64,000 nt of DNA. Origin: Aurantiochytrium sp. KH105. Taxonomy: Eukaryota; Sar; Bigyra; Thraustochytrida; Thraustochytriidae. Position numbers and translations under genes: made by a program. This document shows, in pieces, positions 1-64,000 of the stretch; position 1 is the stretch's first letter, and every line of letters starts with the position of its first letter. Location of the stretch: assembly GCA_003116975.1 (NCBI GenBank), contig BGKB01000076.1, forward strand, positions 310,001 to 374,000, in the 5' to 3' direction. The notes under the pieces are model-generated. The model saw nothing but the letters and a program-made list of their open reading frames with translations. It searched no databases and was not told the DNA's origin.

Positions 1-195
1 CTTGTTCGTATCTGCCATTTCCCAGATGTCTCGCAACGTCTCTCGCGGGACTCCGCACGTCATGAAAAACTCGAACGCCGCGCGTCCGCCGAGCTTCTCG
101 CTGCTGCCGTTCCGCGTCGCCTGCCGCCAGAGCGTGTCCAGCGCCTCGCGCTCGCCGCCGGTCTCCGCGTTGGCGCCGCCCAGCATCATCATCAT
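1..195 (-). CDS. EH-domain protein, N-terminal 65 residues (runs off left edge)
   Basis: A frame open to the left edge starts at the outermost of four consecutive ATG codons (193-195, reverse strand) and gives 65 residues. From about residue 17 it reads like an Eps15-homology domain. It has an L-W-R-Q-A first helix, a G-G-R-A-A-F-E-F-F turn and second helix, and then L-R-D-I-W-E-M-A-D-T-N-K, which matches the EH consensus (L-x-x-I-W-x-L-A-D-x-x-x-D-G). The second EF-hand loop would begin exactly where the window ends. EH domains bind N-P-F peptides in endocytic adaptors such as Eps15, intersectin and EHD proteins. Which of these this is cannot be told from 65 residues. The domain lies at the extreme N-terminus, as in Eps15/Pan1-type adaptors rather than EHD ATPases, where it is C-terminal. 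The gene is divergent from the next one, sharing the interval 196-657. Confidence 0.72.
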   Translation of the reverse strand, partial: MMMMLGGANAETGGEREALDTLWRQATRNGSSEKLGGRAAFEFFMTCGVPRETLRDIWEMADTNK

Positions 196-657
196 CTTCG
201 TCTCCCGCGCCGCCCTCGCCAGCTTCTCGCCTCGCCTCGCCTCGCCCTCTCGCGACGGTTGCGGCTCTGCGGCTTCCCTTTCCCTTCCCTCCCTCCCGCG
301 GTCGGGCAGCGGACGGAGACCGCGACGGAGTCCGCGTCCGCGACCGCGACCGAGACCGAGACCGAGAAGCAGAAGAGGCTCTGCCGCGAAGGCGCGATTG
401 GGGTCCCCGGGGCCCTCGACCGCGCCCGGAAGTGGTGCCCCGGGGGCCCCCGATTCGCGATCTTTCGCTGCCGCTGCGCCGCGACGCTGCGCTGCGCGGC
501 CTGCAGAGCCGAGTCCACGGAGGTTTGCGGCCGCGCGCGAGCGAGCGAGCGGGAGCGCGGGCGGGAGCGGGCGAGCGGGGCGGCGGAGACAGAGCCGGGA
601 CGCCGCGCGGCTGGGACGGGCTTTTTTTCCGGGGCGGGAGAGCAAGATTCGGCGAGG
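196..657. promoter_or_regulatory. Divergent intergenic region
   Basis: About 460 bases separate the EH-domain gene (-) from the small mitochondrial protein gene (+). The stretch is very GC-rich, with short purine/pyrimidine runs such as repeated GACCGA units near 335-365 and GAGC units near 538-560. Frames stay open here through base composition only. I see no TATA box or other defined element, and treat it as a shared promoter and 5' leader region by position. Confidence 0.4.
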
Positions 658-984
658 ATGATGCGCATGGCGGCCAGGTCGACGGCGCGGCAGGCGGCCG
701 CGGCGGCGCGCGTTGCAGGCCGAAGGGCGCTGTCCACGACGGAGGTGAAGACCGCGCAGCCCGTTCACACGCCGCCTGTCGTGCGCAGGGGGCCGAGCAT
801 GAGCACGAGGTTTACGTGGTTTCTCTTTGGTGTCGCAGGCAGCCTCGGCCTCGGCTACTACCAGCTGAGCCAGGACATTGACGCCTGCACCAAGAGCGTC
901 GAGCAGTCTCTCGCGGAGCTTCGTCGCGACACGCTCGACAGCCAAAAGTCGCTGCGCAAGCGACTCAACGAGCTCGAGCGTTAG
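658..984 (+). CDS. Small mitochondrial inner-membrane-type protein (108 aa), unknown
   Basis: The start at 658 was chosen because the next 30 residues form a typical mitochondrial presequence: rich in Arg, Ala and Ser, with no acidic residue until about residue 28. The frame stays open further upstream only through GC-rich low-complexity sequence. After the presequence there is one hydrophobic segment (about residues 50-68, T-W-F-L-F-G-V-A-G-S-L-G-L-G-Y-Y). A 35-40 residue amphipathic, coiled-coil-like tail rich in Leu, Lys and Glu follows. The layout (presequence, single membrane span, short coiled coil) is common among small inner-membrane assembly factors and MICOS-type proteins. I do not recognise a family. 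An inner-membrane location is inference. Confidence 0.6.
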   Translation: MMRMAARSTARQAAAAARVAGRRALSTTEVKTAQPVHTPPVVRRGPSMSTRFTWFLFGVAGSLGLGYYQLSQDIDACTKSVEQSLAELRRDTLDSQKSLRKRLNELER

Positions 985-1417
985 AACGCAAGAGAGATCA
1001 GATCATTCATTCACAGCGCGGCTTTCACGTGAGCGAGCGAGCGATCGATAGATCGATCGATCGCTCAATCGATCGATCATCAGACCTCGCCCAGCCGTTT
1101 TAACCCTTTCGTTGGGCCAGGGCATCTTCTAGCATATACTTACTTCTTCAAGGTGCGGGCACAATTTACTCTAGCACGTGTTGTGTATGTGCTGCGCAGG
1201 CAAATTAGTAAGACATTTGACGTCTTTTATCCTTTCGATTCCCATCGCAAACTGCACGTCCTACTTTTGTGTGAAGCAGAGACTGAAGAATCTCCGAAAG
1301 AAAACGCTTTATGAACTTTCAAGACCTGTAAATCATCGAGCTTGGATTCATGTGCTCAGCAAAACACGAACGCCAAGCTGAAACTGGTTTGATAACAAGA
1401 CTCTGATTCTATTCTAA
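985..1417. other. Intergenic region between convergent genes, with GATC-unit repeat
   Basis: This 433-base stretch holds the 3' ends of two converging genes. At about 1031-1079 there is an imperfect array of GAGC and then GATC units, which is self-complementary. Base composition is lower in GC than in the genes. A short open frame at 1178-1381 has no recognisable content and I do not call it. No RNA gene was seen. Confidence 0.5.
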
Positions 1418-4180
1418 TCAATTCATAAAGGGGCGAGGAAGGATGGCGCTGGACCTGCGCGCGCTGGAGCGGCGCCCTGCGTTCCGCGTTCGCTGCATGT
1501 CCGCATCGTCATCTTGGGGCGTCTTGGACTGCATCATTTGAATCGACAGCACATCGCCGTCGAATCGAGTGTCGGAGGACTCGCGGTCCAACAAGGAGAC
1601 GTCGAGAATCGAATTTGTAGATTTGATGACGTCAAGATGCTCGCGCAACTTTTTCTTGAGATTCATGTACTCTTGCATGTTCTTTTCGAGGGCATCGAGG
1701 ACAAGCATGTAGTTTTCCAGCTTTTGCACAGAAATGCGGCCAATGCTTGACGCCGAAGCAAGAGGGATCTGCTTGCCCCAAACCTCTGGCTTGACGGTTT
1801 TTGCCGAAACGGAACGAGTGTCTTTGGCCACCTGGTCATCGCGCAAGGAAGGCATTTCGATTTCATGATAGCGGGCCCGCTCCATTGCCTTCATTTCGTC
1901 CACATACAGTTGCCAGTTGGTCACGGTGATACCACTAATGAGGTTGATCATGGTCCAGGCGCCAATGGTAATGTAAATAATGAAGAATGCATGCATGGCA
2001 GCGCTCATAAAGTGGTCCACGCCGTCGTCGCTGTTGGCCACCGACTCGAAAACCTCGTCCGTAATTTCGACCCATCCCTCTTGTGTGATACAAATAAAGA
2101 GCGTCATGGCCGACTGCGTCAGCGTGCCAAAGTATTCGGGCGAATACTGCTGGAACAGCTGCAGGCCCATGATGGCAAACATGAAAATGAGCAGCAGAAT
2201 CATGACCACAATGTTGGTGAGCTCCATGAGACTCTTCAGAAAAGTGTTCACCACGACCTGCAACTTGCGAAGGGCGCCCAAAATGCGTAAGGTACGGAAC
2301 GCACGCAGCACGCGAAGAAATCGAAGCACACGACCGTCGATCGAAGACCCTGTCCCAATATCGCGCACAAACGTACTGAGCACCGACACAAAGATGAGCG
2401 AAAAATCAAAGATGTTCCAGTTGTCGAGCCAAAAGCTTCCCTTTTGGTAAATCATCTTGAGCCAAATCTCCATGAGGTAAATTGTCAGAAAGACGCTGTC
2501 TGCCTGGTCAATAAGACTTCCAAAATTCTTCTCGATATCCGGCTCCGTGTAGAGGATACTAAGAATTGTGTTGAAGATGATGCAAGAGAGGATAAAGTTC
2601 TGGAACCAAGACGACTCTGTGATTCTGCCAGCGAGGCGCTCCGAAAAGTCCGTGTTGCTCGCCTGCGGCTCCGCCTCGGTCTCAACGACGTCATAGAAAC
2701 TAACTGGCGTTGTCGATGTGTTTGTACGCGCGGCGCGACGCTGCAGTGCCGTGAAGCGGTTCATTTCGGCCTTGCGCTCCGCCTCATCCGCTGTGTTCAG
2801 TCCATGCATGAGCTTATGAGTGTCTGCATTTTCGCTCCGCCTGCGAAGGATGTGCTGATTGTCTTGTGACGTGGTAGGCGGCTCGAAGAAGATTGCGCGC
2901 TCTTTCTTTGAGGCCTCTTTAATGCTGGCTTTTTTGTCTTGAATCGCCTCGGAGCGCTTTCGTAGGAGCTCCTCGTACTTTACGTTTGAGGCATCTTCAC
3001 GAATCATGAACGACGCCCTCGGGCCTTGCAAGATGCTCGTTCGTTGGCCCGCAGCTTCCGAGTTTTGAGAGCGTCGGGATGAGGCCCCCAACAAGTTATT
3101 ATCCCCACCGGCCATGGATACACTAGAAGCAGCAGGTCCCAGAGCAGAGCCCATACCTGCCTTTGCGGCTGAGCTTTGACCTATGTTGACGTTTGCGCCC
3201 ACTGCTATTGCAGCTGCTGCGGCGACTTGTGATGCCCCCGCGCGATCGGATTCACTTGGAGCAACGGCGCCTACGCCTGCGCCTAGCTTCGCGGACGAGG
3301 ACGCCACGGTCATCATAATGGAGCTAGCTTTTCGTTTCATGGAGGCGTCTACAGTTGGAGCGTCGCCGTCGGTGAGCTCAGTTGCGAGAAGCTCCAAAGA
3401 CCCTCTCTCTCGCGCTCGTTTCCTCGACTTGGACCCAATGAAAGAGTGCTGCATATTGAAGGAGTGTTGCATCTTGAACGAGGTCTGCATGTTCATTGGC
3501 ATGACAAAGGAAGCCGCAGAAGACATGGACGGTAGCTTGCCAAGAAGACCCCGATGGTCAGCTCCATTTCTTGAGGCGCTCCTACCATCGCGGTCTCTTA
3601 AATGTAGAGAGCGGTCTCTTACGCGGAAGCTCGTGTGTCTTGGGGCAGAGTTTTCGACCAAAGGCGTATCGCTGATGACACTCATGCTACTCCGCCTCCG
3701 TTCTTGGCGGAAACCCTCGAGCGCGTGGCGTATGTTGTCCACATCGGGCGGTGCAGCGGTACTCTTCGGTTCCGCGCTTGCTTCGGGCGAACCAGGCGCT
3801 TCTTCTTTGAGTTCTTTGTCTCCACCATTCAACGAGAAATGCTCTTGGTCTTCATCGTTCGAGCCTATTTTAGCTCTTTCGTGAAGACTTTGCGCATCGA
3901 TTAGTTTGCTATCGTTCGTGCTGACGCTACTAAGTTTGTCCTTGTCAATGCTCATTTCTTCACGAATGCTCTCGCTGGCCATAGAGTCGCTCGCGTTGAT
4001 ATGAGAGGCTGCCTGCACCTCATTGCCCCCAACGTCGGTCTCGGTCTCGGTCTCGCTCTTTGATTCCGCCTGTGCATCGGCCTTTGCTGAAGACTCCGTC
4101 TGCACATCGGCTGCAGACTTCGCCTCCGCCTCGTTGCTGTCTTTTGAGCCTGACGGGGTGAGGTGCTCGTCATCGGCCAT
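1418..4180 (-). CDS. Single-domain voltage-gated cation channel (EukCat/CatSper-like)
   Basis: The protein has 920 residues from the first ATG at 4180. Residues 1-510 are low-complexity, rich in Ser, Glu, Ala and Lys, and probably a disordered cytosolic region. One six-helix ion-transport domain spans about 518-765. S1 begins near W-F-Q-N-F-I-L-S. S4 carries regularly spaced arginines (R-V-L-R-F-L-R-V-L-R-A-F-R-T-L-R) near residue 625. The pore loop reads T-Q-E-G-W near residue 700, fitting the T-x-[DE]-x-W filter of CatSper, bacterial Nav and diatom EukCat single-domain channels. Such channels assemble as tetramers. The C-terminal 150 residues contain a coiled coil near 830-870, which could drive tetramer assembly. 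The single Glu per subunit would give a four-Glu ring, compatible with Na+ or Ca2+ selectivity. Selectivity itself is inference. Location is the plasma or ciliary membrane. Confidence 0.85.
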   Translation of the reverse strand: MADDEHLTPSGSKDSNEAEAKSAADVQTESSAKADAQAESKSETETETDVGGNEVQAASHINASDSMASESIREEMSIDKDKLSSVSTNDSKLIDAQSLHERAKIGSNDEDQEHFSLNGGDKELKEEAPGSPEASAEPKSTAAPPDVDNIRHALEGFRQERRRSSMSVISDTPLVENSAPRHTSFRVRDRSLHLRDRDGRSASRNGADHRGLLGKLPSMSSAASFVMPMNMQTSFKMQHSFNMQHSFIGSKSRKRARERGSLELLATELTDGDAPTVDASMKRKASSIMMTVASSSAKLGAGVGAVAPSESDRAGASQVAAAAAIAVGANVNIGQSSAAKAGMGSALGPAASSVSMAGGDNNLLGASSRRSQNSEAAGQRTSILQGPRASFMIREDASNVKYEELLRKRSEAIQDKKASIKEASKKERAIFFEPPTTSQDNQHILRRRSENADTHKLMHGLNTADEAERKAEMNRFTALQRRAARTNTSTTPVSFYDVVETEAEPQASNTDFSERLAGRITESSWFQNFILSCIIFNTILSILYTEPDIEKNFGSLIDQADSVFLTIYLMEIWLKMIYQKGSFWLDNWNIFDFSLIFVSVLSTFVRDIGTGSSIDGRVLRFLRVLRAFRTLRILGALRKLQVVVNTFLKSLMELTNIVVMILLLIFMFAIMGLQLFQQYSPEYFGTLTQSAMTLFICITQEGWVEITDEVFESVANSDDGVDHFMSAAMHAFFIIYITIGAWTMINLISGITVTNWQLYVDEMKAMERARYHEIEMPSLRDDQVAKDTRSVSAKTVKPEVWGKQIPLASASSIGRISVQKLENYMLVLDALEKNMQEYMNLKKKLREHLDVIKSTNSILDVSLLDRESSDTRFDGDVLSIQMMQSKTPQDDDADMQRTRNAGRRSSARRSSAILPRPFMN

Positions 4181-5558
4181 GACGCCCGAGCTCGAGCTCG
4201 AGGTCGAGCTCGTGCTTTGTTTTGCTTTGCTTTTTGTCTGCGTCGAGTCTTGCGTTCTTCTTTTTTCTTGCCTTGTTTTGTCCTTTACGTTCAACCCGTT
4301 AAGAATAAAAGAGCGCCAGAGGCTTTGCTATTCTAATCACTGTCAATCCGTCACCTCACCAAAAGAGAAACGTGCGACCAGCCCCACTATGTTCTCGCTA
4401 CCTCCGTAACCAACAAAGCATCCATCCATCAACCAACTCCAATATTATGCTGCTCCGGAAGTTGGACTTGGCTTGCTCCGCTTCCGTTTATCCCATTTTT
4501 ACTTTCTTGATTTTCTCACTCAGACAGCTGCAGCACGCGAGACAACAAGCCTGAAACGAACCATGCTCACCATACATATGCTCGCTCACCCATGGCTCCG
4601 CTGCCCGCTTCCACGCTCCACTCTCGCTCGCTCGCTCCTTCATCACATGTGGCCGTTGGGTACCGCCGTCTCGCGCGCGAGCGAGCCCAATCTCGAGCCG
4701 TTTACCGTAATATCCTCGCTTTTTGAGGGGGTCACGGTGCGCGCCTGTTTCTCCGGTAGCTCCACAGCAACCCTGCGCGACCGGGCGTCGGGGAAACCGG
4801 CGCGCGCGAGAGGCCCCCCTGCCGGCGGAACAGGATCCGCCGGCAACCGTCAATCTTCGAGACACGCAAAAGCCCAAAGAAACAAACCTCGAGCCCGAGC
4901 AGAAGACACGCGCGCCCCGGCCGCCCGCGCACGCAAGGTAAGCGAGAACCCTCCCGGCTGCGCACGCGCGCACGCCCGCCGCCCGCGCCCGCCCTCCCGC
5001 TCCGCCGCCGCTGCCGACCGCCGCTGCCGCTGCTGCCGCCGCTCGCCCGGAGGCGGGATCGGATGAGACATGGCCAGGCATGGCGAATCATGAAGCAAGG
5101 CTCCGACCGCGACGGCGCCTGCGCGTGCGAGGCCGCGGCGGGCACGGACGCGGCGCTCAGCTGCGGACGGCCGCCCGCTCCCCCGCCCCCCTTCCCCGCC
5201 AGCCCGTGCCGCCCGCGAGCGCGACGCTCGAGCCGGCGTCGAGGGCCGCTCGCTCGAGAAGGAGGACACAACCAACGACCGTTGCGAAGACGCCCTCCTC
5301 GTCGGGCCTGCTTGTGCGCGACGCGAGCCAGCCAGCGAGCGAGCAGAGGGAGGAGGAGGAGGAGAGAGGCGCAACGGAAGGCAGGCGCGACGCAGACTCG
5401 GCTGTGACGATTGGGGTAAAGGACGCGGAAGACTGACTTTGACGTTGATTCGCTCGCTCTTGTGTTTCCACGCAGAAAGGAGAAGGCACGAAAAAGGGAG
5501 CTCGCTTTCACGACAGACGAAAGAGTCGAGCAAAGCAAAGCAAAGCAAAGCAAGCAAG
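4181..5558. promoter_or_regulatory. Divergent region between the channel gene and CCT4
   Basis: These 1.38 kb hold the leaders and promoters of both neighbours. The left third is of moderate GC with T-rich stretches. The right part (about 4700-5400) is strongly GC-rich and keeps frames open on both strands without recognisable protein. Most of 4938-5473 is best read as an intron in the CCT4 5'UTR (separate entry). Just before the CCT4 start, at 5531-5558, lie tandem C-A-A-A-G units. Confidence 0.5.
4938..5473 (+). other. Predicted 5'UTR intron of CCT4 (536 nt)
   Basis: The donor reads AAG|GTAAGCG at 4938. The acceptor at 5472-5473 reads GTGTTTCCACGCAG|AAAG and is preceded by a pyrimidine-rich tract. 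A branch-point-like CTGAC lies about 37 bases before the acceptor. The 86-base exon left between the acceptor and the CCT4 ATG would be the end of the leader. This is inferred from splice signals only. Confidence 0.45.
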
Positions 5559-7142
5559 ATGGCGGCCGGCGGCTCGACGGAGACGCTCCGCAAGCGCGAG
5601 AAGGAGAAGGATGTGCGCGAGTCGAACATTTTGGCCGCCAAGGCAGTCGCGGATGCCGTGCGAACGAGCTTGGGCCCGCGCGGCATGGACAAGATGATCC
5701 AGGCCGATGACGGCGAGGTGATCATCACCAACGACGGTGCCACGATTCTGTCCAAGATGAAGTGCATGCACCCGGCCGCCAAGATGATGCAGTCCCTGTC
5801 CAAGTCGCAGGATATCGAGGCTGGTGATGGCACGACCTCGGTCGTGGTCCTTGCTGGCGCCCTACTTCGGTCGACGCAGCAGCTGCTCAGCAAGGGTATC
5901 CACCCGACGACGATTGCAGAGGCCTTTCTCGAAGCCTCGCAGGAGGCGGAGCGCATTCTAGAGTCCGTTTCTCGTCCTGTCCGCCTCGACGATCGCGAGG
6001 CGCTCATTCAGGCCGCAACCACCTCGCTCAGCTCCAAGGTCGTCTCTGGTGACAGCCAAATTCTTGCCCCTATCGCCGTCGACGCCACCCTCCGCGTGAT
6101 CGACCCCTCTGCGGACTCTAACGTGGACATTGACGAAAACATCCGCGTGGTGCAGCAGGTCGGCGGTACCATTGAGGACACGGAGCTTGTGAACGGCCTC
6201 GTCTTCCGCAAAAAGGGCGCGGCCGTCTCTGGTGCCCCGACGCGCGTGGAGAATGCCAAGATTGGTCTCATCCAGTTCTGCCTCTCGGCGCCGAAGACTG
6301 ACATTGAGAACAATGTCGTTGTTTCCGAGTACGCCGCAATGGACCGCATTCTGCGCGAGGAGCGCAAGTATATTCTCAAGCTGTGCAAGAAGATCAAGGA
6401 CTCTGGTTGCAACGTGCTTCTTATCCAAAAGTCCATTCTGCGCGACGCTGTCAACGATCTCTCGCTGCACTTCCTCGCCAAGATGAAGATCATGGTCATC
6501 ACGGACGTGGAGCGCAACGACATCGAGTTCATCTCGCGCACCGCTGGCTGCACGCCCGTCGCGCACGTCGATAGCTTTACTGCGGACAAGCTTGGTTCTG
6601 CCTCTCTTGTCGAGGAGGTCAGCCTCGGCTCTGGTCGCGTTGTCAAGGTCACCGGCTGCGAGGCCAAGGCCAGCACTGTCACGGTTCTCGTCCGTGGCTC
6701 CAATAAGCTCGTACTCGGCGAGGCTGAGCGCTCGCTTCACGATGCCTTTTGCGTTATCCGCTGCCTCGTGAAGAAGAAGTTCCTTATTGTCGGTGGCGCC
6801 GCGCCCGAGGCCGAGCTCGCCCTCCAACTCGGCAAGTTTGCCAAGACGCTTCCCGGCCAGAAGCAGTTCTGCGTCAAGGCCTATGCTGACGCCCTCGAGG
6901 TGATCCCGTACACCTTGGCCGAGAACGCTGGCCTTAACCCGATCGAGATCATCACTGAGCTGCGTCGTCAGCACGCCGAGGGCATTACCACCAGTGGCAT
7001 CAACGTGCGACAGGGTAAGATTTCCGATCTGGCCGAAGAGAATGTCTACCAGCCCCTTCTCGTCACCATTTCGGCCATTTCTCTTGCGTCCGAGGTCACC
7101 CGGATGCTTCTCAAGACGGACGATCTTGTTGGCGTGCAGTAG
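5559..7142 (+). CDS. CCT4: T-complex chaperonin subunit delta
   Basis: The 527-residue protein starts at the ATG that follows the CAAAG repeats. It matches the CCT/TRiC delta subunit along its whole length and in size (about 530-540 residues in other eukaryotes). Visible group II chaperonin motifs are [11 protein letters not shown] and I-T-N-D-G-A-T-I-L near the N-terminus, and A-G-D-G-T-T-S-V-V (catalytic and nucleotide-binding equatorial loop). Delta-typical stretches are [27 protein letters not shown] and C-V-I-R-C-L-V-K-K. The product is one of eight subunits of the cytosolic ring that folds actin, tubulin and WD-repeat proteins by ATP cycling. Codon use is strongly G/C-ending, as expected for a highly expressed housekeeping gene. 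No coding intron is seen. Confidence 0.98.
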
Positions 7143-7516
7143 AGAGACAGCAGACGGCGAGGTGTTGATGTATGCCTCTAGAACGGGATTCTCACAACAA
7201 TTATCACATCAAACCAAACCAGACCAGACCAGACCAAACTAAAGGAGGAAAAAGAAAAAAAGGAGTACAAAAAGGAAAAGGAACGAGCTAGCGTGTATGG
7301 TTTTGACGTTGTCTCTTTGCAGCAGCTAAAAAGAAACAAATAGCTTGACTGATCTGATTTCGGTCTTTTCACGTCCAAAGCGCTTGCATTCGCGACCTGG
7401 ATCCGTTGTATCTTTCCAAAAAACGAAGTTGTGCATTTCATCTCGTCACGAAAGTGACGTCGAAGCGATCAATTTTCGCGTTACTTCCATGATGTAAATT
7501 GTAAGTGCTCGCGACG
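7143..7516. other. Intergenic region between convergent genes
   Basis: 374 bases of A/T-richer sequence hold the 3' ends of CCT4 and the glycosyltransferase gene. There is a run of ACCAGACCAGACC units near 7217-7236 followed by an A/G-rich tract. No gene or RNA is recognised. Confidence 0.5.
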
Positions 7517-10500
7517 TCAGAGCTCCATCTGGCGCAGCGCTGTCTGGAAACGCTTCGCTACCGCTGACCAAAGCAGCTCGCTTCGCGCCCAAGCCTTCAT
7601 TTCCTGACGTTGCGCGGTCAGTGAGGCCTTGGGCAAATTGGCAGCGGCAATAACGGCAAGGCCAAATTCTTGTAGAAAAGCAGGGTCCTTGTCAATGCTC
7701 GGCGCCCCTAGCGGCCGTGCGGGCGGACCAAGGTCCCACTTTCCTGTCAGGTCTGGAAGTGCAGAATTCTCGTATCGACTCGTGATTGGAATCGATCCCA
7801 TTGCCATCGCTTTCATCATAGATACGCATCCGGTCTCTGGAAAAGATGTCGGATACAGTGAGAAGCCTGCGCGCGCGTAGGCCTTGGCAAGGTCCTGATG
7901 TGACACCATGCCGACATACTCGACGCCTTCGGCAGCCAAGGTTCGGATCGTCGTGTTGAGATGGTGCACCCACGTCTCAAATTCATGGATGCTTGTTGCG
8001 CCCCAGCGCATGAACGAAGGTGAAAATCCGTAATAGATGCGCAAGCGGGCGTCTCTGATAGAAGCTCGTATGCGTGGCCATACGCGGAGTAGCTGCTCAA
8101 GCCCTCGATTTGGAGCAGATGCGTAAATGAATTCGTTGTTGGCATTTTCACCCTGGGCAAAGAATGTGGACTGAAGACCATTCCCGATCACGACGGTGCT
8201 ACGCTGCACGTCTTCGGGCATGCTCGATACGTGAAAGCGACTGATGGCAAGAACAGCGTGGAGAGCATTTTGCTTATGTTGAAGTGCAATTTGAGGCCCG
8301 AGGGAACTCACAACATCATGAAGCCAGAGCAGTCGCACCTTGGACGATTGCCCTATTGCGAGCGAAATGTGATATCGCCATGCCACAAAAACGTCCGCAG
8401 GATCCTGTGCATCGTACGCGGTGTGCGGGAACCAGTATACCTCGTGCGCCTCCTCGCGGCCCACATCCTCGTCCGGAGGATCTGCGTAGATTTCCACAAG
8501 GTAACCCAGATCAGCCAGTTCACGTGCGAGAAAAATGACTGCTTCCTCAGACCCACCGACCCCATTTGTCGAAGGCGAAGTTGGACCCCAGCGCGGCCAC
8601 CAGGTCTGGCCGTACTCGTTGCAGTAAAATGCAATACGCGGTCGACCGCGCGGAGCAAGAAGCTCTGGTCTCGCTTGAAAGCGCGCTGCATGTTCTGCAA
8701 CTACCGTTTGGGAGTGCAACGCCAGCGCTTCAGCGTGGCGCTCCGCTGCAGACAGGAGCGCCCCGGCATCGTAGAAACGACGAAAGTATTGATCGCTTGA
8801 TGGATCGAAAAGGGTCGCAGACTGCTGCTTGATGTGAGCAGCAAGGACAAGGTCTTGGTGATGGCGCGCAAAGTAGTCCACCATGGTGTCCATGGCAGCC
8901 AGGAGAGTTTCCGTATTCGCTTTCTTTGCCGGGGAAAATTTTCTCCCATAGGTAACGAAGCGTTCCGTGAGGAGCCGGGCGTCGCGTGCCGTTTGCTCAG
9001 GCGCCGCAACAAAGGAAAGATGAACAGCAGCATTGAGAATATCTGCGAAGTTCCCAAGTCGGTTTCCTTCCGCCAGCGCAGCGTCGAGCGCATTCCGAAA
9101 TGCAGCACGAGCGCCCTCAAGTCGCGCTTGTTGTCGCTCAATATGCCCCAAGTTGGCGTAAACAAGACTCGTTGCTGTTCCGCTTCGCTTTGACAGCACC
9201 AACGCTGCACGAAGAATGGTTGTGTCCTGCTCGAGAATGCCGAGTAAGTGAGTTGCTTCTGCAGCCCTTGCCAGGTCGGGCTCGCGACGCATGCACCCCG
9301 CAAGCGCGCGACGATAAAGATTTGCGGCATGATCTTGGTTTGTGTAGTGCAGCTCTCTTCCCTCTTGAAGGAGTGCATCGTGGCGGCTGTATGCTGAAGC
9401 GGTTGCATCGCTGTTGTCGAGAACGAAAATGGCGCCCTCACGAGAATCTGAGGAGGAGGAGGAGGGAGAGGAGGAAAGAACAGTGTCCTCTGCAACAACG
9501 CGCATGGCATCTTCAAAGAAACGCGCAAATTGTCTCGGATCAAACGTGTGTTGCTGAACGAGGGCAGACGCCAGGCGTGCCTGCAAGGCGTCAAGCCTGT
9601 ATGGGTGCGTGGCGAGATCGACAGCAGTGTCTTCAAAATCCTTGACAGAGTCGACGGCGAGAACATCGTCGAGACGAAGTGTCTTCAAGAGGCTCGAGGC
9701 GACGCGTCCTGGGAAGAGGCTGCCACGCAACGTGAGGAGGGGAACGCCCGACCAGAGAACATCTGCTGCAGTCGTGTGCGCTCCGTATACAAAGGAGTCC
9801 AGAAAGAGGTCGACAGCTGCAATGCGATCGAGATGGCCATTCTTGTCAGCACGCGACAGGAAAACGAGTCTGCTAGGATGCACGCCGCGCGCCGCTGCCT
9901 GCGAGCGCAAGTTTGCTGTGATGTTGACCCCGCTGCGAGGTCGAGGTTCGATAAAAAGCATCACGCTATAGGGAACCCGACGCAGAATGCGCATCCACGT
10001 ATCAAAGGAAGCTGGCTCGAGCTTGTGCAGCGTGTTAAAGTTGGCGAAGCGAACGAGCCGAGGTGCTCGAAGTCCGTCCTTCGCGGAAAGATTTGCAGAC
10101 AAAGGCGAGGTGGCGCCCCCAATTGCAGCGACAATTTCTCGATCTGCAGTGGTCGCTTGACGACAAGCTCTACGGCCGTGCTCGCCCTCAATAAAGCTCT
10201 GGCAGAGCCGGACGGTTCCATTATAATCATTGGCTTGGTATGTCCCGGGAAGGTAAACTGGGCGCTCCGAGACTTCCGCAGCAATATGCTCGGCAGGGAG
10301 CACGGTCTTGTCTACGATGACATAGGCGTTTGGGCTCGCGAACCCGCTCGTGCCTGGGTAGCCAAGAAAGTTGACATAGACTGGAGTGCGTGAGAGAGCA
10401 GCAATGTCGACGCGCGCTCCACGTGTGTGAGCCATGAGATCGATAAGGATGTCGATTTCGTCAGTCTTGAAGCGATTGACGATGGCGTCAGTTGGAGCTC

Positions 10501-11836
10501 GTGCCACATTGACAAAATGGTCTGCAGCGCGCGCAACACGATCTTGTTGCCAGCTTCCGTTACGGGGACCATACATGTACACAGAAACATCGAAATGAGC
10601 GCGGTCGTGATGCGCGTACAGGCCGCGCATGAGAAATCCCATGGGGTGGTTGTTCATGTCATACGAAAGGTAGCCGAGTCGGAGCAAATCGGGCCGATGG
10701 CCATCCGAACGTGCGAGCGGTCGACCATGCGGCTGTGGACTGGTGTGCAAGCCAGAAACAGCGCGGCGTGCAATTTGCGCAGGCGAAAGTTCCCTTTGTA
10801 AAAGTGATGGTGGAAAGAGAAGACTATCATACGGCGGAAAAGCCTCCGCGTCGCCAAAGCTGATATTTCCGGCTGCCGCGTCACGCAGAATTCCATGTGC
10901 CAGACGAATATGAGTTTGGTCCCAATCTTTCCAGAGACAGAGTGAGCGAAGAGCAACAATGCGCTGCACTGCAGCTGCCATCGAGCTCGGATCTATCGTG
11001 AGCGCCCGTTCGTGCTGTGCGAGGGCCCCATAGAGGTCTCCGCCCTCGCGCAATGTTTGTCCAAGGTTATTAATTGTGTCCAATTGCGTCTGCAAACCCT
11101 CACCATGCGCTTCCGTCGCGCCCGCGGCTCGTCCATGATAAAGCGCAGCCTCCTTGAAGCGATTGAGTTTGATGAATAGGTTACCCAAGTTCATGTTTGC
11201 GCGTACATGAAGAGGGTCAAGCTGCAAGACGTCCATGTAATTTCGGTAGGCAAGATCCGTTTCGCCCAAAAGCTGGTATGCGTTTGCGAGATTGTACCGT
11301 GCGTCAATCAATGATGGATCGTACTCGATGGCAGCACGGTAGAATGGTATGGAAATGGTGCGAATGGTAATCGGTTCGAGCGCAGTATGCTCGGCACCTT
11401 GGGTGGCCTTTAGGAATGAAACAAGACCTAGGTTATTTGAGGCTGCCGCAACGAGATCTATGCGCTTCGCGTCTTGCGCAGCGCTCAAGAGCTGCTCGTA
11501 GCGCACTTGTGCTGCGTCGAGCTCGCCCCGACGTTTATGAACTCCGCCCATGTTGTTGATGGCTTCTAGAAGATCTGCTTTGAGCCCCAAGGCAGTCTTG
11601 TACGCAGTTTCGGCGGACTCCAAGTCCCCGGACCTCTCTGCATTGACGCCGTTGTTGTAGGCCGAGTACGCCTCGAACTCCTCGGCATTGCGAATGAGCA
11701 CAATCCCGTTTCCAGCCCCTCCGGGTCCTGCGGCGGCTTCGTCGGCAGCGGCAGTGCCAACATGATGTAGCAACGCCAGTGCAAGCGCTGCTCGCAGCGC
11801 GAGACCTACAGCTTGTGCCAGCGCCGTGCGCCGCAT
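7517..11836 (-). CDS. Secretory double glycosyltransferase: TPR + OGT-type GT41, then TPR-like + GT4
   Basis: The protein has 1439 residues from the first ATG at 11836. Residues 1-32 form a signal peptide (Arg start, Leu/Ala core, A-A-A-D-E). TPR repeats cover about 45-320. An O-GlcNAc-transferase (GT41) catalytic region spans about 380-790. It shows Y-D-M-N-N-H-P (the conserved catalytic-site His-Pro), F-L-G-Y-P-G-T-S-G, N-F-N-T-L-H-K (the UDP-contacting Lys) and H-T-T-A-A-D-V-L-W. A Ser/helical linker with TPR-like helices follows. A GT4-type domain then spans about 1085-1435, with G-V-G-G-S-E-E-A near its start and F-P-E-T-G-C-V-S-M-M-K-A-M-A-M-G-S-I-P-I-T. Both catalytic domains look intact. 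Known OGT acts on nuclear and cytosolic proteins, so a signal peptide suggests action in the ER or Golgi. Substrates are unknown. It converges with CCT4. Confidence 0.88.
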   Translation of the reverse strand: MRRTALAQAVGLALRAALALALLHHVGTAAADEAAAGPGGAGNGIVLIRNAEEFEAYSAYNNGVNAERSGDLESAETAYKTALGLKADLLEAINNMGGVHKRRGELDAAQVRYEQLLSAAQDAKRIDLVAAASNNLGLVSFLKATQGAEHTALEPITIRTISIPFYRAAIEYDPSLIDARYNLANAYQLLGETDLAYRNYMDVLQLDPLHVRANMNLGNLFIKLNRFKEAALYHGRAAGATEAHGEGLQTQLDTINNLGQTLREGGDLYGALAQHERALTIDPSSMAAAVQRIVALRSLCLWKDWDQTHIRLAHGILRDAAAGNISFGDAEAFPPYDSLLFPPSLLQRELSPAQIARRAVSGLHTSPQPHGRPLARSDGHRPDLLRLGYLSYDMNNHPMGFLMRGLYAHHDRAHFDVSVYMYGPRNGSWQQDRVARAADHFVNVARAPTDAIVNRFKTDEIDILIDLMAHTRGARVDIAALSRTPVYVNFLGYPGTSGFASPNAYVIVDKTVLPAEHIAAEVSERPVYLPGTYQANDYNGTVRLCQSFIEGEHGRRACRQATTADREIVAAIGGATSPLSANLSAKDGLRAPRLVRFANFNTLHKLEPASFDTWMRILRRVPYSVMLFIEPRPRSGVNITANLRSQAAARGVHPSRLVFLSRADKNGHLDRIAAVDLFLDSFVYGAHTTAADVLWSGVPLLTLRGSLFPGRVASSLLKTLRLDDVLAVDSVKDFEDTAVDLATHPYRLDALQARLASALVQQHTFDPRQFARFFEDAMRVVAEDTVLSSSPSSSSSDSREGAIFVLDNSDATASAYSRHDALLQEGRELHYTNQDHAANLYRRALAGCMRREPDLARAAEATHLLGILEQDTTILRAALVLSKRSGTATSLVYANLGHIERQQARLEGARAAFRNALDAALAEGNRLGNFADILNAAVHLSFVAAPEQTARDARLLTERFVTYGRKFSPAKKANTETLLAAMDTMVDYFARHHQDLVLAAHIKQQSATLFDPSSDQYFRRFYDAGALLSAAERHAEALALHSQTVVAEHAARFQARPELLAPRGRPRIAFYCNEYGQTWWPRWGPTSPSTNGVGGSEEAVIFLARELADLGYLVEIYADPPDEDVGREEAHEVYWFPHTAYDAQDPADVFVAWRYHISLAIGQSSKVRLLWLHDVVSSLGPQIALQHKQNALHAVLAISRFHVSSMPEDVQRSTVVIGNGLQSTFFAQGENANNEFIYASAPNRGLEQLLRVWPRIRASIRDARLRIYYGFSPSFMRWGATSIHEFETWVHHLNTTIRTLAAEGVEYVGMVSHQDLAKAYARAGFSLYPTSFPETGCVSMMKAMAMGSIPITSRYENSALPDLTGKWDLGPPARPLGAPSIDKDPAFLQEFGLAVIAAANLPKASLTAQRQEMKAWARSELLWSAVAKRFQTALRQMEL

Positions 11837-12980
11837 CGCGCGCAACGGGAAAGGCGGTTGTGTGATTGACGCGCTTGTTGCTTTGACTCGTCAATGGCCC
11901 GTCCGAAGATCATTTGCCATGGTTGATGAAAAGAAACTGGGAAAGAAAAAAAAAAACTTGAGGAAAAAAGTTATCAACCGTCGATCGTTCGTTTTGTCGC
12001 TGTCGCGATCTGCTGCCGGCCAACTGCTCGCATCGCCAGCAGAATCTTTTTTTGGGGGGGTACGCATTATACTCTTTCTGAGACTGCGAGCGCGATGGAT
12101 GGCAAGAAGCAAATGCGCAGCGCGGCGGATGCTAGCTAACTAACAGTATTGTCATTGTTGTTGTTGAACCCTGCACTGTAGAAGCGTATCCGTTCACTCA
12201 CTGACGACGTTTTCGTCTCTCCCCATGAACCGTGTGTGTGTGGTGGGTGGGCCTATACACGTATCAAAGAAAGACGCCTCTTCGCTTCACACGCGGTGTC
12301 GGGAAGCAAAAAAACTTGCTTTTTCGTGGGTCGTCGCCGAATTCGAGCCTGGTCATTTGTTCCTTATTACCCTGACGCAACCAAAACGAAAGGCTTACTT
12401 CTGCATTCCAATCTCGAAAACCAAAACCTCATCTATCTCTCCGCCCTCGACGTTCTCCGCGTGCATCCACGCGCCTCCCCGTCGCCCTCCCTCCTCCTCT
12501 TCTCGCCTCCGTCTCCCGCGCCCCCCCCGGCCGGCGAAACTCGCCCGGGACTCGCCGCGGCTCCCCCCGGCCCCGGCCCCGCGAGCAGGCGAGGGGGGCA
12601 CGCGGGGCGCCCTCGTGGACGTTGAGTCGCGGGTTTCCCCGATCCCCCGGCGGCCGCCAAGCCAAGCCAAGCCAAGCCAAGCCAGGGCGCGGCGGCAGAC
12701 CGCTCCGGCCTGCGAGGCGAGCGCGGCGACGGAGGCAGCGAGCGCGAGCCCGCGGGAGGCACCGCCGCCGCGCGCGCGCCCGAGCCGGGCTGCTGGCTTC
12801 GCCTCGCTTCTCGGTCTTCCTTTCTTCCTTTGCCCGAGCCAAACTTGCGACTCCGAAAGCAAAGCTCGCGCACTCGCGCGTGCGCTAGGAGCTCGTGCGC
12901 CGCATAGCTTGCCCACGCGCACGCGCACGCGCACGCGAGCTCGCTCTCTCTCGCGCTCGCACGCGCTGCAGGGCGCGGAG
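11837..12980. promoter_or_regulatory. Divergent region between glycosyltransferase and endosulfine-repeat genes
   Basis: 1.14 kb of intergenic DNA. The left half is A/T-richer, with homopolymer A and G runs near 11945-11975 and 12047-12060. The right half is GC-rich. At 12657-12682 there are tandem C-C-A-A-G units and at 12914-12938 tandem C-G-C-A-C units. The frame of the next gene is open back to 12225, but that extension is low-complexity and probably not translated. Confidence 0.45.
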
Positions 12981-14918
12981 ATGAGCGCAGGGAACGAGGC
13001 GTCCGCGGCCAAGGCCGTGGGCAAGACGGAGACCTCGTCGGGGCAGCAGCTGGGGCAAATGCAGCAGCAGCAGCAGCAGCAGGGACAGCAAGGCTTGCAA
13101 AAGGTGGAGTCCGCGCTCAAGGGCCGCCGCGAGCTCCTGGACCACCGTCTGTTTGAGATGCGGCACTTTGATTCGGGCGAGTACTTTTGCCTTCCACGAG
13201 ACCAGCAAGAGGACTACTTGCAAGACATTGAAACCACGCAAGAGGTCGGCCACCATCACGTGCATAGCGCGCGCGGGACGAACCCCCAACAGGACAAGGT
13301 CAAGCATCGACTGGAAGAAACGAACCTTCGCAAGAAGAATCTCGACGCTGCGAAGCGGACGCCCGTTTCTGCGGCATCCGCGACAACAGCTTCCTCTGCA
13401 GAATCGGCGTCGTCGCCCGTGGCAGACGAAGCGACGTCTTCTTCGCCCAATTCCAAATTCCCATTCTCGCCCCCGCGCGGCACTGTCGCCAGCAAGCACA
13501 GTACCACCACGACTGATGTAGATACCAAGCACGACGGGAGACGAGTACTCTTGGAACGCAGCCTGCGACGCGTTCGCCGCTTTGACAGCGGCGACTTTTT
13601 CGCAGGTGCGCCACCGGACGAAGCGATTGCTGGTACCAGCCCGCCTCGGCTGCGCGTCATGCGCACACGGGCCCTGCACGTCGAAACAAAGCGCAAGGCT
13701 TTTGCAGCTGCGTCGCCTTCCTCGTCTTTCTCGTCGTCTTCCGCGTCGACTTCAAAGCGTGCTCCAAATGTCCAACAAGGCACCAACGGTGCGACCCCAA
13801 GTGCGGGGTCGGAGGGCCGTCTCAAACGAAACGTCTCTGCAAGCGCCCACGAGCTTGTCGAGTGCGAGACGCCTCCGGACGAGGCTGCAAATCAGCCTGT
13901 TGCTGAAAAGAAGTCTGCCTCCAAGCAAGGTAGCCTTCAGGCAGCGGATCGCATTGAGCCGCAGCCGCACAGATTTCGTAAAAAGCAGCAGCATCCGCGC
14001 TTTGACAGCGCCGACTTTTTTCGTGGCGCGTTGACTGATGCTGCTGCAATTGCTCGTGTCAAGGACGCGCCCCCAAGTGTACAGGAGCGCGCGGCCGATG
14101 CCGTCACTGACGAAGCTCGCCGTGTGGTTCTCGAGCGCTCGATGCGTCACGCTCGGCGCTTTGACAGCGCCGACTTCTTCGCTGGCGTTCCTGCCGAGGA
14201 AGACGTTGTCGCTCGCTCGCCCCCAAAACAAACAAAGAACCAGCTCGTGCAAAACGCACTGTCTGCGCCGCCACCGCCTGCCGTGACCCCAGGCGAGCAG
14301 CAGGCTGCGCCGCTCTCGAGCGCGAAAATGGCCCAGCGCGTCTTGCATCGCCGCATGCAGCGGCAGGATAGCTCCGAAGCTGCTAAACGCAAGGCCCGGC
14401 AGCGTATCGTCGCGAAAATGGAGGGCGTCGCTGGTCGTCACGGTTCCGTGGAGTCCAAGACGTCGGACGATGGCCATTGCGCATCTGCCGAGGGTATCAC
14501 TGCGGGCAGCTCGAGGTCATCTTCTCTGCGTCATGGTTCGAATTTGCGCCACGCCAGCTCACTTTCTTCAAAGACCTCTTCTAATTCTTCTCTTCAGAAC
14601 AAGTCTCAGTCTGCTGCTGCGGCTGCTAAGGAGCGTTTGCGTGCGCCGCATTCGCCGCGGGTGCATCGCTTCGATTCGGCAGACTACTTTCGAGGCATTG
14701 ATACTGACGCTTTTGCGCTTCAACCCGACACTCTTACGTCGATCACAGCAGCTTCCTCATCTGATGCACCATCATCGTCATCGGCACGTTCTCCCCCTGC
14801 GCAGGCGCCGTATTCGCCACCAATACAGAGTCCACCTCCGGGTCCTTCAAGGCTGCGCAAGACATCGTTCGAGCGTTCGGCTGCCTTTGCGAACCGCTCG
14901 AGCTCTCACAATTCATAA
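12981..14918 (+). CDS. Multi-copy endosulfine-motif (F-D-S-x-D) protein, candidate PP2A-B55 regulator
   Basis: A 645-residue, mostly disordered protein rich in Ser, Ala, Arg and Gln. Five copies of a short motif recur: F-D-S-G-E-Y-F (Ser65), F-D-S-G-D-F-F (Ser203), F-D-S-A-D-F-F (Ser343), F-D-S-A-D-F-F (Ser396) and F-D-S-A-D-Y-F (Ser566). Most are preceded by Arg-rich helix-like sequence (for example L-L-E-R-S-L-R-R-V-R-R). A sixth, degraded copy reads R-M-Q-R-Q-D-S-S-E (Ser464). F-D-S-[GA]-D-[YF] is the signature of endosulfine/ARPP19/Igo proteins, whose Ser is phosphorylated by Greatwall/Rim15 to make an inhibitor of PP2A-B55. Those proteins are short (about 110-170 residues) and carry one motif. 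The function here is inferred from the motif only. The ATG at 12981 was chosen because the sequence upstream is GC-rich leader. Confidence 0.6.
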   Translation: MSAGNEASAAKAVGKTETSSGQQLGQMQQQQQQQGQQGLQKVESALKGRRELLDHRLFEMRHFDSGEYFCLPRDQQEDYLQDIETTQEVGHHHVHSARGTNPQQDKVKHRLEETNLRKKNLDAAKRTPVSAASATTASSAESASSPVADEATSSSPNSKFPFSPPRGTVASKHSTTTTDVDTKHDGRRVLLERSLRRVRRFDSGDFFAGAPPDEAIAGTSPPRLRVMRTRALHVETKRKAFAAASPSSSFSSSSASTSKRAPNVQQGTNGATPSAGSEGRLKRNVSASAHELVECETPPDEAANQPVAEKKSASKQGSLQAADRIEPQPHRFRKKQQHPRFDSADFFRGALTDAAAIARVKDAPPSVQERAADAVTDEARRVVLERSMRHARRFDSADFFAGVPAEEDVVARSPPKQTKNQLVQNALSAPPPPAVTPGEQQAAPLSSAKMAQRVLHRRMQRQDSSEAAKRKARQRIVAKMEGVAGRHGSVESKTSDDGHCASAEGITAGSSRSSSLRHGSNLRHASSLSSKTSSNSSLQNKSQSAAAAAKERLRAPHSPRVHRFDSADYFRGIDTDAFALQPDTLTSITAASSSDAPSSSSARSPPAQAPYSPPIQSPPPGPSRLRKTSFERSAAFANRSSSHNS

Positions 14919-15439
14919 ATGCTATGCAGTGCTTGTCGACGGATATAACATGACCACCGACGATGATAATGATGATGATGATGATGATGATGATGACGCG
15001 GAACAAAAATAATTGATCCTTTTTTACTTTATGAATTCGTTCACCATTGCTTGCTTGACTCTCGGTAGAGTAGCAGGCCTACGTAGTATACAAGGCCTGC
15101 ACCATGGGACAAAACCACACAATCGTGTGAGCGAGAGCGCTGCTGCGAGAGCCGCGAGCACGTGCTGCGCGGTGACGAAAGTGCCCTGGCGGCCCGAGGA
15201 CGTGCGCTGCACTGCCGTGCTGCTTTGCGCAGCAAAAAGGCCTCCTGAACGGGGGTTGATTGAGTGGTCGCGACCAGCACTAGCAGCAGCAAGCTCGTGG
15301 ACCCAGGGGAGATCAACGACGACGACGACGACGACGACGACGACAACGACGACAGCAACGAAGACGACAGCAACGAAGACGACACAGGAGAGCGCTCGGA
15401 TAAGAAGAGGCCGCAAGCAGCTTTGGTGACGATATCATC
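14919..15439. other. Intergenic region with GAT and ACG microsatellites
   Basis: 521 bases between tandem genes. A GAT-unit array lies at about 14962-14996 and an ACG/ACA-unit array at about 15316-15350, followed by repeated CAGCAACGAAGACGA units up to 15385. Long Asp, Val or Thr frames across these arrays are repeat artefacts. No other feature was seen. Confidence 0.6.
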
Positions 15440-16477
15440 ATGAAAGTAAGCAGCGCTTCGGAGCTTGGACACGAAGCAAAAGCTTACGCTGAAGAGTGCA
15501 ACTCCGACAACAAGGGCAGCAGTGACAGCGATAGCGACAGCGAAGACGGCGACTGGCTCGCGCGTCTTGGCGGTAGTCATGCAGATGATAGTAGTGCAGG
15601 GGCCGAAAAAGATGCGTCCATCTCGAAGGGCGGAGACGTAGCGGACCTCTTTTCAGAGTCAGAAGCGCAAAGGAATCGTAGACTTGTTGCCCTCGCGAAG
15701 CGAGACAGGTCGACCGAGAACCGCAAGCTGCTGAGACGTATTCCAGAGGCCGGGTTAGCTCTTTCGCAAGAGGGGAACAAGCGTATTATTGTGGAAGAAG
15801 TTGTCGGGGAGCAAAATCGCATGCTGTGGGATTGCGCTGGTGTCTTGGCCAACTTTCTCGTGCAACGACCTGATTTGGTTCGAGACCGCCGCGTGGTCGA
15901 GCTCGGTTGCGCATTGGGCTTGCCTGGCATCACATCAGCAGCCCTCGGCGCGAAGTATGTCATCTTGTCAGAACGGCCCTCTGCACTGCCATGGATTCGA
16001 CACCAGATCGAACTCAATGCAGAGACTTTGCCTGACGGATCCCAAATTGAAGCTGCCTCTATTGAATGGGACCGTGATCTTCCGTCGCACATTCTTTCCG
16101 AAGGCGCTTTTGACGTAATTCTCTGCTCGGATCTCATTTACGCCGGCGACACCGAGACGACGGAAGCGCTGGCGCGCACAATCGCCGCGTTGACACAGCA
16201 AATGCCAGAAGCTCTTGTCGTTTCCTGCTTTGAAGTGCGTAATGTGCCAGCGAGCGAGAACGAACAACGTGCTCTTCTCGGCGTCGGATCCAGCGACGCA
16301 GCAGCAGCCACATCGAGCTCTTCGCATGCTCAGGAGCAGCTCTTTTCGCGCTCGCTCGCGACGTTGGCAGGCTTTTGCGACGAGAAAGTCGTGCCCAACG
16401 ACCTCCTTGCCGAGGGTTTCCGGGACGACGAGATCATCGTCAAGTTGCACCGCCGCCCATGTGCTCCTTCACGATGA
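15440..16477 (+). CDS. METTL21/METTL23-type protein methyltransferase (Methyltransf_16)
   Basis: The product has 345 residues. The first 90 are acidic and Ser-rich. From about residue 115 it follows the seven-beta-strand lysine methyltransferase family. It shows a W-D-C-A-G-V-L-A-N-F-L helix, the SAM-binding motif V-V-E-L-G-C-A-L-G-L-P-G (about 151-162), S-E-R-P in place of the usual D-x-x at the end of strand 2, and the post-motif D-V-I-L-C-S-D-L-I-Y (about 224-233), which is diagnostic for this family. Family members methylate lysines of chaperones (HSP70, VCP) or elongation factors. The exact substrate is not predictable. The Ala-Leu in the glycine loop (E-L-G-C-A-L-G) is a mild variant of E-L-G-[AS]-G-x-G. 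The gene is head-to-tail with its neighbours. Confidence 0.82.
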   Translation: MKVSSASELGHEAKAYAEECNSDNKGSSDSDSDSEDGDWLARLGGSHADDSSAGAEKDASISKGGDVADLFSESEAQRNRRLVALAKRDRSTENRKLLRRIPEAGLALSQEGNKRIIVEEVVGEQNRMLWDCAGVLANFLVQRPDLVRDRRVVELGCALGLPGITSAALGAKYVILSERPSALPWIRHQIELNAETLPDGSQIEAASIEWDRDLPSHILSEGAFDVILCSDLIYAGDTETTEALARTIAALTQQMPEALVVSCFEVRNVPASENEQRALLGVGSSDAAAATSSSSHAQEQLFSRSLATLAGFCDEKVVPNDLLAEGFRDDEIIVKLHRRPCAPSR

Positions 16478-16782
16478 CGATGAGGCGGGTGCCAATGTCT
16501 AGCTGTCTCACCGGTCAGATGGGCTGTGGTCTACTACTACGGGCACTACTAGTAGAGTGAGTAGCCAGGTGACTCGGACTCCGAGCAGAACTACAACACG
16601 ACCACCAAAGCCCGGCCTCGACCGCGCGCGAGCGCCGATCGTCCAAGCGCCTGTGCGCGCCCGCCTGCTCCCTCGACCGCCCGCGCGCGCGCGCGTCTGC
16701 CCGGCGCCCGCCTGCTCGCTTGCTCGCGTGCCGCCCCGCGCGCGGACGGCGCGGACGGGGCCGAGCGCCGTCGCGGGCCAGG
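16478..16782. other. Short intergenic leader region
   Basis: 305 bases between two + strand genes. The right part is very GC-rich (about 16605-16780) and contains C-G-C-G runs. Nothing coding or structural is recognised. Confidence 0.45.
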
Positions 16783-18114
16783 ATGACGGACAGACGCGAC
16801 GACAAGGACCGCGCGAGAGGCCGGGCCTCGGAAAAGGGGGGCGCCAGGGGCAAGCGAGGCCGCGACGACCGGGACGTGGACGGCGAGGTGACCGTCTCGG
16901 GTGGAGAGCCGCAAAACAGGCAGCAGGTGGTGCTCAGGTCCTCGTTTGACATGATGCTGAAGGACGCCGTCAGCAGCTTTCAGGTAACAGAGCGTGCCAA
17001 AGCAGAAATTGTGCAGCGGCAGCTGGTGCAGTTTAGCGAGATTCTCAAAATTAAGCTGCGCAATCGGCTCTTCCAGTACAAGTTCAAGGCACAGCAACTT
17101 TGGGCGTCGATCGAGCAAGATGGTGGCCAATTCTTTATTCCAGATGGCGTGCACGGCGTACATTGGGACACGGAGGCGCGCGGAGGAGTTGCGTCGGGGC
17201 TGTTTAGCGGCGTAGGCGGCAGCGCAGGGCCCGGAAGCGCATCTCAATTTGCTAGTGGCGCACTGTCCACAGGAGCAAGCGGTATTCGCCAGGTTGGCGA
17301 CACGCTTTCATTTCTGATGCCGTCTGGTCTCGGTGCGCGTTTTGTTGTTGTCGGAGCTTCGTTTCTGCTTCTTTCCTCCGTGTATCACAAAGTGATCACG
17401 AGCTGGCGGGTAGGCATGGTTATTGCCGCTTCTGCTGGCGTACGGATTGCGGACCTCAAAGCTCGGGCCATGGAGCTTGAGCGCTGCCTAAACGTTTTGC
17501 TTGCTTTTGAGGAAACTGGCGAAGATGAGCTGGAGAATGAGCGTATCGTGCGCGACGTTGCGGAGCGACTCTCGCTACGACACATTAATCATGTGTCCAA
17601 GCTCTCCAAAAATGGGCAAAAGGCCCTTGCCACCGTCATGGTTGATCGCGTGTGCCGACATCTCTCACGACATCGCTTTGGGTATGCGGATGAGAGCCCT
17701 GTGCCTCTGATGAGCTACATGCAGCAGCTCTACTGGTGGGCTGAAGCACGTGTGAAGCGTGTTTTTGTGCCCGCTGACAAAATGCCGCAGCGTCCGCGGC
17801 TGAACTTGTTACAACGTGTCATTCGTGGTCTCTCTGCGGAAAATGCGGACAACGACGTACGTACGTTGGAGCTTGAACCCTTTCACCAGGCTAGTGATGG
17901 CCCAGGCCCAACGCCACGTAAGGCATGGACCGCTGCAGAACTTCTCTCCAAGTGTGCAATATATGTTCCAGAATCAGGGCACATGTACGCTCATGAAGAG
18001 ACGCGATCTGACATTTACGGGTACGCCTATGGAACTCTTGATGAGGTTGAACGTCGCCAAATGCGTCTCGTCTCGTCGCAAAAGCAGCCCTCTCCTTTGT
18101 CAAGCAAGCTGTAA
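16783..18114 (+). CDS. Uncharacterised protein with one hydrophobic hairpin (443 aa)
   Basis: The start at 16783 gives a strongly charged N-terminus (first 40 residues rich in Arg, Asp, Lys and Gly). A helical region with F-Q-V-T-E-R-A-K-A-E-I-V-Q-R-Q follows, about residues 65-110. A Gly/Ser-rich linker leads to a hydrophobic stretch at about 184-225 that could be one span or a hairpin (V-V-V-G-A-S-F-L-L-L, then V-G-M-V-I-A-A-S-A-G). The C-terminal half is mainly helical and basic, with no motif I recognise. An organelle membrane protein with two soluble ends is plausible but is inference. Codon use is like that of the neighbours and there is no intron signal. Confidence 0.6.
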   Translation: MTDRRDDKDRARGRASEKGGARGKRGRDDRDVDGEVTVSGGEPQNRQQVVLRSSFDMMLKDAVSSFQVTERAKAEIVQRQLVQFSEILKIKLRNRLFQYKFKAQQLWASIEQDGGQFFIPDGVHGVHWDTEARGGVASGLFSGVGGSAGPGSASQFASGALSTGASGIRQVGDTLSFLMPSGLGARFVVVGASFLLLSSVYHKVITSWRVGMVIAASAGVRIADLKARAMELERCLNVLLAFEETGEDELENERIVRDVAERLSLRHINHVSKLSKNGQKALATVMVDRVCRHLSRHRFGYADESPVPLMSYMQQLYWWAEARVKRVFVPADKMPQRPRLNLLQRVIRGLSAENADNDVRTLELEPFHQASDGPGPTPRKAWTAAELLSKCAIYVPESGHMYAHEETRSDIYGYAYGTLDEVERRQMRLVSSQKQPSPLSSKL

Positions 18115-18260
18115 GCAGACCTCGTCTTCACGCTTCTCGGTCTCCACGCCCTTCCTTCTTTAAAAGGATGGTAAAACGGCAAAGGATTGTCGAAGGAGGG
18201 GAGATGCAACATCGTGTATGATTGTGCGAGTTTATTTTATTCATCTTTACATGCATTACT

Positions 18261-19373
18261 CTACGCGATAGGTTTGCTGATGCACAGGCCGTCACTACCC
18301 TCGTCCTCTTCGAGTGTCTTGAAGCTGGTCTCACCATACGAAACGTCAAACTTGTGCACGTACCAGTTGAAAAAGAGACCGTATTCGCTCTTGTGATTGC
18401 TCGCGTACGTGCATTCCGCCTGCAGATAAAGATTATCGCCATTGGCAAAGGTATGGCTGGCAGCAAAGCTTTGTCCAGACTTTGTGCAGCTCGACGCGTC
18501 GATAATCTCGTCACCAAAGTGCACAACGTACGTGCGACCGCTGTTCTTCGTCTCGACCCAAACGTCAAAGGCATTTACATCATGGTCATGATCGTACGTC
18601 GTGGTGCCATTGATCTCGTACACGGTGAAATTTTCGGGTCCGCTTGGCTGCATATTGTACTTGTCGCCATAAAAGGTCTCAATGTGCGGATCTCCGGTGC
18701 CTTGGCATGGTTCTTCACTCGAGCACACCGTGTAACAATCGGTCTCAATCCAAGCGGGACCGGCGGGGCTAAAGGTGCCGGCAGATTTGAGTCCTCTGAG
18801 ACTGCGTGAAGCGCCGAGTCGACGCGAGTCATCGTCTTTGGGCTCATTGTTCTTGGCAATGCATTCACCGATGGCACCAAGTCCGGCTTCGATTTGCGCA
18901 AAAGTCTCACCATTTGATTGCGAGTCCACCTTGGTGAGCTGTACAGCAAGAAAGAGTCCCAGCTGGGGGTAGCTGTCGGCCTGCATGCACCAAATGTAGG
19001 CTTCCAGATAGTCTGATCCTGGCTTGCTTCCGTCAAAGAGCTCGACACGGGTTGTGCTGTCGCCCGGTGCACTGCAAAGCGCGTCAGCGGTGATGTTTTC
19101 GCCACCGAACGAGAGGCTGTAAAAGAGCTGAAAGTCGGTTCCGTCTACGCTGCGGTGTGTCTGAGGCGCCCACACGGCAAAGTCGTCGACCTCATACAGC
19201 GTCACGTCCGTGAGACTGCTTTCAATCTTGAATGAATCACCACTGAAATCAATCACATGCGGGTCCTGCCACGTGTTGCAGGTGCCTCGGCACACTGTCT
19301 CGCAATTATCGTCGGCCATGGCGCTCTTTGTCGCGAGGACTGCCATTGCAATCAGTCCAAATGCTGCCTTCAT
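18261..19373 (-). CDS. Secreted protein with two VWD-like repeats
   Basis: 370 residues from the ATG at 19373, chosen because it begins a clear signal peptide (M-K-A-A-F-G-L-I-A-M-A-V-L-A, cleavage near A-M-A-D). Two related halves follow, each starting with a Cys-rich entry to a von Willebrand factor D-like fold. The first has C-R-G-T-C-N-T-W-Q-D-P-H-V-I-D-F-S-G-D (about 28-46). The second has C-Q-G-T-G-D-P-H-I-E-T-F-Y-G-D (about 221-236). Each half then continues with beta-strand-like sequence and further Cys residues. A linker near 180-195 is basic (R-R-L-G-A-S-R-S-L-R-G-L). VWD modules occur in secreted adhesive or matrix proteins. The halves are too short to be complete VWD-C8-TIL units. 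Role in the extracellular matrix or cell-wall scales is inference. Confidence 0.7.
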   Translation of the reverse strand: MKAAFGLIAMAVLATKSAMADDNCETVCRGTCNTWQDPHVIDFSGDSFKIESSLTDVTLYEVDDFAVWAPQTHRSVDGTDFQLFYSLSFGGENITADALCSAPGDSTTRVELFDGSKPGSDYLEAYIWCMQADSYPQLGLFLAVQLTKVDSQSNGETFAQIEAGLGAIGECIAKNNEPKDDDSRRLGASRSLRGLKSAGTFSPAGPAWIETDCYTVCSSEEPCQGTGDPHIETFYGDKYNMQPSGPENFTVYEINGTTTYDHDHDVNAFDVWVETKNSGRTYVVHFGDEIIDASSCTKSGQSFAASHTFANGDNLYLQAECTYASNHKSEYGLFFNWYVHKFDVSYGETSFKTLEEDEGSDGLCISKPIA

Positions 19374-20302
19374 GGTCTCTTTCCTTGGGCAAGGTGGAGG
19401 ACTTTCGGACTCGGGGCTTCTTGAGAATTGGGTATTCTTTTTTTTCTTCGATTTCTTCTTCTTCTTCTTCCAATGGCTTTTCCTTTTCTTGGGCTTGAAG
19501 GTTTGCAGGTTGCAGGTCTGCTTTGCTCTCGCGCTCACGGAGGTGTCCAAGATCGTGCCGGTCAGTTGCGTTTCAGGGCCGCCTGCGCGTCGTGTCGAAC
19601 TTGGGCCTGCGCCAGCTCTACGTCGCTGCTGCTGAACGAGGTCCCTTGTTCCCGCAGTCAGCGTGGGCACTAAAAAAATCGTTTTTTGAGGGTCTTTCTG
19701 TCCCTGTATACAAAGTGTCCAGTGGGCCTATACCATGAATTTGTCCAACTTGAGCGAGGGGTCGCGAATCAGGGCTGAACATGTCGTTGCCAGTTGGGCA
19801 CCGAGTGGTGATCTAGCTGTCATTTGCATGTATACATAAATCGGTGAAATGATTACACAAAATCTTGCATTGCACTTTGGATGAGAAAATGAGACGGCGC
19901 TCTTCTTCTTCTTCAAAATGCACGCAGTCGAGCGGTGATTATCACGGCGACCTTGTCCTGCGTCTAGCCTAGATCTGCCCCTTTGCTATGTTATGCCATT
20001 AGGCCTAAAAACCAGACGAGAAAAGTCTTTTCATTTCAGTTTTTTCAATAGCACTCCGAGGATGAAGGGTTTTAGTTCCTCTCTGTTTACAAACGCAAAA
20101 ACACACGCTTTAACGCAACCTGTCAAATGAGGTTCAGATCATGGAGCAGCCTTGGAGAGGATGATTTTCTCTTGCTGCTGTAGAACCTCACCTTACTCGT
20201 CTCATCGCGCTTCGTCCTGGTCAAGAATCAATTGTTGAAACAAACATAAACAAGGTACGCCCAGCTAGCTCGAGGTCTAGGCCCAATTCTTGATCGGTGA
20301 CG
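19374..20302. promoter_or_regulatory. Divergent intergenic region
   Basis: 930 bases between the VWD protein (-) and the aldo-keto reductase (+). Near 19437-19472 the + strand is T/C-rich with CTT units, so the VWD gene leader is GAA-rich. The middle (19680-20250) is the most A/T-rich part of the first 20 kb and looks non-coding. No tRNA or other RNA fold was recognised by eye. Confidence 0.45.
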
Positions 20303-21473
20303 ATGACGAGGACAAGCGCGAAATGGACACTCGCGACGCTGCTCATGGCGGCTCAGCTAGCGACACTGCGCGTGTCGCTAGCGGAGAACGCGGCAGGAAG
20401 CCTAGCGCCAGACCTCGTTGACGAGGACGAGGCTGTTGCGGCGCGACATGGCGCAGGAACGGACGAGTCAACGTCCGAGTCAACGTGCGCGTCAACGCTT
20501 GGAGACAAGATACTCTGGAATGGCGTAGCGATGCCGCGCGTTGGGTTTGGCACAGCGGGCATGGTAGGTTGAGAGAGCTCGGGCATGCGTTCTTGGGACG
20601 GTATCCTTATCGTCTGCATGCAAACTCACCAAATATCTTTCTCCGCCTCCCCTTTTTACTTCTTGACAGAGAGGGCGTACGACTGAGAAGGCCGTCCGTC
20701 TCGCGCTTGACGCCGGGGTCAGGTACTTTGACGGCGCCGAGGCCACCGAATGGTATGACGATGAGGCCCTTGGGCGTACGATCGTGGCATATTTGCAGGA
20801 AAATCCGACACGTCTTGGGCAGGAGGACCTTTTTCTCACGAGCAAAGTGCATCCAAAGAACCTTGGCCATGAACGGACGCTAGCGGCGGTCAAAAAAATG
20901 CTTGAGCGTTTCCAGACCGAGTATCTTGACCTCGTCCTTCTTCACTACCCCCGGTGCGGCGATTGGATACCCGACTGCCAGGGCGTGAGTCCCGAAGGTG
21001 ATTGGCTCGACTCGTATGCAGCGCTTGAAGATCTTTACAATGCGGGTAAAATTCGCGCGATTGGACTGTCAAATGTCGGAAGGTACGAAATCTCGCAAGC
21101 CTTGAGTGAGGCAAGTATTCGTCCACATGTTGTGCAAAATTGGATGGACCCATTTCATCAAGACGCTGCAGTACGTGCCGATTGTGAGCAGCACAAGATT
21201 GCGTACACCTCGTACAGCACGCTTGGCGGTCAGTGGGAGCACCGTGCGCCTCACCGGCGCAATCTTGTATCATCCAACGATATAATCGGTGAGATCGCGG
21301 CGCGAACCGGCAAGTCTGTGCAGGCGGTGACCTTGCTTTGGGCTTTACAGCGTGATGTCATCGTCATTCCGCGCTCGACAAGTCCGGAACATATTCGAGC
21401 AAATGCCGCAGTTTCGGAGGAATCCTTTTTGAGTGAGACAGACCTCGCTCGAATCGACGCACTTGCAATGTAG
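20303..21473 (+). CDS. Aldo-keto reductase with signal peptide (two exons)
   Basis: The coding sequence is 20303-20563 joined to 20670-21473, giving 354 residues. The intron has GT-AG ends and removes an in-frame stop, joining G-F-G-T-A-G-M to R-G-R-T-T-E-K-A-V-R. The product begins with a hydrophobic signal-peptide-like segment (A-T-L-L-M-A-A-Q-L-A-T-L) and an acidic linker. The aldo-keto reductase barrel starts at G-V-A-M-P-R-V-G-F-G-T. The catalytic tetrad is visible: Asp in Y-F-D-G-A, Tyr in E-W-Y-D-D-E, Lys in L-T-S-K-V-H-P and His in L-L-H-Y-P. The NADPH-binding end I-P-R-S-T-S-P-E-H-I is present. Three extra residues lie between the catalytic Asp and Tyr compared with the usual D-T-A-x-x-Y. 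A secretory aldo-keto reductase is unusual, since most are cytosolic. The substrate is unknown. Confidence 0.88.
20564..20669 (+). other. Intron of the aldo-keto reductase gene (106 nt)
   Basis: The donor ATG|GTAGGT lies at 20564 and the acceptor CTTGACAG|AGAG ends at 20669. It is preceded by a strong pyrimidine tract (CTCCGCCTCCCCTTTTTACT). The phase is 0 on both sides and the joined reading frame restores a continuous aldo-keto reductase, so the call is well supported by protein homology. Confidence 0.88.
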
Positions 21474-21943
21474 CAATCGTCACCAAAAGAATTGAATCTT
21501 GTCAAAAAAAAAGAAAAACAAAAAAGAGCACGAGAAATGAGATGAGAAGATAAAGCAAAAGTAAAAGGAACACAACTCTATTTTATAATTTGTCTTTCGG
21601 CTGGAACGAAATCGAAGGCACACGTATAACGAAAAGGGTGACAATAACAACAACAAAATAAAAGGTTGCGTGAGACGACGTCTTTCATTCTGGCCATAGA
21701 AGGATGAAGAAGGAGGCGACAAGGAAGGATGCAAGAACAGATGCACTTGATGCAGGGATCCCGCGTTGAGACGAGCTCCTGGTGTCTTTGTGATCTTGCA
21801 TTTACTTGGTTTCGAGATCGCTCGAAAGCATACAAGAACGCATCGCTTGCACAAGTGCGTACTCTTCCATCACGTGATCTGGACAAATCGGATCCGATCC
21901 GATCGGATCGAAATTGGCATTGATGGACGAGAGGTAGTGTGAC
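21474..21943. other. Intergenic region between convergent genes
   Basis: 470 bases. The left part is A-rich (AAAG and AACAACAA units near 21500-21665). At 21887-21911 there is a short GATCC/GATCG tandem that is partly self-complementary. No gene is recognised. Confidence 0.5.
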
Positions 21944-23248
21944 TCAACGGCTGACGACGCGAACCTTGAAGTTGATCGAACCACCAAACTCAGCGCTGAG
22001 GTCAATGACCTCAACATTGCTGTCCTGTGTATCGCGAACATCGTCATCGCTTGGAAAGGCAACTCCTCGTCTGCCAAAATGCTCCTCCTTTGCATTCCAA
22101 ACAGAGGCAATGAGACAGCCATAGAACTCATCGCCAGAGTCGATGATAATTTCACTTGGGCTCAGCGCATCGATTTGCGAGGCATGTCGTCTATTCCGAA
22201 AGACGAGCTCGCGCTCGCTTTTCGTATCGCGGGGCGCCAAGCGAAGTGTCTTGAGTGAAAAAATGTCCCCTAGAAGCTGATCCTCGAGAACAGAAAAGAT
22301 GCCTGTGACCTGAGACCGTGGGATGGTGAGCTCAAAGCTCGTCGAGGTGACTCGAGCGTGAAAGTCGATATCCTTTGCCGTCTGCGAGGCCAGCGCCGGG
22401 TGCAACTCGGGCGCATAAGTGCGAAGCTCTTCGACAGCGCCAAGGTCTAGCATGCTAGGACGCCGCGCGCTGTTGACCAGGAACGGGTTGGCGCAGCCCG
22501 TTTCTGAAGAAATGAAAGCGTGGAGTGGAATAGAGGGCACCAGCTTGGCAAGCTGCCACTCTTCCGGCTGGAGAGCGAGAAGGGCAATAAACTTGCGCTT
22601 ACGATTGTTGAGCGGTTCAAGGAGCACGTCAGGAAGAAGGAGGAGCCCGTGTTCCTTGCCCTGCCCCACCAGAATTTCTGGGTCCCAGGGAAAGAGGTCG
22701 CAGTCCACGAGCTTGTAGGCGTCAATACTTCCTGAAGAGGTATCTGCGATTCTTGCGAGCGTATTGGCCAGTCTTCGCAGGCCAAGAATGGTTTCTTCAT
22801 CGCCAATCTTATTAATCACACGAATGGTGAGCTCCAGATGGTGGCCAAAACCCTTGGTGATAAAGGTGCGCACACCATCGGGCTCGGCGCCGACGGCCTC
22901 GAGAACGGCAAACTTGTTGACGCCGGCAGGGATGGACACGATGAGCTCTTCGGCGCCGAGTGCCTCGATGACTTCTGCTTCTGTCCAATGCGCGGGCTGT
23001 TGCACGCGGCGTCGGCGGCTGAGTCGCCTGCGCAGCGAGGACCCTGCTGTGCCTTCAGACCTGCTCAGACTTTCGTCGCCGCGAAACACCACCGTGGCGT
23101 CCACCTCGAACGAGGTGTCTGTCGACTGAAAAGAGGTTGCCATCATGCTCCTCGACGTGAGCATGAAGTCGATGTCGTCCACGTCGCCCGGCACGTGCTT
23201 GACATCGTCCGTCGCGCGCCTCGGCTCGTGGCTCTTTCCGTTGCCCAT
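21944..23248 (-). CDS. SUFU-like domain protein with N-myristoylation-type N-terminus
   Basis: 434 residues from the ATG at 23248. The N-terminus M-G-N-G-K-S fits the N-myristoylation consensus (Gly2, Ser6). Residues to about 100 are basic and Ser-rich (R-R-R-L-S-R-R-R-R). From about 110 the order of elements resembles the Suppressor-of-fused domain: T-K-G-F-G-H-H-L-E-L-T-I-R-V, then L-G-L-R-R-L-A-N-T-L-A-R-I, then H-G-L-L-L-L-P-D-V, then F-I-A-L-L-A-L-Q-P-E-E-W-Q-L-A. This parallels SUFU's F-E-L-T-F-R-L, L-A-R-Y-V-F, H-M-L-L and F-L-Q-I-V-G-V-x-x-E-E-L. The C-terminal 150 residues are beta-rich without a known match. SUFU-family domains occur widely in bacteria and in Hedgehog signalling. 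A Hedgehog role is not implied here. Membrane attachment through myristate is inference. Confidence 0.5.
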   Translation of the reverse strand: MGNGKSHEPRRATDDVKHVPGDVDDIDFMLTSRSMMATSFQSTDTSFEVDATVVFRGDESLSRSEGTAGSSLRRRLSRRRRVQQPAHWTEAEVIEALGAEELIVSIPAGVNKFAVLEAVGAEPDGVRTFITKGFGHHLELTIRVINKIGDEETILGLRRLANTLARIADTSSGSIDAYKLVDCDLFPWDPEILVGQGKEHGLLLLPDVLLEPLNNRKRKFIALLALQPEEWQLAKLVPSIPLHAFISSETGCANPFLVNSARRPSMLDLGAVEELRTYAPELHPALASQTAKDIDFHARVTSTSFELTIPRSQVTGIFSVLEDQLLGDIFSLKTLRLAPRDTKSERELVFRNRRHASQIDALSPSEIIIDSGDEFYGCLIASVWNAKEEHFGRRGVAFPSDDDVRDTQDSNVEVIDLSAEFGGSINFKVRVVSR

Positions 23249-24427
23249 GCTGGCTGCCGCGTGCGTACCACCACCGCACCCCGCGGCCTCCTTTCTCAAG
23301 GGCGGCCGACCGAGTTCTGTCTGCACACGGCAGCAGCCTCGCCGCGCCTCGCCGCGTCACGCGACCGCGCCTCGCCTGCCCGCGTGCGCGGCTGTCCCGG
23401 CTGCCTGCCTGCACCCGGCGGCAGGCCAGCTGGCTCTGGACCAGGTTTGCTTCTCCGCCCGCGCGGTGTTTGTTTGCTTGCCTGCCTGCTTGCTTTCCTC
23501 CTCTCGCCTCAAGTCGTCGCCGTGCTTCTGCAGTGCGTCGCGCACCATCACCTGCGCTGTGTCTCCGTCCGCATGCCGCGCGGTCCCTCATCATCGCCTT
23601 GCTGGTCCCCCGTAACTAACCACCCCGCGGCCGGGGCAGGGCCAGGCTCGCCCGGCCTGGCGCGCCTGGCCTCGCTCGCCCGGCGTCGGCGCCTCGAGCT
23701 CGCCCGGCCGGCGCCAGGAGCGGGAGCGGCGGCGGCAGCAGCTCGTCGGCGCGGTCGGGGTCGGGCTTGCACACGCAAGTGTTTGTCTTGTCTTGTGCAC
23801 TGTCGTTGTGTCCTCTTGTTTCCCCTGTGCACCGGCTCATCTACAGGGGCGGCACGTGCCGCGCCCTCTCCGCGCGCGCCCCCTTGGCCGCCGGCGTTCT
23901 CCGCGCGTGGTATTTTTCCGAGGGGGTACGCTGTATGTCTTCATAGTCGCTGCATGCACCAATAGGCTGCCGTCGCTCAGCAGTGGCGACGCTTGTGAAA
24001 TCTCGCGCCAAGGGGGCAGTAGAAAACTGCTTGCGCGAGTAAGGCCGGCCGGGAGAACGCGGGGGAACGGGGGACATCCACCATCCACCATGGCCACATA
24101 GACGAATCTCGATACTTTAGAACTCAGACCGGCACGAGGCTCGCGCCGAGCCAAGCGAAGCCAAGCCGCGCGCGGGCGAGCAGCCTGCCAGCGCGCGGAA
24201 GCTTGGGATAAAGCTCGAGCACACCGGCGACCTTGTGTGCGCGCACGTGCTGCTGATTGGGCTCCCTCTGCTGCTGGCTGCTCCACGGCCCGCCTGCCTC
24301 GTTTTGAAGGTAAAGGCGACGGGGAACCAGAGCAAGCACCAAGCCTGGCTTGGAGAGAACAAACGTGGTGCACGCGTCAACAACACATCAGCTATTTTTT
24401 TTTACGCGTCAAGAGTGCATTTTCACG
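23249..24427. promoter_or_regulatory. Divergent intergenic region, GC-rich
   Basis: 1.18 kb between the SUFU-like (-) and lectin-receptor (+) genes. The stretch 23300-23900 is very GC-rich with repeated CTGCCTGC, GCTTGCCTGC and CCGGC units. The right end (24380-24427) is A/T-rich and probably the leader of the receptor gene. Open frames across the GC-rich part lack recognisable protein. Confidence 0.45.
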
Positions 24428-27310
24428 ATGCAGAAAATCTTGTTTCGTTCTTCAAGCCTCTTGCGCAGAGATCAAAGATATGCGCTGCCGTTTCTGTGCG
24501 TATACGTCCTTCTCGCAGTAGCTTTGCATGGCGCGCAAGCATCCTTCGACGACCATGCTGCTCATCTCATTATCGAGAGCGTCCCGGACAAGCCTGAATT
24601 CGATTGCATGGAAGCACAATTTTCAGGACTCGTCCCTACCAAGGGTATTCACGGTGATGCTATTTTGTGGGGAGCATGCAATCTCGCAGAATTAAGCGAA
24701 ACGATGCTGGCTGGCTGGGCGCGAGGCGCAGCAGAATCCCTCGTCTTTATCGCCTCAGAGTCGTGCTCTGACCAAATGCATAGACTTGTAGACGTTATTG
24801 CCTCTGCGCCAAAAATCCGAGCCGTGGTTGTCGAGGACTGGCTTTCAGGGGACGATGCAAGCACGCCAGCCGCGCTTCCTTCCTCCATTAAGAAGTCTTC
24901 GATGCCTTCGCCACCGGTGTGCACCATCACGCATAATGCGATGAAAAGGATGGAGCTGATTTACGGTAAAATGCCACCGCATCGTCACTTTGCGACAGTC
25001 CGACTCAACAATCGGCAATTCGAAAATCTATATGTACTTTGCGACCAATGCGCGGTGCAGGGGGTTTATATTGACGGGGTTCCGCTCGACGTCAATGCAG
25101 AACAGCCTACCCTGGGGGTAACAGTTTCGGAGCACTACCGCACAGTTGCCGTCACCGTCCGCGCGGAGGCCAGCGGTGCCAGCTTTGTGCTCGGGTTATC
25201 GGATGGTTTTGCGACTGGAATTGGGAACTGGCGATGCACAAAGCCCACAGCAGACGCCAGTGCGAGTAAAGCAGCTCTCGAAAGCTGGATAAAAACAGGA
25301 ATGGTAGACGAACGTTCAGAAAAGCCTGCACTCATTCGTGCACATACGTTTGGACCAGGGGCAATGCACAACAACTTTGACGGCGACAACAACATTAATG
25401 GTGCTGATGATGATAACAATTCCGATAATGCCAGTAGCTCCGATTCACATGGGGGCCCATCGTATATTTGGCCAGCACAAGGCGGCGCCGCACTCGTTGG
25501 CGAGGTAACGACATGCTTTGCTTCACGCAGTTCCGCACGCGTTTCAAAGTACGGTTTCGAGTATGAATTTGTCGGCAAAAGGCTTACTTTTCATGACGCA
25601 AAAGAGTTTTGCCGAAACGAACGGAATGGAAGCCTCGTCTCGATTCACAGTCGAGCCGAAGAAGCACTGGTGGAGAGCATCATTCCTTGGAGGACGGAAA
25701 CAAACGTCTGGATCGGACTCGAGGGTTTGGCAGAAAAGGCTGGCTACTTTCGATGGCTTTCGGGGGCTCCTGTCGACTACACGAATTGGAATCGTCAGCA
25801 TGTATCAGGTCCCTCCTCGGGCGCAGTGTGCGTCCATCTTGCGACAGTGAACTCCCTATCCACTTCTTCTTCTTCTTCTTTAATGGGTATGAACTGGGTC
25901 AGAGACGATTGTAGTCGTCGCGCGAGCTTTGTGTGCAAGCGAGTCGCCCCCACAATATCAGACGACCGCGTCAGAGAATCAGAGGATCGATGTTTCGCAT
26001 ATCTTCGTGAGGATGGTATGATCCTTCCCGCAGCCCCTCCGCAACGACTTGTCAATTTACAGTCGGGCTTGTGCTCTTATGGGTCACAATATTCCTGCTG
26101 TTCTGCTGGTGCAATTGATACAGAATTCGCCAGAGCGCACGAATTTATCACGTCCCAAGTGGAATCGCCTATGTGTGCTCATGCACTGGAAGATTTGGCC
26201 TGCGCCGTCTGTCTTCCATCCTCGCATCATTTCGTGAGTTGGGCATCAAACCAGATCTCAATGCGATGGTGCAGAGATACTTGTGAGACAATCTTCGAAG
26301 CGTGCAAATCCGAGAAGACTTTCTTGAAAAACGAATCAATCGAGGACTTTGCACGTGAACCATGTATGTTGCTCAGGAGGCACATCTATGAGAGTGCGTC
26401 AAACAGTCCTCGATTCGATATCGCTATAATTGACGGACACTCTGAAGAGTGCCTTCGGATCGATTCACGCCCGCCCACGATAACGCGCGCCATCCTGCCA
26501 GGTTCCACAATGGACGGGGCAGAAGCATCGGTGGACCTTGTGCGTCTTTTTTTCGACGAGCAAATCGAGATTCGGTCTGGCGAGGTGCTTGTGTCAAGTG
26601 CAGAGACGCACAAAGTCGTCCGCGTCATTCCATTGGACTCTGCGACGCTCTCGAGGACCCGCTTTCCGAATGATACGATCACCCTGAGGATCAACAAAGC
26701 GACAGAGCTCGTGGCGGGAGCGTATGACTTGAACGTGCCTAATTTTGCTATTTTTGACATGGCCGGAAACATGTTTACGGGCACGAACACGTTCACCTCT
26801 CCACTGCGCTTTTCGGCGGCCGCCTCGCCTGGCGTGGACATTGTAGAACCTCTACCAATCAAGCCTGATCCGGTGCCGATTCCTATTCCAGACCCGATGG
26901 AACCTCTTCCGGATCCGCCAATGGAACCCTGGGTACCCGATGAGCCCTCTCCCTCGCCTTCGGCTAAAAGCGGCGGCTTGGGAGCTTTCTTTGTGATCGT
27001 TATCGTTTGCGGCGTCTTGGGAGGTCTCTTTGTGGTCGCCCGGAAATCGTGGCGGCGAGGGCCGGGATCCTCATCGAGCGCGCCTTTCTACGACCGCCTC
27101 GGCGACACGTTTTCGGACCTCACCACGTCTCTGAGCGGGCGCCTCGCTCGCGCGGAGTCGTCTTTTGCCCCGTCGGCTTACTCTGCGCACGACCACAGCG
27201 CCGCGCACGCCTCGCTCGAGACCGAGCTCTCCTCCTCGGCCGTGGCGTCGCGGGCCCCATCGGAGTCGTCTTCCGTGGGTCTTCTCGACGCCGAGGTGGG
27301 CCCCCCGTAG
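24428..27310 (+). CDS. Single-pass surface receptor: C-type lectin, folate-receptor-like Cys-rich, and Big_5-like domains
   Basis: 960 residues from the ATG at 24428. A signal anchor or signal peptide lies at about 15-38. An N-terminal region of unknown fold (40-330) is followed by an acidic Asn/Asp/Ser linker. A C-type lectin domain spans about 370-507 (F-H-D-A-K-E-F-C, V-W-I-G-L-E-G, N-W-V-R-D-D-C, F-V-C-K). A Cys-rich region at about 544-646 has C-C-S-A-G, M-C-A-H-A-L, W-C-R-D-T-C and F-E-A-C, resembling folate-receptor/HHIP-type domains. A beta-sandwich like the SbsA/Big_5 fold follows at about 684-797 (V-R-L-F-F-D-E-Q-I, D-M-A-G-N). A Pro-rich stalk leads to a transmembrane helix at about 847-873 and a Ser-rich cytosolic tail of about 85 residues. 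Ligand is unknown; a role in recognising glycans, food or mates is inference. Confidence 0.82.
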   Translation: MQKILFRSSSLLRRDQRYALPFLCVYVLLAVALHGAQASFDDHAAHLIIESVPDKPEFDCMEAQFSGLVPTKGIHGDAILWGACNLAELSETMLAGWARGAAESLVFIASESCSDQMHRLVDVIASAPKIRAVVVEDWLSGDDASTPAALPSSIKKSSMPSPPVCTITHNAMKRMELIYGKMPPHRHFATVRLNNRQFENLYVLCDQCAVQGVYIDGVPLDVNAEQPTLGVTVSEHYRTVAVTVRAEASGASFVLGLSDGFATGIGNWRCTKPTADASASKAALESWIKTGMVDERSEKPALIRAHTFGPGAMHNNFDGDNNINGADDDNNSDNASSSDSHGGPSYIWPAQGGAALVGEVTTCFASRSSARVSKYGFEYEFVGKRLTFHDAKEFCRNERNGSLVSIHSRAEEALVESIIPWRTETNVWIGLEGLAEKAGYFRWLSGAPVDYTNWNRQHVSGPSSGAVCVHLATVNSLSTSSSSSLMGMNWVRDDCSRRASFVCKRVAPTISDDRVRESEDRCFAYLREDGMILPAAPPQRLVNLQSGLCSYGSQYSCCSAGAIDTEFARAHEFITSQVESPMCAHALEDLACAVCLPSSHHFVSWASNQISMRWCRDTCETIFEACKSEKTFLKNESIEDFAREPCMLLRRHIYESASNSPRFDIAIIDGHSEECLRIDSRPPTITRAILPGSTMDGAEASVDLVRLFFDEQIEIRSGEVLVSSAETHKVVRVIPLDSATLSRTRFPNDTITLRINKATELVAGAYDLNVPNFAIFDMAGNMFTGTNTFTSPLRFSAAASPGVDIVEPLPIKPDPVPIPIPDPMEPLPDPPMEPWVPDEPSPSPSAKSGGLGAFFVIVIVCGVLGGLFVVARKSWRRGPGSSSSAPFYDRLGDTFSDLTTSLSGRLARAESSFAPSAYSAHDHSAAHASLETELSSSAVASRAPSESSSVGLLDAEVGPP

Positions 27311-28080
27311 CCTACGTCAGCCATTTGTACTAGTAGGCGTCTGCCAACCGTGGCGACCTTGGACGAATGATCGATGGTCGATGGATGATGGTCGGTGGAT
27401 GATCGACCGATCGTCCCATCTCGCGTCACTCTCTAAAACAAAGAAATGCTTTGCAAAGTTTCTCGAAGCACTGGCCATGCCGTCTCTGCTCCTCCTCCTC
27501 CTCAATGGTTCGCTTGCTTGCTTGCTCGCTCGCGCGGGCCCGCCTCCGCGTGGCGAGTCGCGTCTCGAAAATCTTCCTCTCTCTCTTCGAATTTCCCAAA
27601 GCCTTTCGCGAAGAGTCACTTCCGGGCCGGCGGCCCGGACGCTTGCCAGGCGTCCCCGCGCACCGGCGGTAGCGGGGCGCTAGGAGGGCCTACGGCCGGC
27701 GGCCTCGAAGGTTCGGGAAAGGCGGGCGAGGATGCGCGGGAAGCGGGAAGAGCGCGCCGCGGAAGAGGCGGAGGCCTCGGAATGGCTTCCCCTGCGACCA
27801 GGCTATTGCACCGCGCTGCGCTGCTCTGCTCTGCTGCACTGCACCATGATGCACTGGCAAGGCTCTGCGGCGCGGCCAGCAGACCCCAAACATCCCGAGC
27901 AAGCAAGACAAACGAGAAGAAGCTCAAGAGCAAGAGCAAGAGCAAGAGCAAGAGCAAGAGCAAGAGCAAGAGCAAGAGCAAGAGCAAGAGCAAGAGCAAG
28001 AGCAAGAGCAAGAGCAAGAGCAAGAGCAAGAGCAAGAGCAAGAGCAAGAGCAAGAGCAAGAGCAGCGAGGAGAACCGAAG
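27311..28080. promoter_or_regulatory. HSP20 upstream region
   Basis: 770 bases between tandem genes. GATCGAT/GGATGAT-rich sequence lies at 27365-27412. A single inverted heat-shock-element unit pair (TTTCGCGAAG) is present at 27604-27613; two units alone are weak evidence. The final 156 bases before the HSP20 start are mostly the CAAGAG array listed separately. Confidence 0.4.
27925..28062 (+). repeat. Perfect hexanucleotide array (CAAGAG)23
   Basis: 138 bases of uninterrupted CAAGAG units, 23 copies by count, end 18 bases before the HSP20 start codon. One strand is purine-rich (A/G with one C per unit). The long Lys-Ser and Leu frames read through it are repeat artefacts. If transcription starts upstream, the array lies in the 5' leader of HSP20. 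Confidence 0.95.
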
Positions 28081-28512
28081 ATGGCGCTTTCGCGACGCGA
28101 GGGGGCCGGGCTCTTTGACGGCTTCTTTGAGGCGATGCCGCTGGCGCGCATGTCGAGCAGCGACTGGCCGGTGATGAAGAGCGGGCTGTCGATGGACATG
28201 GTCGAAAAGGCCGACAGCTTCGTGGCACATGTCGACGTCCCCGGCGTGCCCAAGGAGGATGTGCACCTGAGCGTCGAGGAAGGCGTGCTCACGGTATCGG
28301 CGGACTACAAGCGTGAGAACGTGCAAAAGGCAGACGGCGACCGCGTACACTGGGTCGAGCGCTCGAGCGGCCACGTCTCGCGCAGCATCAAGCTCCCGGA
28401 CAATGTCGATGCGGAGGCCATCAAGGCCTCGCAAAAAGATGGCGTCCTTGAGATCGTCATCCCCAAGCCCGATGCCGAGGCGAAGAAGTCTCACCGCATC
28501 AACATTGACTAG
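28081..28512 (+). CDS. Small heat shock protein (HSP20/alpha-crystallin)
   Basis: 143 residues, the usual size for class I-type HSP20. The short N-terminal arm has M-P-L-A-R. The alpha-crystallin domain (about 40-135) begins at D-M-V-E-K-A-D-S-F-V-A-H-V-D-V-P-G-V. It includes K-E-D-V-H-L-S-V-E-E-G-V-L-T-V, the R-S-I-K-L-P-D-N-V-D region and the closing D-G-V-L-E-I-V-I-P-K-P. The C-terminal extension is short and lacks a clear I-x-I motif (R-I-N-I-D comes close). Such proteins are ATP-independent holdase chaperones that form oligomers in the cytosol. Stress induction is likely from the family. The sequence upstream shows only a weak heat-shock-element candidate. Confidence 0.95.
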   Translation: MALSRREGAGLFDGFFEAMPLARMSSSDWPVMKSGLSMDMVEKADSFVAHVDVPGVPKEDVHLSVEEGVLTVSADYKRENVQKADGDRVHWVERSSGHVSRSIKLPDNVDAEAIKASQKDGVLEIVIPKPDAEAKKSHRINID

Positions 28513-28945
28513 GCCCTCTTTAGGTCTAGGTCAAGCACGAGTGCTTGTGATGCACCCCTTTTTTTCTTGTCCGCGCACTGCTTTTAGACACCCACGCAAG
28601 ATGAACGAAGCATCAGGTGGAGGAAAAGTCGCAACGTGATGCAAGCTTTCTGTCAATCTACAAAAACCAAATGGTAATACATTTCTCTCTACATCGCTCT
28701 TATGTTTCTCCCTCCTTGTGTTGCGGCGATACATTTCTCCATCCAGATCGCTCTTGCGTTCCTCTCTCTTTGTGTTGCTACATTCATTTTATGAAATTCA
28801 GTCATCTGCTTGTAATTTTTGTCTACTAGGCAGTGCCGAAATCTTTAAGCTACACTCCATCCGTCAAGACAAGGAAAAAGTAAGAGTAAAAGTGCAATGA
28901 AATGTATTGGTAGAGTACAATGATTGTGTGCGGTTCAACTGGCGT
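28513..28945. other. Intergenic region between convergent genes
   Basis: 433 bases of low-GC sequence. A near-duplicate pair of about 35-40 bases is visible: 28681-28718 (ATTTCTCTCTACATCGCTCTTATG...) and 28732-28770 (ATTTCTCCATCCAGATCGCTCTTGCG...), both followed by TTTC/TTCC-TCTC and TTGTGTTGC. No gene is recognised. Confidence 0.5.
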
Positions 28946-31900
28946 TTATTCTCGGTCGTCATTCCTCTTTTTCGCCAGGTAAAGCGTAGTGCGGCGCATG
29001 TCCTCGCGCTTCGCAGCTTCGGCAATGGCAGTCTCGTCGATGCCATGAAGGGAAGTCGAAGCCGCCCTACGACTACCCTGGGCGCGAGTTTTTCTTTCAT
29101 TGGCAGAACCTGCGGCGCGGCCTTTCACCTTGCTCCTTGATCTCGATTTCTTGAATTCTTTCTTTGTGCCGGACGCTTGGTCTCGCGCTAGCTCACGGTT
29201 GCGGCGCTTTTGAAGACGCTCAATCTTGGTGCGCATGCGCTGCGTTTGCGGATGCTCGGGCCCAAGTGTCTCCTCGAATCCCTTGAGCGCTTGCTTACTT
29301 GCAATGAAAGCCTCGTCAAAGTTGCCCATAAGCTGATGCACGACCGCAATGTTATTGTATGCCCGCGCCACATGCGGGTGATTAAGAACAAGGTAGATCT
29401 GCAGGGCCTCCGTGTAGCTCAGAAGCGCTTCGTTGTAACGTTTGAGTTGAATGAGCACGGCACCCATATTGTAATAGGTATCGGCGACGCGGGCGTGCCT
29501 CATGCCGAAACAAGTCGAGAAAATCTCGAGAGCTTCCTCGTATGCTTCGAGCGCTTCGATGCAGAGGCCTTGTTCATCGTATACAACGGCAAGGTTGTTG
29601 ATACAGTCAGCAACTTGCGAACTGCGTGGCCCGTTGCCGCTGGTAAAGAGCAACCTGGCCTGTTGCAGACGCTCTGCAGCCCGCTCGTACTCGCCATGAG
29701 CGCTGAGGATAATAGCGGCGTGCTGCAGCACCGAGGCAATGGCCGATTCAGCCTCCTCTTCAGCGTAGACGGGGGAGACGTCTGCAAAGTCGCGAATGGC
29801 CTCGACAGCCCTGTCAAGGTGCTGCGTGGCGTCCTGCAGGTAGTTTTGCGAAGCAAAGGCGTCGGCAACGACGCGCAGGGTCTCGACGTGAACCGTGAGT
29901 GAAGCTTTCGAGTTCTCGAGCTGCTGCGAGACGCGCAGAGCACTCGCAAGGGTCTCGAGCGCTTGTTCCGTATCGCCCATGAGATAGTGGATTTTTCCGA
30001 TGCGCGAAATGGTCGCTGCGACCTCGACATCGATGTCTCCGAGCGCATCGCGGCGCAAGTCGAGCGCTTCTTGCGCTCTCCTCAGCGCGAGATTAAAGTT
30101 GCCTTGGTCCACGAGCACATCGGCCATACCAACGAGCACGTTACCTGCGAGAACGCTGTCGCGCTGGTCCGCAGGCAGCTTTCGAAGCCAGGACAGCGCT
30201 TCACTGAACTTTTCGTAGGCCTCCTCGGGTTTGCCAGACTGCACGAGCTCGAGAGCGGCCGTGTAGTGGTCGGAGATTTCGTCGAGAGAGTGGGTACTGC
30301 TAATGCGCTGTCGGCGGCCTCCCCTACCGCTTCGAAATCCACTACGAGCTCCGCTCGAGCCGGAAGACTGCGATGCCTTGGTGCTTTCGCCACTGCTCCC
30401 GCTCCAAATGCTCCCCTTGTCCCAAAAGTCGGACCCTGACGCGGCCCCACTGGCGCCGGCTGAAGAAGAGAACCCTGGGTCGTCACCTTTGTTGACGGCA
30501 TCGAGGATTTCATGGAGCTCTTGCTCGCGTACATTGCGCGAGCCAGCGCAAGCTTGGGCGAAACCGAGGGCCTCGTTCAATCTTGCAATGGCTTCTGCGC
30601 GAAGACCGAGTCTGAGGAGCAGAATTGCCTCGTTCTCAAGCAGGGCGGCTGCCTCCAGGCGGTGCTCATCGCTCCGGACCTGGCGTTTGCGCGTGACAAT
30701 GACAATTTGGGCGCGGATTGCTTCCAAGAGCCACGCCTCGAGATACAGCTGAACCTTGTCATTGATAGCCTGCGAGTTAAGTTTCTGCTGTCCCGCGGCA
30801 GTGCGGATGAGGCGGCCATCGCCACGCATCGAGGTTGTGGCATTGGCAAAATCAATGCTCGCAATGCGGCCGAGAATCTCCTCGCACGAGCCGACAAGGC
30901 GGCCCGGAAGAAACTGTGCATCAGCAGGCGGGCTGAGCACGGAGAGTTTGGCCTCGTGCTTTTCGGCAAAATAGAGCTCCCAGAGGCACCAAAGGCGGTC
31001 CAAGGGGGCCGGATCGTCCCAGGAAGGCAGCACGAGAGCAACTTCTGCAAATGTGCGAATCAGCCGATCGAGACCTGTAGTGATAAGTTCGCGACGGTGC
31101 GCCAGGAGCGCGCCGCGCGATACCTCTGCGCGCAGGGATGACCCCGTCGATTCTGGGAGCGCCTGGACGACACCAAAGACGTCGAGCCAGACGTATGATT
31201 TTTTGGGATTGCGACCCTGGAAATGGAGCGTGAGGGAGTCAAGGAGGTCCTGGAAACGCATGCCGCGCGAGTACGAAACAAAGAGGCCCTGGTTCGGCTT
31301 GCCAAGCGTACTTGGGTCATCGTAGGCGAGGACTTCATTAAAGGGGATATGCGCACCATCCACTTGGGGGTGGGGACGGATGATAAAGCTCACAACGTCC
31401 TCTACGGTCCATTGCGCGCGGTCTTTGGCGAGCAAAAGACTCTCTGGGATCTCAATTTGGCCCACGTCAGGGACCAGAGCAATGACGGTATCGTTGTCGT
31501 CGGCATTGGGGCTGAGTTTGAGGATGGATGCCCCGCGCGGGATGTTCTTTTCACGATCTTTGATGGTGCAGAGAAAGTCTCGCTGCAAGACACAGACGTC
31601 GAGGTTTTCGCCGAGAATTTCTTGCAAGACGGCGTCCCAGAACTCCTTCAAGAAGTGCATGGAGACGGGGCGGTGGTCGCAAAAGCCGCCGCACGAGGAG
31701 ACGACGGCCTGCTTGGCTTTGCTGGACCCGCCGTGAATGCGCGAGAACCTTCCCCCGCGGGACTTTCTCATGTTGCTTGACTTCCTCGAGGCGCCTGTTT
31801 TCCTCGACGTCCTGGAGGCTCGCAGCTTGGACAGCGAGAACCGCGCCGTTCTGCTCGTCCTGGTCGGCTGCTGCCTCCGCTGCGCCTCCTCCTCCTCCTC

Positions 31901-31975
31901 CTCGCACTCCGACTCGGACTCCGACGACACCTCGTACCCGCCCTCCGCGTTGCGCTTGCGCAGCATGGCCCTCAT
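28946..31975 (-). CDS. TIR-like domain plus kinesin-light-chain-type TPR protein
   Basis: 1009 residues. The N-terminal 90 are acidic and then Arg/Ser-rich. A middle region at about 228-370 resembles the TIR/SEFIR-type fold found in many algal and stramenopile proteins. It shows G-L-F-V-S-Y-S-R-G-M-R-F-Q-D-L-L, S-Y-V-W-L-D-V-F-G-V-V-Q, A-L-V-L-P-S-W-D-D-P and the conserved L-W-C-L-W-E-L-Y-F-A. A Ser-rich linker (about 500-555) follows. The region about 568-930 carries at least eight TPR repeats of the kinesin-light-chain/nephrocystin type (repeated A-x-x-Y-x-x-A-L-x-I, for example V-A-D-T-Y-Y-N-M-G and A-R-A-Y-N-N-I-A). The tail is basic. The role is not known. Signalling or scaffolding by oligomerised TPRs is inference, and whether the TIR-like part is an NADase cannot be judged because the catalytic Glu is uncertain. 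Confidence 0.75.
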   Translation of the reverse strand: MRAMLRKRNAEGGYEVSSESESECEEEEEEAQRRQQPTRTSRTARFSLSKLRASRTSRKTGASRKSSNMRKSRGGRFSRIHGGSSKAKQAVVSSCGGFCDHRPVSMHFLKEFWDAVLQEILGENLDVCVLQRDFLCTIKDREKNIPRGASILKLSPNADDNDTVIALVPDVGQIEIPESLLLAKDRAQWTVEDVVSFIIRPHPQVDGAHIPFNEVLAYDDPSTLGKPNQGLFVSYSRGMRFQDLLDSLTLHFQGRNPKKSYVWLDVFGVVQALPESTGSSLRAEVSRGALLAHRRELITTGLDRLIRTFAEVALVLPSWDDPAPLDRLWCLWELYFAEKHEAKLSVLSPPADAQFLPGRLVGSCEEILGRIASIDFANATTSMRGDGRLIRTAAGQQKLNSQAINDKVQLYLEAWLLEAIRAQIVIVTRKRQVRSDEHRLEAAALLENEAILLLRLGLRAEAIARLNEALGFAQACAGSRNVREQELHEILDAVNKGDDPGFSSSAGASGAASGSDFWDKGSIWSGSSGESTKASQSSGSSGARSGFRSGRGGRRQRISSTHSLDEISDHYTAALELVQSGKPEEAYEKFSEALSWLRKLPADQRDSVLAGNVLVGMADVLVDQGNFNLALRRAQEALDLRRDALGDIDVEVAATISRIGKIHYLMGDTEQALETLASALRVSQQLENSKASLTVHVETLRVVADAFASQNYLQDATQHLDRAVEAIRDFADVSPVYAEEEAESAIASVLQHAAIILSAHGEYERAAERLQQARLLFTSGNGPRSSQVADCINNLAVVYDEQGLCIEALEAYEEALEIFSTCFGMRHARVADTYYNMGAVLIQLKRYNEALLSYTEALQIYLVLNHPHVARAYNNIAVVHQLMGNFDEAFIASKQALKGFEETLGPEHPQTQRMRTKIERLQKRRNRELARDQASGTKKEFKKSRSRSKVKGRAAGSANERKTRAQGSRRAASTSLHGIDETAIAEAAKREDMRRTTLYLAKKRNDDRE

Positions 31976-32969
31976 GGCCTCCTATCTCCTCCCTTTCACG
32001 CGCTCCGCCCTCCCTGCACGCGCCGGCCTCGTCCAGCTCGCCGCGATCGTCGCTCTCTTTGCGGGTCTGCTCGCCCGCGGCCTGCGCGCCGCGAAAGGCC
32101 TCCGCCTTCGACCTCGCCTTCGCCGCGCGTCGCTGCCGCGCCCGCGCGCGTCGCGGACGAACTCGGTTGCGGGCGCCGCGGAGGGAAGGGTCTCCACGTT
32201 CGCCCGGAGGCTCGACGGCGAGGGCCTGGATGGAGATGGAGGGAGGGAGGCAGAGAGGCACAGAAAAGACGAACGATCGAGGCGTGCCTGCGTTGGATAG
32301 ATTGATGGACGAGCCTCGACACGACACGACGCGCCACGACACGACACGACGCGAGGCGAGACGAGACGAGACGACGTCCGCGCCAAGCCCTGCGCTGCTC
32401 TGCGCTGCGCTGCTTCGCGTCAGCCTGGGCCGGCGAGGAGATAGATGGGCTGATTAGTAAGTCTCTGGTCTGCTCTGCTCGGCCGGGTGCAAGCAAGGCC
32501 ACTCCGCCGGGCGCGTGCAGTGCGGCGCCGCGACACGATGCTCGCCGTCGCGCGCCGCGTCTGCTGCACTTCGCTCGGCTGGCTGCCTGGTTGCCTGGCT
32601 GCCTGGCTGGCTGGCTGCCTGCCCGCCGCGTCGGCTCAGCGGCTGCGAGCGCGACTCGGAGCGGCGCGCGCGGCTGCGGCGATATGAGACTGCCGCGGGG
32701 GGCGGCGCGGGCGCGCTCTGCACTGCACGCAGGAAGGAGACGAGGTCGATGGAGAGCGCCGCGCCAGGCCTGCCTGCCTCTAGAGTCTGTATACCGACGC
32801 AACGCAAGCCTCTCGCCTCGCCAAGCCAGGCCAGGCCAAACCGCAGGCTTCGTTCGCCGCAGGCTTCGTTCGCTGCCGGCACGGATGGAGGACGGGCGGC
32901 TTCGGAGGGAGCGGCTGAGATTCTGCGATTGATTGGGCGACGATGGCTTCGGCACCGTAGCTGACCGCA

Positions 32970-33000
<31 letters not shown>

Positions 33001-33001
33001 C
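32970..33001. repeat. CAGG tetranucleotide array
   Basis: About eight tandem GCAG/CAGG units, perfect by eye, in the gene-free stretch. Confidence 0.85.
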
Positions 33002-35359
33002 ACGCTCGCTCACTGTCAACAGGCACAGTGATGCGTTTCCTTTCCTTGATTCGCGTCGACCGCTCAACAGCCTGTCGTGATGATTCGCCGGCCACGCGCG
33101 GATGGTAGGCGGGCTGCAAGGAAGGAAGTGGCGAGGGGGAGGGCTTCATGCAGCGCGTCCGTTCACTGCGCCAGCTAGACCGCCTCATCATTCCATCCCA
33201 TCCCATTGGCCACCCATTCGTTCGAAATCAGCCCTTATCTACTTACATCATCGATGCATGGTTTATCATCGGCATCCATGTCAACATGTTCCATCCAGGC
33301 CTCGCCCGTGACGGCGGCGGCCCGCCTGCCTCCTCCCGGGTAGAAAGTCCCGCTGCGCTGCTACCGGAATTCAATCAAGCGCCTCTCCCCTGGAACTCCA
33401 CGCCCCGGGCGACCACTCAAAGCCTCGCTCGCTCTCCCGCCCCGCGCTCGCCGCTTCTGCGCTTGCTCCGCCCTGCGCGCGCGAAGCAAGGAGGCGAATC
33501 GGGGAATCGAGGCGAGGCGAATCAGGGAGAATCGAGGAGAGGAGGAGAGGACACGGAGCGCCATGGCAGCGCTCGAGATTCCAGCTGTGGGGCCTTCTCG
33601 GCACTTACGTTACCCCCCGCGGTCCCGCAGCGGGGGAAGGGCGCGTCCTTCTGCGGGTTCTGCACGTCGTCGTCGCCCGCGGCGCCGTGACGGGGCTGGC
33701 GCGGTATAGCAGTACTAGCGCAGCTGGCAGGTTCGTGATCGGCGGCCGGACGGCGGGGAGCCCGGCTTGCACGTCGGCATCTCGGCCTGGCTGCTCTTGT
33801 CTGCAGGCTTGCTTGCCCAGAATACCGCGGCCGCGACAGACAGTTGCGTGCTTCGCCGAGTAGTGACTGTGAGTGCGTGCCTTGCTGTTGTGCGGGAGCT
33901 CGAGTGATCGGTGGCGGTTGCGATGAAGCTGGCGTCCAGGGCCAGTTCGCTGTTGCTTGGTCGGGCGTGCGGTCGCGGCTCCTCGACCAAGCGCGTCAGC
34001 AAGACGTGACGGAAGGCGAGGACTGCGATCAGCCAGCTGCAGCTGCGATGCAACTGCAAGCAACAGCAACAGCGACGGCAGGCAACAGCAAGGAAGGCAA
34101 GCAGGCCATCCACAGTCACGGTCTCCAGCCCCGCCTCGGCCAACCAGCCTCTGCTGGCCGCCGCCTGCCGCCACGACCGGCCGACCGGCGCCCGCGGCAC
34201 GTGACGGAAACGGCGGGGCCAGGTCCGGGGGCGGCGCGCTGTCAGAACGATCGAGCGGTCGGGCGATCGATCGATCAATCGAAGCGCCGACGGCCACTGG
34301 CTATGGTGGCGCGGTCGGCCGCGGTCGGTCAGGGAGAAAGAAGAGGAGAGCGGCGGCGGCCGTGGCCGGAGCAGCAGCCCCACACCGGCGCGCGCGTGCG
34401 TCGATCACACTTCCGGGCGCCACATCAGCGCGCTTGTTACAGGCTTCGCAGCCGTTTGCAAAGGTCGGCCGAGCCTGGCTGGACACCTTCAAGGTGCGGA
34501 GCTAGCAGGGTTGACAGAGCGTGCCGCCTCTGAATTGCATCTGCATCTGGCTGTGGCTGCTGCAGATGCAGCGACTTCGTCGCCTGCGCGTCGCGGGTGC
34601 AGGCGGGAGGCGGGGGCGAGGGTTTGTCGGAGGCAGGGCGGATGACTCGGGGCGAAGGAAATTTTTGAGGGAGTCGTTCGCTTGGTAAAAAGGTCCCGGT
34701 GGTCAGGTCAGGACATTTCCCCCCTCCAACCAAGTCGTCTTGCCGGGGCATTTTCCTTGCCGCCAGCCAGGCGGCCTCGTCTGAGACCTGCTTCGCCTCA
34801 AGAGGATAGCGGGTTCTCGTGCTGGCGCGCTCACCTCGTTCGTTCGTCGTTCTTTTGGGCTGTGTGCAGCGTCTTGGACTTGCCATTGGCGGCTGCAACA
34901 GCAGGCTGGCCAGGATCCCGGAGTGGTTGGCTGGCAGGTTTGTCCCGGAGGTGGGTACACCGTGTCCGAGCGTGTCCTTGTGCGTTGTTCCGGTGACCGA
35001 GGGACGCGAGCGAGGACCGCTTCGCCCCAAACTTTGATCAAAGAATCTCGCACGCGCGCGGTCGATGCCCTTTTTGCAGCCTGCAGCTGCCGGCAGTGGC
35101 ACTCGCAGTGGCTACCAGACTTGGTCTTGGCGACCTGTGATCAGGCCTCTGTCGCGAACGAGATTGCCAGCCAGCCCAGCCCTGCCCCAGCGTTGACTGA
35201 CACAGGCTGAGCTAGCGAAAGCCATCATCTTTCTTTCTGTCGCCGCACGAACACCGCGAGCACGCTCGCAGGTCACCCACCACCCAGCTAGCTAGCTAGC
35301 TTGCTTGCTTGCTTCGTCGGAGACCATCTCCGTAGTGGGAGCAGCTTTACATTGGGTCC

Positions 35360-35402
35360 TCTTCCTCTTCTTCTTCTTCTTCTTCTTCTTCTTCTTCTTC
35401 TC
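35360..35402. repeat. CTT trinucleotide array
   Basis: About 14 CTT units (one early CTC interruption) lie some 420 bases upstream of the SHPRH-like gene start. Poly-Leu and poly-Lys/Glu frames through it are artefacts. Confidence 0.85.
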
Positions 35403-35746
35403 TACTTTCCATGGCAGTGTCACAATGATGGTCGTCCAGAGCGAGGCGGCGGGCGCGGAGAGCGACGCGATCAGCACGCTCTCGTGCCCAATGCTCGCAC
35501 GGAGGCGGGCTCGCGTCTTCCCAGCGCGCTCCGGAGGCGGTGGCGGCGGCTGCATGGCGCGCGAAGGAGCGGCGTCGACCGCCTCCTAGAAGATGGGCCC
35601 GCACGCATAGATAGTAGTATCCCGAAGAACCAACGCGCAGAGCCATAAACGACAGGACCAAGCCAACTCTCGCAAGCCCAGACGCTCGCTCGCTCGCGCG
35701 CGCGCGACGCCCGCGGGCAGGCAGCCAGCGCCTGCCAGGGCAGACA

Positions 35747-35748
<2 letters not shown>

Positions 35749-35781
<33 letters not shown>
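35749..35781. repeat. CAG trinucleotide array (11 copies)
   Basis: Perfect CAG repeat ending 36 bases before the ATG of the SHPRH-like gene, probably in its 5' leader. Confidence 0.85.
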
Positions 35782-35783
<2 letters not shown>

Positions 35784-35817
35784 GGCCCCTCCGGCGGCGG
35801 AGAGTGCGGGCTGAGGC

Positions 35818-38800
35818 ATGGGCCGCAAGAAGGCGTCGCGGCCAGGGCGCTTGCCCGCGAGCCGCGACGCGGGCGACAACTCCGTGGCGCTCGCTGCCTT
35901 CGAGGTGCGTCTGTCGCAGGCAGAACGTGGAGCTCAGCTCGGCGCCTTTGGCCGCGGAGATCCAGAAGACGACGACGGCGACGACAGCGACCATGGCAAG
36001 TCGTGGATCGTGCCCGACGATCACGACGTCATCATCATTGACGATGAAGATGACGATCGGGAGAACGACCAAGCTCGCTTCAACAGCGCAGACATGGCCG
36101 CCTTGGATGGCGAGGAAGTCGAGCCCAAACGACCTGCCCCGCAACCTGGCAATCTCCTCCGGGAAGCGTGCTGCATCAATCTACAGAATCCAGACGACGC
36201 CAGTCCCGATGAAGACGCTGGCGTTCCTCTTGCCGTGGTGCAACTCGACTTTTACAAGAGTCTCGGTAACGATGTAGTCCTCTTTTACAAATCAATCAAA
36301 CAAGGGGCAAGAGAAGAAGAAGAAGAAGGAGATAAAGGAGTTCACGCCCCCGTGGACTTTGGTACCCCGGATGACGGCGCGCTCGAAATGTTCCTCGTGC
36401 GCGGTCTTGCCGACGAGCACCTAGCGTTGTCTATTCGTCGCGGCGGAATGGAACGTTTTCGGGGCATTGCCTCCTATTGGATGGGGGGCACCGAAAACCA
36501 GCTCGAGGCTCTCGCAGAGCTCGTCACGCGAGGCGACCTACACGTTCGCTGCAAGACAGTGGCGCGAGGAGACCGTCAGGTACTACACTACGAAATCAGT
36601 CTTCCCCGTGAGAATCTTTTAGAAACGCGCATGGAGGCCATCTTGGCAAAGCTGCCCACGTTCCAGAATCTTACGTGGTCCATTCGACCCATTCTTGTGG
36701 TTTTTGAGTGGATCTTCCCTGGATCAGTGTCTACTGTCAGCGCTGACTGGGAGCGGATCGCGGCGCTCGGGCCAAACAGTAAGACCCCGGCCCCATCCTC
36801 TGCTGCTGCTAAACTCGGAGCTCTCGTCGACCCCGCACGATTGTTTTACGCAATCCGGCCATCACAGACCCGTGCCCAACTCGAGGCCCAATATCTTCCG
36901 CAAGGGCTCAACGCGTCCCTTCGGCCATACCAGAGCCGCGCTGTCCGCTGGATGCTCGAGCACGAAGGCCTTGTCACCGTTCGCGCCGCTGATCGGGTGC
37001 AGGCCAATATTCTCTCGGCGATTTTTGGCGATTACATGGCTGCAGACGGAACAGAGATACAGTTTTGTCCCTTCAACGGGGCCATGTGCCAGCCCTCTGC
37101 AAACGCAATTCTGGACGAAGACCAGCGCGGTAGTCTTGGCGCCTTTGCGACAGGGGGTATCCTTGCTGACGAAATGGGACTCGGCAAAACGGTAGAGGTT
37201 ATCACCCTCGTCCTCGCGCATCGTGCTGCGAATGCTCGATTGTTTTCGCCCTTGATCGACCCCTTCCAAACACGTGCGCTTGGTTCGCCGCAAAATACCG
37301 ACAACGAGGACATTGTTTGCGTTTGCAATCTTCCGGAGGCGCAACTCCCTGGTGGCACCGTTCAGTGTCACTTTTGCGGCCAGTGGCAGCATCTTTTGTG
37401 CAGCCTCAACTACTCAAAGACACAAGCGAACCCACAAAACCTCGAAGAGACTGTCCATGTGTGTCTTTCCTGCCGAGCAACGCGCAATGGAGACCATCAA
37501 CCTCCGATCAAGGGGACGCTCATTGTGTGCCCTGTTTCCATTGCCGCTCAATGGCTTTCAGAAATCGACCATCACACGAGTTCAGGGACGCTCAAGGTGC
37601 TCATGTACGAGGGCGTCCGTGCAATTCGATCGAACATTGAGCGTGCCCTTCGCGTGGTTTGCGATTTGCATAACAAAATCCTCAAGTCGCCCGCTCGCGC
37701 TGCCGACCTCGAGCCCCAGCTGCAAGCCGCTATTCGCACCTATGAAACTGCGGTTGCGCCTCTTTGGCCGCAATATCTCGCCACTTTTGACGTCATTGTT
37801 ACCACCTACAGCGTTCTGCGTCTCGAAGTCCACCACGTACAAACCGCAACACGTCAGCGTGCAGATGAGCGCTTCCATTTGCGTCGCAAAAAACGCTACT
37901 TCTCGCCACCTTCGCCACTGACTTCGGTCACCTGGTTTCGAGTCTGTCTCGACGAGGCCCAGGAAGTTGAATCCTCTGCGGCGGCTGCAGCCGAAATGGC
38001 AAAAAATCTGCAAGCACGCTTTCGCTGGTGTGTCACTGGTACACCGGTTGGCAAGCATGGGCTTGAGGACCTCTTTGGCTTGCTTCTCTTTCTACGTGTG
38101 CCCGTTCTTAGCGATCCTGCGTGGTGGAATGCCGCCGTGGTACAGCCCCTTGCAGGTAAACGCCGGGGCGCCTTCCGTCGTCTTGCCACGGCTTTTCAGG
38201 GCATTCTCTGGCGCAACACCAAAGAGACGGTACAAGAAGAGCTTCGGCTTCCTAGTCTGACGGAGCACATTCATCGGCTCGAGTTCACAGCGATTGAGGC
38301 GCACTTTTACCGCAATCAACACGTTGCTGTCGCGAATCTGGCCTCCGAGGGCTTGCGGGGTGCTCGTGCCAACGGGGTGCCAGCACCATCTGCGGGAAAG
38401 CAACAGAAAAAGTCAACACTTGAAACAGCCATGCCACACCTTTTACGCCTGCGTCAAGCTTGTTGCCACCCGCAGATCGGAAGCTTTGGTCTCCGAGACG
38501 GTGGTCATGCGGGACGCGGACGCCGCAAGCGCGCTCGTCGCGTTGGCGCAGGACAGGACGCCTCGATCGGGGCTGCAGCTCAAGTCGAACGCGGCCGTTC
38601 CGCGGATGCCCCCATGACAATGGAGGAAATTTACAAACAGCTCGTTAATAAGGCCAAGCTCGAGTGCGAGGAATCGCAGCGTCTCCTGCTCATGAACACT
38701 AATGCCACCGCGGGCCTTCGCTTGCTCAAGGACGAGCCATCAAAGGCCCGTGAGATTTATCAGCGTGCTCTCGCCCTCATGAACAAGCATGAAAAAGAGG

Positions 38801-41061
38801 GCGTCTGTAAGACAGACTCTTTGCAGCGTCTGCACACGCTTGAAGCGCTGCGTCATATTCACGCCCTTGGTCTTCAAGATGAGTCTGTATCATCGAACTC
38901 GAACACCGGCGATCATCAAGGCGTCCCTGAGAATCTTGCCCAAGGCGCAAGCACGACAAATGCGCAAGGCGCTGGCTCGAACAAATTGACTGCGACACTT
39001 CATCTCGCACGCATGGACAAGGAAATCAAGGACATTCGGGACCGATTCATGGCTCGCTACGAGACCGATGTCAAAGTGAGCTTGCACTCTTTTACAAACA
39101 AAATGCAAACGGTAAAGCAAACACCCAAAGAGTGTGAAACCTGGTGGATACTTGCGCTCAGCGCCATCGAGAACGCTCCAGATGGCGAGTCCCGAAGCTC
39201 CATCCTCGTAGATAGGGTTCGCATGGACAAAAACAGTGGCGGAGCTCTGCAAAAGCGCCAAGATAGCCTCGTCTTTCAATTTGGAAGCCTTGAAGGGATG
39301 CGCATTGTCTTGACGCGAGAAATGCAAAAGCTCAACACGGCGCGGCAAACTGTGGAACGTGCTACTGCCAAAATGGGCGAAACACCATCGCTGAAAGAAA
39401 TTCACGAGTCTGCCGAATGCTCTGTCTGCAGGTACTATTTTGGAAAGACGGGTCCCATGTGCAGGCACTGTCGCATCAAAAAGGACTTTGTGGTCTTTGA
39501 GAATCTACTTTTTACGTTTGAGCGGAGCAAGCGCGACCAAGCTGCGCTGCAGGATGCCACATCGGGCGAAGGCGATGCCTCGAACTACCAATTTAGACAT
39601 GCCAGTGAGCTCGTACTCATGTTGCGCATCATCAAATCAGCAGCGCGCTCTGTTCGCGATACCCCTGGCCTGGGCGAGATTATTGACAACGCCGACGCGC
39701 ATCTCAGTCAGCTCGAGTCGCTTTCCTCCGAGCTTAGTGCTGCTTGGGATGTTTGGCAGAAACGAGACCAGTGGCTCAAGGCCTTTGACGAGCTCGAAAT
39801 GGCGACTATGCGCATGCGCCTTCAATTGCCCGGCGAGGCAATCGAGGCTGACGAAGACCAGTGGAAGATTCGCCCTGAAGAGCTCGAGGCCCGTCTTCAA
39901 GGCTACGAGCTCGAGTGCGCGCGTTACAGGTCACAACTCAACCAGTGCCTTTCCCAACTAAAGTATCTTGCGAGCATCAACGGTTCAGACTCCGAAGGGG
40001 CCAAGAAGACGGACTCCCAGGGCGGCCATCGCCTTGGTACCTCCGTCACAACAAGCACGCGCGCCGATGGCGGTGTTGACAACGAGTGTTGTCCTATCTG
40101 TCACGACCCATTTGGCTCTGAGTTTGCTATGCTCCTCTGTGGACACACGCTTTGTGTAACCTGCATTGACAAACTCTTGCGCTTTTCCAAAAAATGCCCC
40201 AACTGCCGCGCCAAGTTTCGCAAGGAAGACGTACGTTACGTCACTCGGCGGAAGCCTGTTTCTCCCGCGACGGGGTCGTCTTCGTCCTCGGCGTCGTCCT
40301 CAACAGGAGTGGCAGCACACAATGGCGCGTCAAGTTCCGCCGCTCAAGATAGTCCGGCTACGACAACGACAGCGACAGCGACAACGACAACGACAACGAC
40401 AACGACGCGTCTGAAGAAGTCTGGGTTTGGAACCAAGTTCGACGCCGTTGTTGAGGAGATCCTTCGTGTCGAGGCGAACTCTCCAGACGAAAAGTGCATC
40501 CTGTTTTCGCAGTGGGATGAGGTTCTTGGAATTCTCGAGCACGCATTACGCGTAAACGATGTTTCGCACGTCCGCATCAAGGGGCGCGCCAAGTATGATG
40601 AAAGGCTTGCGCTGTTTCGACGAGATCCCTCAGTTCGCGTCATGCTCATGAATCTCAGTTTTGGATCCCGTGGACTCAATGTCACGGAAGCCTCGCATGT
40701 TTTCCTTGTCGAGCCCATTATGAACCCTGCTATCGAGGCGCAGGCCATTGGTCGCATTCATCGCATGGGTCAGACGCGACCTACGCATGTGCACCGTTTT
40801 CTCGTCCGCAACACTGTCGAAGAGCGCATTCACAAGCTTTTTCGACGCAAGCGTCTCGAGGCCTTGAGTCATGAGGGTGACGGCGGTGAAGCACCAGACA
40901 TTGATCTCACGGGCGACGGCGATGATAACCCCAAAGCAGGCGTTATTCCTCCTGGAGAACAAACTCGTGAAGGGGCCGACCAAGAGTACAAGACGGCGGG
41001 AATTCTTTCCAACGAGCGCGAAGAACTATCAGAAAAAGAGTTGCAAGAACTTTTTTGTTAA
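35818..41061 (+). CDS. SHPRH/RAD5-like SNF2 translocase with PHD and RING (ubiquitin ligase)
   Basis: 1747 residues in one exon, near the size of human SHPRH (about 1680). The SNF2 ATPase begins before A-D-E-M-G-L-G-K-T (Walker A, about 450). A PHD-type Cys/His cluster (C-V-C-N-L, C-H-F-C-G-Q-W-Q-H, C-L-S-C-R, about 500-550) is inserted in the first lobe. The Walker B box reads C-L-D-E-A-Q-E (about 709). After a long helical insertion comes a RING finger (C-C-P-I-C-H, C-G-H-T-L-C, C-P-N-C-R, about 1424-1465). The second helicase lobe spans about 1558-1690 (L-F-S-Q-W-D, G-S-R-G-L-N, A-I-G-R-I-H-R-M-G-Q). PHD and RING inside the SNF2 motor is the SHPRH arrangement; SHPRH/Rad5 enzymes polyubiquitinate PCNA in damage tolerance. 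No linker-histone domain is seen before the motor. A Thr tract from an ACGACA repeat precedes lobe two. Confidence 0.92.
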   Translation: MGRKKASRPGRLPASRDAGDNSVALAAFEVRLSQAERGAQLGAFGRGDPEDDDGDDSDHGKSWIVPDDHDVIIIDDEDDDRENDQARFNSADMAALDGEEVEPKRPAPQPGNLLREACCINLQNPDDASPDEDAGVPLAVVQLDFYKSLGNDVVLFYKSIKQGAREEEEEGDKGVHAPVDFGTPDDGALEMFLVRGLADEHLALSIRRGGMERFRGIASYWMGGTENQLEALAELVTRGDLHVRCKTVARGDRQVLHYEISLPRENLLETRMEAILAKLPTFQNLTWSIRPILVVFEWIFPGSVSTVSADWERIAALGPNSKTPAPSSAAAKLGALVDPARLFYAIRPSQTRAQLEAQYLPQGLNASLRPYQSRAVRWMLEHEGLVTVRAADRVQANILSAIFGDYMAADGTEIQFCPFNGAMCQPSANAILDEDQRGSLGAFATGGILADEMGLGKTVEVITLVLAHRAANARLFSPLIDPFQTRALGSPQNTDNEDIVCVCNLPEAQLPGGTVQCHFCGQWQHLLCSLNYSKTQANPQNLEETVHVCLSCRATRNGDHQPPIKGTLIVCPVSIAAQWLSEIDHHTSSGTLKVLMYEGVRAIRSNIERALRVVCDLHNKILKSPARAADLEPQLQAAIRTYETAVAPLWPQYLATFDVIVTTYSVLRLEVHHVQTATRQRADERFHLRRKKRYFSPPSPLTSVTWFRVCLDEAQEVESSAAAAAEMAKNLQARFRWCVTGTPVGKHGLEDLFGLLLFLRVPVLSDPAWWNAAVVQPLAGKRRGAFRRLATAFQGILWRNTKETVQEELRLPSLTEHIHRLEFTAIEAHFYRNQHVAVANLASEGLRGARANGVPAPSAGKQQKKSTLETAMPHLLRLRQACCHPQIGSFGLRDGGHAGRGRRKRARRVGAGQDASIGAAAQVERGRSADAPMTMEEIYKQLVNKAKLECEESQRLLLMNTNATAGLRLLKDEPSKAREIYQRALALMNKHEKEGVCKTDSLQRLHTLEALRHIHALGLQDESVSSNSNTGDHQGVPENLAQGASTTNAQGAGSNKLTATLHLARMDKEIKDIRDRFMARYETDVKVSLHSFTNKMQTVKQTPKECETWWILALSAIENAPDGESRSSILVDRVRMDKNSGGALQKRQDSLVFQFGSLEGMRIVLTREMQKLNTARQTVERATAKMGETPSLKEIHESAECSVCRYYFGKTGPMCRHCRIKKDFVVFENLLFTFERSKRDQAALQDATSGEGDASNYQFRHASELVLMLRIIKSAARSVRDTPGLGEIIDNADAHLSQLESLSSELSAAWDVWQKRDQWLKAFDELEMATMRMRLQLPGEAIEADEDQWKIRPEELEARLQGYELECARYRSQLNQCLSQLKYLASINGSDSEGAKKTDSQGGHRLGTSVTTSTRADGGVDNECCPICHDPFGSEFAMLLCGHTLCVTCIDKLLRFSKKCPNCRAKFRKEDVRYVTRRKPVSPATGSSSSSASSSTGVAAHNGASSSAAQDSPATTTTATATTTTTTTTTRLKKSGFGTKFDAVVEEILRVEANSPDEKCILFSQWDEVLGILEHALRVNDVSHVRIKGRAKYDERLALFRRDPSVRVMLMNLSFGSRGLNVTEASHVFLVEPIMNPAIEAQAIGRIHRMGQTRPTHVHRFLVRNTVEERIHKLFRRKRLEALSHEGDGGEAPDIDLTGDGDDNPKAGVIPPGEQTREGADQEYKTAGILSNEREELSEKELQELFC

Positions 41062-41171
41062 TCAAAAAAAGAAAATACGATATTCAATGCAGTTTCTGCC
41101 CTACCTGCCTGCTTGTCTCGGGCTGTTTGTCAAAGACGAAGCGAGTCATTCATTTTGTTTGCTTTGCTTTC

Positions 41172-44047
41172 TCAGTCAAAGACAACGGAGGTAATGTCGT
41201 CGATCGCTTTCTTTAGCGACTTTGTGATGATGGGAGGGAGGTTAGGGCACTTGAGCTGCTGCAGCACTTGCCGATTCTTTGGAAAAGACATTTCAAAATG
41301 AACAAGCGCAATTTCTGACCCATCCTTCAAAAGGTTGTGAGCGAGAAAAATGGCCTCTGCGCGCAAACTTGGAACGTCTCTGGAAATAGCCTTTCGTAAA
41401 AGTCCCCAAAGCTCAGGCTGCCCAGCAGTGTATTCCAGCAAAGTGGTATTGACGTTGACAATGTTGCCAATAATCCACATAATCTCTTTTTGAATCATCG
41501 GCTCCAGGTGGTCTGCCAATTGCAACAAATCGTCAACAAGTGTCCGTGAAGGAACGAGTGGACACGAACAAACGAGATTACCGAGCGCGCGAAGAGCGCC
41601 GAGCATGAGGATGTTTGAATCGTGGAGATCACCCGAGCCTACATTGGTTTGCATGACTGCACTGATGAGGTCAGCATGCAAAGACTCGTCGGCAAAGGCG
41701 TTTGCCATATCATGTGCCTCGCACATGAACGCAATTGTCCACAACAGATCGACAAGCGTCGCGGGGTCATCCCGTAATGGAATCAATAGTTGCGTGAGCA
41801 TCATCGCCAAACGCGAGCTGAAGATGCCGACAGGAGGCGGAAAACCACGGTAGAGGTTGCCAAGGGCCCAGATCGCGTTCTGCAGAGCCGGCGACCCTAT
41901 GCTCCCAGCACTGATCATACGCTCGATCCCCTCCCGAACGGATGCAATCGCAAGCAAGTCATCTCGAGCCCGAAGCGAACTTCCTGCGACATTGCCAATA
42001 AGGCACAATATAGCGTTGTCGAGATCCCCGGACGTGCTGCCAATTCTCTCTGCAAATCGAGAGATCTCGTGCGTGACCAGGTAGCATGACTCTGGGTGCT
42101 CGGCGACAATGTTACTCAGAACCAGAGTGGCGTCGCGCAGTGTTCGCGGCAACGCGGAAGGCACATCGAGGCAGATCCGAATGAGCTCAGGCACGAAATT
42201 TACGATTGAAGCGCCAACAATCTCGTGTGGAATGGCTTTAATCGCCTGCGCTTGGCGAAGAACCCTTACCGCGGACGCCATTTTTGAGGTACCCGCATCA
42301 TTGATTGGCTCATTGGAGCGCAAATCCTCGAGGACGTCCTTGAATCGAATGTCGTCTCCTCCTGGCATTGGGATCGTTAGCAATGAGCACGAGACAGCAA
42401 CAATGACGTCTGCAATCAATCGATTTGCAAGTCGGGCTGCGATAACGCGATGAACCTCTAGGGTTGCCTCTAAGGGCGTCAGAGACGTTTGAACTCTTCG
42501 CTGGGAACCCCAGTCTTCGCTCTGCGCCTTGCGCACTACGCGCAAAACTGGGGCAGGTACCTTGATGCCTGGTGCTTCGCTCGCCTCCTTTGAGTCTTCT
42601 GCGATGCGTTTCGGTGTGGTTGGCGTTTCGGCCTTGGTGGCGACCCACCCCATTTCCTTGATTCGCGAAGTCCGTGTTGGCTCGTTACGGGACGCTGCGC
42701 TCGCATTGTAGCTCTCTGCCTTGTCGCCGGCAGACTTCCGTCGCAAGCTACGGTTTCTTGATCCCATGGACTGAGCTCTGGGTGTGCTTGCGTTTTTATG
42801 CTGCTGCTGCTCCTGTTGCTTCTTCTTCTTCATGCTCGCGAGCGCTACCTTCCTCCGCTTGAACGCAACCTGGATAACGGAAGCCGCGGCTTCCTCTTCT
42901 TCGTCATATGAAGTTTCGCTGTGCAAAGAGCTTGCGTCGGATCTCGTAGAGTCTTGCAATGATTCTTGGTCGGCGCCTACCTTTGTCGGTACACTTTTGA
43001 AGCGACGAAAAGCCCCCTGGATCGTCGATCCTGCCTTTTGCTGGTTATATAATGCTAATCGGGTGCTTCGGCCGCGGGCCATCGCCTGCAATCGAGTAGC
43101 AGCTTTTTCTTTCTCCCTTTGCGAGTAGTGCTTGATCTTAGGCTTGTGCTCTGGTGCAAGGTCGACGTTGCCAATTGCCACAGGGAGCACCAAGGCTTTT
43201 CTCCCGGGTGAATGAGGAGGGCTCTGTATATACGTGCGAGGTCCTGTCTGTCCATGCTGAGGGCGATCGCACGCTTGGACAAAATTAGATGGAAAGGTCC
43301 CAAATGCTCCATCGGACGTGCGGCACCCGTACCACCATCCGTCTGGATGCATATCCTCCTGCCGCACGCGCAAGACATCTCCTTTGTCGATGGAAATGTC
43401 ATCGTCCTCGACAGCCTCAAAAACGTGAAGTACTTTGAAAAAAGCCACAGGGTCTTCGCCGCGAGACGTATCGACCACGAGGCCATCTGCCTGCTCGGCA
43501 TGTGGATCCACCTTGTGAGTCTGGTCCCGTAACCTGCCTGCGCGCTTGGTTTGCTGTCTATTCTCCGGTCGCTTTCGCTGCCGTTTTTTAGTCGCCGTTT
43601 GCGGAGCGGTGACTGACGCGTGCTCGAATTGGCGGATTTGCCCGAACCAGAACTGCGGCCTGACCTCACCTGGTGTCCTAGTAGGCCAGGTTTCAAGCGA
43701 GTACTATAGTTTGTGTCGCTCGTATGGCCTCCTTTCGGATCTTCTTCTTTTTCGTCGTCGTCATGGCCAAGAAGAAGGTCGAGTCTTTCTTTGGCCTTTT
43801 CTTGCTCTGCAAGCTCTTTCTGGCGCTGCAGCTTGGCCTTTTCCCGCTTTTGAGCAGCGAGAGCATCGGCGTGATTTGCAAGATTCTCAATGCCCTTTTC
43901 AGAGGCGCTGAGATGCGGATCCACGTTTTTCACGCGTGGAAGCACTTGAGCAGATGGTCTTGACTTGCCCTTGAAGGATGAGGATGGATTCACCTTGGTG
44001 CTACTATTCGGCGCCCGTGCGGGGAGACGTTCATGTTTGTTCGGCAT
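41172..44047 (-). CDS. SH3-IQ-armadillo repeat protein (two exons)
   Basis: The SH3-bearing frame has no upstream ATG, so a first exon is needed. I place it at 43670-44047 (126 residues, M-P-N-K-H-E-R-L, with a Lys/Glu/Gln coiled coil) joined to 41172-43577, giving about 927 residues. An SH3 domain spans about 170-230 (V-L-H-V-F-E-A, G-W-W-Y-G-C, G-T-F-P-S-N-F-V). IQ-type calmodulin-binding helices follow (A-A-T-R-L-Q-A-M-A-R-G-R near 285; S-T-I-Q-G-A-F-R-R near 310; S-V-I-Q-V-A-F-K-R-R near 360). The C-terminal 400 residues form importin-alpha-like armadillo repeats (A-I-W-A-L-G-N-L; L-G-A-L-R-A-L-G-N-L-V; E-I-M-W-I-I-G-N-I). The usual importin NLS-groove Trp-Asn array is only partly kept (W-A-L-G-N, W-I-I-G-N). 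A calmodulin-regulated scaffold is inference. The acceptor could be at 43578 or 43554. Confidence 0.7.
43578..43669 (-). other. Predicted intron of the SH3-IQ-armadillo gene
   Basis: On the reverse strand the donor is CAG|GTGAGG at 43669, phase 0. The best acceptors that put the reading frame into the SH3 exon are CGGCAG|CG (intron 43578-43669, 92 nt) and GACAG|CAA (43554-43669, 116 nt). Neither has a strong pyrimidine tract, so the 3' end is uncertain. The need for splicing is firm, because a stop interrupts the SH3 frame at 43704-43706 before any ATG. Confidence 0.5.
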
Positions 44048-45830
44048 CGCTCGAAGTTGGTTGGAGGCGTGATGTTTTTGTTGTGCTCTCGCGATACCTT
44101 CTATGTGCGCTTGGCAAGCTGAGCGCAGCGCTACTTGCTGCGCGCCGGCAATATGCAGACGGTCTTGCGACCGCCGCCGCCGCCGACGACGACGACGACC
44201 AAAAGACTTGCACTGCTTCGACTTTGCCCCAAGTGATTCGGAACGCGGCTCGAGCAACTGCTCTATGCAATAAGACTCCAGTCAACTCGCTCAAGGACGA
44301 GCGTGGTACACACTTCGTCTCCTCCTCCGGACCCTTATGCACACCGTCACTCTGAGGTTGCCAGGCAGGCAGGAGTAACGATCGTCTCCGCGCCGACCGG
44401 AATCCACGTTTACGGAGAGTCTCTGTACAGCTATGTTTCGCGTACCCGGCCCTTACCTCGAAACCGGTCGAGGCTTCGCCTTCCGCAGTCGAGCGCGCGG
44501 CCGTGTGTGAGCGCCACGACTCTTCAGAATATCGTCCTTTTGCGAACACTCAACAACTTGCACCGCTCCCCGATGCGATGCGACGTTGACAGAAATTGCA
44601 GTGCAGCAGTGCCATTCATTGCCAGTGCCAGTGCCACTGCTGAAGAAAACGTAACGGATCACCGAGGTGTGTACCACATTCTCTTTTTTTCTCCGGCTGC
44701 CATTTTGCAACGAGATTGAAAATCATGCGAGGACTCTGCCTCTCCAACGAGCGGCCAGGTCTTTCGGCGCCGGCGCTGGCGCTTCAGCAGTGGTCGCTCG
44801 GAGACCGCGCCTTCGTAGCCGGCTTCGGCCGGCCAGCCAGCCAGCCGGCCAGCCAGCCAGCCCGCCCGCCTAGTAGTCGGCCAGCCAGCCAGCCAGCAAG
44901 CCAGCAAGCCAGCTGACCAGAGCAGCATGCCTGCACGCCTCTCGTATGAGTCCTCCGCCAAGCCTACTGGCCGTTGCTTGCTGTTGAACGAACCCGAAGA
45001 GGCTGGCGCCGCTGGCCTCTTCGTGTCGACCGCGACCTCCTCATCGCTCCTGCCATTGTGCCAAAGCCTATACCTACGTGAGTGCACGGAGAATGGAAAA
45101 CTGGGCCGCGTCGCCGGTCCGCTCGCTTGGCAAAGTGGCCCAGGCCGGCAAGTAGTCTGGCCATCGTCATGGTCGCTGGCCGGCGGCGGCTCTCCGCGCG
45201 CGCTGTTGCCATCCACAAAGCCACCGCGTGCGATCGCAGAATTCTGGCCCACGCGGGCCACCGCCACGGACCCGGACCCGGGCGAACTTCTTCCTCTCCT
45301 TGCACCGCTCGCGGTGCTCAGCAAACGAAGGCACAGACCGCGAGACTCGCACGGGCCGCGCTGCGGCCCTGCGTGCTGGCCGACGAGGGTCGCGGCACGC
45401 GACTGCGTCTGTGTATCAGCCCGAGCGAAGCCTGCCGCCTGCAAATCCATCCTGCGTCCAGCGCCGAGCAGGATCCCGTTGCGCGTCCTTGCTTCCTCCT
45501 CCCTATCTTCGACTGACCGCCCCGAGGCGGCCTCTCGCAGCAGCAAATCCCGAACGAGAGCAGCGAGTCCGAGCCCGAGACCGAGTCCGGGCGCCTGGGG
45601 GTCCGCGCGGGCGCGCGCTCGGGCGAAGCCAGCGGGCAGGCGGGCGGGCGCGCGCGGGAGCGGGGCCGCCAGCGAGGGCGGGCGAGAGCGGGCGAGAGCG
45701 GGCGAGAGCGGGCGCGAGGGATCTACCTGGCTCGCGCGCTTCTGCTCGGCACGACGCGGCACGCCTTGCTCTTCCTTGGCGCAGACCAGGTTGACCTTGG
45801 CGAGGCGAGGCGAGGCGAGGCGCGAGGAGG
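44048..45830. promoter_or_regulatory. Divergent region between SH3-ARM and RhoGAP genes
   Basis: 1.78 kb. A CCAG/CCGG-unit array lies at 44828-44915 and GCGAG units at 45800-45823. The frames across 44900-45800 are open on several strands at once and give Arg/Pro/Ala-rich sequence, so I call no gene. An A/T-richer island lies at 44560-44720. Both neighbouring promoters must be here. Confidence 0.45.
44828..44915. repeat. CCAG-unit tandem repeat
   Basis: Imperfect tandem CCAG/CCGG/CAAG units over about 88 bases, divided by a CCGCCCGCCTAGTAGT interruption near 44862. Confidence 0.8.
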
Positions 45831-47765
45831 ATGGCGGCGCCCGCGGAGCCGCACAAGTGGGTGCGTATCTGCAACGTAGCGAGCGGGAGCAGCTACTACT
45901 GGGACCAGACCAGCGGCGAGACGAGCTGGAGCGCGCCTGCCGCGCTCGACGACGCCGACCTCGACGCCTTGGAGAAAATCTCCGTGGGCCAGGATACGGC
46001 GATGGACAAGGCCACAGACGCCTCGTCGGCGGCCACAGACCGTGTAGCAGAGGCGACCACGGCGCCGCAGCTCGCATGGGAGCGCGTCTCTCTCGGCCAC
46101 GATAAGGAATATTGGTGGAACCCGCGGAGCGACGAGACACGCTGGTCGCTCCCGGACCCGATCACCCGAGGCCGCGATGCCGACGACGGCAGCGGCGATG
46201 AACAACACCGTCATCGTCACTTTCTCCATATCGGCCATCATCACCATAGCACGAGGAACAAATCGAACAAAGACGCCGGCAGCACCCGACACGGAAGGAC
46301 CAAGAGTGCAGAGGCTGGCTCGCTGCCCCCAAGCAATGCCACGACGACAACTTCGACCGCCGCCGAGTTTTCTTCGGGTCTCACGGCGTCGCCGCCCGCT
46401 GCAGACGCTGGTGCCTCGGGCTCTCGCACGCAGCGATCTCCTGGCAGCGGCAGCGGAGGTCGTGTGCGAAGGTTTTTCGGTGGAAGCTTTGGGGGCGGAA
46501 GTGCCCCTGGGCCTACTGCAGCAGGAACGGGCGGGACCGGGGCCTCTGCAAGCGCAGGAGACGCAAATCCTGGCAAAAATAGCGCTGGCGCCGCGGGTAA
46601 GTCCAGCGAGCCCTCGTCGAGCTTGGACGAAAAAACATCACGCAAGCATAAAAAGTCCAAGAGCAAGGGCAGTGACGCGGCGCAAGAGCTTACCATCGGC
46701 GAGCCTTTTGACTTTGAACACAAGCTTCATGTCCGCTTCGACGCCAAAACGGCGCGTTACTCGGGCTTGCCTGACGACTGGGACCTGAGCTCCAAGGGCC
46801 TGTTTGGTGTGGAGCTCGCACTCTGTCCGCGCGTCGAGGTGTCCGGATACGAAGAGCGCATTCCTGCTGTACTGGTTCTTCTGCGCGAGTCATTTCAAAA
46901 TCTGGAAGGTTTTACCACGGAGGGCATTTTCCGCATTGCCCCGGATGGCGAGGTGTGCAGCTTTACCAAAGCGCAGCTGAACAAGGGCAAGGGCGCTGAC
47001 GCACTGGCAAATTGCACGGACCCGCACATTCCCGCGAACCTCATCAAGCAGTTTTTCCGCGAGCTCCGCCCAAACGTTCTTTCCAAATTCTCTCGGGATA
47101 CAGTCGTTGCCATTGCAGACTCGGCTCCAGACTATGAGCTCATCGAAGCCAGTGTCATGGACCTCGACGAACCGGCCAAATCTGTACTACTATGGCTTCT
47201 CGATCTTATGTGCGCCGTGAGCAAGAACAAAGATCAGACCAAGATGACCATCAAGAACCTCGCCATTGTCATGAGCCCCAACCTCTATGATATTCAGAAC
47301 ATGCCGCCCATGGAAGCGCTCGTTGTCTCGCAAAAGCTCGCGCTCGCACTCGAACATATGCTTGCCTGGCGCCGCGATTCGGCCGAGGTCTCCACGCCTA
47401 CGCCCACGCCTGATGCACATACGATTGCGCCAGAGCCCGAAGAGATCCAGAATGTGCATGACGTTGAGGTGAATTGGGACGAGGTTCAAGACCAAAGTGG
47501 ACAAAGTGGAGAGGAAGGAAATGAACAAAATCATGAAAAGGAGGGAGAAAACGATATCTCAGTCAACTGGAATGCCGTCAAGGCTGACAATAACGACATT
47601 CTTGGTGCCTTTGCTGGCGGAAGCGCCACAGGCGCGTCCGGTCCCAAAGCTGTGGCTCGTGAGGACGAAAAGCCGGTCCCAGCGCCTACGTCGCGCACGC
47701 CTGCGTCCTACAGCAGCAGCAACAGCAACAGCAACAACAACAACAACAACGTCGCCTCTAAATAA
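45831..47765 (+). CDS. WW-WW-CRIB-RhoGAP protein (RopGAP-like)
   Basis: 644 residues. Two WW domains lie near 8-36 (W-V-R-I through Y-Y-W-D-Q-T-S-G-E-T-S-W-S-A-P) and 83-112 (W-E-R-V through Y-W-W-N-P-R-S-D-E-T-R-W-S-L-P). A His-rich and then Ser/Gly/Thr-rich linker follows. A CRIB motif sits near 287-315 (I-G-E-P-F-D-F-E-H-K-L-H-V-R-F-D, G-L-P-D-D-W). The RhoGAP domain spans about 325-510 and keeps the arginine finger in G-I-F-R-I-A, K-Q-F-F-R-E-L-R-P and N-L-A-I-V-M-S-P-N-L. CRIB next to RhoGAP is the plant RopGAP layout, where CRIB strengthens binding of Rac/Rop GTPases and GAP switches them off. WW domains would bring Pro-rich partners. The C-terminal tail is acidic and ends in an Asn/Ser repeat. 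The ATG lies 8 bases after GCGAG repeats. Confidence 0.9.
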   Translation: MAAPAEPHKWVRICNVASGSSYYWDQTSGETSWSAPAALDDADLDALEKISVGQDTAMDKATDASSAATDRVAEATTAPQLAWERVSLGHDKEYWWNPRSDETRWSLPDPITRGRDADDGSGDEQHRHRHFLHIGHHHHSTRNKSNKDAGSTRHGRTKSAEAGSLPPSNATTTTSTAAEFSSGLTASPPAADAGASGSRTQRSPGSGSGGRVRRFFGGSFGGGSAPGPTAAGTGGTGASASAGDANPGKNSAGAAGKSSEPSSSLDEKTSRKHKKSKSKGSDAAQELTIGEPFDFEHKLHVRFDAKTARYSGLPDDWDLSSKGLFGVELALCPRVEVSGYEERIPAVLVLLRESFQNLEGFTTEGIFRIAPDGEVCSFTKAQLNKGKGADALANCTDPHIPANLIKQFFRELRPNVLSKFSRDTVVAIADSAPDYELIEASVMDLDEPAKSVLLWLLDLMCAVSKNKDQTKMTIKNLAIVMSPNLYDIQNMPPMEALVVSQKLALALEHMLAWRRDSAEVSTPTPTPDAHTIAPEPEEIQNVHDVEVNWDEVQDQSGQSGEEGNEQNHEKEGENDISVNWNAVKADNNDILGAFAGGSATGASGPKAVAREDEKPVPAPTSRTPASYSSSNSNSNNNNNNVASK

Positions 47766-48380
47766 GGACGAAATCCTGAGTAAAAAATAGATGAAGATAA
47801 AGATGAAGATGAAGAAGTTTCATCCAAAAAAAGGTGCCTGAGCCTATTTCTTGCCCAATGATGAAAACCTCATGATCTTGGCCGTCGCAGAAGCTGATCC
47901 GAGCATTCTTGTAAAGTCGAAAAGACCGAAAATGTGTTCGACGAGATTCGTGCGCATAGATAGGCCTATACCTAACTTGGCCTGCTTTTTTATTTCTCTC
48001 GAAAGCCTAGTGAGCATCCAATGTAGCGAAAGCTTGAACACCACCAAGGTACCCGCTTTCGGGTTCACCACCACCCACCGACCCCCCGCCCGACGAGGGA
48101 AAAGCGTGAAGCTAGGCAAGGCCTGAATGGTCACAAGAGTGAGACAGCCTCACCGCAAAGGAGGCGAAGATTGACCGACTGGGCCTTCCGAGAGGTGTGT
48201 GCAAAGGTTTCCCCCGCTCGAAGACGCGAGCGACTGCAAAGACAGAACTGCCGCGACCACGTAAGCCCCAGACGGTAGCAGGTGTACGCGTGACCGCGCA
48301 CGAACAGCTGTCCGTCGTCTTCGACGTTGTCGTTGTTGTCGCTGTCGTCGTTTTCGGCAAAGGAGAAGTTAAAAGGAACC
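47766..48380. other. Intergenic region
   Basis: 615 bases between tandem genes. A GAAGAT-unit run lies at 47788-47814, just after the RhoGAP stop. The right end, near 48310-48360, holds GTTGTC/GTCGTC units. No gene or RNA is recognised. Confidence 0.5.
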
Positions 48381-49538
48381 ATGGACGTTGTTGACCTGGC
48401 AGCGTGCGGCGACTTGGACGGCGTGAAGGAGGCACTCGCGGACGCGGGCACGACTCCGGAGCAGGTGAACAGTATCGACAAGGACGGACGGTCCGCGTTG
48501 CACTACTCTTGCCTGAATGATGACGTCAAGCTCCTGGAAATCCTGCTTGCGGATGACCGCACCGACGTGAACCTACGCACTCCACGTGGCGATACCTGCC
48601 TTCATCTCGCCTCCCTCTACGCCTCGCAACGGGCCATGAAGATGCTCTTCACTGATGAGCGTGGTCTGGCCCTGCTCAACGAGCAAAATCAGTGGCAGGA
48701 GACTCCTCTTCACTTGTGCGCAGGCTCTGGTGACAAGGACGCTGTCAAGGCGGCGCAGCTCCTCCTCGATCAGGGCGCTGCCATGGACATTGCAGATAAA
48801 TGGGGTCGTGGCCCGTACGACGTTTCGCGTGAAAACGGCGAGAACGGTCTTGTCAAGGTTTTTGAAGCCTGGCTGGAGGACCAAGATGCCGAAACCCGTG
48901 CTGCTGTCGAAAAGATCACCACGGCCTTTCGGTCCGAAAACCAGCGCTCCGGCGCCGTTATGCACGAAGATGCCAAAGCACAGTTCGCAACACGGGCAAA
49001 CATGCTCAAGACCGGTCTCGCCGGTGCGCTTGCTGGACTGAAAAAGGTCAGTATCACCGAGAAGACAATGTTTGCCAAGGCCGAAGGCCAAGTTACAGAT
49101 AACGCCAGTGGCAAGCCTGATGCACGCTCGCGCGGCAAGGTACTCAGCAAGCTCATCGACTTTCCCGGTGACATTGAGGAAATCGAGAACTACCTCGCGG
49201 ACGCGGCCGTCGATGCCGGCGGCGCTGACGCATACGGGCTTACCGCCCTGCACAAGTTTGCCAGCTGGAACAAGGTTGAGCTCATTGAGATGATCCTGCC
49301 CCACCTCAGCAAGGAGGACATTAACGCGCAAGACCCGGAGGGAAAGACTGCTCTCCACTGGGCCTGCGAGATGGCGTCTGTTGCCGCCGTCACCCGTCTC
49401 GTTGCCTGCCCTGATGTTGACCCCGAGGTGAAGGACAAGAAGGGTCGCACCCCGCTTGCTTTGATCAATGGTGGTGATGATGGGCCCATTGTCGCGCGTG
49501 TCCGCAAGGCACTCACGGGCTCGAGTGAGAAACAGTAA
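48381..49538 (+). CDS. Ankyrin-repeat protein
   Basis: 385 residues from the ATG at 48381, preceded by a favourable AACC context. Ankyrin repeats are seen in two blocks. Block one (about 1-170) has D-G-R-S-A-L-H-Y-S-C, R-G-D-T-C-L-H-L-A-S, Q-E-T-P-L-H-L-C-A-G and A-D-K-W-G-R-G-P-Y-D. Block two (about 285-375) has Y-G-L-T-A-L-H-K-F-A, E-G-K-T-A-L-H-W-A-C and K-G-R-T-P-L-A-L. Between them lies a helical stretch with a basic amphipathic segment (about 175-280). There is no membrane span or other domain. It is a soluble protein-binding scaffold with no partner that can be deduced. The centre between the two blocks is not recognised. Confidence 0.85.
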   Translation: MDVVDLAACGDLDGVKEALADAGTTPEQVNSIDKDGRSALHYSCLNDDVKLLEILLADDRTDVNLRTPRGDTCLHLASLYASQRAMKMLFTDERGLALLNEQNQWQETPLHLCAGSGDKDAVKAAQLLLDQGAAMDIADKWGRGPYDVSRENGENGLVKVFEAWLEDQDAETRAAVEKITTAFRSENQRSGAVMHEDAKAQFATRANMLKTGLAGALAGLKKVSITEKTMFAKAEGQVTDNASGKPDARSRGKVLSKLIDFPGDIEEIENYLADAAVDAGGADAYGLTALHKFASWNKVELIEMILPHLSKEDINAQDPEGKTALHWACEMASVAAVTRLVACPDVDPEVKDKKGRTPLALINGGDDGPIVARVRKALTGSSEKQ

Positions 49539-49815
49539 TTATAATGAAAAACCATAGTGCATTTCATCATGGTTTTCTCATCAATGACAACCCTTTGATC
49601 TTGTTCCGGGCTCGAAACCAAAACAAAAACAACAACAACAACAACAACAGCCTGAACGCATCAACTACTTCGAAACCTGACATTGTGTTTTGGACACTAG
49701 AACTCCACTGCGTGTCGATGCTGGATGTCTTGCCAAACGTCTTGCCGGACATGGTGACCCAGCCGCCGCCTCCCCTTCCTTTCCTCTTGGGTCATAAACC
49801 AATGCAGAGGTCGCT

Positions 49816-50520
49816 TCAAGCAAGCGCAAGGGTGTCGAGCTCGGGCCCTGTTGCACAGACTGGGTCACCGCAGTACCGAGAATCTTTGCAGAGCTCAGGA
49901 ACCTGAAAAAGAGATTCCGAGGCCTCGAGGCGCATTGTGTCCACATCGAAAAGATACTGGTCATCAGCACGCTCCGCTGGGGTTTTGAGATAGTTATAGC
50001 CTTGAAGACCGCACGGAAGGCCAGTCTCCACGGACTGCCAGTAAAAGTTTGGGTGCTCAGGCATGAGGCCCACGATGGTCCACTTGTGACAAGCGTGGCC
50101 ACGCACCGTTTCAATGCCATGGTAAGCGACATTTCCTGTAGCATTGCTGAGCCACTTGGGGCTTAGCACACCACCGCACTCGTAGGTTCCCTCTACGTAG
50201 GTACAGCATTTGCAGCAATCGTCAATCTTGGGAAAGTGGAGGTAGCGAAAACCCTGGGTCGTCAACTGCGAGCACGGCGTATTCTTATGAAAGGTGCTGC
50301 AGAGATGGTCGCGACTGCCGTCGTCAAAGTCAATGCGTTCGGCTGGACCTTTGCTTCCGTGTTCAAGATACAAGTACTTTCCAGTCGTGTTCAACCAATA
50401 GCTCTCGTACGTTGTGCTAAAGACGCTCGGCCACTTCGGCGTCACCGCGTCAACCCCCGATGCAAATCCCGAGACCACGATCGCTGTCCCGAGCAACAGA
50501 GCCTTCGCGAGAAAACTCAT
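49816..50520 (-). CDS. Secreted Cys-rich protein (ependymin-like fold possible)
   Basis: 234 residues. A signal peptide is clear (M-S-F-L-A-K-A-L-L-L-G-T-A-I-V-V, cleavage near V-D-A-V). The mature part has about 13 Cys, including the cluster D-D-C-C-K-C-C-T-Y, and N-glycosylation sites at Y-W-L-N-T-T and L-S-N-A-T. The pattern of a Y-x-Y-L-E/R-I-D-F start, a C-C-K-C-C core and a G-H-A-C-H-K-W-T-I-x-G stretch followed by N-F-Y-W-Q recalls ependymin-related lipid- or glycan-binding proteins. The match is weak and I give it only as a possibility. Acidic residues and paired Cys suggest an extracellular, disulphide-stabilised protein. A short CT/GA-repeat leader precedes the start on the reverse strand. 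Confidence 0.65.
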   Translation of the reverse strand: MSFLAKALLLGTAIVVSGFASGVDAVTPKWPSVFSTTYESYWLNTTGKYLYLEHGSKGPAERIDFDDGSRDHLCSTFHKNTPCSQLTTQGFRYLHFPKIDDCCKCCTYVEGTYECGGVLSPKWLSNATGNVAYHGIETVRGHACHKWTIVGLMPEHPNFYWQSVETGLPCGLQGYNYLKTPAERADDQYLFDVDTMRLEASESLFQVPELCKDSRYCGDPVCATGPELDTLALA

Positions 50521-51223
<703 letters not shown>

Positions 51224-53482
51224 ATGGCGCAGGTAGCCAGCGACGTGGTCGAGTCCCATAAGGTGTCCGCGGTGAAGGACTACCCGCGGCTGGACAAATG
51301 CCACGCGAATCTGAAGCGCCTGGAAAGGCTCGCGAGGGAGGTGGGCGTCGAGCAGGGCAAACGTAAAAGATCGAACTCGCTCACGGGCATGCGCGCCGCC
51401 GCAAGCCACATTCGAGGTGCAGCATGTTGCCTCTGCGAACGGCTGTGCAACAAAGAAGATCCTGAAGATGCGCTCGAAGAAGATGTCGAGGAAGCAGCCG
51501 AAGAGTCGAGCCTCCTCAGTCACCCCAAGACCTCATACGACGGAGCGCCGCGCGAGCCCAAGGTCGAAGAGTTTGTGGCCATCTTCGAGCAGGAAGTGGA
51601 TCAGGTCTCCGAGACACTCGATCGAGAGCTCAAGGAGGTGAAAAAGCGCCTCGACTTGGCAGAAAAGGAGTGCCTAGACTCCAAAATGAGCCAAATTGCC
51701 CGCCGCGACGCCTTCGGACCCGAATTTACTGAAATTAATCGCCTCGCACACTATCTGTCCGCGTTCGGCATTCGCAATTACTCCACCCTTCTCGCTGTGC
51801 TTTGCTCAAAGGATGTCGCCGAAACGAGATGGCGCGCCCGTGATAATCAATTGCTTGGAGATCTGCTTCGTAATGAGTGTCTCGACCAGGCCGGATTTGC
51901 AAAAGCGCAAGGTGGAGTTGACGATATTTTGGAAAGAATTACAAAGTTTTGCGCCGACGAAATGTATAACGGCAACCGGCAGCTCGCAGAGTTTGCAATT
52001 CTCGAAAAGCGGCGCCAGGCCGTCGAATGGGATTTAGTCTTTGTCGGAGTATGGTGTGGGCTGGCACTCGGACTGAGTTGCTGGGCGCTCTACGTGGTCG
52101 TCTTCGACTCGGTCATGCAAACAGAAACCTTTCAAAAAAGCGACGGACTTCGCATTTACCGCGCACTCGGCGCCATCTTGCTCTTCGGCTGGGGCATCGC
52201 CTTCCAAATCGCCGCATGGCGCGAAAGTCGGATCAATTTTCCGGTCATCTTTTCCATTCCGTCAAAGCACTTTCCGGCGACCCGCCAACTCTTTCGCTGG
52301 GCCGCTATTGCGTCCATTGTGTACTTGATCAACCTCACCGCCTTTGTCAAGGAGCTTCGTAATGTCGGTGACAAAGATACCGCTGGATTCTTTCCGGCTT
52401 TGCTGCTCATCATGTTTATTTTCGCATGCATTTCGCTCTGGGGCTATCTGATCTTCATTCCCCAGATCCGAAAGGTTGGCGGCTTTCGCACAGCGCTCAA
52501 GCAAAACTTTATGGGACTTGCTCTCTTCGTTGTTGGTCTTTCCGAGGGCGGATTCCTCACCGCTTACATTTCCGACTACCTCACCAGTTCCACCAAAATT
52601 CTCGTCGATCTCGCATACGTTGTGTGCAGTTTCTCGCTATCTGGACCATCGACGTTTCTCGAGGATTTGACGCGCGACTCCGAAGCATGTCGCGACAGCT
52701 TCCCCATGACGCGCGTCATTGTGCCGATCATTACCTGCTGGCCACTATGGCTTCGCCTGGGACAGAATCTGAGCCGTCTTGCAAAGACCGGAAAACAATT
52801 CCCGTTTCTTGTCAACGCCATGAAGTACGGCTTCTCGCACACCATTGTCATCTTCTCCGCCATGAAGCCCGAGCTTCTTGACCTGGACAGCGATTCAGAC
52901 GAGGTTCCTATGTCGTATCGGGTCATTTTCGTGGGCATCTTCGCACTCACCTCGCTGCTCATGTTTTCTTGGGATGTTGGCATGGATTGGGGTCTCGGGC
53001 GCGCCAAGCACAAGTTTCTTCGCAAGCGACTCATGCTAAGTACCATGTGGCACGGTTCGCGTTTCCCGTACTACATATTTATCGTGCTGGACTTTTTCCT
53101 CCGGTACCTGTGGACTGTGACCCTGCTCCCAAGCATGACGCTTGGCAAGACGTGGCTCTTTAGCACAACGCCGCTCATCATGTTTGAAGTGATGCGTCGC
53201 ACTATGTGGGGTCTTATCCGTGTCGAGAACGAGCATCTTAGCAACACGCGTGGCTATCGCGCGAATGGGTTCATTCCGCTATATTTTTCTACATGGCAAG
53301 AGTCGACTCCTGCGGAACCTAGCGCCGACAGCGGCGGGGATGAAGCTGAAAAGGACGATAGCAGTGGCGCAGGCCACGCGAATGACAAGGCTGCTGCCGC
53401 ATCTTTTTTTGGCGTGATTGCAGAGGTCCTCATTTTTGTCCTCATCGTTGTCGGATTGGCTATTGTCGCAATTTTCTTGTGA
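51224..53482 (+). CDS. XPR1/PHO1/SYG1-type phosphate exporter (SPX-EXS)
   Basis: 752 residues. The N-terminal 260 are cytosolic: L-D-K-C-H-A-N-L-K-R-L resembles an SPX helix, and E-P-K-V-E-E-F-V-A-I-F-E-Q-E-V-D-Q-V-S-E-T-L matches the SPX F-x-x-x-L-x-x-E-L-x-K-V helix, but the canonical M-K-F start is missing. At least eight hydrophobic spans follow from about 268. The EXS domain is clear: R-L-G-Q-N-L-S-R-L with F-L-V-N-A-M-K-Y-G-F-S, then S-W-D-V-G-M-D-W-G-L-G, F-F-L-R-Y-L-W-T and M-W-G-L-I-R-V-E-N-E-H-L. XPR1/PHO1 proteins export phosphate under control of inositol pyrophosphates bound to SPX. The degenerate SPX may weaken that sensing. An extra hydrophobic segment forms the last 25 residues, beyond the usual end. 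Membrane location: plasma membrane or Golgi. Confidence 0.9.
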   Translation: MAQVASDVVESHKVSAVKDYPRLDKCHANLKRLERLAREVGVEQGKRKRSNSLTGMRAAASHIRGAACCLCERLCNKEDPEDALEEDVEEAAEESSLLSHPKTSYDGAPREPKVEEFVAIFEQEVDQVSETLDRELKEVKKRLDLAEKECLDSKMSQIARRDAFGPEFTEINRLAHYLSAFGIRNYSTLLAVLCSKDVAETRWRARDNQLLGDLLRNECLDQAGFAKAQGGVDDILERITKFCADEMYNGNRQLAEFAILEKRRQAVEWDLVFVGVWCGLALGLSCWALYVVVFDSVMQTETFQKSDGLRIYRALGAILLFGWGIAFQIAAWRESRINFPVIFSIPSKHFPATRQLFRWAAIASIVYLINLTAFVKELRNVGDKDTAGFFPALLLIMFIFACISLWGYLIFIPQIRKVGGFRTALKQNFMGLALFVVGLSEGGFLTAYISDYLTSSTKILVDLAYVVCSFSLSGPSTFLEDLTRDSEACRDSFPMTRVIVPIITCWPLWLRLGQNLSRLAKTGKQFPFLVNAMKYGFSHTIVIFSAMKPELLDLDSDSDEVPMSYRVIFVGIFALTSLLMFSWDVGMDWGLGRAKHKFLRKRLMLSTMWHGSRFPYYIFIVLDFFLRYLWTVTLLPSMTLGKTWLFSTTPLIMFEVMRRTMWGLIRVENEHLSNTRGYRANGFIPLYFSTWQESTPAEPSADSGGDEAEKDDSSGAGHANDKAAAASFFGVIAEVLIFVLIVVGLAIVAIFL

Positions 53483-53698
53483 ACGAACCAATGTCAGTGA
53501 TGCTCCCTCATCTTTATCATATTTTTCTTCTCTTGCAACGTAAAAACTAGTCCAACATTTTCCGTAGACTCTCCAGCTTTTACAGCCAGAAGAAACAAAG
53601 TAGAGAAAAGCGACTTGATACAAGAATTCCCCGCAGCCAAGGCGAACAAAATCAAGTGATAAACATCCAAGAAAAAAGGAATGAGGAGAGCATTACTG

Positions 53699-56600
53699 TT
53701 AGAGAATAGCACAGCCGCGAGAACCACCTCCTGTTTTGACGACAGGTCCGTCGTCCTTTATTTCCACAGGCTTGCTAATGATGGGTCCCCGGAGACGCTG
53801 CATTTGCAACAACGAGCAGTATTGGTAGAATCGCGAAGCCAGGGCGAGGTCAGCACGAAGCAGCGCCATGCAACGATCACGTGGCGCGAATTTGAGCAAT
53901 GCCGTCTTGGAAACAACCTTGACCGTGAACGGCGAGGGCGCGTCTGTGAGGAAACGCTCGACACCAAACACAGTGCCTACCTTGTAGGAGGCAAACTGAA
54001 TGCGCCGACCATTAACCTCCCGCTGCAATACGAGCTCACCTTTGCCCACGAGGTAGAGACCGTTGGGCCCGTCTTCGCGCTTGGCCTTTTGCGACGTCTG
54101 AGGCCGGCGAGAAAAGTAGTCGTCGGCCTCAGAAGTCCGGGAATGTGATGCCGCGGAAGCCGCAGTAAGAACGCTTTGGCCGCGACGCAGAATCACCGAG
54201 CTTCCATCATGAAACATCTTAAAGCGGTCCTGCTTCGTGAGCACCTGCTGCAAGGTCTGCGTGAGGATGAGGAACTCGGTTCGCAGTCCGCGCTGCTGCG
54301 TGTAAAGGACATTGAGAGGATCCTCCTGGACGCCCACAGGGAGCTGATCCGCCTCGGGATTTCCAGAAGAGAACCCATAGAGGTCACCCGGCAACGTGTA
54401 CGAGTGCGGCGCCTTTTCGACGACAGACCCACTCGCAATGAGGCTATGGATCCAGTCTTCCAAAAGCTGTGCATCATTGGCACTGTCAAAGAGAACGTCG
54501 AGGCGGACGTCGTCTGTGTTGATCGCCAGACCTTCTCCATTGTCACCGTCGCGGCGAATCTCGTAGATATCGTCAATGTGCACCTTGCCGTAAAGCGTCG
54601 GTCGGCGCTTCAAATTGCCCAGATCCAGGGCTCGTTGACTGGCACGGAAGCAAACGTGAAAGTGCGTGAGATACAACGTTCCCACTGTGGGTAAATCGCT
54701 CGACGTTGAGGATTCGGCCTCGCGACCATGCCAATCATCGCTTGAAGCGTTCTTGTCGCCAACAATCTGAGCGCGACATTTCAAATCAAAAATGACAGAG
54801 TCGTACTCCATGTCAAAGTCCTGCTGGAACCAGCGACGCGCCTGCGCCGACTTTTCGGCGCGCTTGTCAAAATCAGTCTCGAGTGTAGACTTGATGGGCT
54901 TGTTGTCGAGCAGCCGCGTGAGGCGGGTATTATTTGCTAGCGCCGAGTCGCGACGCTTGAGGTTGTCTGAGATTTGGTCGCAGAGAACCTCCTCATCGCG
55001 ATCGGCCCGCTCGCCAATGGCCGCCGCAACGTACTTGAAGAAGGCGAGCGCAAGTGTGGGGTTGCGCCGAAAGAGTTTCGACAGCGAGTTCACGTCGATC
55101 ATGTGCAAGACGACGTCAGTCTTGGCCGTGAGCTGCACGACAGACACCGGGTGGTTCAGAATCCAAGGAATAATACCAAATGTATCGCCCTTGGAGTACT
55201 CGCCCACCGGTTCAAAAGTCTTGGTTGATGCAAAGATATCGTCGTCGTCGTCGTCATCTTCGCCTTCGATATAGTACTCGCCTGAATCCACGTCGCTGGG
55301 AGCGTCTTCGTTGCGCTCAACCACAATGGAAATTGTATCCGCCTGCGAATTGTAGTCGGCACTCTTGGCAAACTGTCTACGGAGCTCATCCTCCTCTAGT
55401 TTGTCATACGTCACGGGGTGGCCGAAGAGGAACGCCCGCCCGCGCGCCAACAGACCGCTGCCCGATGGGTTGACACCAACGAGTCCATCGTCCTCCTCCT
55501 CGCGCGGAGGCGGGTACCGCCCGGCGCGTCGAAGCTGCTCTTCAGTGAATACGTTCAGATCAGAGAGACGCCGCGGTTCGCTTTCAAGAAGCGGTACCGA
55601 AGCTTGGAACTCGGTCACCTCGCCAGCACGAAAGTCGTCTTGATGAGCGGCGAACTCTTCGGCGAGATCAAGACGCGACATTTCGAACATTCCTCCCGAC
55701 CCAGCGGACGGCCCAACCTCGCCGGGTCTTTTCGATGACCCTCCGCCTCCGCCTCCGCCTCTGCCACTGGTCATGTAGTCTGTATCCTGCGGCAACTCGT
55801 GGGCTAGATTCGGCTGTTTGGGCCGGATGTAAGGATCCTCATCGAAACTGATGAGGTCGCCTTCGTCGTTCGCAAAGTCATCTTCACTATCTTCCTCCTC
55901 CTCGTCGCTGGTTTCGTATCCACCTCCAAAGGGATTCGTTGCAAAGCTAGGGCGGCGCAAGGAACGATTGTCGTCTGTGGCAAGAGATCCAACAGGACGC
56001 GGCTGCCTTTGCGACGCGCTGGCGCCAAGCTTGGCAGTCTGAGCAGATGTACGCGAGGCGCCCGAGACAGATCCTGGCTGGATCGGCGCGAGCATAAATG
56101 TTGGCAAAGCGCCATAATCTTCATCCATCTGGTCTTGCGCGCGCATCGTCTCGCGGACCTCAGCCGGTACGAGACTTGGATCCGGGGCGACAAAGCCGGC
56201 GTCGTCCGTCTGAAAGCTGATTTGCGGCGGTCGCCGGAATGTCATGTTGAGGGGATACGTGTTCTCACGAATGTACGAAGTGATTCCTTGCTGCGTGAGT
56301 TCTGCCTCCTCGATATCAAAGAAGCCGACCTTGACGAGCTCATCGCCCACCCGCACGCCCTTTCGACCAGCATCACCACCTTCCTTGACGCTGTGCACAA
56401 TTGCTGCATAGTTGTTTTGGAAACTCCGACGAGCAGACGAGGACTTTCGCGACTGTAAGGTCTGGTAGTGCTTTTGCGACAAGTCTTCAAAGTCGCGCAA
56501 GTTGTAAGCGCGTTTCTTCTTCAGGTACGAAAATCCAAGCTTGCGCTTCTCAAACTTGACCGTGTAGTAAATGGGATGAGCTTGCGCTGAGTCAGCGCCT

Positions 56601-57634
56601 TGGCCAAGACTGTTCTCCATGCTCTGCTTGTTCAGCGCCTCGTCGGGGCGAACAATGTCCATGAGATGGTCTTGGTCTGCAGCAGGGAAGAGCGCAGCCT
56701 GGAGATCAAAGTTGTCGTCATCGTCGTCAGTAAACGCCGACGACGCGCCTGAGCGGCCCCCGGACTGAGCATCCGGCGAAGTTTCGAGGTAAATCGTCAC
56801 CTTGCCCTCCGTTAGATGAAAGAGGTGCTGCAGATGGGTTCCTTTGCTGAGAATGGTCATGCCAGCCTTGTACACGCCACGGTAGACGAGGCTGACCATG
56901 AGCTTCCAGTCCTTGTGCGTGAGGAGGTGCTGCGAGGCGCGTTCGGTGGCGCGACGATTCATGTTGAGACGCATTTGGCGGAGACTCTCCTCATCCTTCG
57001 CAAGATAGTACTGCTCCTTTTTCTTGACGGCGCGCCAGGCCGAGGTGAGCTTTTTCAGACATTCGTCGCGGCTGCTCTTTGTGTCAAAGTCCAGACGGAT
57101 CTCGCGAAAGGTTTTTTCGTCTGGAGAGCACCGCGCGCGCGTCGTGCGGTACTCGTTAAGGTCCTCCTCGAGACTCTCTTCGGACAGCACTTCCACAATG
57201 GTGAGATTGGTGTCCCCCTCCTTCTTCAGTGCACTAATATTGACGAGCATGAGCGTGACGCGAAAGAGGTTGTTAAAGATCGCTTCTTCGGAGCGGAACT
57301 TGAGCTTGCGCTCCGTCGTGTAGAGGGCAATCTGACCAGGAATCGTGAGCATTTGCCGTTCGGCAGCATTTTTGCCCTTTCGAGGCTTTTTACGCCTCTT
57401 GCGCTTGGTATCCTTTTTGCTTTTGCCATCGTCATCTTCGTCTTCGCTGTCACTAATGAACTCGCGATCGACCTGCTCGTACTGCATGATGCAAGTCCAC
57501 GCATTCTTGGGTTTGCCGTCGGCGTCCGCATCGTCATCGTAAAGACCATCGTCGTTGCGCCCGCCGAACCAACTGGACAGCCAGGGCTTGCGCCGCTGCT
57601 TCTTGTACAGTTCGAGTTTCTTTTTGTCGCTCAT
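53699..57634 (-). CDS. CNB-PDZ-CNB-GRAM-CNB protein with CaaX terminus
   Basis: 1311 residues. Cyclic-nucleotide-binding-type folds are seen near 250-290 (I-L-S-K-G-T-H-L-Q-H-L-F-H-L-T-E-G-K-V), 800-890 (F-E-P-V-G-E-Y-S-K-G-D-T-F-G) and 1128-1265 (G-L-Y-L-V-G-K-G-E-L-V-L, G-T-V-F-G-V-E-R-F-L). A PDZ domain lies near 358-473 (K-L-G-F-S-Y, G-R-K-G-V-R-V-G-D-E-L-V-K-V). A GRAM-like domain lies near 981-1062 (G-T-L-Y-L-T-H-F-H-V-C-F, Y-G-K-V-H-I-D-D-I-Y-E-I). The linkers are acidic. The phosphate-binding cassette (G-E-L-A plus R) is not obvious in any CNB, so cNMP binding is doubtful. The last four residues C-A-I-L form a CaaX box, predicting prenylation. The gene's start overlaps the SCAMP gene by 101 bases on the same strand; see findings for a possible fusion. 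Confidence 0.72.
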   Translation of the reverse strand: MSDKKKLELYKKQRRKPWLSSWFGGRNDDGLYDDDADADGKPKNAWTCIMQYEQVDREFISDSEDEDDDGKSKKDTKRKRRKKPRKGKNAAERQMLTIPGQIALYTTERKLKFRSEEAIFNNLFRVTLMLVNISALKKEGDTNLTIVEVLSEESLEEDLNEYRTTRARCSPDEKTFREIRLDFDTKSSRDECLKKLTSAWRAVKKKEQYYLAKDEESLRQMRLNMNRRATERASQHLLTHKDWKLMVSLVYRGVYKAGMTILSKGTHLQHLFHLTEGKVTIYLETSPDAQSGGRSGASSAFTDDDDDNFDLQAALFPAADQDHLMDIVRPDEALNKQSMENSLGQGADSAQAHPIYYTVKFEKRKLGFSYLKKKRAYNLRDFEDLSQKHYQTLQSRKSSSARRSFQNNYAAIVHSVKEGGDAGRKGVRVGDELVKVGFFDIEEAELTQQGITSYIRENTYPLNMTFRRPPQISFQTDDAGFVAPDPSLVPAEVRETMRAQDQMDEDYGALPTFMLAPIQPGSVSGASRTSAQTAKLGASASQRQPRPVGSLATDDNRSLRRPSFATNPFGGGYETSDEEEEDSEDDFANDEGDLISFDEDPYIRPKQPNLAHELPQDTDYMTSGRGGGGGGGSSKRPGEVGPSAGSGGMFEMSRLDLAEEFAAHQDDFRAGEVTEFQASVPLLESEPRRLSDLNVFTEEQLRRAGRYPPPREEEDDGLVGVNPSGSGLLARGRAFLFGHPVTYDKLEEDELRRQFAKSADYNSQADTISIVVERNEDAPSDVDSGEYYIEGEDDDDDDDIFASTKTFEPVGEYSKGDTFGIIPWILNHPVSVVQLTAKTDVVLHMIDVNSLSKLFRRNPTLALAFFKYVAAAIGERADRDEEVLCDQISDNLKRRDSALANNTRLTRLLDNKPIKSTLETDFDKRAEKSAQARRWFQQDFDMEYDSVIFDLKCRAQIVGDKNASSDDWHGREAESSTSSDLPTVGTLYLTHFHVCFRASQRALDLGNLKRRPTLYGKVHIDDIYEIRRDGDNGEGLAINTDDVRLDVLFDSANDAQLLEDWIHSLIASGSVVEKAPHSYTLPGDLYGFSSGNPEADQLPVGVQEDPLNVLYTQQRGLRTEFLILTQTLQQVLTKQDRFKMFHDGSSVILRRGQSVLTAASAASHSRTSEADDYFSRRPQTSQKAKREDGPNGLYLVGKGELVLQREVNGRRIQFASYKVGTVFGVERFLTDAPSPFTVKVVSKTALLKFAPRDRCMALLRADLALASRFYQYCSLLQMQRLRGPIISKPVEIKDDGPVVKTGGGSRGCAIL

Positions 57635-58316
57635 GGTGTGAAACTTGAAGAGCTGGCTGAAAAAAGTAAAAGAGCCAGATGATGTTCACCAGGGACAAGG
57701 CCGCAAAGATGCTGAAGAGTGTGACGGGAAAGATGGGGTTGATCTTGACGGGCAGCGAGCTTCCCGGTGAAAGCGGCTCCGCGAGAACGCTCACCAGGCC
57801 TAGGGCTTGCGAGAGCATGAAACCAAAGAGCGCAAAGAGCGCCACAATCATAATGTACGACCAGATGAAGAGCACGTTCGACTCGAGACGAATGGCCCAA
57901 TATGCCGGCCGGAAAACAAGGAAGAATTCTCCAAACAAGTAGACGATCGCGATGACAAAGCTCTGGGTCATGGTCCCTGGATTGGTCACGTTCGATGTGA
58001 GTAGCGTTGCCATGGTGGCGACAAAGTTGACGAGCAGTGAGACAAAGCTCATTTGCCAGAAGCGATACATGGCTCGCACGAGGCTTCGCTGTTTGTCGAG
58101 AGGAAAGTCCTTTTGGATATTGAGATGCATGATGGGACACATGCGAGGCCAGTCGGCCTGTTCGTCTACGATGCGCCGGTCGAGGTCCCACTTTGAGTAC
58201 TCGTCGCCGCTGTCGGCCTCGTCTTCCTGGTAATTGACATCCTGAATCTTACTCCAGGCGTGCCGACTTGGTCGCTGGCGAAAGGACCCTGCGTATCTAG
58301 AGTTGCGCCCGCCCAT
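57534..58316 (-). CDS. SCAMP-like secretory carrier membrane protein
   Basis: 260 residues. The N-terminal 70 are soluble and Arg/Asp-rich. D-W-P-R-M-C-P-I-M-H-L-N-I followed by L-V-R-A-M-Y-R-F-W-Q-M matches the conserved SCAMP segment before the first span (W-P-x-x-x-H-x-x-I, L-x-x-x-Y-x-x-W). Four membrane spans are seen (about 90-110, 120-142, 150-172 and 197-222), as in SCAMPs, which act in vesicle traffic between Golgi, endosomes and plasma membrane. No N-P-F repeats are present. The last 38 residues, from P-A-L-Q onward, overlap the next gene in another frame and have a composition (Gln, Arg, Ala) like a shadow frame, so the true C-terminus may differ. Confidence 0.72.
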   Translation of the reverse strand: MGGRNSRYAGSFRQRPSRHAWSKIQDVNYQEDEADSGDEYSKWDLDRRIVDEQADWPRMCPIMHLNIQKDFPLDKQRSLVRAMYRFWQMSFVSLLVNFVATMATLLTSNVTNPGTMTQSFVIAIVYLFGEFFLVFRPAYWAIRLESNVLFIWSYIMIVALFALFGFMLSQALGLVSVLAEPLSPGSSLPVKINPIFPVTLFSIFAALSLVNIIWLFYFFQPALQVSHHERQKETRTVQEAAAQALAVQLVRRAQRRWSLR

Positions 58317-59271
58317 CTCGACCCCCGAGTGCGCGTCCGCCGCAAGAGCGCCCCCTCCTCCGCCCGCCCGCTAGCGGGGTCGCCGTTGCGCGCGTGCGTG
58401 ACGGGACGCCTCGCCTGAGTCGCACAGCCCGCGCGCGGCTTTGGCTTCCGCCTCTACCGATCGGCGCTCGCCGGAGAAGATACAGAGCGGCGCAGAGGCC
58501 AGAGGCCGCGGCGGCGCTGCGCGTCCCCCCGCGGCGGCTCCGCGCGCCCGCGCGCTCGGCTTGTCGGACGAGCCCGCTGATCGATCGATCGATCGATCGA
58601 ATAGATAGAGATAGATAGATAGTTTGAGATACTGCAAAGCCAAAGCCTCGGCCCGTGATCCGATTTCAAACCCAGCCTCGATCCGCCTCGCCCCCCGCGC
58701 CAGTCGCCGCGACAAGAGCCCGCCGAGCTGCCTGCCTGCCTGCCCGCCCGCCCGCCGAGCTGCCTGCCCGCCTGCGCGTCCGCCGCGCGGGCCTCGCCCT
58801 GCGCGCCCTCGCGCCGCCGCGGGTCGGCTCTGGCCGCGCCTCGCTGGTCGATCGATCGATCGATCGATCCCGGTCTGGTGCTCCCTGGCTGCCTATCTAT
58901 GCTAGTATACCTTGGCGGTACCATGGTACCGTGGATGGTACCATGGTGTATGTCCGTATAGCGCGTGGTCTGGCTTTGCGGGCGGTGTGAAGCCGAAGCG
59001 CGTGTGAGCGAGCCTGCGGCGCCGACGTGAGAGAATCGACATGGTGGCCGCATGTACCGCAGCGTCGGTCGAGGAAGGTCGAGGTTTGGCGACTGACAGT
59101 GATGATTTCGGGGGTACAGGCTCTCGGAAATGTAGTGGCAGTAGGCCTAGAAGGTGAAGGCTGGAGTTTTGGGCACGCGCCATCGCGCGCCATGCCAAGG
59201 AGAAGCCTGTAAAGGTAGGAGAGGAGGGTGGCTGATGAGAGAGGTGGAAGGAATATGAAAACATGTTTTGC
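58317..59271. other. Intergenic region with GATC arrays and short palindromes
   Basis: 955 bases upstream of the SCAMP gene and downstream of the thioredoxin-like gene (both -). GC-rich at 58330-58560. GATC/GATA-unit arrays lie at 58579-58620 and 58848-58868. At 58917-58930 there is a perfect 14-base palindrome GGTACCATGGTACC, followed by GGTACCATGG at 58937-58946. No gene is recognised. Confidence 0.55.
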
Positions 59272-60435
59272 TTACTCGACGTCACAGGCGTCGTCAATCT
59301 TACCAACGTCCAAGGGAGCAGTGTTGGCATCATTAATGCCCGAGTTGGCCTTCGAAGCGCTGTTCACATCGTCCAGAAACACCTCCAAATCGTGAACAAG
59401 CGCATCCGCACTCGCTGCATGCTCCGTTGAAGCCACGAGTACCGGTCTTTTAGCGCTACCAAAACCATAATAAATGGCCGCAGCCACACCAGGGGTAATC
59501 TGAAAGCGCTCACATAATAAAGGGTCGCTCGCAACGGCAAGTCGAAGCGTCTCAAGGTTGCGTCGAGCAGCAAGACGTGCAAGTCCATCTGTTACGGCAG
59601 ACTCTGACACGCTACCCCCGCAACAGAGAATCGCTACAGTTGCGGACGTAGGATTTTCCACGAAAATGTCATACGTGTTGATTTGAAGCGCGGTGACAAT
59701 CGTTTCCACTTTCCAGATCTGCGCCACAGACCCTACTTTTCTGTTCACAAGCTCGATAAGATAAGGTGCCGAGAGGCCGTCGACAGAGACTTGCACGAGC
59801 TCACTTTCCAGAACCAAGCTCTTGCCCGGACCGCGAGTGAACAAGACTACCGACGGGAAACTCACCACGCCATGCGCTTGCGCAAGCGCATAACTTCGAC
59901 GCGCGTCGGCCACGCCCGTAAAAAGATATGGATTTTGCCCGCGGTTCTGCGCGTCGAGGTCGCAACTTGCTTGCACCGCGCGCAAATCCCTCTCAAGGTG
60001 GCTTACGTCGTTCATGCAAAATAAAACATATGCTGCCCTTTTCACATTGTCGCGTGGCTGCAGTGCGAAAAAGTCCTCAAGGTCTTGTTGGCTTACATCA
60101 CGTCGAAGGCGCGTCGCGGCCAGGTCGGCCTCCGTAGCTGTTTCGAGGTCTTCTTTGCCGCCACGACTCGAGGGTGTCACTGCCCTGGTTATTGACGTCA
60201 ATGCCACGAGCAGGCCGAGTGTCGCCCACAACACAAGCGAGCCTTTGCTTCGCGTACTCGATCGTTGTCGTTGCGCACTAGGTAGCCGTCGCGCGCTTGG
60301 TCGTCGTGCGGCATCGCTGACATCATCCCTGGACGAGGCCGTTGGCTCGTTTTGCCTCACTGTGCCTTCGCGGCGACGGCGGCGGCGGTGGCAACGGACG
60401 TTGTCATTCCATGCTTGGGTCCCATACGGCGGCAT
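59272..60435 (-). CDS. Thioredoxin-fold protein with a membrane anchor, no CxxC
   Basis: 387 residues if started at the ATG at 60435; another in-frame ATG at 60645 would add 70 Arg/Ser-rich residues. A basic N-terminus is followed by one hydrophobic segment (about 78-98, L-V-L-W-A-T-L-G-L-L-V-A-L), giving a type II or signal-anchor topology with the bulk in the ER lumen or outside. From about 125 the sequence looks like a thioredoxin fold: A-A-Y-V-L-F-C-M-N-D-V-S, then Y-L-F-T-G-V-A-D-A-R-R-S-Y, then G-V-V-S-F-P-S-V-V-L-F, which carries the cis-proline strand (F-P-S-V). A second, similar half may follow. The redox C-x-x-C is not present in the expected place, so it is likely a non-redox PDI-like binder. 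Function is not known. Confidence 0.55.
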   Translation of the reverse strand: MPPYGTQAWNDNVRCHRRRRRREGTVRQNEPTASSRDDVSDAARRPSARRLPSAQRQRSSTRSKGSLVLWATLGLLVALTSITRAVTPSSRGGKEDLETATEADLAATRLRRDVSQQDLEDFFALQPRDNVKRAAYVLFCMNDVSHLERDLRAVQASCDLDAQNRGQNPYLFTGVADARRSYALAQAHGVVSFPSVVLFTRGPGKSLVLESELVQVSVDGLSAPYLIELVNRKVGSVAQIWKVETIVTALQINTYDIFVENPTSATVAILCCGGSVSESAVTDGLARLAARRNLETLRLAVASDPLLCERFQITPGVAAAIYYGFGSAKRPVLVASTEHAASADALVHDLEVFLDDVNSASKANSGINDANTAPLDVGKIDDACDVE

Positions 60436-61943
60436 CGAGCGCACCCGCCCCAAGCGCGGCGCCTCTCCCTGTCTCTCTGTCTTTCCCTCTGTCTGTTTTT
60501 GCGTTTTGCCCAAGTTTTGTTGCAGGTCAAAGTTCGCAGGCGGCGGAAAAAGAAGAAGATAATCATCAATTGAGGAGGAAACAAACCTCTGCCAGACACG
60601 GCGCAAGGATGAAGACAGAGACATATATACATGCCTGATGGTCATTCTCGTTGGCGTTTGCTCCGGGTGCCTCTCACTTATTGATCAAGAATGTATGAAC
60701 GTTTGTAGGCCGAATCTTTAGTCTGAGTCGAGGAAAGAAAATAAGGGCTCTTCGACATTCTTGATCGAAGACGATCGAAAAGGGAAAAACGAACCATCCA
60801 CCAACCAAAGGTAATGGCAGGCAGTCGCATCGCAACAAAATATGCAGACGCCAACCTGGCTGTTGTTGATCACAGACACAGATTACGGTCTAGATATTAT
60901 ACACATAACCAGTGGAACCCATACTGGCTGCTCAAACTACTACGTGCTCTCCACGAAGGGCAGGCGGGCTGCAGCTGCAAGCACTCACTCACTCTCCGCC
61001 GCCTCCCTGTTACGTCCCTTCAAGAGACCGAAGCAGACCCTCGCCGCGGCGTGCGAGTCACTCCACCTCCGAGAGAACGGCTTTTTGCGTCCTTAAAGGT
61101 CCCTAACCTTTTCGCCTCCGCAACGCGCGCGCGCGTTCTGCCCCACTCCGCCGCTGCCGGCCCCTTGTCCCGGGCCAATGGCCGCAGCCGCCGCCGCTGC
61201 CGTTGACGTTGACGTTCTCCGGCTGCAGCTGCAGCTGCTTCGCGCCGCGGACCTGAACGAGCGCGGTTCTCTCAGCTCGAGCGCGGCGTCTCCGTTCTGC
61301 CGCGCCGAAGTAGCCGCAGCCGGGGAGGGAGGGAACGGCCGCGAGGCCCGGCGAGGCGCGAAGCTGCACTTGCGCGGGCGGCCGCGCAAGTGCGCTTTGG
61401 GTTTGCTCCAGTGGCGCGGGCGGCGGGCCGCACTGTGCCGCGGCGGCGCAAGTGGAACAAATTTTGAAATCTGCGGCCGCGCCGCGATGAGCGAATGAGA
61501 AAAAAAAATTCAAAATCGAGCCCTCTTCAAAACCCGAAAGCTACTTGGAACGCGCAACGCGAGCGCGCCGCACGGACGTACGCGGAGACGCGCAGGCCGA
61601 GCGCGGCCGCGAGCGTGAACGCGAGCGCGACCGCGACCGCGACGCGACCGCGACGGACGGGCGGGCGGCGGGACTGACTGCGCGGAGCGCTGCGCCGTTG
61701 CGCGCCTGCTTGCGCGGTGCGAGCGAGACAAACCATCACCAGCGTCGGCATCGACGGGCCCGAGCCGCGGATCCGCACAGGGTGAAAAAGGCGTTGAGGA
61801 CTCGCAGCGCGGCGAGGCGCGGGGCCAGCGGAGCAGGCACGTGAAGAGTTGCGGCGCTGCGAAGTTCGGGTGTTGTCCTGTTGCCGGCGCGCGCTGGGGG
61901 AAAAAGGAAGAAAGGGAGAGAGAAGGAAAAGGAGAAGGCGAAG
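60436..61943. promoter_or_regulatory. Divergent region before RAD54
   Basis: About 1.5 kb. Left part 60650-60960 is A/T-richer. From about 61000 the sequence becomes GC-rich, with GCGACC units near 61625-61655. A purine-rich run (GGAAGAAAGGGAGAGAG and similar) occupies 61903-61942 directly before the RAD54 start. Open frames here have Arg/Ala/Ser-rich content and no recognisable domain. Confidence 0.45.
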
Positions 61944-64000
61944 ATGCGCAAGTCCGGGGCGCCTAGCGTGGCGAAGAAGCGCGCCCTTGAAGAGGGCCGT
62001 GACTCCGGCGCGAGCGACAATGGTCTCAGCCAGGACGCCTCGCGAAGATTCAATGAAAAGGCCATGCAAGACGGCGACGTCGTCGTCCATCGCGCCCCCG
62101 TGCTCCGCTTCCTGGCCGTGCCGCAGAGCGTCCTTGCACGACCCTTTCGCCCGCCGTTACCCAAAGGTTGGCGCATGCCTGCCTCTGAAGTTGGTCTCGG
62201 GCAACGCAACGTTGGGCGTAAATCCCTTGGCGTACGCCGTATGAAGCCCATCCAACTTGGCGCACCGTCGGCCAAGTATAAGCCATTGCGACTCGCAGGG
62301 GACGACGGATCTGATTCGGGGTCCGGAAGCTTTCAAGACGTCAAGGACGAACTCTTTGAAAAGTATGAAAAGGACCCCGTCGTGCTGTACGAGAGCCCCA
62401 CCGATGACCACAAGGTTATCGTCGAGCCCGTGGTGGGTAAGTTTCTCCGCGAGCATCAGCGTGAGGGCATCCAATTCCTTTTCGAGTGCATTGCAGGTCT
62501 GCGCGAGTTCGACGGGTGCGGATGCATTCTCGCCGACGACATGGGTCTCGGCAAGACGCTACAGTCCATCACTCTCTTGTACACGGCGCTGCGACAAGGT
62601 CTAGAGAAGGAAAAGCCTCTTGCGCGGAGAGTCATTGTTGTCACCCCCACCAGTCTCGTCCGGAATTGGGACAATGAGATCGAAAAGTGGCTCAAAGGAC
62701 GTGTACGCACGCTGGCTCTGGCCGAGTCATCAAAGTCCGAAAATGAGAAGCGTATCCGCGCCTTTACAGACACGCGTCAATACGATGTCCTCGTCATCAG
62801 CTATGACACCTTTCGTCTCAACGCCTCGAGCTTCAAAAGCGAGACGGCGTGCGACCTTCTCATTTGCGACGAGGCGCACCGGCTCAAGAACGACCAGACA
62901 CAAACGAGCAAAGCCCTCGACCTCTTGCACACACGCCGTCGCGTGCTCTTGAGTGGAACGCCAATGCAGAATGACCTCGAGGAATTCTACGCCATGGTCA
63001 ACTTCTGCAATCCCCGCGTGCTCGGCACCGTCTCTCAGTTTCGCAAGAAATTCCAGAACCCGATCCTCACGGGCCGCGAGCCAGACGCTTCAGACGAGGA
63101 GGTGCGTCTCTCCGAGGCGCGGAGCCAAGAACTCTCGGACATTGTCAATCTCTTCATTCTTCGACGCACGAACTCGCTGCTATCCAAGCATTTGCCGCCA
63201 AAGCTAACGCAGGTCGTCTGCGTCTACATGACGGATATGCAGAAACGCATGTACAACCACATGATTTTTAGCAAGGTCAGTCAGTACGAGGAGACCAAGG
63301 CCGCCAAGGCTGCGGCCGAGGCCGCTGGAGATGGTGCCGCTGCCGCCGTTCCTAAGATTCCCGCCCAGGCGCTTGCTTCTATCAACGCCATGAAAAAGCT
63401 TTGCAACCATCCTCAGCTTCTGTACCAGCCCTCGTCCATGTACAAGGAGCAGCGCGCCCGCACGAAAAAGGTCGGATACGGACTGGAGGACATTAACCAG
63501 TTTTTCCCGCCAGGTTTTGGCGCATCGAGCGGCGGCAGTCGGCGAGGAGGTCGCGGTGCTTCTGCTGTGGAGTCAGCTGGCTATTCTTCAAAGCACTCCA
63601 ATTGCGAATGGTCTGGTAAATTCCTGCTCTGTCAGCGTCTCTTGCAGCGTCTGCGTAATGAGACAGACGATCGAATGGTGATTGTTTCCAACTATACGCA
63701 GACTCTTGATCTCTTCTCAATGCTGTGCTCGGAAAACGACTTTCCTTTCGTTCGTCTCGACGGTGGATCATCCGCCAAGAGACGCCAAGCCATGGTGGAC
63801 CGTCTGAACGATCCCACTGACGACGTCTTTGTGTTTTTGCTTAGCTCGCGGGCTGGCGGATGTGGGCTGAACCTGATTGGCGCGAATCGACTCATCCTTT
63901 TTGACCCGGACTGGAATCCCGCGACAGACAAGCAGGCTGCCGCTCGAGTATGGCGCGATGGCCAAAAGAAGCGCTGCTACGTATATCGATTCCTTGCCAC
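61944..64000 (+). CDS. RAD54: RAD54 homologous-recombination translocase, C-terminus beyond right edge
   Basis: The frame opens at the ATG at 61944 and runs off the window after 685 codons. The N-terminal 165 residues include the Rad54-typical F-R-P-P-L-P-K-G and L-G-V-R-R segments. The SNF2 motor starts at L-R-E-H-Q-R-E-G-I-Q-F-L-F-E-C. It has Walker A in A-D-D-M-G-L-G-K-T (about 198), V-T-P-T-S-L-V-R-N-W, Walker B as I-C-D-E-A-H-R-L-K-N (about 308; yeast and human Rad54 have D-E-G-H), S-G-T-P-M-Q-N-D-L, and I-V-N-L-F-I-L-R-R-T. Lobe two begins near 577 and includes L-S-S-R-A-G-G-C-G-L-N-L-I-G-A-N and W-R-D-G-Q-K-K. Rad54 remodels DNA with Rad51 during strand exchange. No intron is needed. 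The missing part should be roughly the last 100-150 residues. Confidence 0.94.
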   Translation, partial: MRKSGAPSVAKKRALEEGRDSGASDNGLSQDASRRFNEKAMQDGDVVVHRAPVLRFLAVPQSVLARPFRPPLPKGWRMPASEVGLGQRNVGRKSLGVRRMKPIQLGAPSAKYKPLRLAGDDGSDSGSGSFQDVKDELFEKYEKDPVVLYESPTDDHKVIVEPVVGKFLREHQREGIQFLFECIAGLREFDGCGCILADDMGLGKTLQSITLLYTALRQGLEKEKPLARRVIVVTPTSLVRNWDNEIEKWLKGRVRTLALAESSKSENEKRIRAFTDTRQYDVLVISYDTFRLNASSFKSETACDLLICDEAHRLKNDQTQTSKALDLLHTRRRVLLSGTPMQNDLEEFYAMVNFCNPRVLGTVSQFRKKFQNPILTGREPDASDEEVRLSEARSQELSDIVNLFILRRTNSLLSKHLPPKLTQVVCVYMTDMQKRMYNHMIFSKVSQYEETKAAKAAAEAAGDGAAAAVPKIPAQALASINAMKKLCNHPQLLYQPSSMYKEQRARTKKVGYGLEDINQFFPPGFGASSGGSRRGGRGASAVESAGYSSKHSNCEWSGKFLLCQRLLQRLRNETDDRMVIVSNYTQTLDLFSMLCSENDFPFVRLDGGSSAKRRQAMVDRLNDPTDDVFVFLLSSRAGGCGLNLIGANRLILFDPDWNPATDKQAAARVWRDGQKKRCYVYRFLA

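Follow-up and report, generated by a model that had tools for sequence, protein, structure and literature searches.

A gene with five endosulfine-like F-D-S-[GA]-[DE]-[FY]-F motifs as a candidate multi-site regulator of PP2A-B55

The locus, the gene model and its two haplotypes

The window, that is, the whole stretch of 64,000 nucleotides that was analysed, is part of a eukaryotic assembly of 76 Mb in 367 contigs. It contains an uninterrupted open reading frame (ORF) whose translation yielded a protein of 645 residues, rich in Ser, Ala and Arg. The features of this ORF and the neighbouring genes are listed in Table 1.

Table 1. Positions of the ORF, its motif copies and predicted helices, and the neighbouring genes in the window
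Feature	Position	Strand	Remarks
Large protein	7517..11845	-	TPR repeats and a glycosyltransferase of family 41 (O-GlcNAc transferase type); weak match to a second glycosyltransferase region, of group 1
ORF, 645 aa	12981..14918	+	Predicted from the genome sequence; mostly disordered in the AF2 model; five FDS[GA][DE][FY]F motifs
Helix, residues 21-61	13041..13163	+	Predicted, block pLDDT 69-93; ends 4 residues before Ser65
Copy 1, FDSGEYF, Ser65	13167..13187	+	Gly type; only copy matched by Pfam Endosulfine
Full CDK site, Ser163	13467..13469
Helix, residues 185-199, before copy 2 (RRVLLERSLRRV)	13533..13577	+	Predicted, pLDDT about 52-55
Copy 2, FDSGDFF, Ser203	13581..13601	+	Gly type; motif scan
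Full CDK site, Ser220	13638..13640
Copy 3, FDSADFF, Ser343	14001..14021	+	Ala type; prolines before it; without predicted helix, basic only
Helix, residues 365-393, before copy 4 (RRVVLERSMRHA)	14073..14159	+	Predicted, pLDDT about 44-66
Copy 4, FDSADFF, Ser396	14160..14180	+	Ala type; motif scan
Full CDK site, Ser413	14217..14219
Helix, residues 446-486, spanning degraded copy 5 (VLHRRMQRQDSSE, Ser464)	14316..14438	+	Predicted
Copy 6, FDSADYF, Ser566	14670..14690	+	Ala type; prolines before it; without predicted helix
ORF with C-type lectin domain	24350..27310	+	Folate-receptor-like region barely above cut-off
SHPRH-like SNF2 helicase	35818..41061	+	RING finger; both SHPRH helical domains

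A second copy of the ORF, 97% identical, was found on contig C14 and is read here as the other haplotype. Comparison of the two alleles shows that the ORF is a real gene under purifying selection, with a dN of 0.014, a dS of 0.069 and a dN/dS of about 0.2. The alleles differed by 2.7% in the coding sequence and by 10.9% in the upstream region (11895-12980). Substitutions in the coding sequence were distributed over the three codon positions as 13/7/32, and two of its three gaps were multiples of three, the third being a single base at the stop codon (14917) whose placement is ambiguous; upstream, four of the 26 gaps were multiples of three. A longer frame is open from 12225. Nevertheless, the substitutions between 12225 and 12980 were spread evenly over the codon positions (28/24/24), so that this extension does not look coding, and 12981 is the most likely start of the protein.

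The cores of the five motif copies (ten residues each, 50 codons in all) carried no change, synonymous or nonsynonymous, between the haplotypes. In the wider repeat windows, nonsynonymous changes were found in 1 of 140 codons vs 18 of 505 outside (p 0.09), and synonymous changes in 2 of 140 vs 29 of 505 (p 0.04). Since the synonymous changes were fewer too, the nonsynonymous deficit is not clean evidence of selection, and these counts are only suggestive of selection on the wider windows.

Motif copies and the helices that precede them

The original prediction, made from the letters alone, had placed F-D-S-[GA]-[DE]-[FY]-F motifs at Ser65, 203, 343, 396 and 566, all in a shared Arg-rich context, as was an additional degraded copy at Ser464. 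The translation confirmed each of these copies, the degraded one reading RVLHRRMQRQDSSEA, with Gln at -2, Ser at +1 and Ala at +3. The eight residues from -10 to -3 of the five intact copies contained 4, 5, 5, 5 and 4 R/K/H residues, the protein-wide mean being 1.4 per eight-residue window, with at least four in 7.8% of the windows. The Phe described at +4 was also present in all five copies, unlike in ENSA. When the window was scanned in six frames with FDS[GA][DE][FYW], skipping matches preceded by a stop within 12 codons or followed by one within about 10, only the five motifs of the ORF matched. The number of FDS[GA][DE] motifs expected from the composition of the protein was 0.003; of 20,000 composition shuffles, 86 contained a single motif and the other 19,914 contained none, so that no shuffle reached two, and the seven-residue form never appeared. 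Five motifs are far beyond chance.

That the protein was built by internal duplication, as had been proposed, held for copies 2 and 4, whose flanks alone gave a similarity of 90 that none of 17,505 random pairs reached. The other nine pairs gave no comparable signal: with the core left out, the best of them was reached by 2.7% of the random pairs, and hence the remaining copies may have arisen by ancient duplication or as short motifs that converged.

Additionally, other short patterns were searched for in the protein. Full CDK sites ([ST]P.[RK]) occurred three times, with a shuffle mean of 1.3 (maximum 5); those at Ser220 and Ser413 lie 17 residues past the Ser of copies 2 and 4, inside the duplicated stretch. 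The patterns for PP1 RVxF, [RK]V..[VI]R, R..[ST].P and KEN/D-box gave no match in the protein.

The helices were taken from an AF2 model that was built from a single sequence and is poor (mean pLDDT 47.6). In this model, predicted helices end 3-4 residues ahead of Ser65, Ser203 and Ser396, and a predicted helix starts exactly at Ser343, Ser396 and Ser566, that is, at three of five motif serines vs one of 86 other serines; the latter is weak evidence, because D-S is a generic helix cap. These breaks echo the alpha3-kink-alpha4 arrangement of ARPP19, in so far as a model of this quality allows. Helices that bind B55 have hydrophobic residues at i and i+4 and a positive one at i+2 (PMC11446282), and the docking residues of ARPP19 are F48-L49-R50-x-R52-L53-x-K55, followed by a kink (PMC10765524). 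Copy 1 has L53, H55 and L57 at -12, -10 and -8 (L-x-H-x-L), and copies 2 and 4 have L-x-R-x-L/M at the same positions; in all three the register is shifted by one residue from that of ARPP19. The stretch before copy 4 is a near-duplicate of that before copy 2, and degraded copy 5, which has lost its site, keeps the helix signature that also precedes these two copies.

The helix patterns were written after inspection of the copies and their counts are thus post hoc: [FVILM][LIVM].[RK].[LIVM] matched three times, each time before copy 2, 4 or 5 (shuffle mean 0.2), and the i/i+2/i+4 pattern matched six times, four of them before copies 1, 2, 4 and 5 (3.0 in shuffles). Both the sequence pattern and a predicted helix, mostly of low confidence, precede copies 1, 2 and 4, and neither precedes copy 3 or 6. 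These results suggest a hydrophobic/basic helix of the ARPP19 kind ahead of copies 1, 2 and 4 but not ahead of copies 3 and 6.

Relation to the endosulfine family and candidate partners in the genome

When the copies were searched separately against the endosulfine HMM, as had been suggested, only one of the six segments (copy 1) was matched, with 12.9 bits and an E of 0.12. The whole protein scored 16.9 bits with Pfam Endosulfine (PF04667; E 0.0065, residues 37-93), under the cut-off of 29.8. Human ARPP19, used as a query against the genome, gave two matches (E 0.126 and 4.04), neither of them credible, and did not retrieve this gene; the five-copy profile did not retrieve ARPP19 from the PDB. 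Several other matches were rejected: the five chance-like PDB matches of the repeat profile (best, cadherin-23, E 0.05), the five of the whole protein (best, TRAPP subunit 31, E 0.016, within a low-complexity stretch) and a weak second Pfam match, Nmad5 (E 0.04).

Furthermore, the copies were compared residue by residue with Arpp19. The Greatwall site F-D-S-[GA]-[DE]-aromatic is present in the five copies, copy 1 having Glu at +2, and F-2, D-1, D/E+2 and F/Y+3, found in all five, are residues needed in Arpp19. There, Ala mutants at -3, -2, -1, +2 and +3 were dephosphorylated fast in extracts and lost B55 binding, those at -3 and +3 being less affected with purified enzyme (PMC8196004). The aromatic residue at -3 is absent from all five copies, which have H, R, R, R and R in order, and the TP-x-[DE]-L cassette (H-I-P-T-P-Q-D-L-P at the C terminus of ARPP19) does not occur in the protein. 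The Y-to-A change at -3 abolishes B55 binding in Arpp19, which also needs its C-terminal cassette (PMC8196004). In the ARPP19 structure, pSer62 lies in the active site, D61 and D64 form salt bridges, helix alpha4 starts at Ser62 and Tyr59 (-3) is held by the cassette (PMC10765524); the absence of the -3 Tyr and that of the cassette therefore go together. Either the inhibitory lock was replaced, perhaps through the multiple sites and the invariant Phe at +4, or the sites are ordinary substrates. Lying below the Pfam cut-off and lacking both the -3 aromatic and the cassette, the protein is endosulfine-like and is not filed here as an endosulfine.

The same two losses bear on a somewhat doubtful alternative, in which a basophilic AGC kinase (R-x-x-S) would use the protein as a scaffold or a multi-site substrate. 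The helices would recruit PP2A-B55 or another partner, and the protein would be a normal substrate, quickly dephosphorylated, and not an inhibitor. The R at -3 makes four of the five motif serines R-x-x-S sites, the missing aromatic and cassette are features that make Arpp19 a slow substrate, and kinases are many in the genome (136 matches listed, a count in which alleles and pieces are separate entries and some kinases are not of AGC type). Nevertheless, R-x-x-[ST] is no commoner in the protein than in its shuffles (12 vs a mean of 11.7), and this reading would leave unexplained why F-D always precedes the Ser and [DE]-[FY]-F always follows it.

The motif was then sought across the 76-Mb genome. 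A degenerate seven-codon pattern gave 10 matches, all of them in the two alleles of this gene (backward control, 0). With a shorter pattern there were 33 matches (backward control, 4), 30 of them with loci: eight belonged to this gene and the other 22 had no endosulfine-like context; among the three without loci, two were not FDS and one was FDSADL, read without context. The loosest pattern gave 62 matches (backward control, 17), and those which by their codons have Ser and an aromatic residue, outside this gene, came from four contig pairs, presumably alleles. By eye, these were FDSGEF in a helicase-like context (one contig), YDSAEY-F in a WD-like context with the +4 Phe but with Tyr at -2 and no basic stretch (one contig), FDSGDF in an acidic context (both contigs) and FDSGDW in a short frame, which is not the same on the two contigs (both). 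Neither these patterns nor the ARPP19 query found a single-site endosulfine in the 76-Mb genome, in searches that would miss one with an intron inside its motif or one lying in an assembly gap. The Pfam Endosulfine family search of the genome gave no match, and likewise none in 14 control genomes, which makes it uninformative.

A Ser/Ala/Arg-rich, mostly disordered protein is where chance, low complexity or an annotation artefact might be suspected, an explanation that is hardly credible here in view of the shuffles, the codon periodicity between the haplotypes, their dN/dS and this genome-wide pattern search. Relatives were also looked for in collections of viruses and prokaryotes, which say little about eukaryotes: the whole protein gave 600 pattern stretches in the viral contig collection and 566 in the genome contig collection, and the repeat alignment gave 13 in the viral one, with no confirmed relative in any case.

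With regard to possible partners, the genome has two B55 genes, each on two contigs (C68/C21 and C67/C157). The C68/C21 protein is 47% identical to human B55 and keeps 11 of the 12 helix-contact residues, the twelfth being D340E; these are the residues that touch the ARPP19, FAM122A or substrate helices (PMC10765524, PMC11446282). At 47% identity, the chance of keeping 11 of 12 is about 0.002. C68/C21 is a candidate partner B55 with the helix-binding platform, although such conservation does not prove an inhibitor, as the surface also serves substrates. The C67/C157 protein (L047/L048) is 33% identical to human B55 and keeps five of the 12, with changes that include D197N, E223T, V228Y and S287N; it could be insensitive to helix-type inhibitors. 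The contacts of B55 with the ARPP19 C terminus include loop 22-29 (PMC10765524). In this loop four of eight positions are kept in C68/C21 and two of eight in C67/C157, and F84 and S89 are kept in both genes. The divergence of the C68/C21 loop fits the missing cassette, yet it differs from the ENSA system.

A kinase on contig C95 (twin, C278) aligned with human Greatwall in two pieces of 46% and 48% identity (149 and 107 bits), in a search in which 126 of 652 candidates were scored. Summed, these pieces exceed the best single match listed (C102, 234 bits, 42%). Taken singly, they stand at about rank 27 and below by E-value in the list of matches, because the insert splits them. Comparable identities were found for C28 (46% in one piece, NDR-like by eye) and for C60 and C1 (47%, two 45-residue pieces). 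The C95 kinase has a long DFG-APE segment, with 102 residues separating DFG from GTPDYMAPE, and contains a zinc-finger-like stretch (CRICE); MAST-lineage kinases with intermediate inserts have been described in plants and protists (PMC12024977). Against the PDB, among the best 60 of 664 matches, it matched Greatwall best (5loh/8v5h, 1.1e-75), followed by CBK1 of the NDR type (8.2e-67). It is thus probably a Greatwall-like kinase of the Greatwall/MAST lineage and a candidate partner.

A different short linear motif, [RH]FDS[GA][DE][FY]F, which would bind another partner with or without phosphorylation and be merely convergent on endosulfine, is an unlikely reading. It would agree with the weak Pfam score and the absence of an ARPP19 match, with a constant +4 Phe that ENSA lacks and with copies 3 and 6 having no helix. 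Nevertheless, the likeness falls on the residues that matter in Arpp19, and a Greatwall-like kinase and a conserved phosphatase surface are encoded in the same genome. The proposal of an endosulfine-type PP2A-B55 regulator stood in part: most of the key residues, the predicted helix in three copies and the matching kinase and B55 surface speak for it; the sub-threshold Pfam match, limited to copy 1, and the lack of the -3 aromatic and the cassette speak against it.

Proposed mechanism and comparison with known systems

We consider the chances about even that the gene encodes an endosulfine-like, multi-site competitor or regulator of PP2A-B55. Action on PP2A-B55 is more likely than any single rival, and this gene is the only candidate for that job found in the searches of the genome. 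In the mechanism that we infer, which involves phosphorylation, B55 binding, inhibition, multivalency and timing, the Greatwall/MAST-lineage kinase (C95/C278) would phosphorylate several F-D-S-[GA]-[DE]-[FY]-F sites on their Ser. The basic amphipathic helix ahead of the site in copies 1, 2 and 4 would dock on the B55 platform, and the phosphoserine, between D-1 and D/E+2, would occupy the PP2Ac active site and compete there as a slow substrate, the way ARPP19 does. Lacking a docking helix, copies 3 and 6 would serve as additional tethered phosphosites, able to rebind as long as a helix nearby keeps B55 in place. With several sites per chain, one molecule might occupy more than one phosphatase or prolong the time to full dephosphorylation. 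The Gly-type copies (65, 203) and the Ala-type copies (343, 396, 566) may have different lifetimes, because Arpp19 is dephosphorylated more slowly and binds B55 better when its Gly at +1 is changed to Ala (PMC8196004).

A more specific version, doubtful and offered tentatively, is that this lineage replaced the single-site endosulfine by one five-site, multivalent, stepwise PP2A-B55 timer. The helix-bearing sites would hold the phosphatase, the helix-less ones would be spent in turn and the choice of Gly or Ala at +1 would set the lifetime of each site. The loss of the -3 Tyr together with the cassette, its crossover partner, and the divergence of the B55 loop would then imply an inhibitory lock rebuilt from multivalency and the +4 Phe.

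Endosulfines are small proteins with one conserved Greatwall site that act by 'unfair competition' (PMC3949306). A natural five-site version, if true, would turn this switch into a multisite system whose timing and dose could be set by copy number. It would also supply natural variants (Gly or Ala at +1, with or without helix, no cassette) for tests of which parts of the inhibitor are essential. Several sites in one protein are not described in the available parts of PMC10765524, PMC7700614, PMC6941129, PMC8196004, PMC11446282, PMC3949306 and PMC12024977.

Among known systems, FAM122A is a disordered inhibitor that places a helix on the B55 platform (PMC10765524), as is proposed here for copies 1, 2 and 4. 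It needs no phosphorylation, unlike the mechanism proposed, and its [RK]-V-x-x-[VI]-R motif is one of those absent from this protein. ENSA, ARPP19 and Igo have one site and this protein has five, in 645 residues vs the 112 of ARPP19; they have Tyr at -3, Asn at +4 and the TP-x-D-L cassette, whereas here R/H is found at -3 and Phe at +4, with no cassette. A survey of ENSA across eukaryotes was reportedly made by Labandera and others in 2015. The plant-type endosulfines presumably have a single site, FDSADW, with Trp at +3, and would share the Ala at +1 with copies 3, 4 and 6. In common with ENSA, ARPP19 and Igo, the protein is mostly disordered in its model and has the F-D-S-[GA]-[DE]-aromatic phosphosite, putative here, with D-1 and an acidic +2, and, ahead of it in copies 1, 2 and 4, a basic stretch that is predicted, mostly with low confidence, to form a helix.
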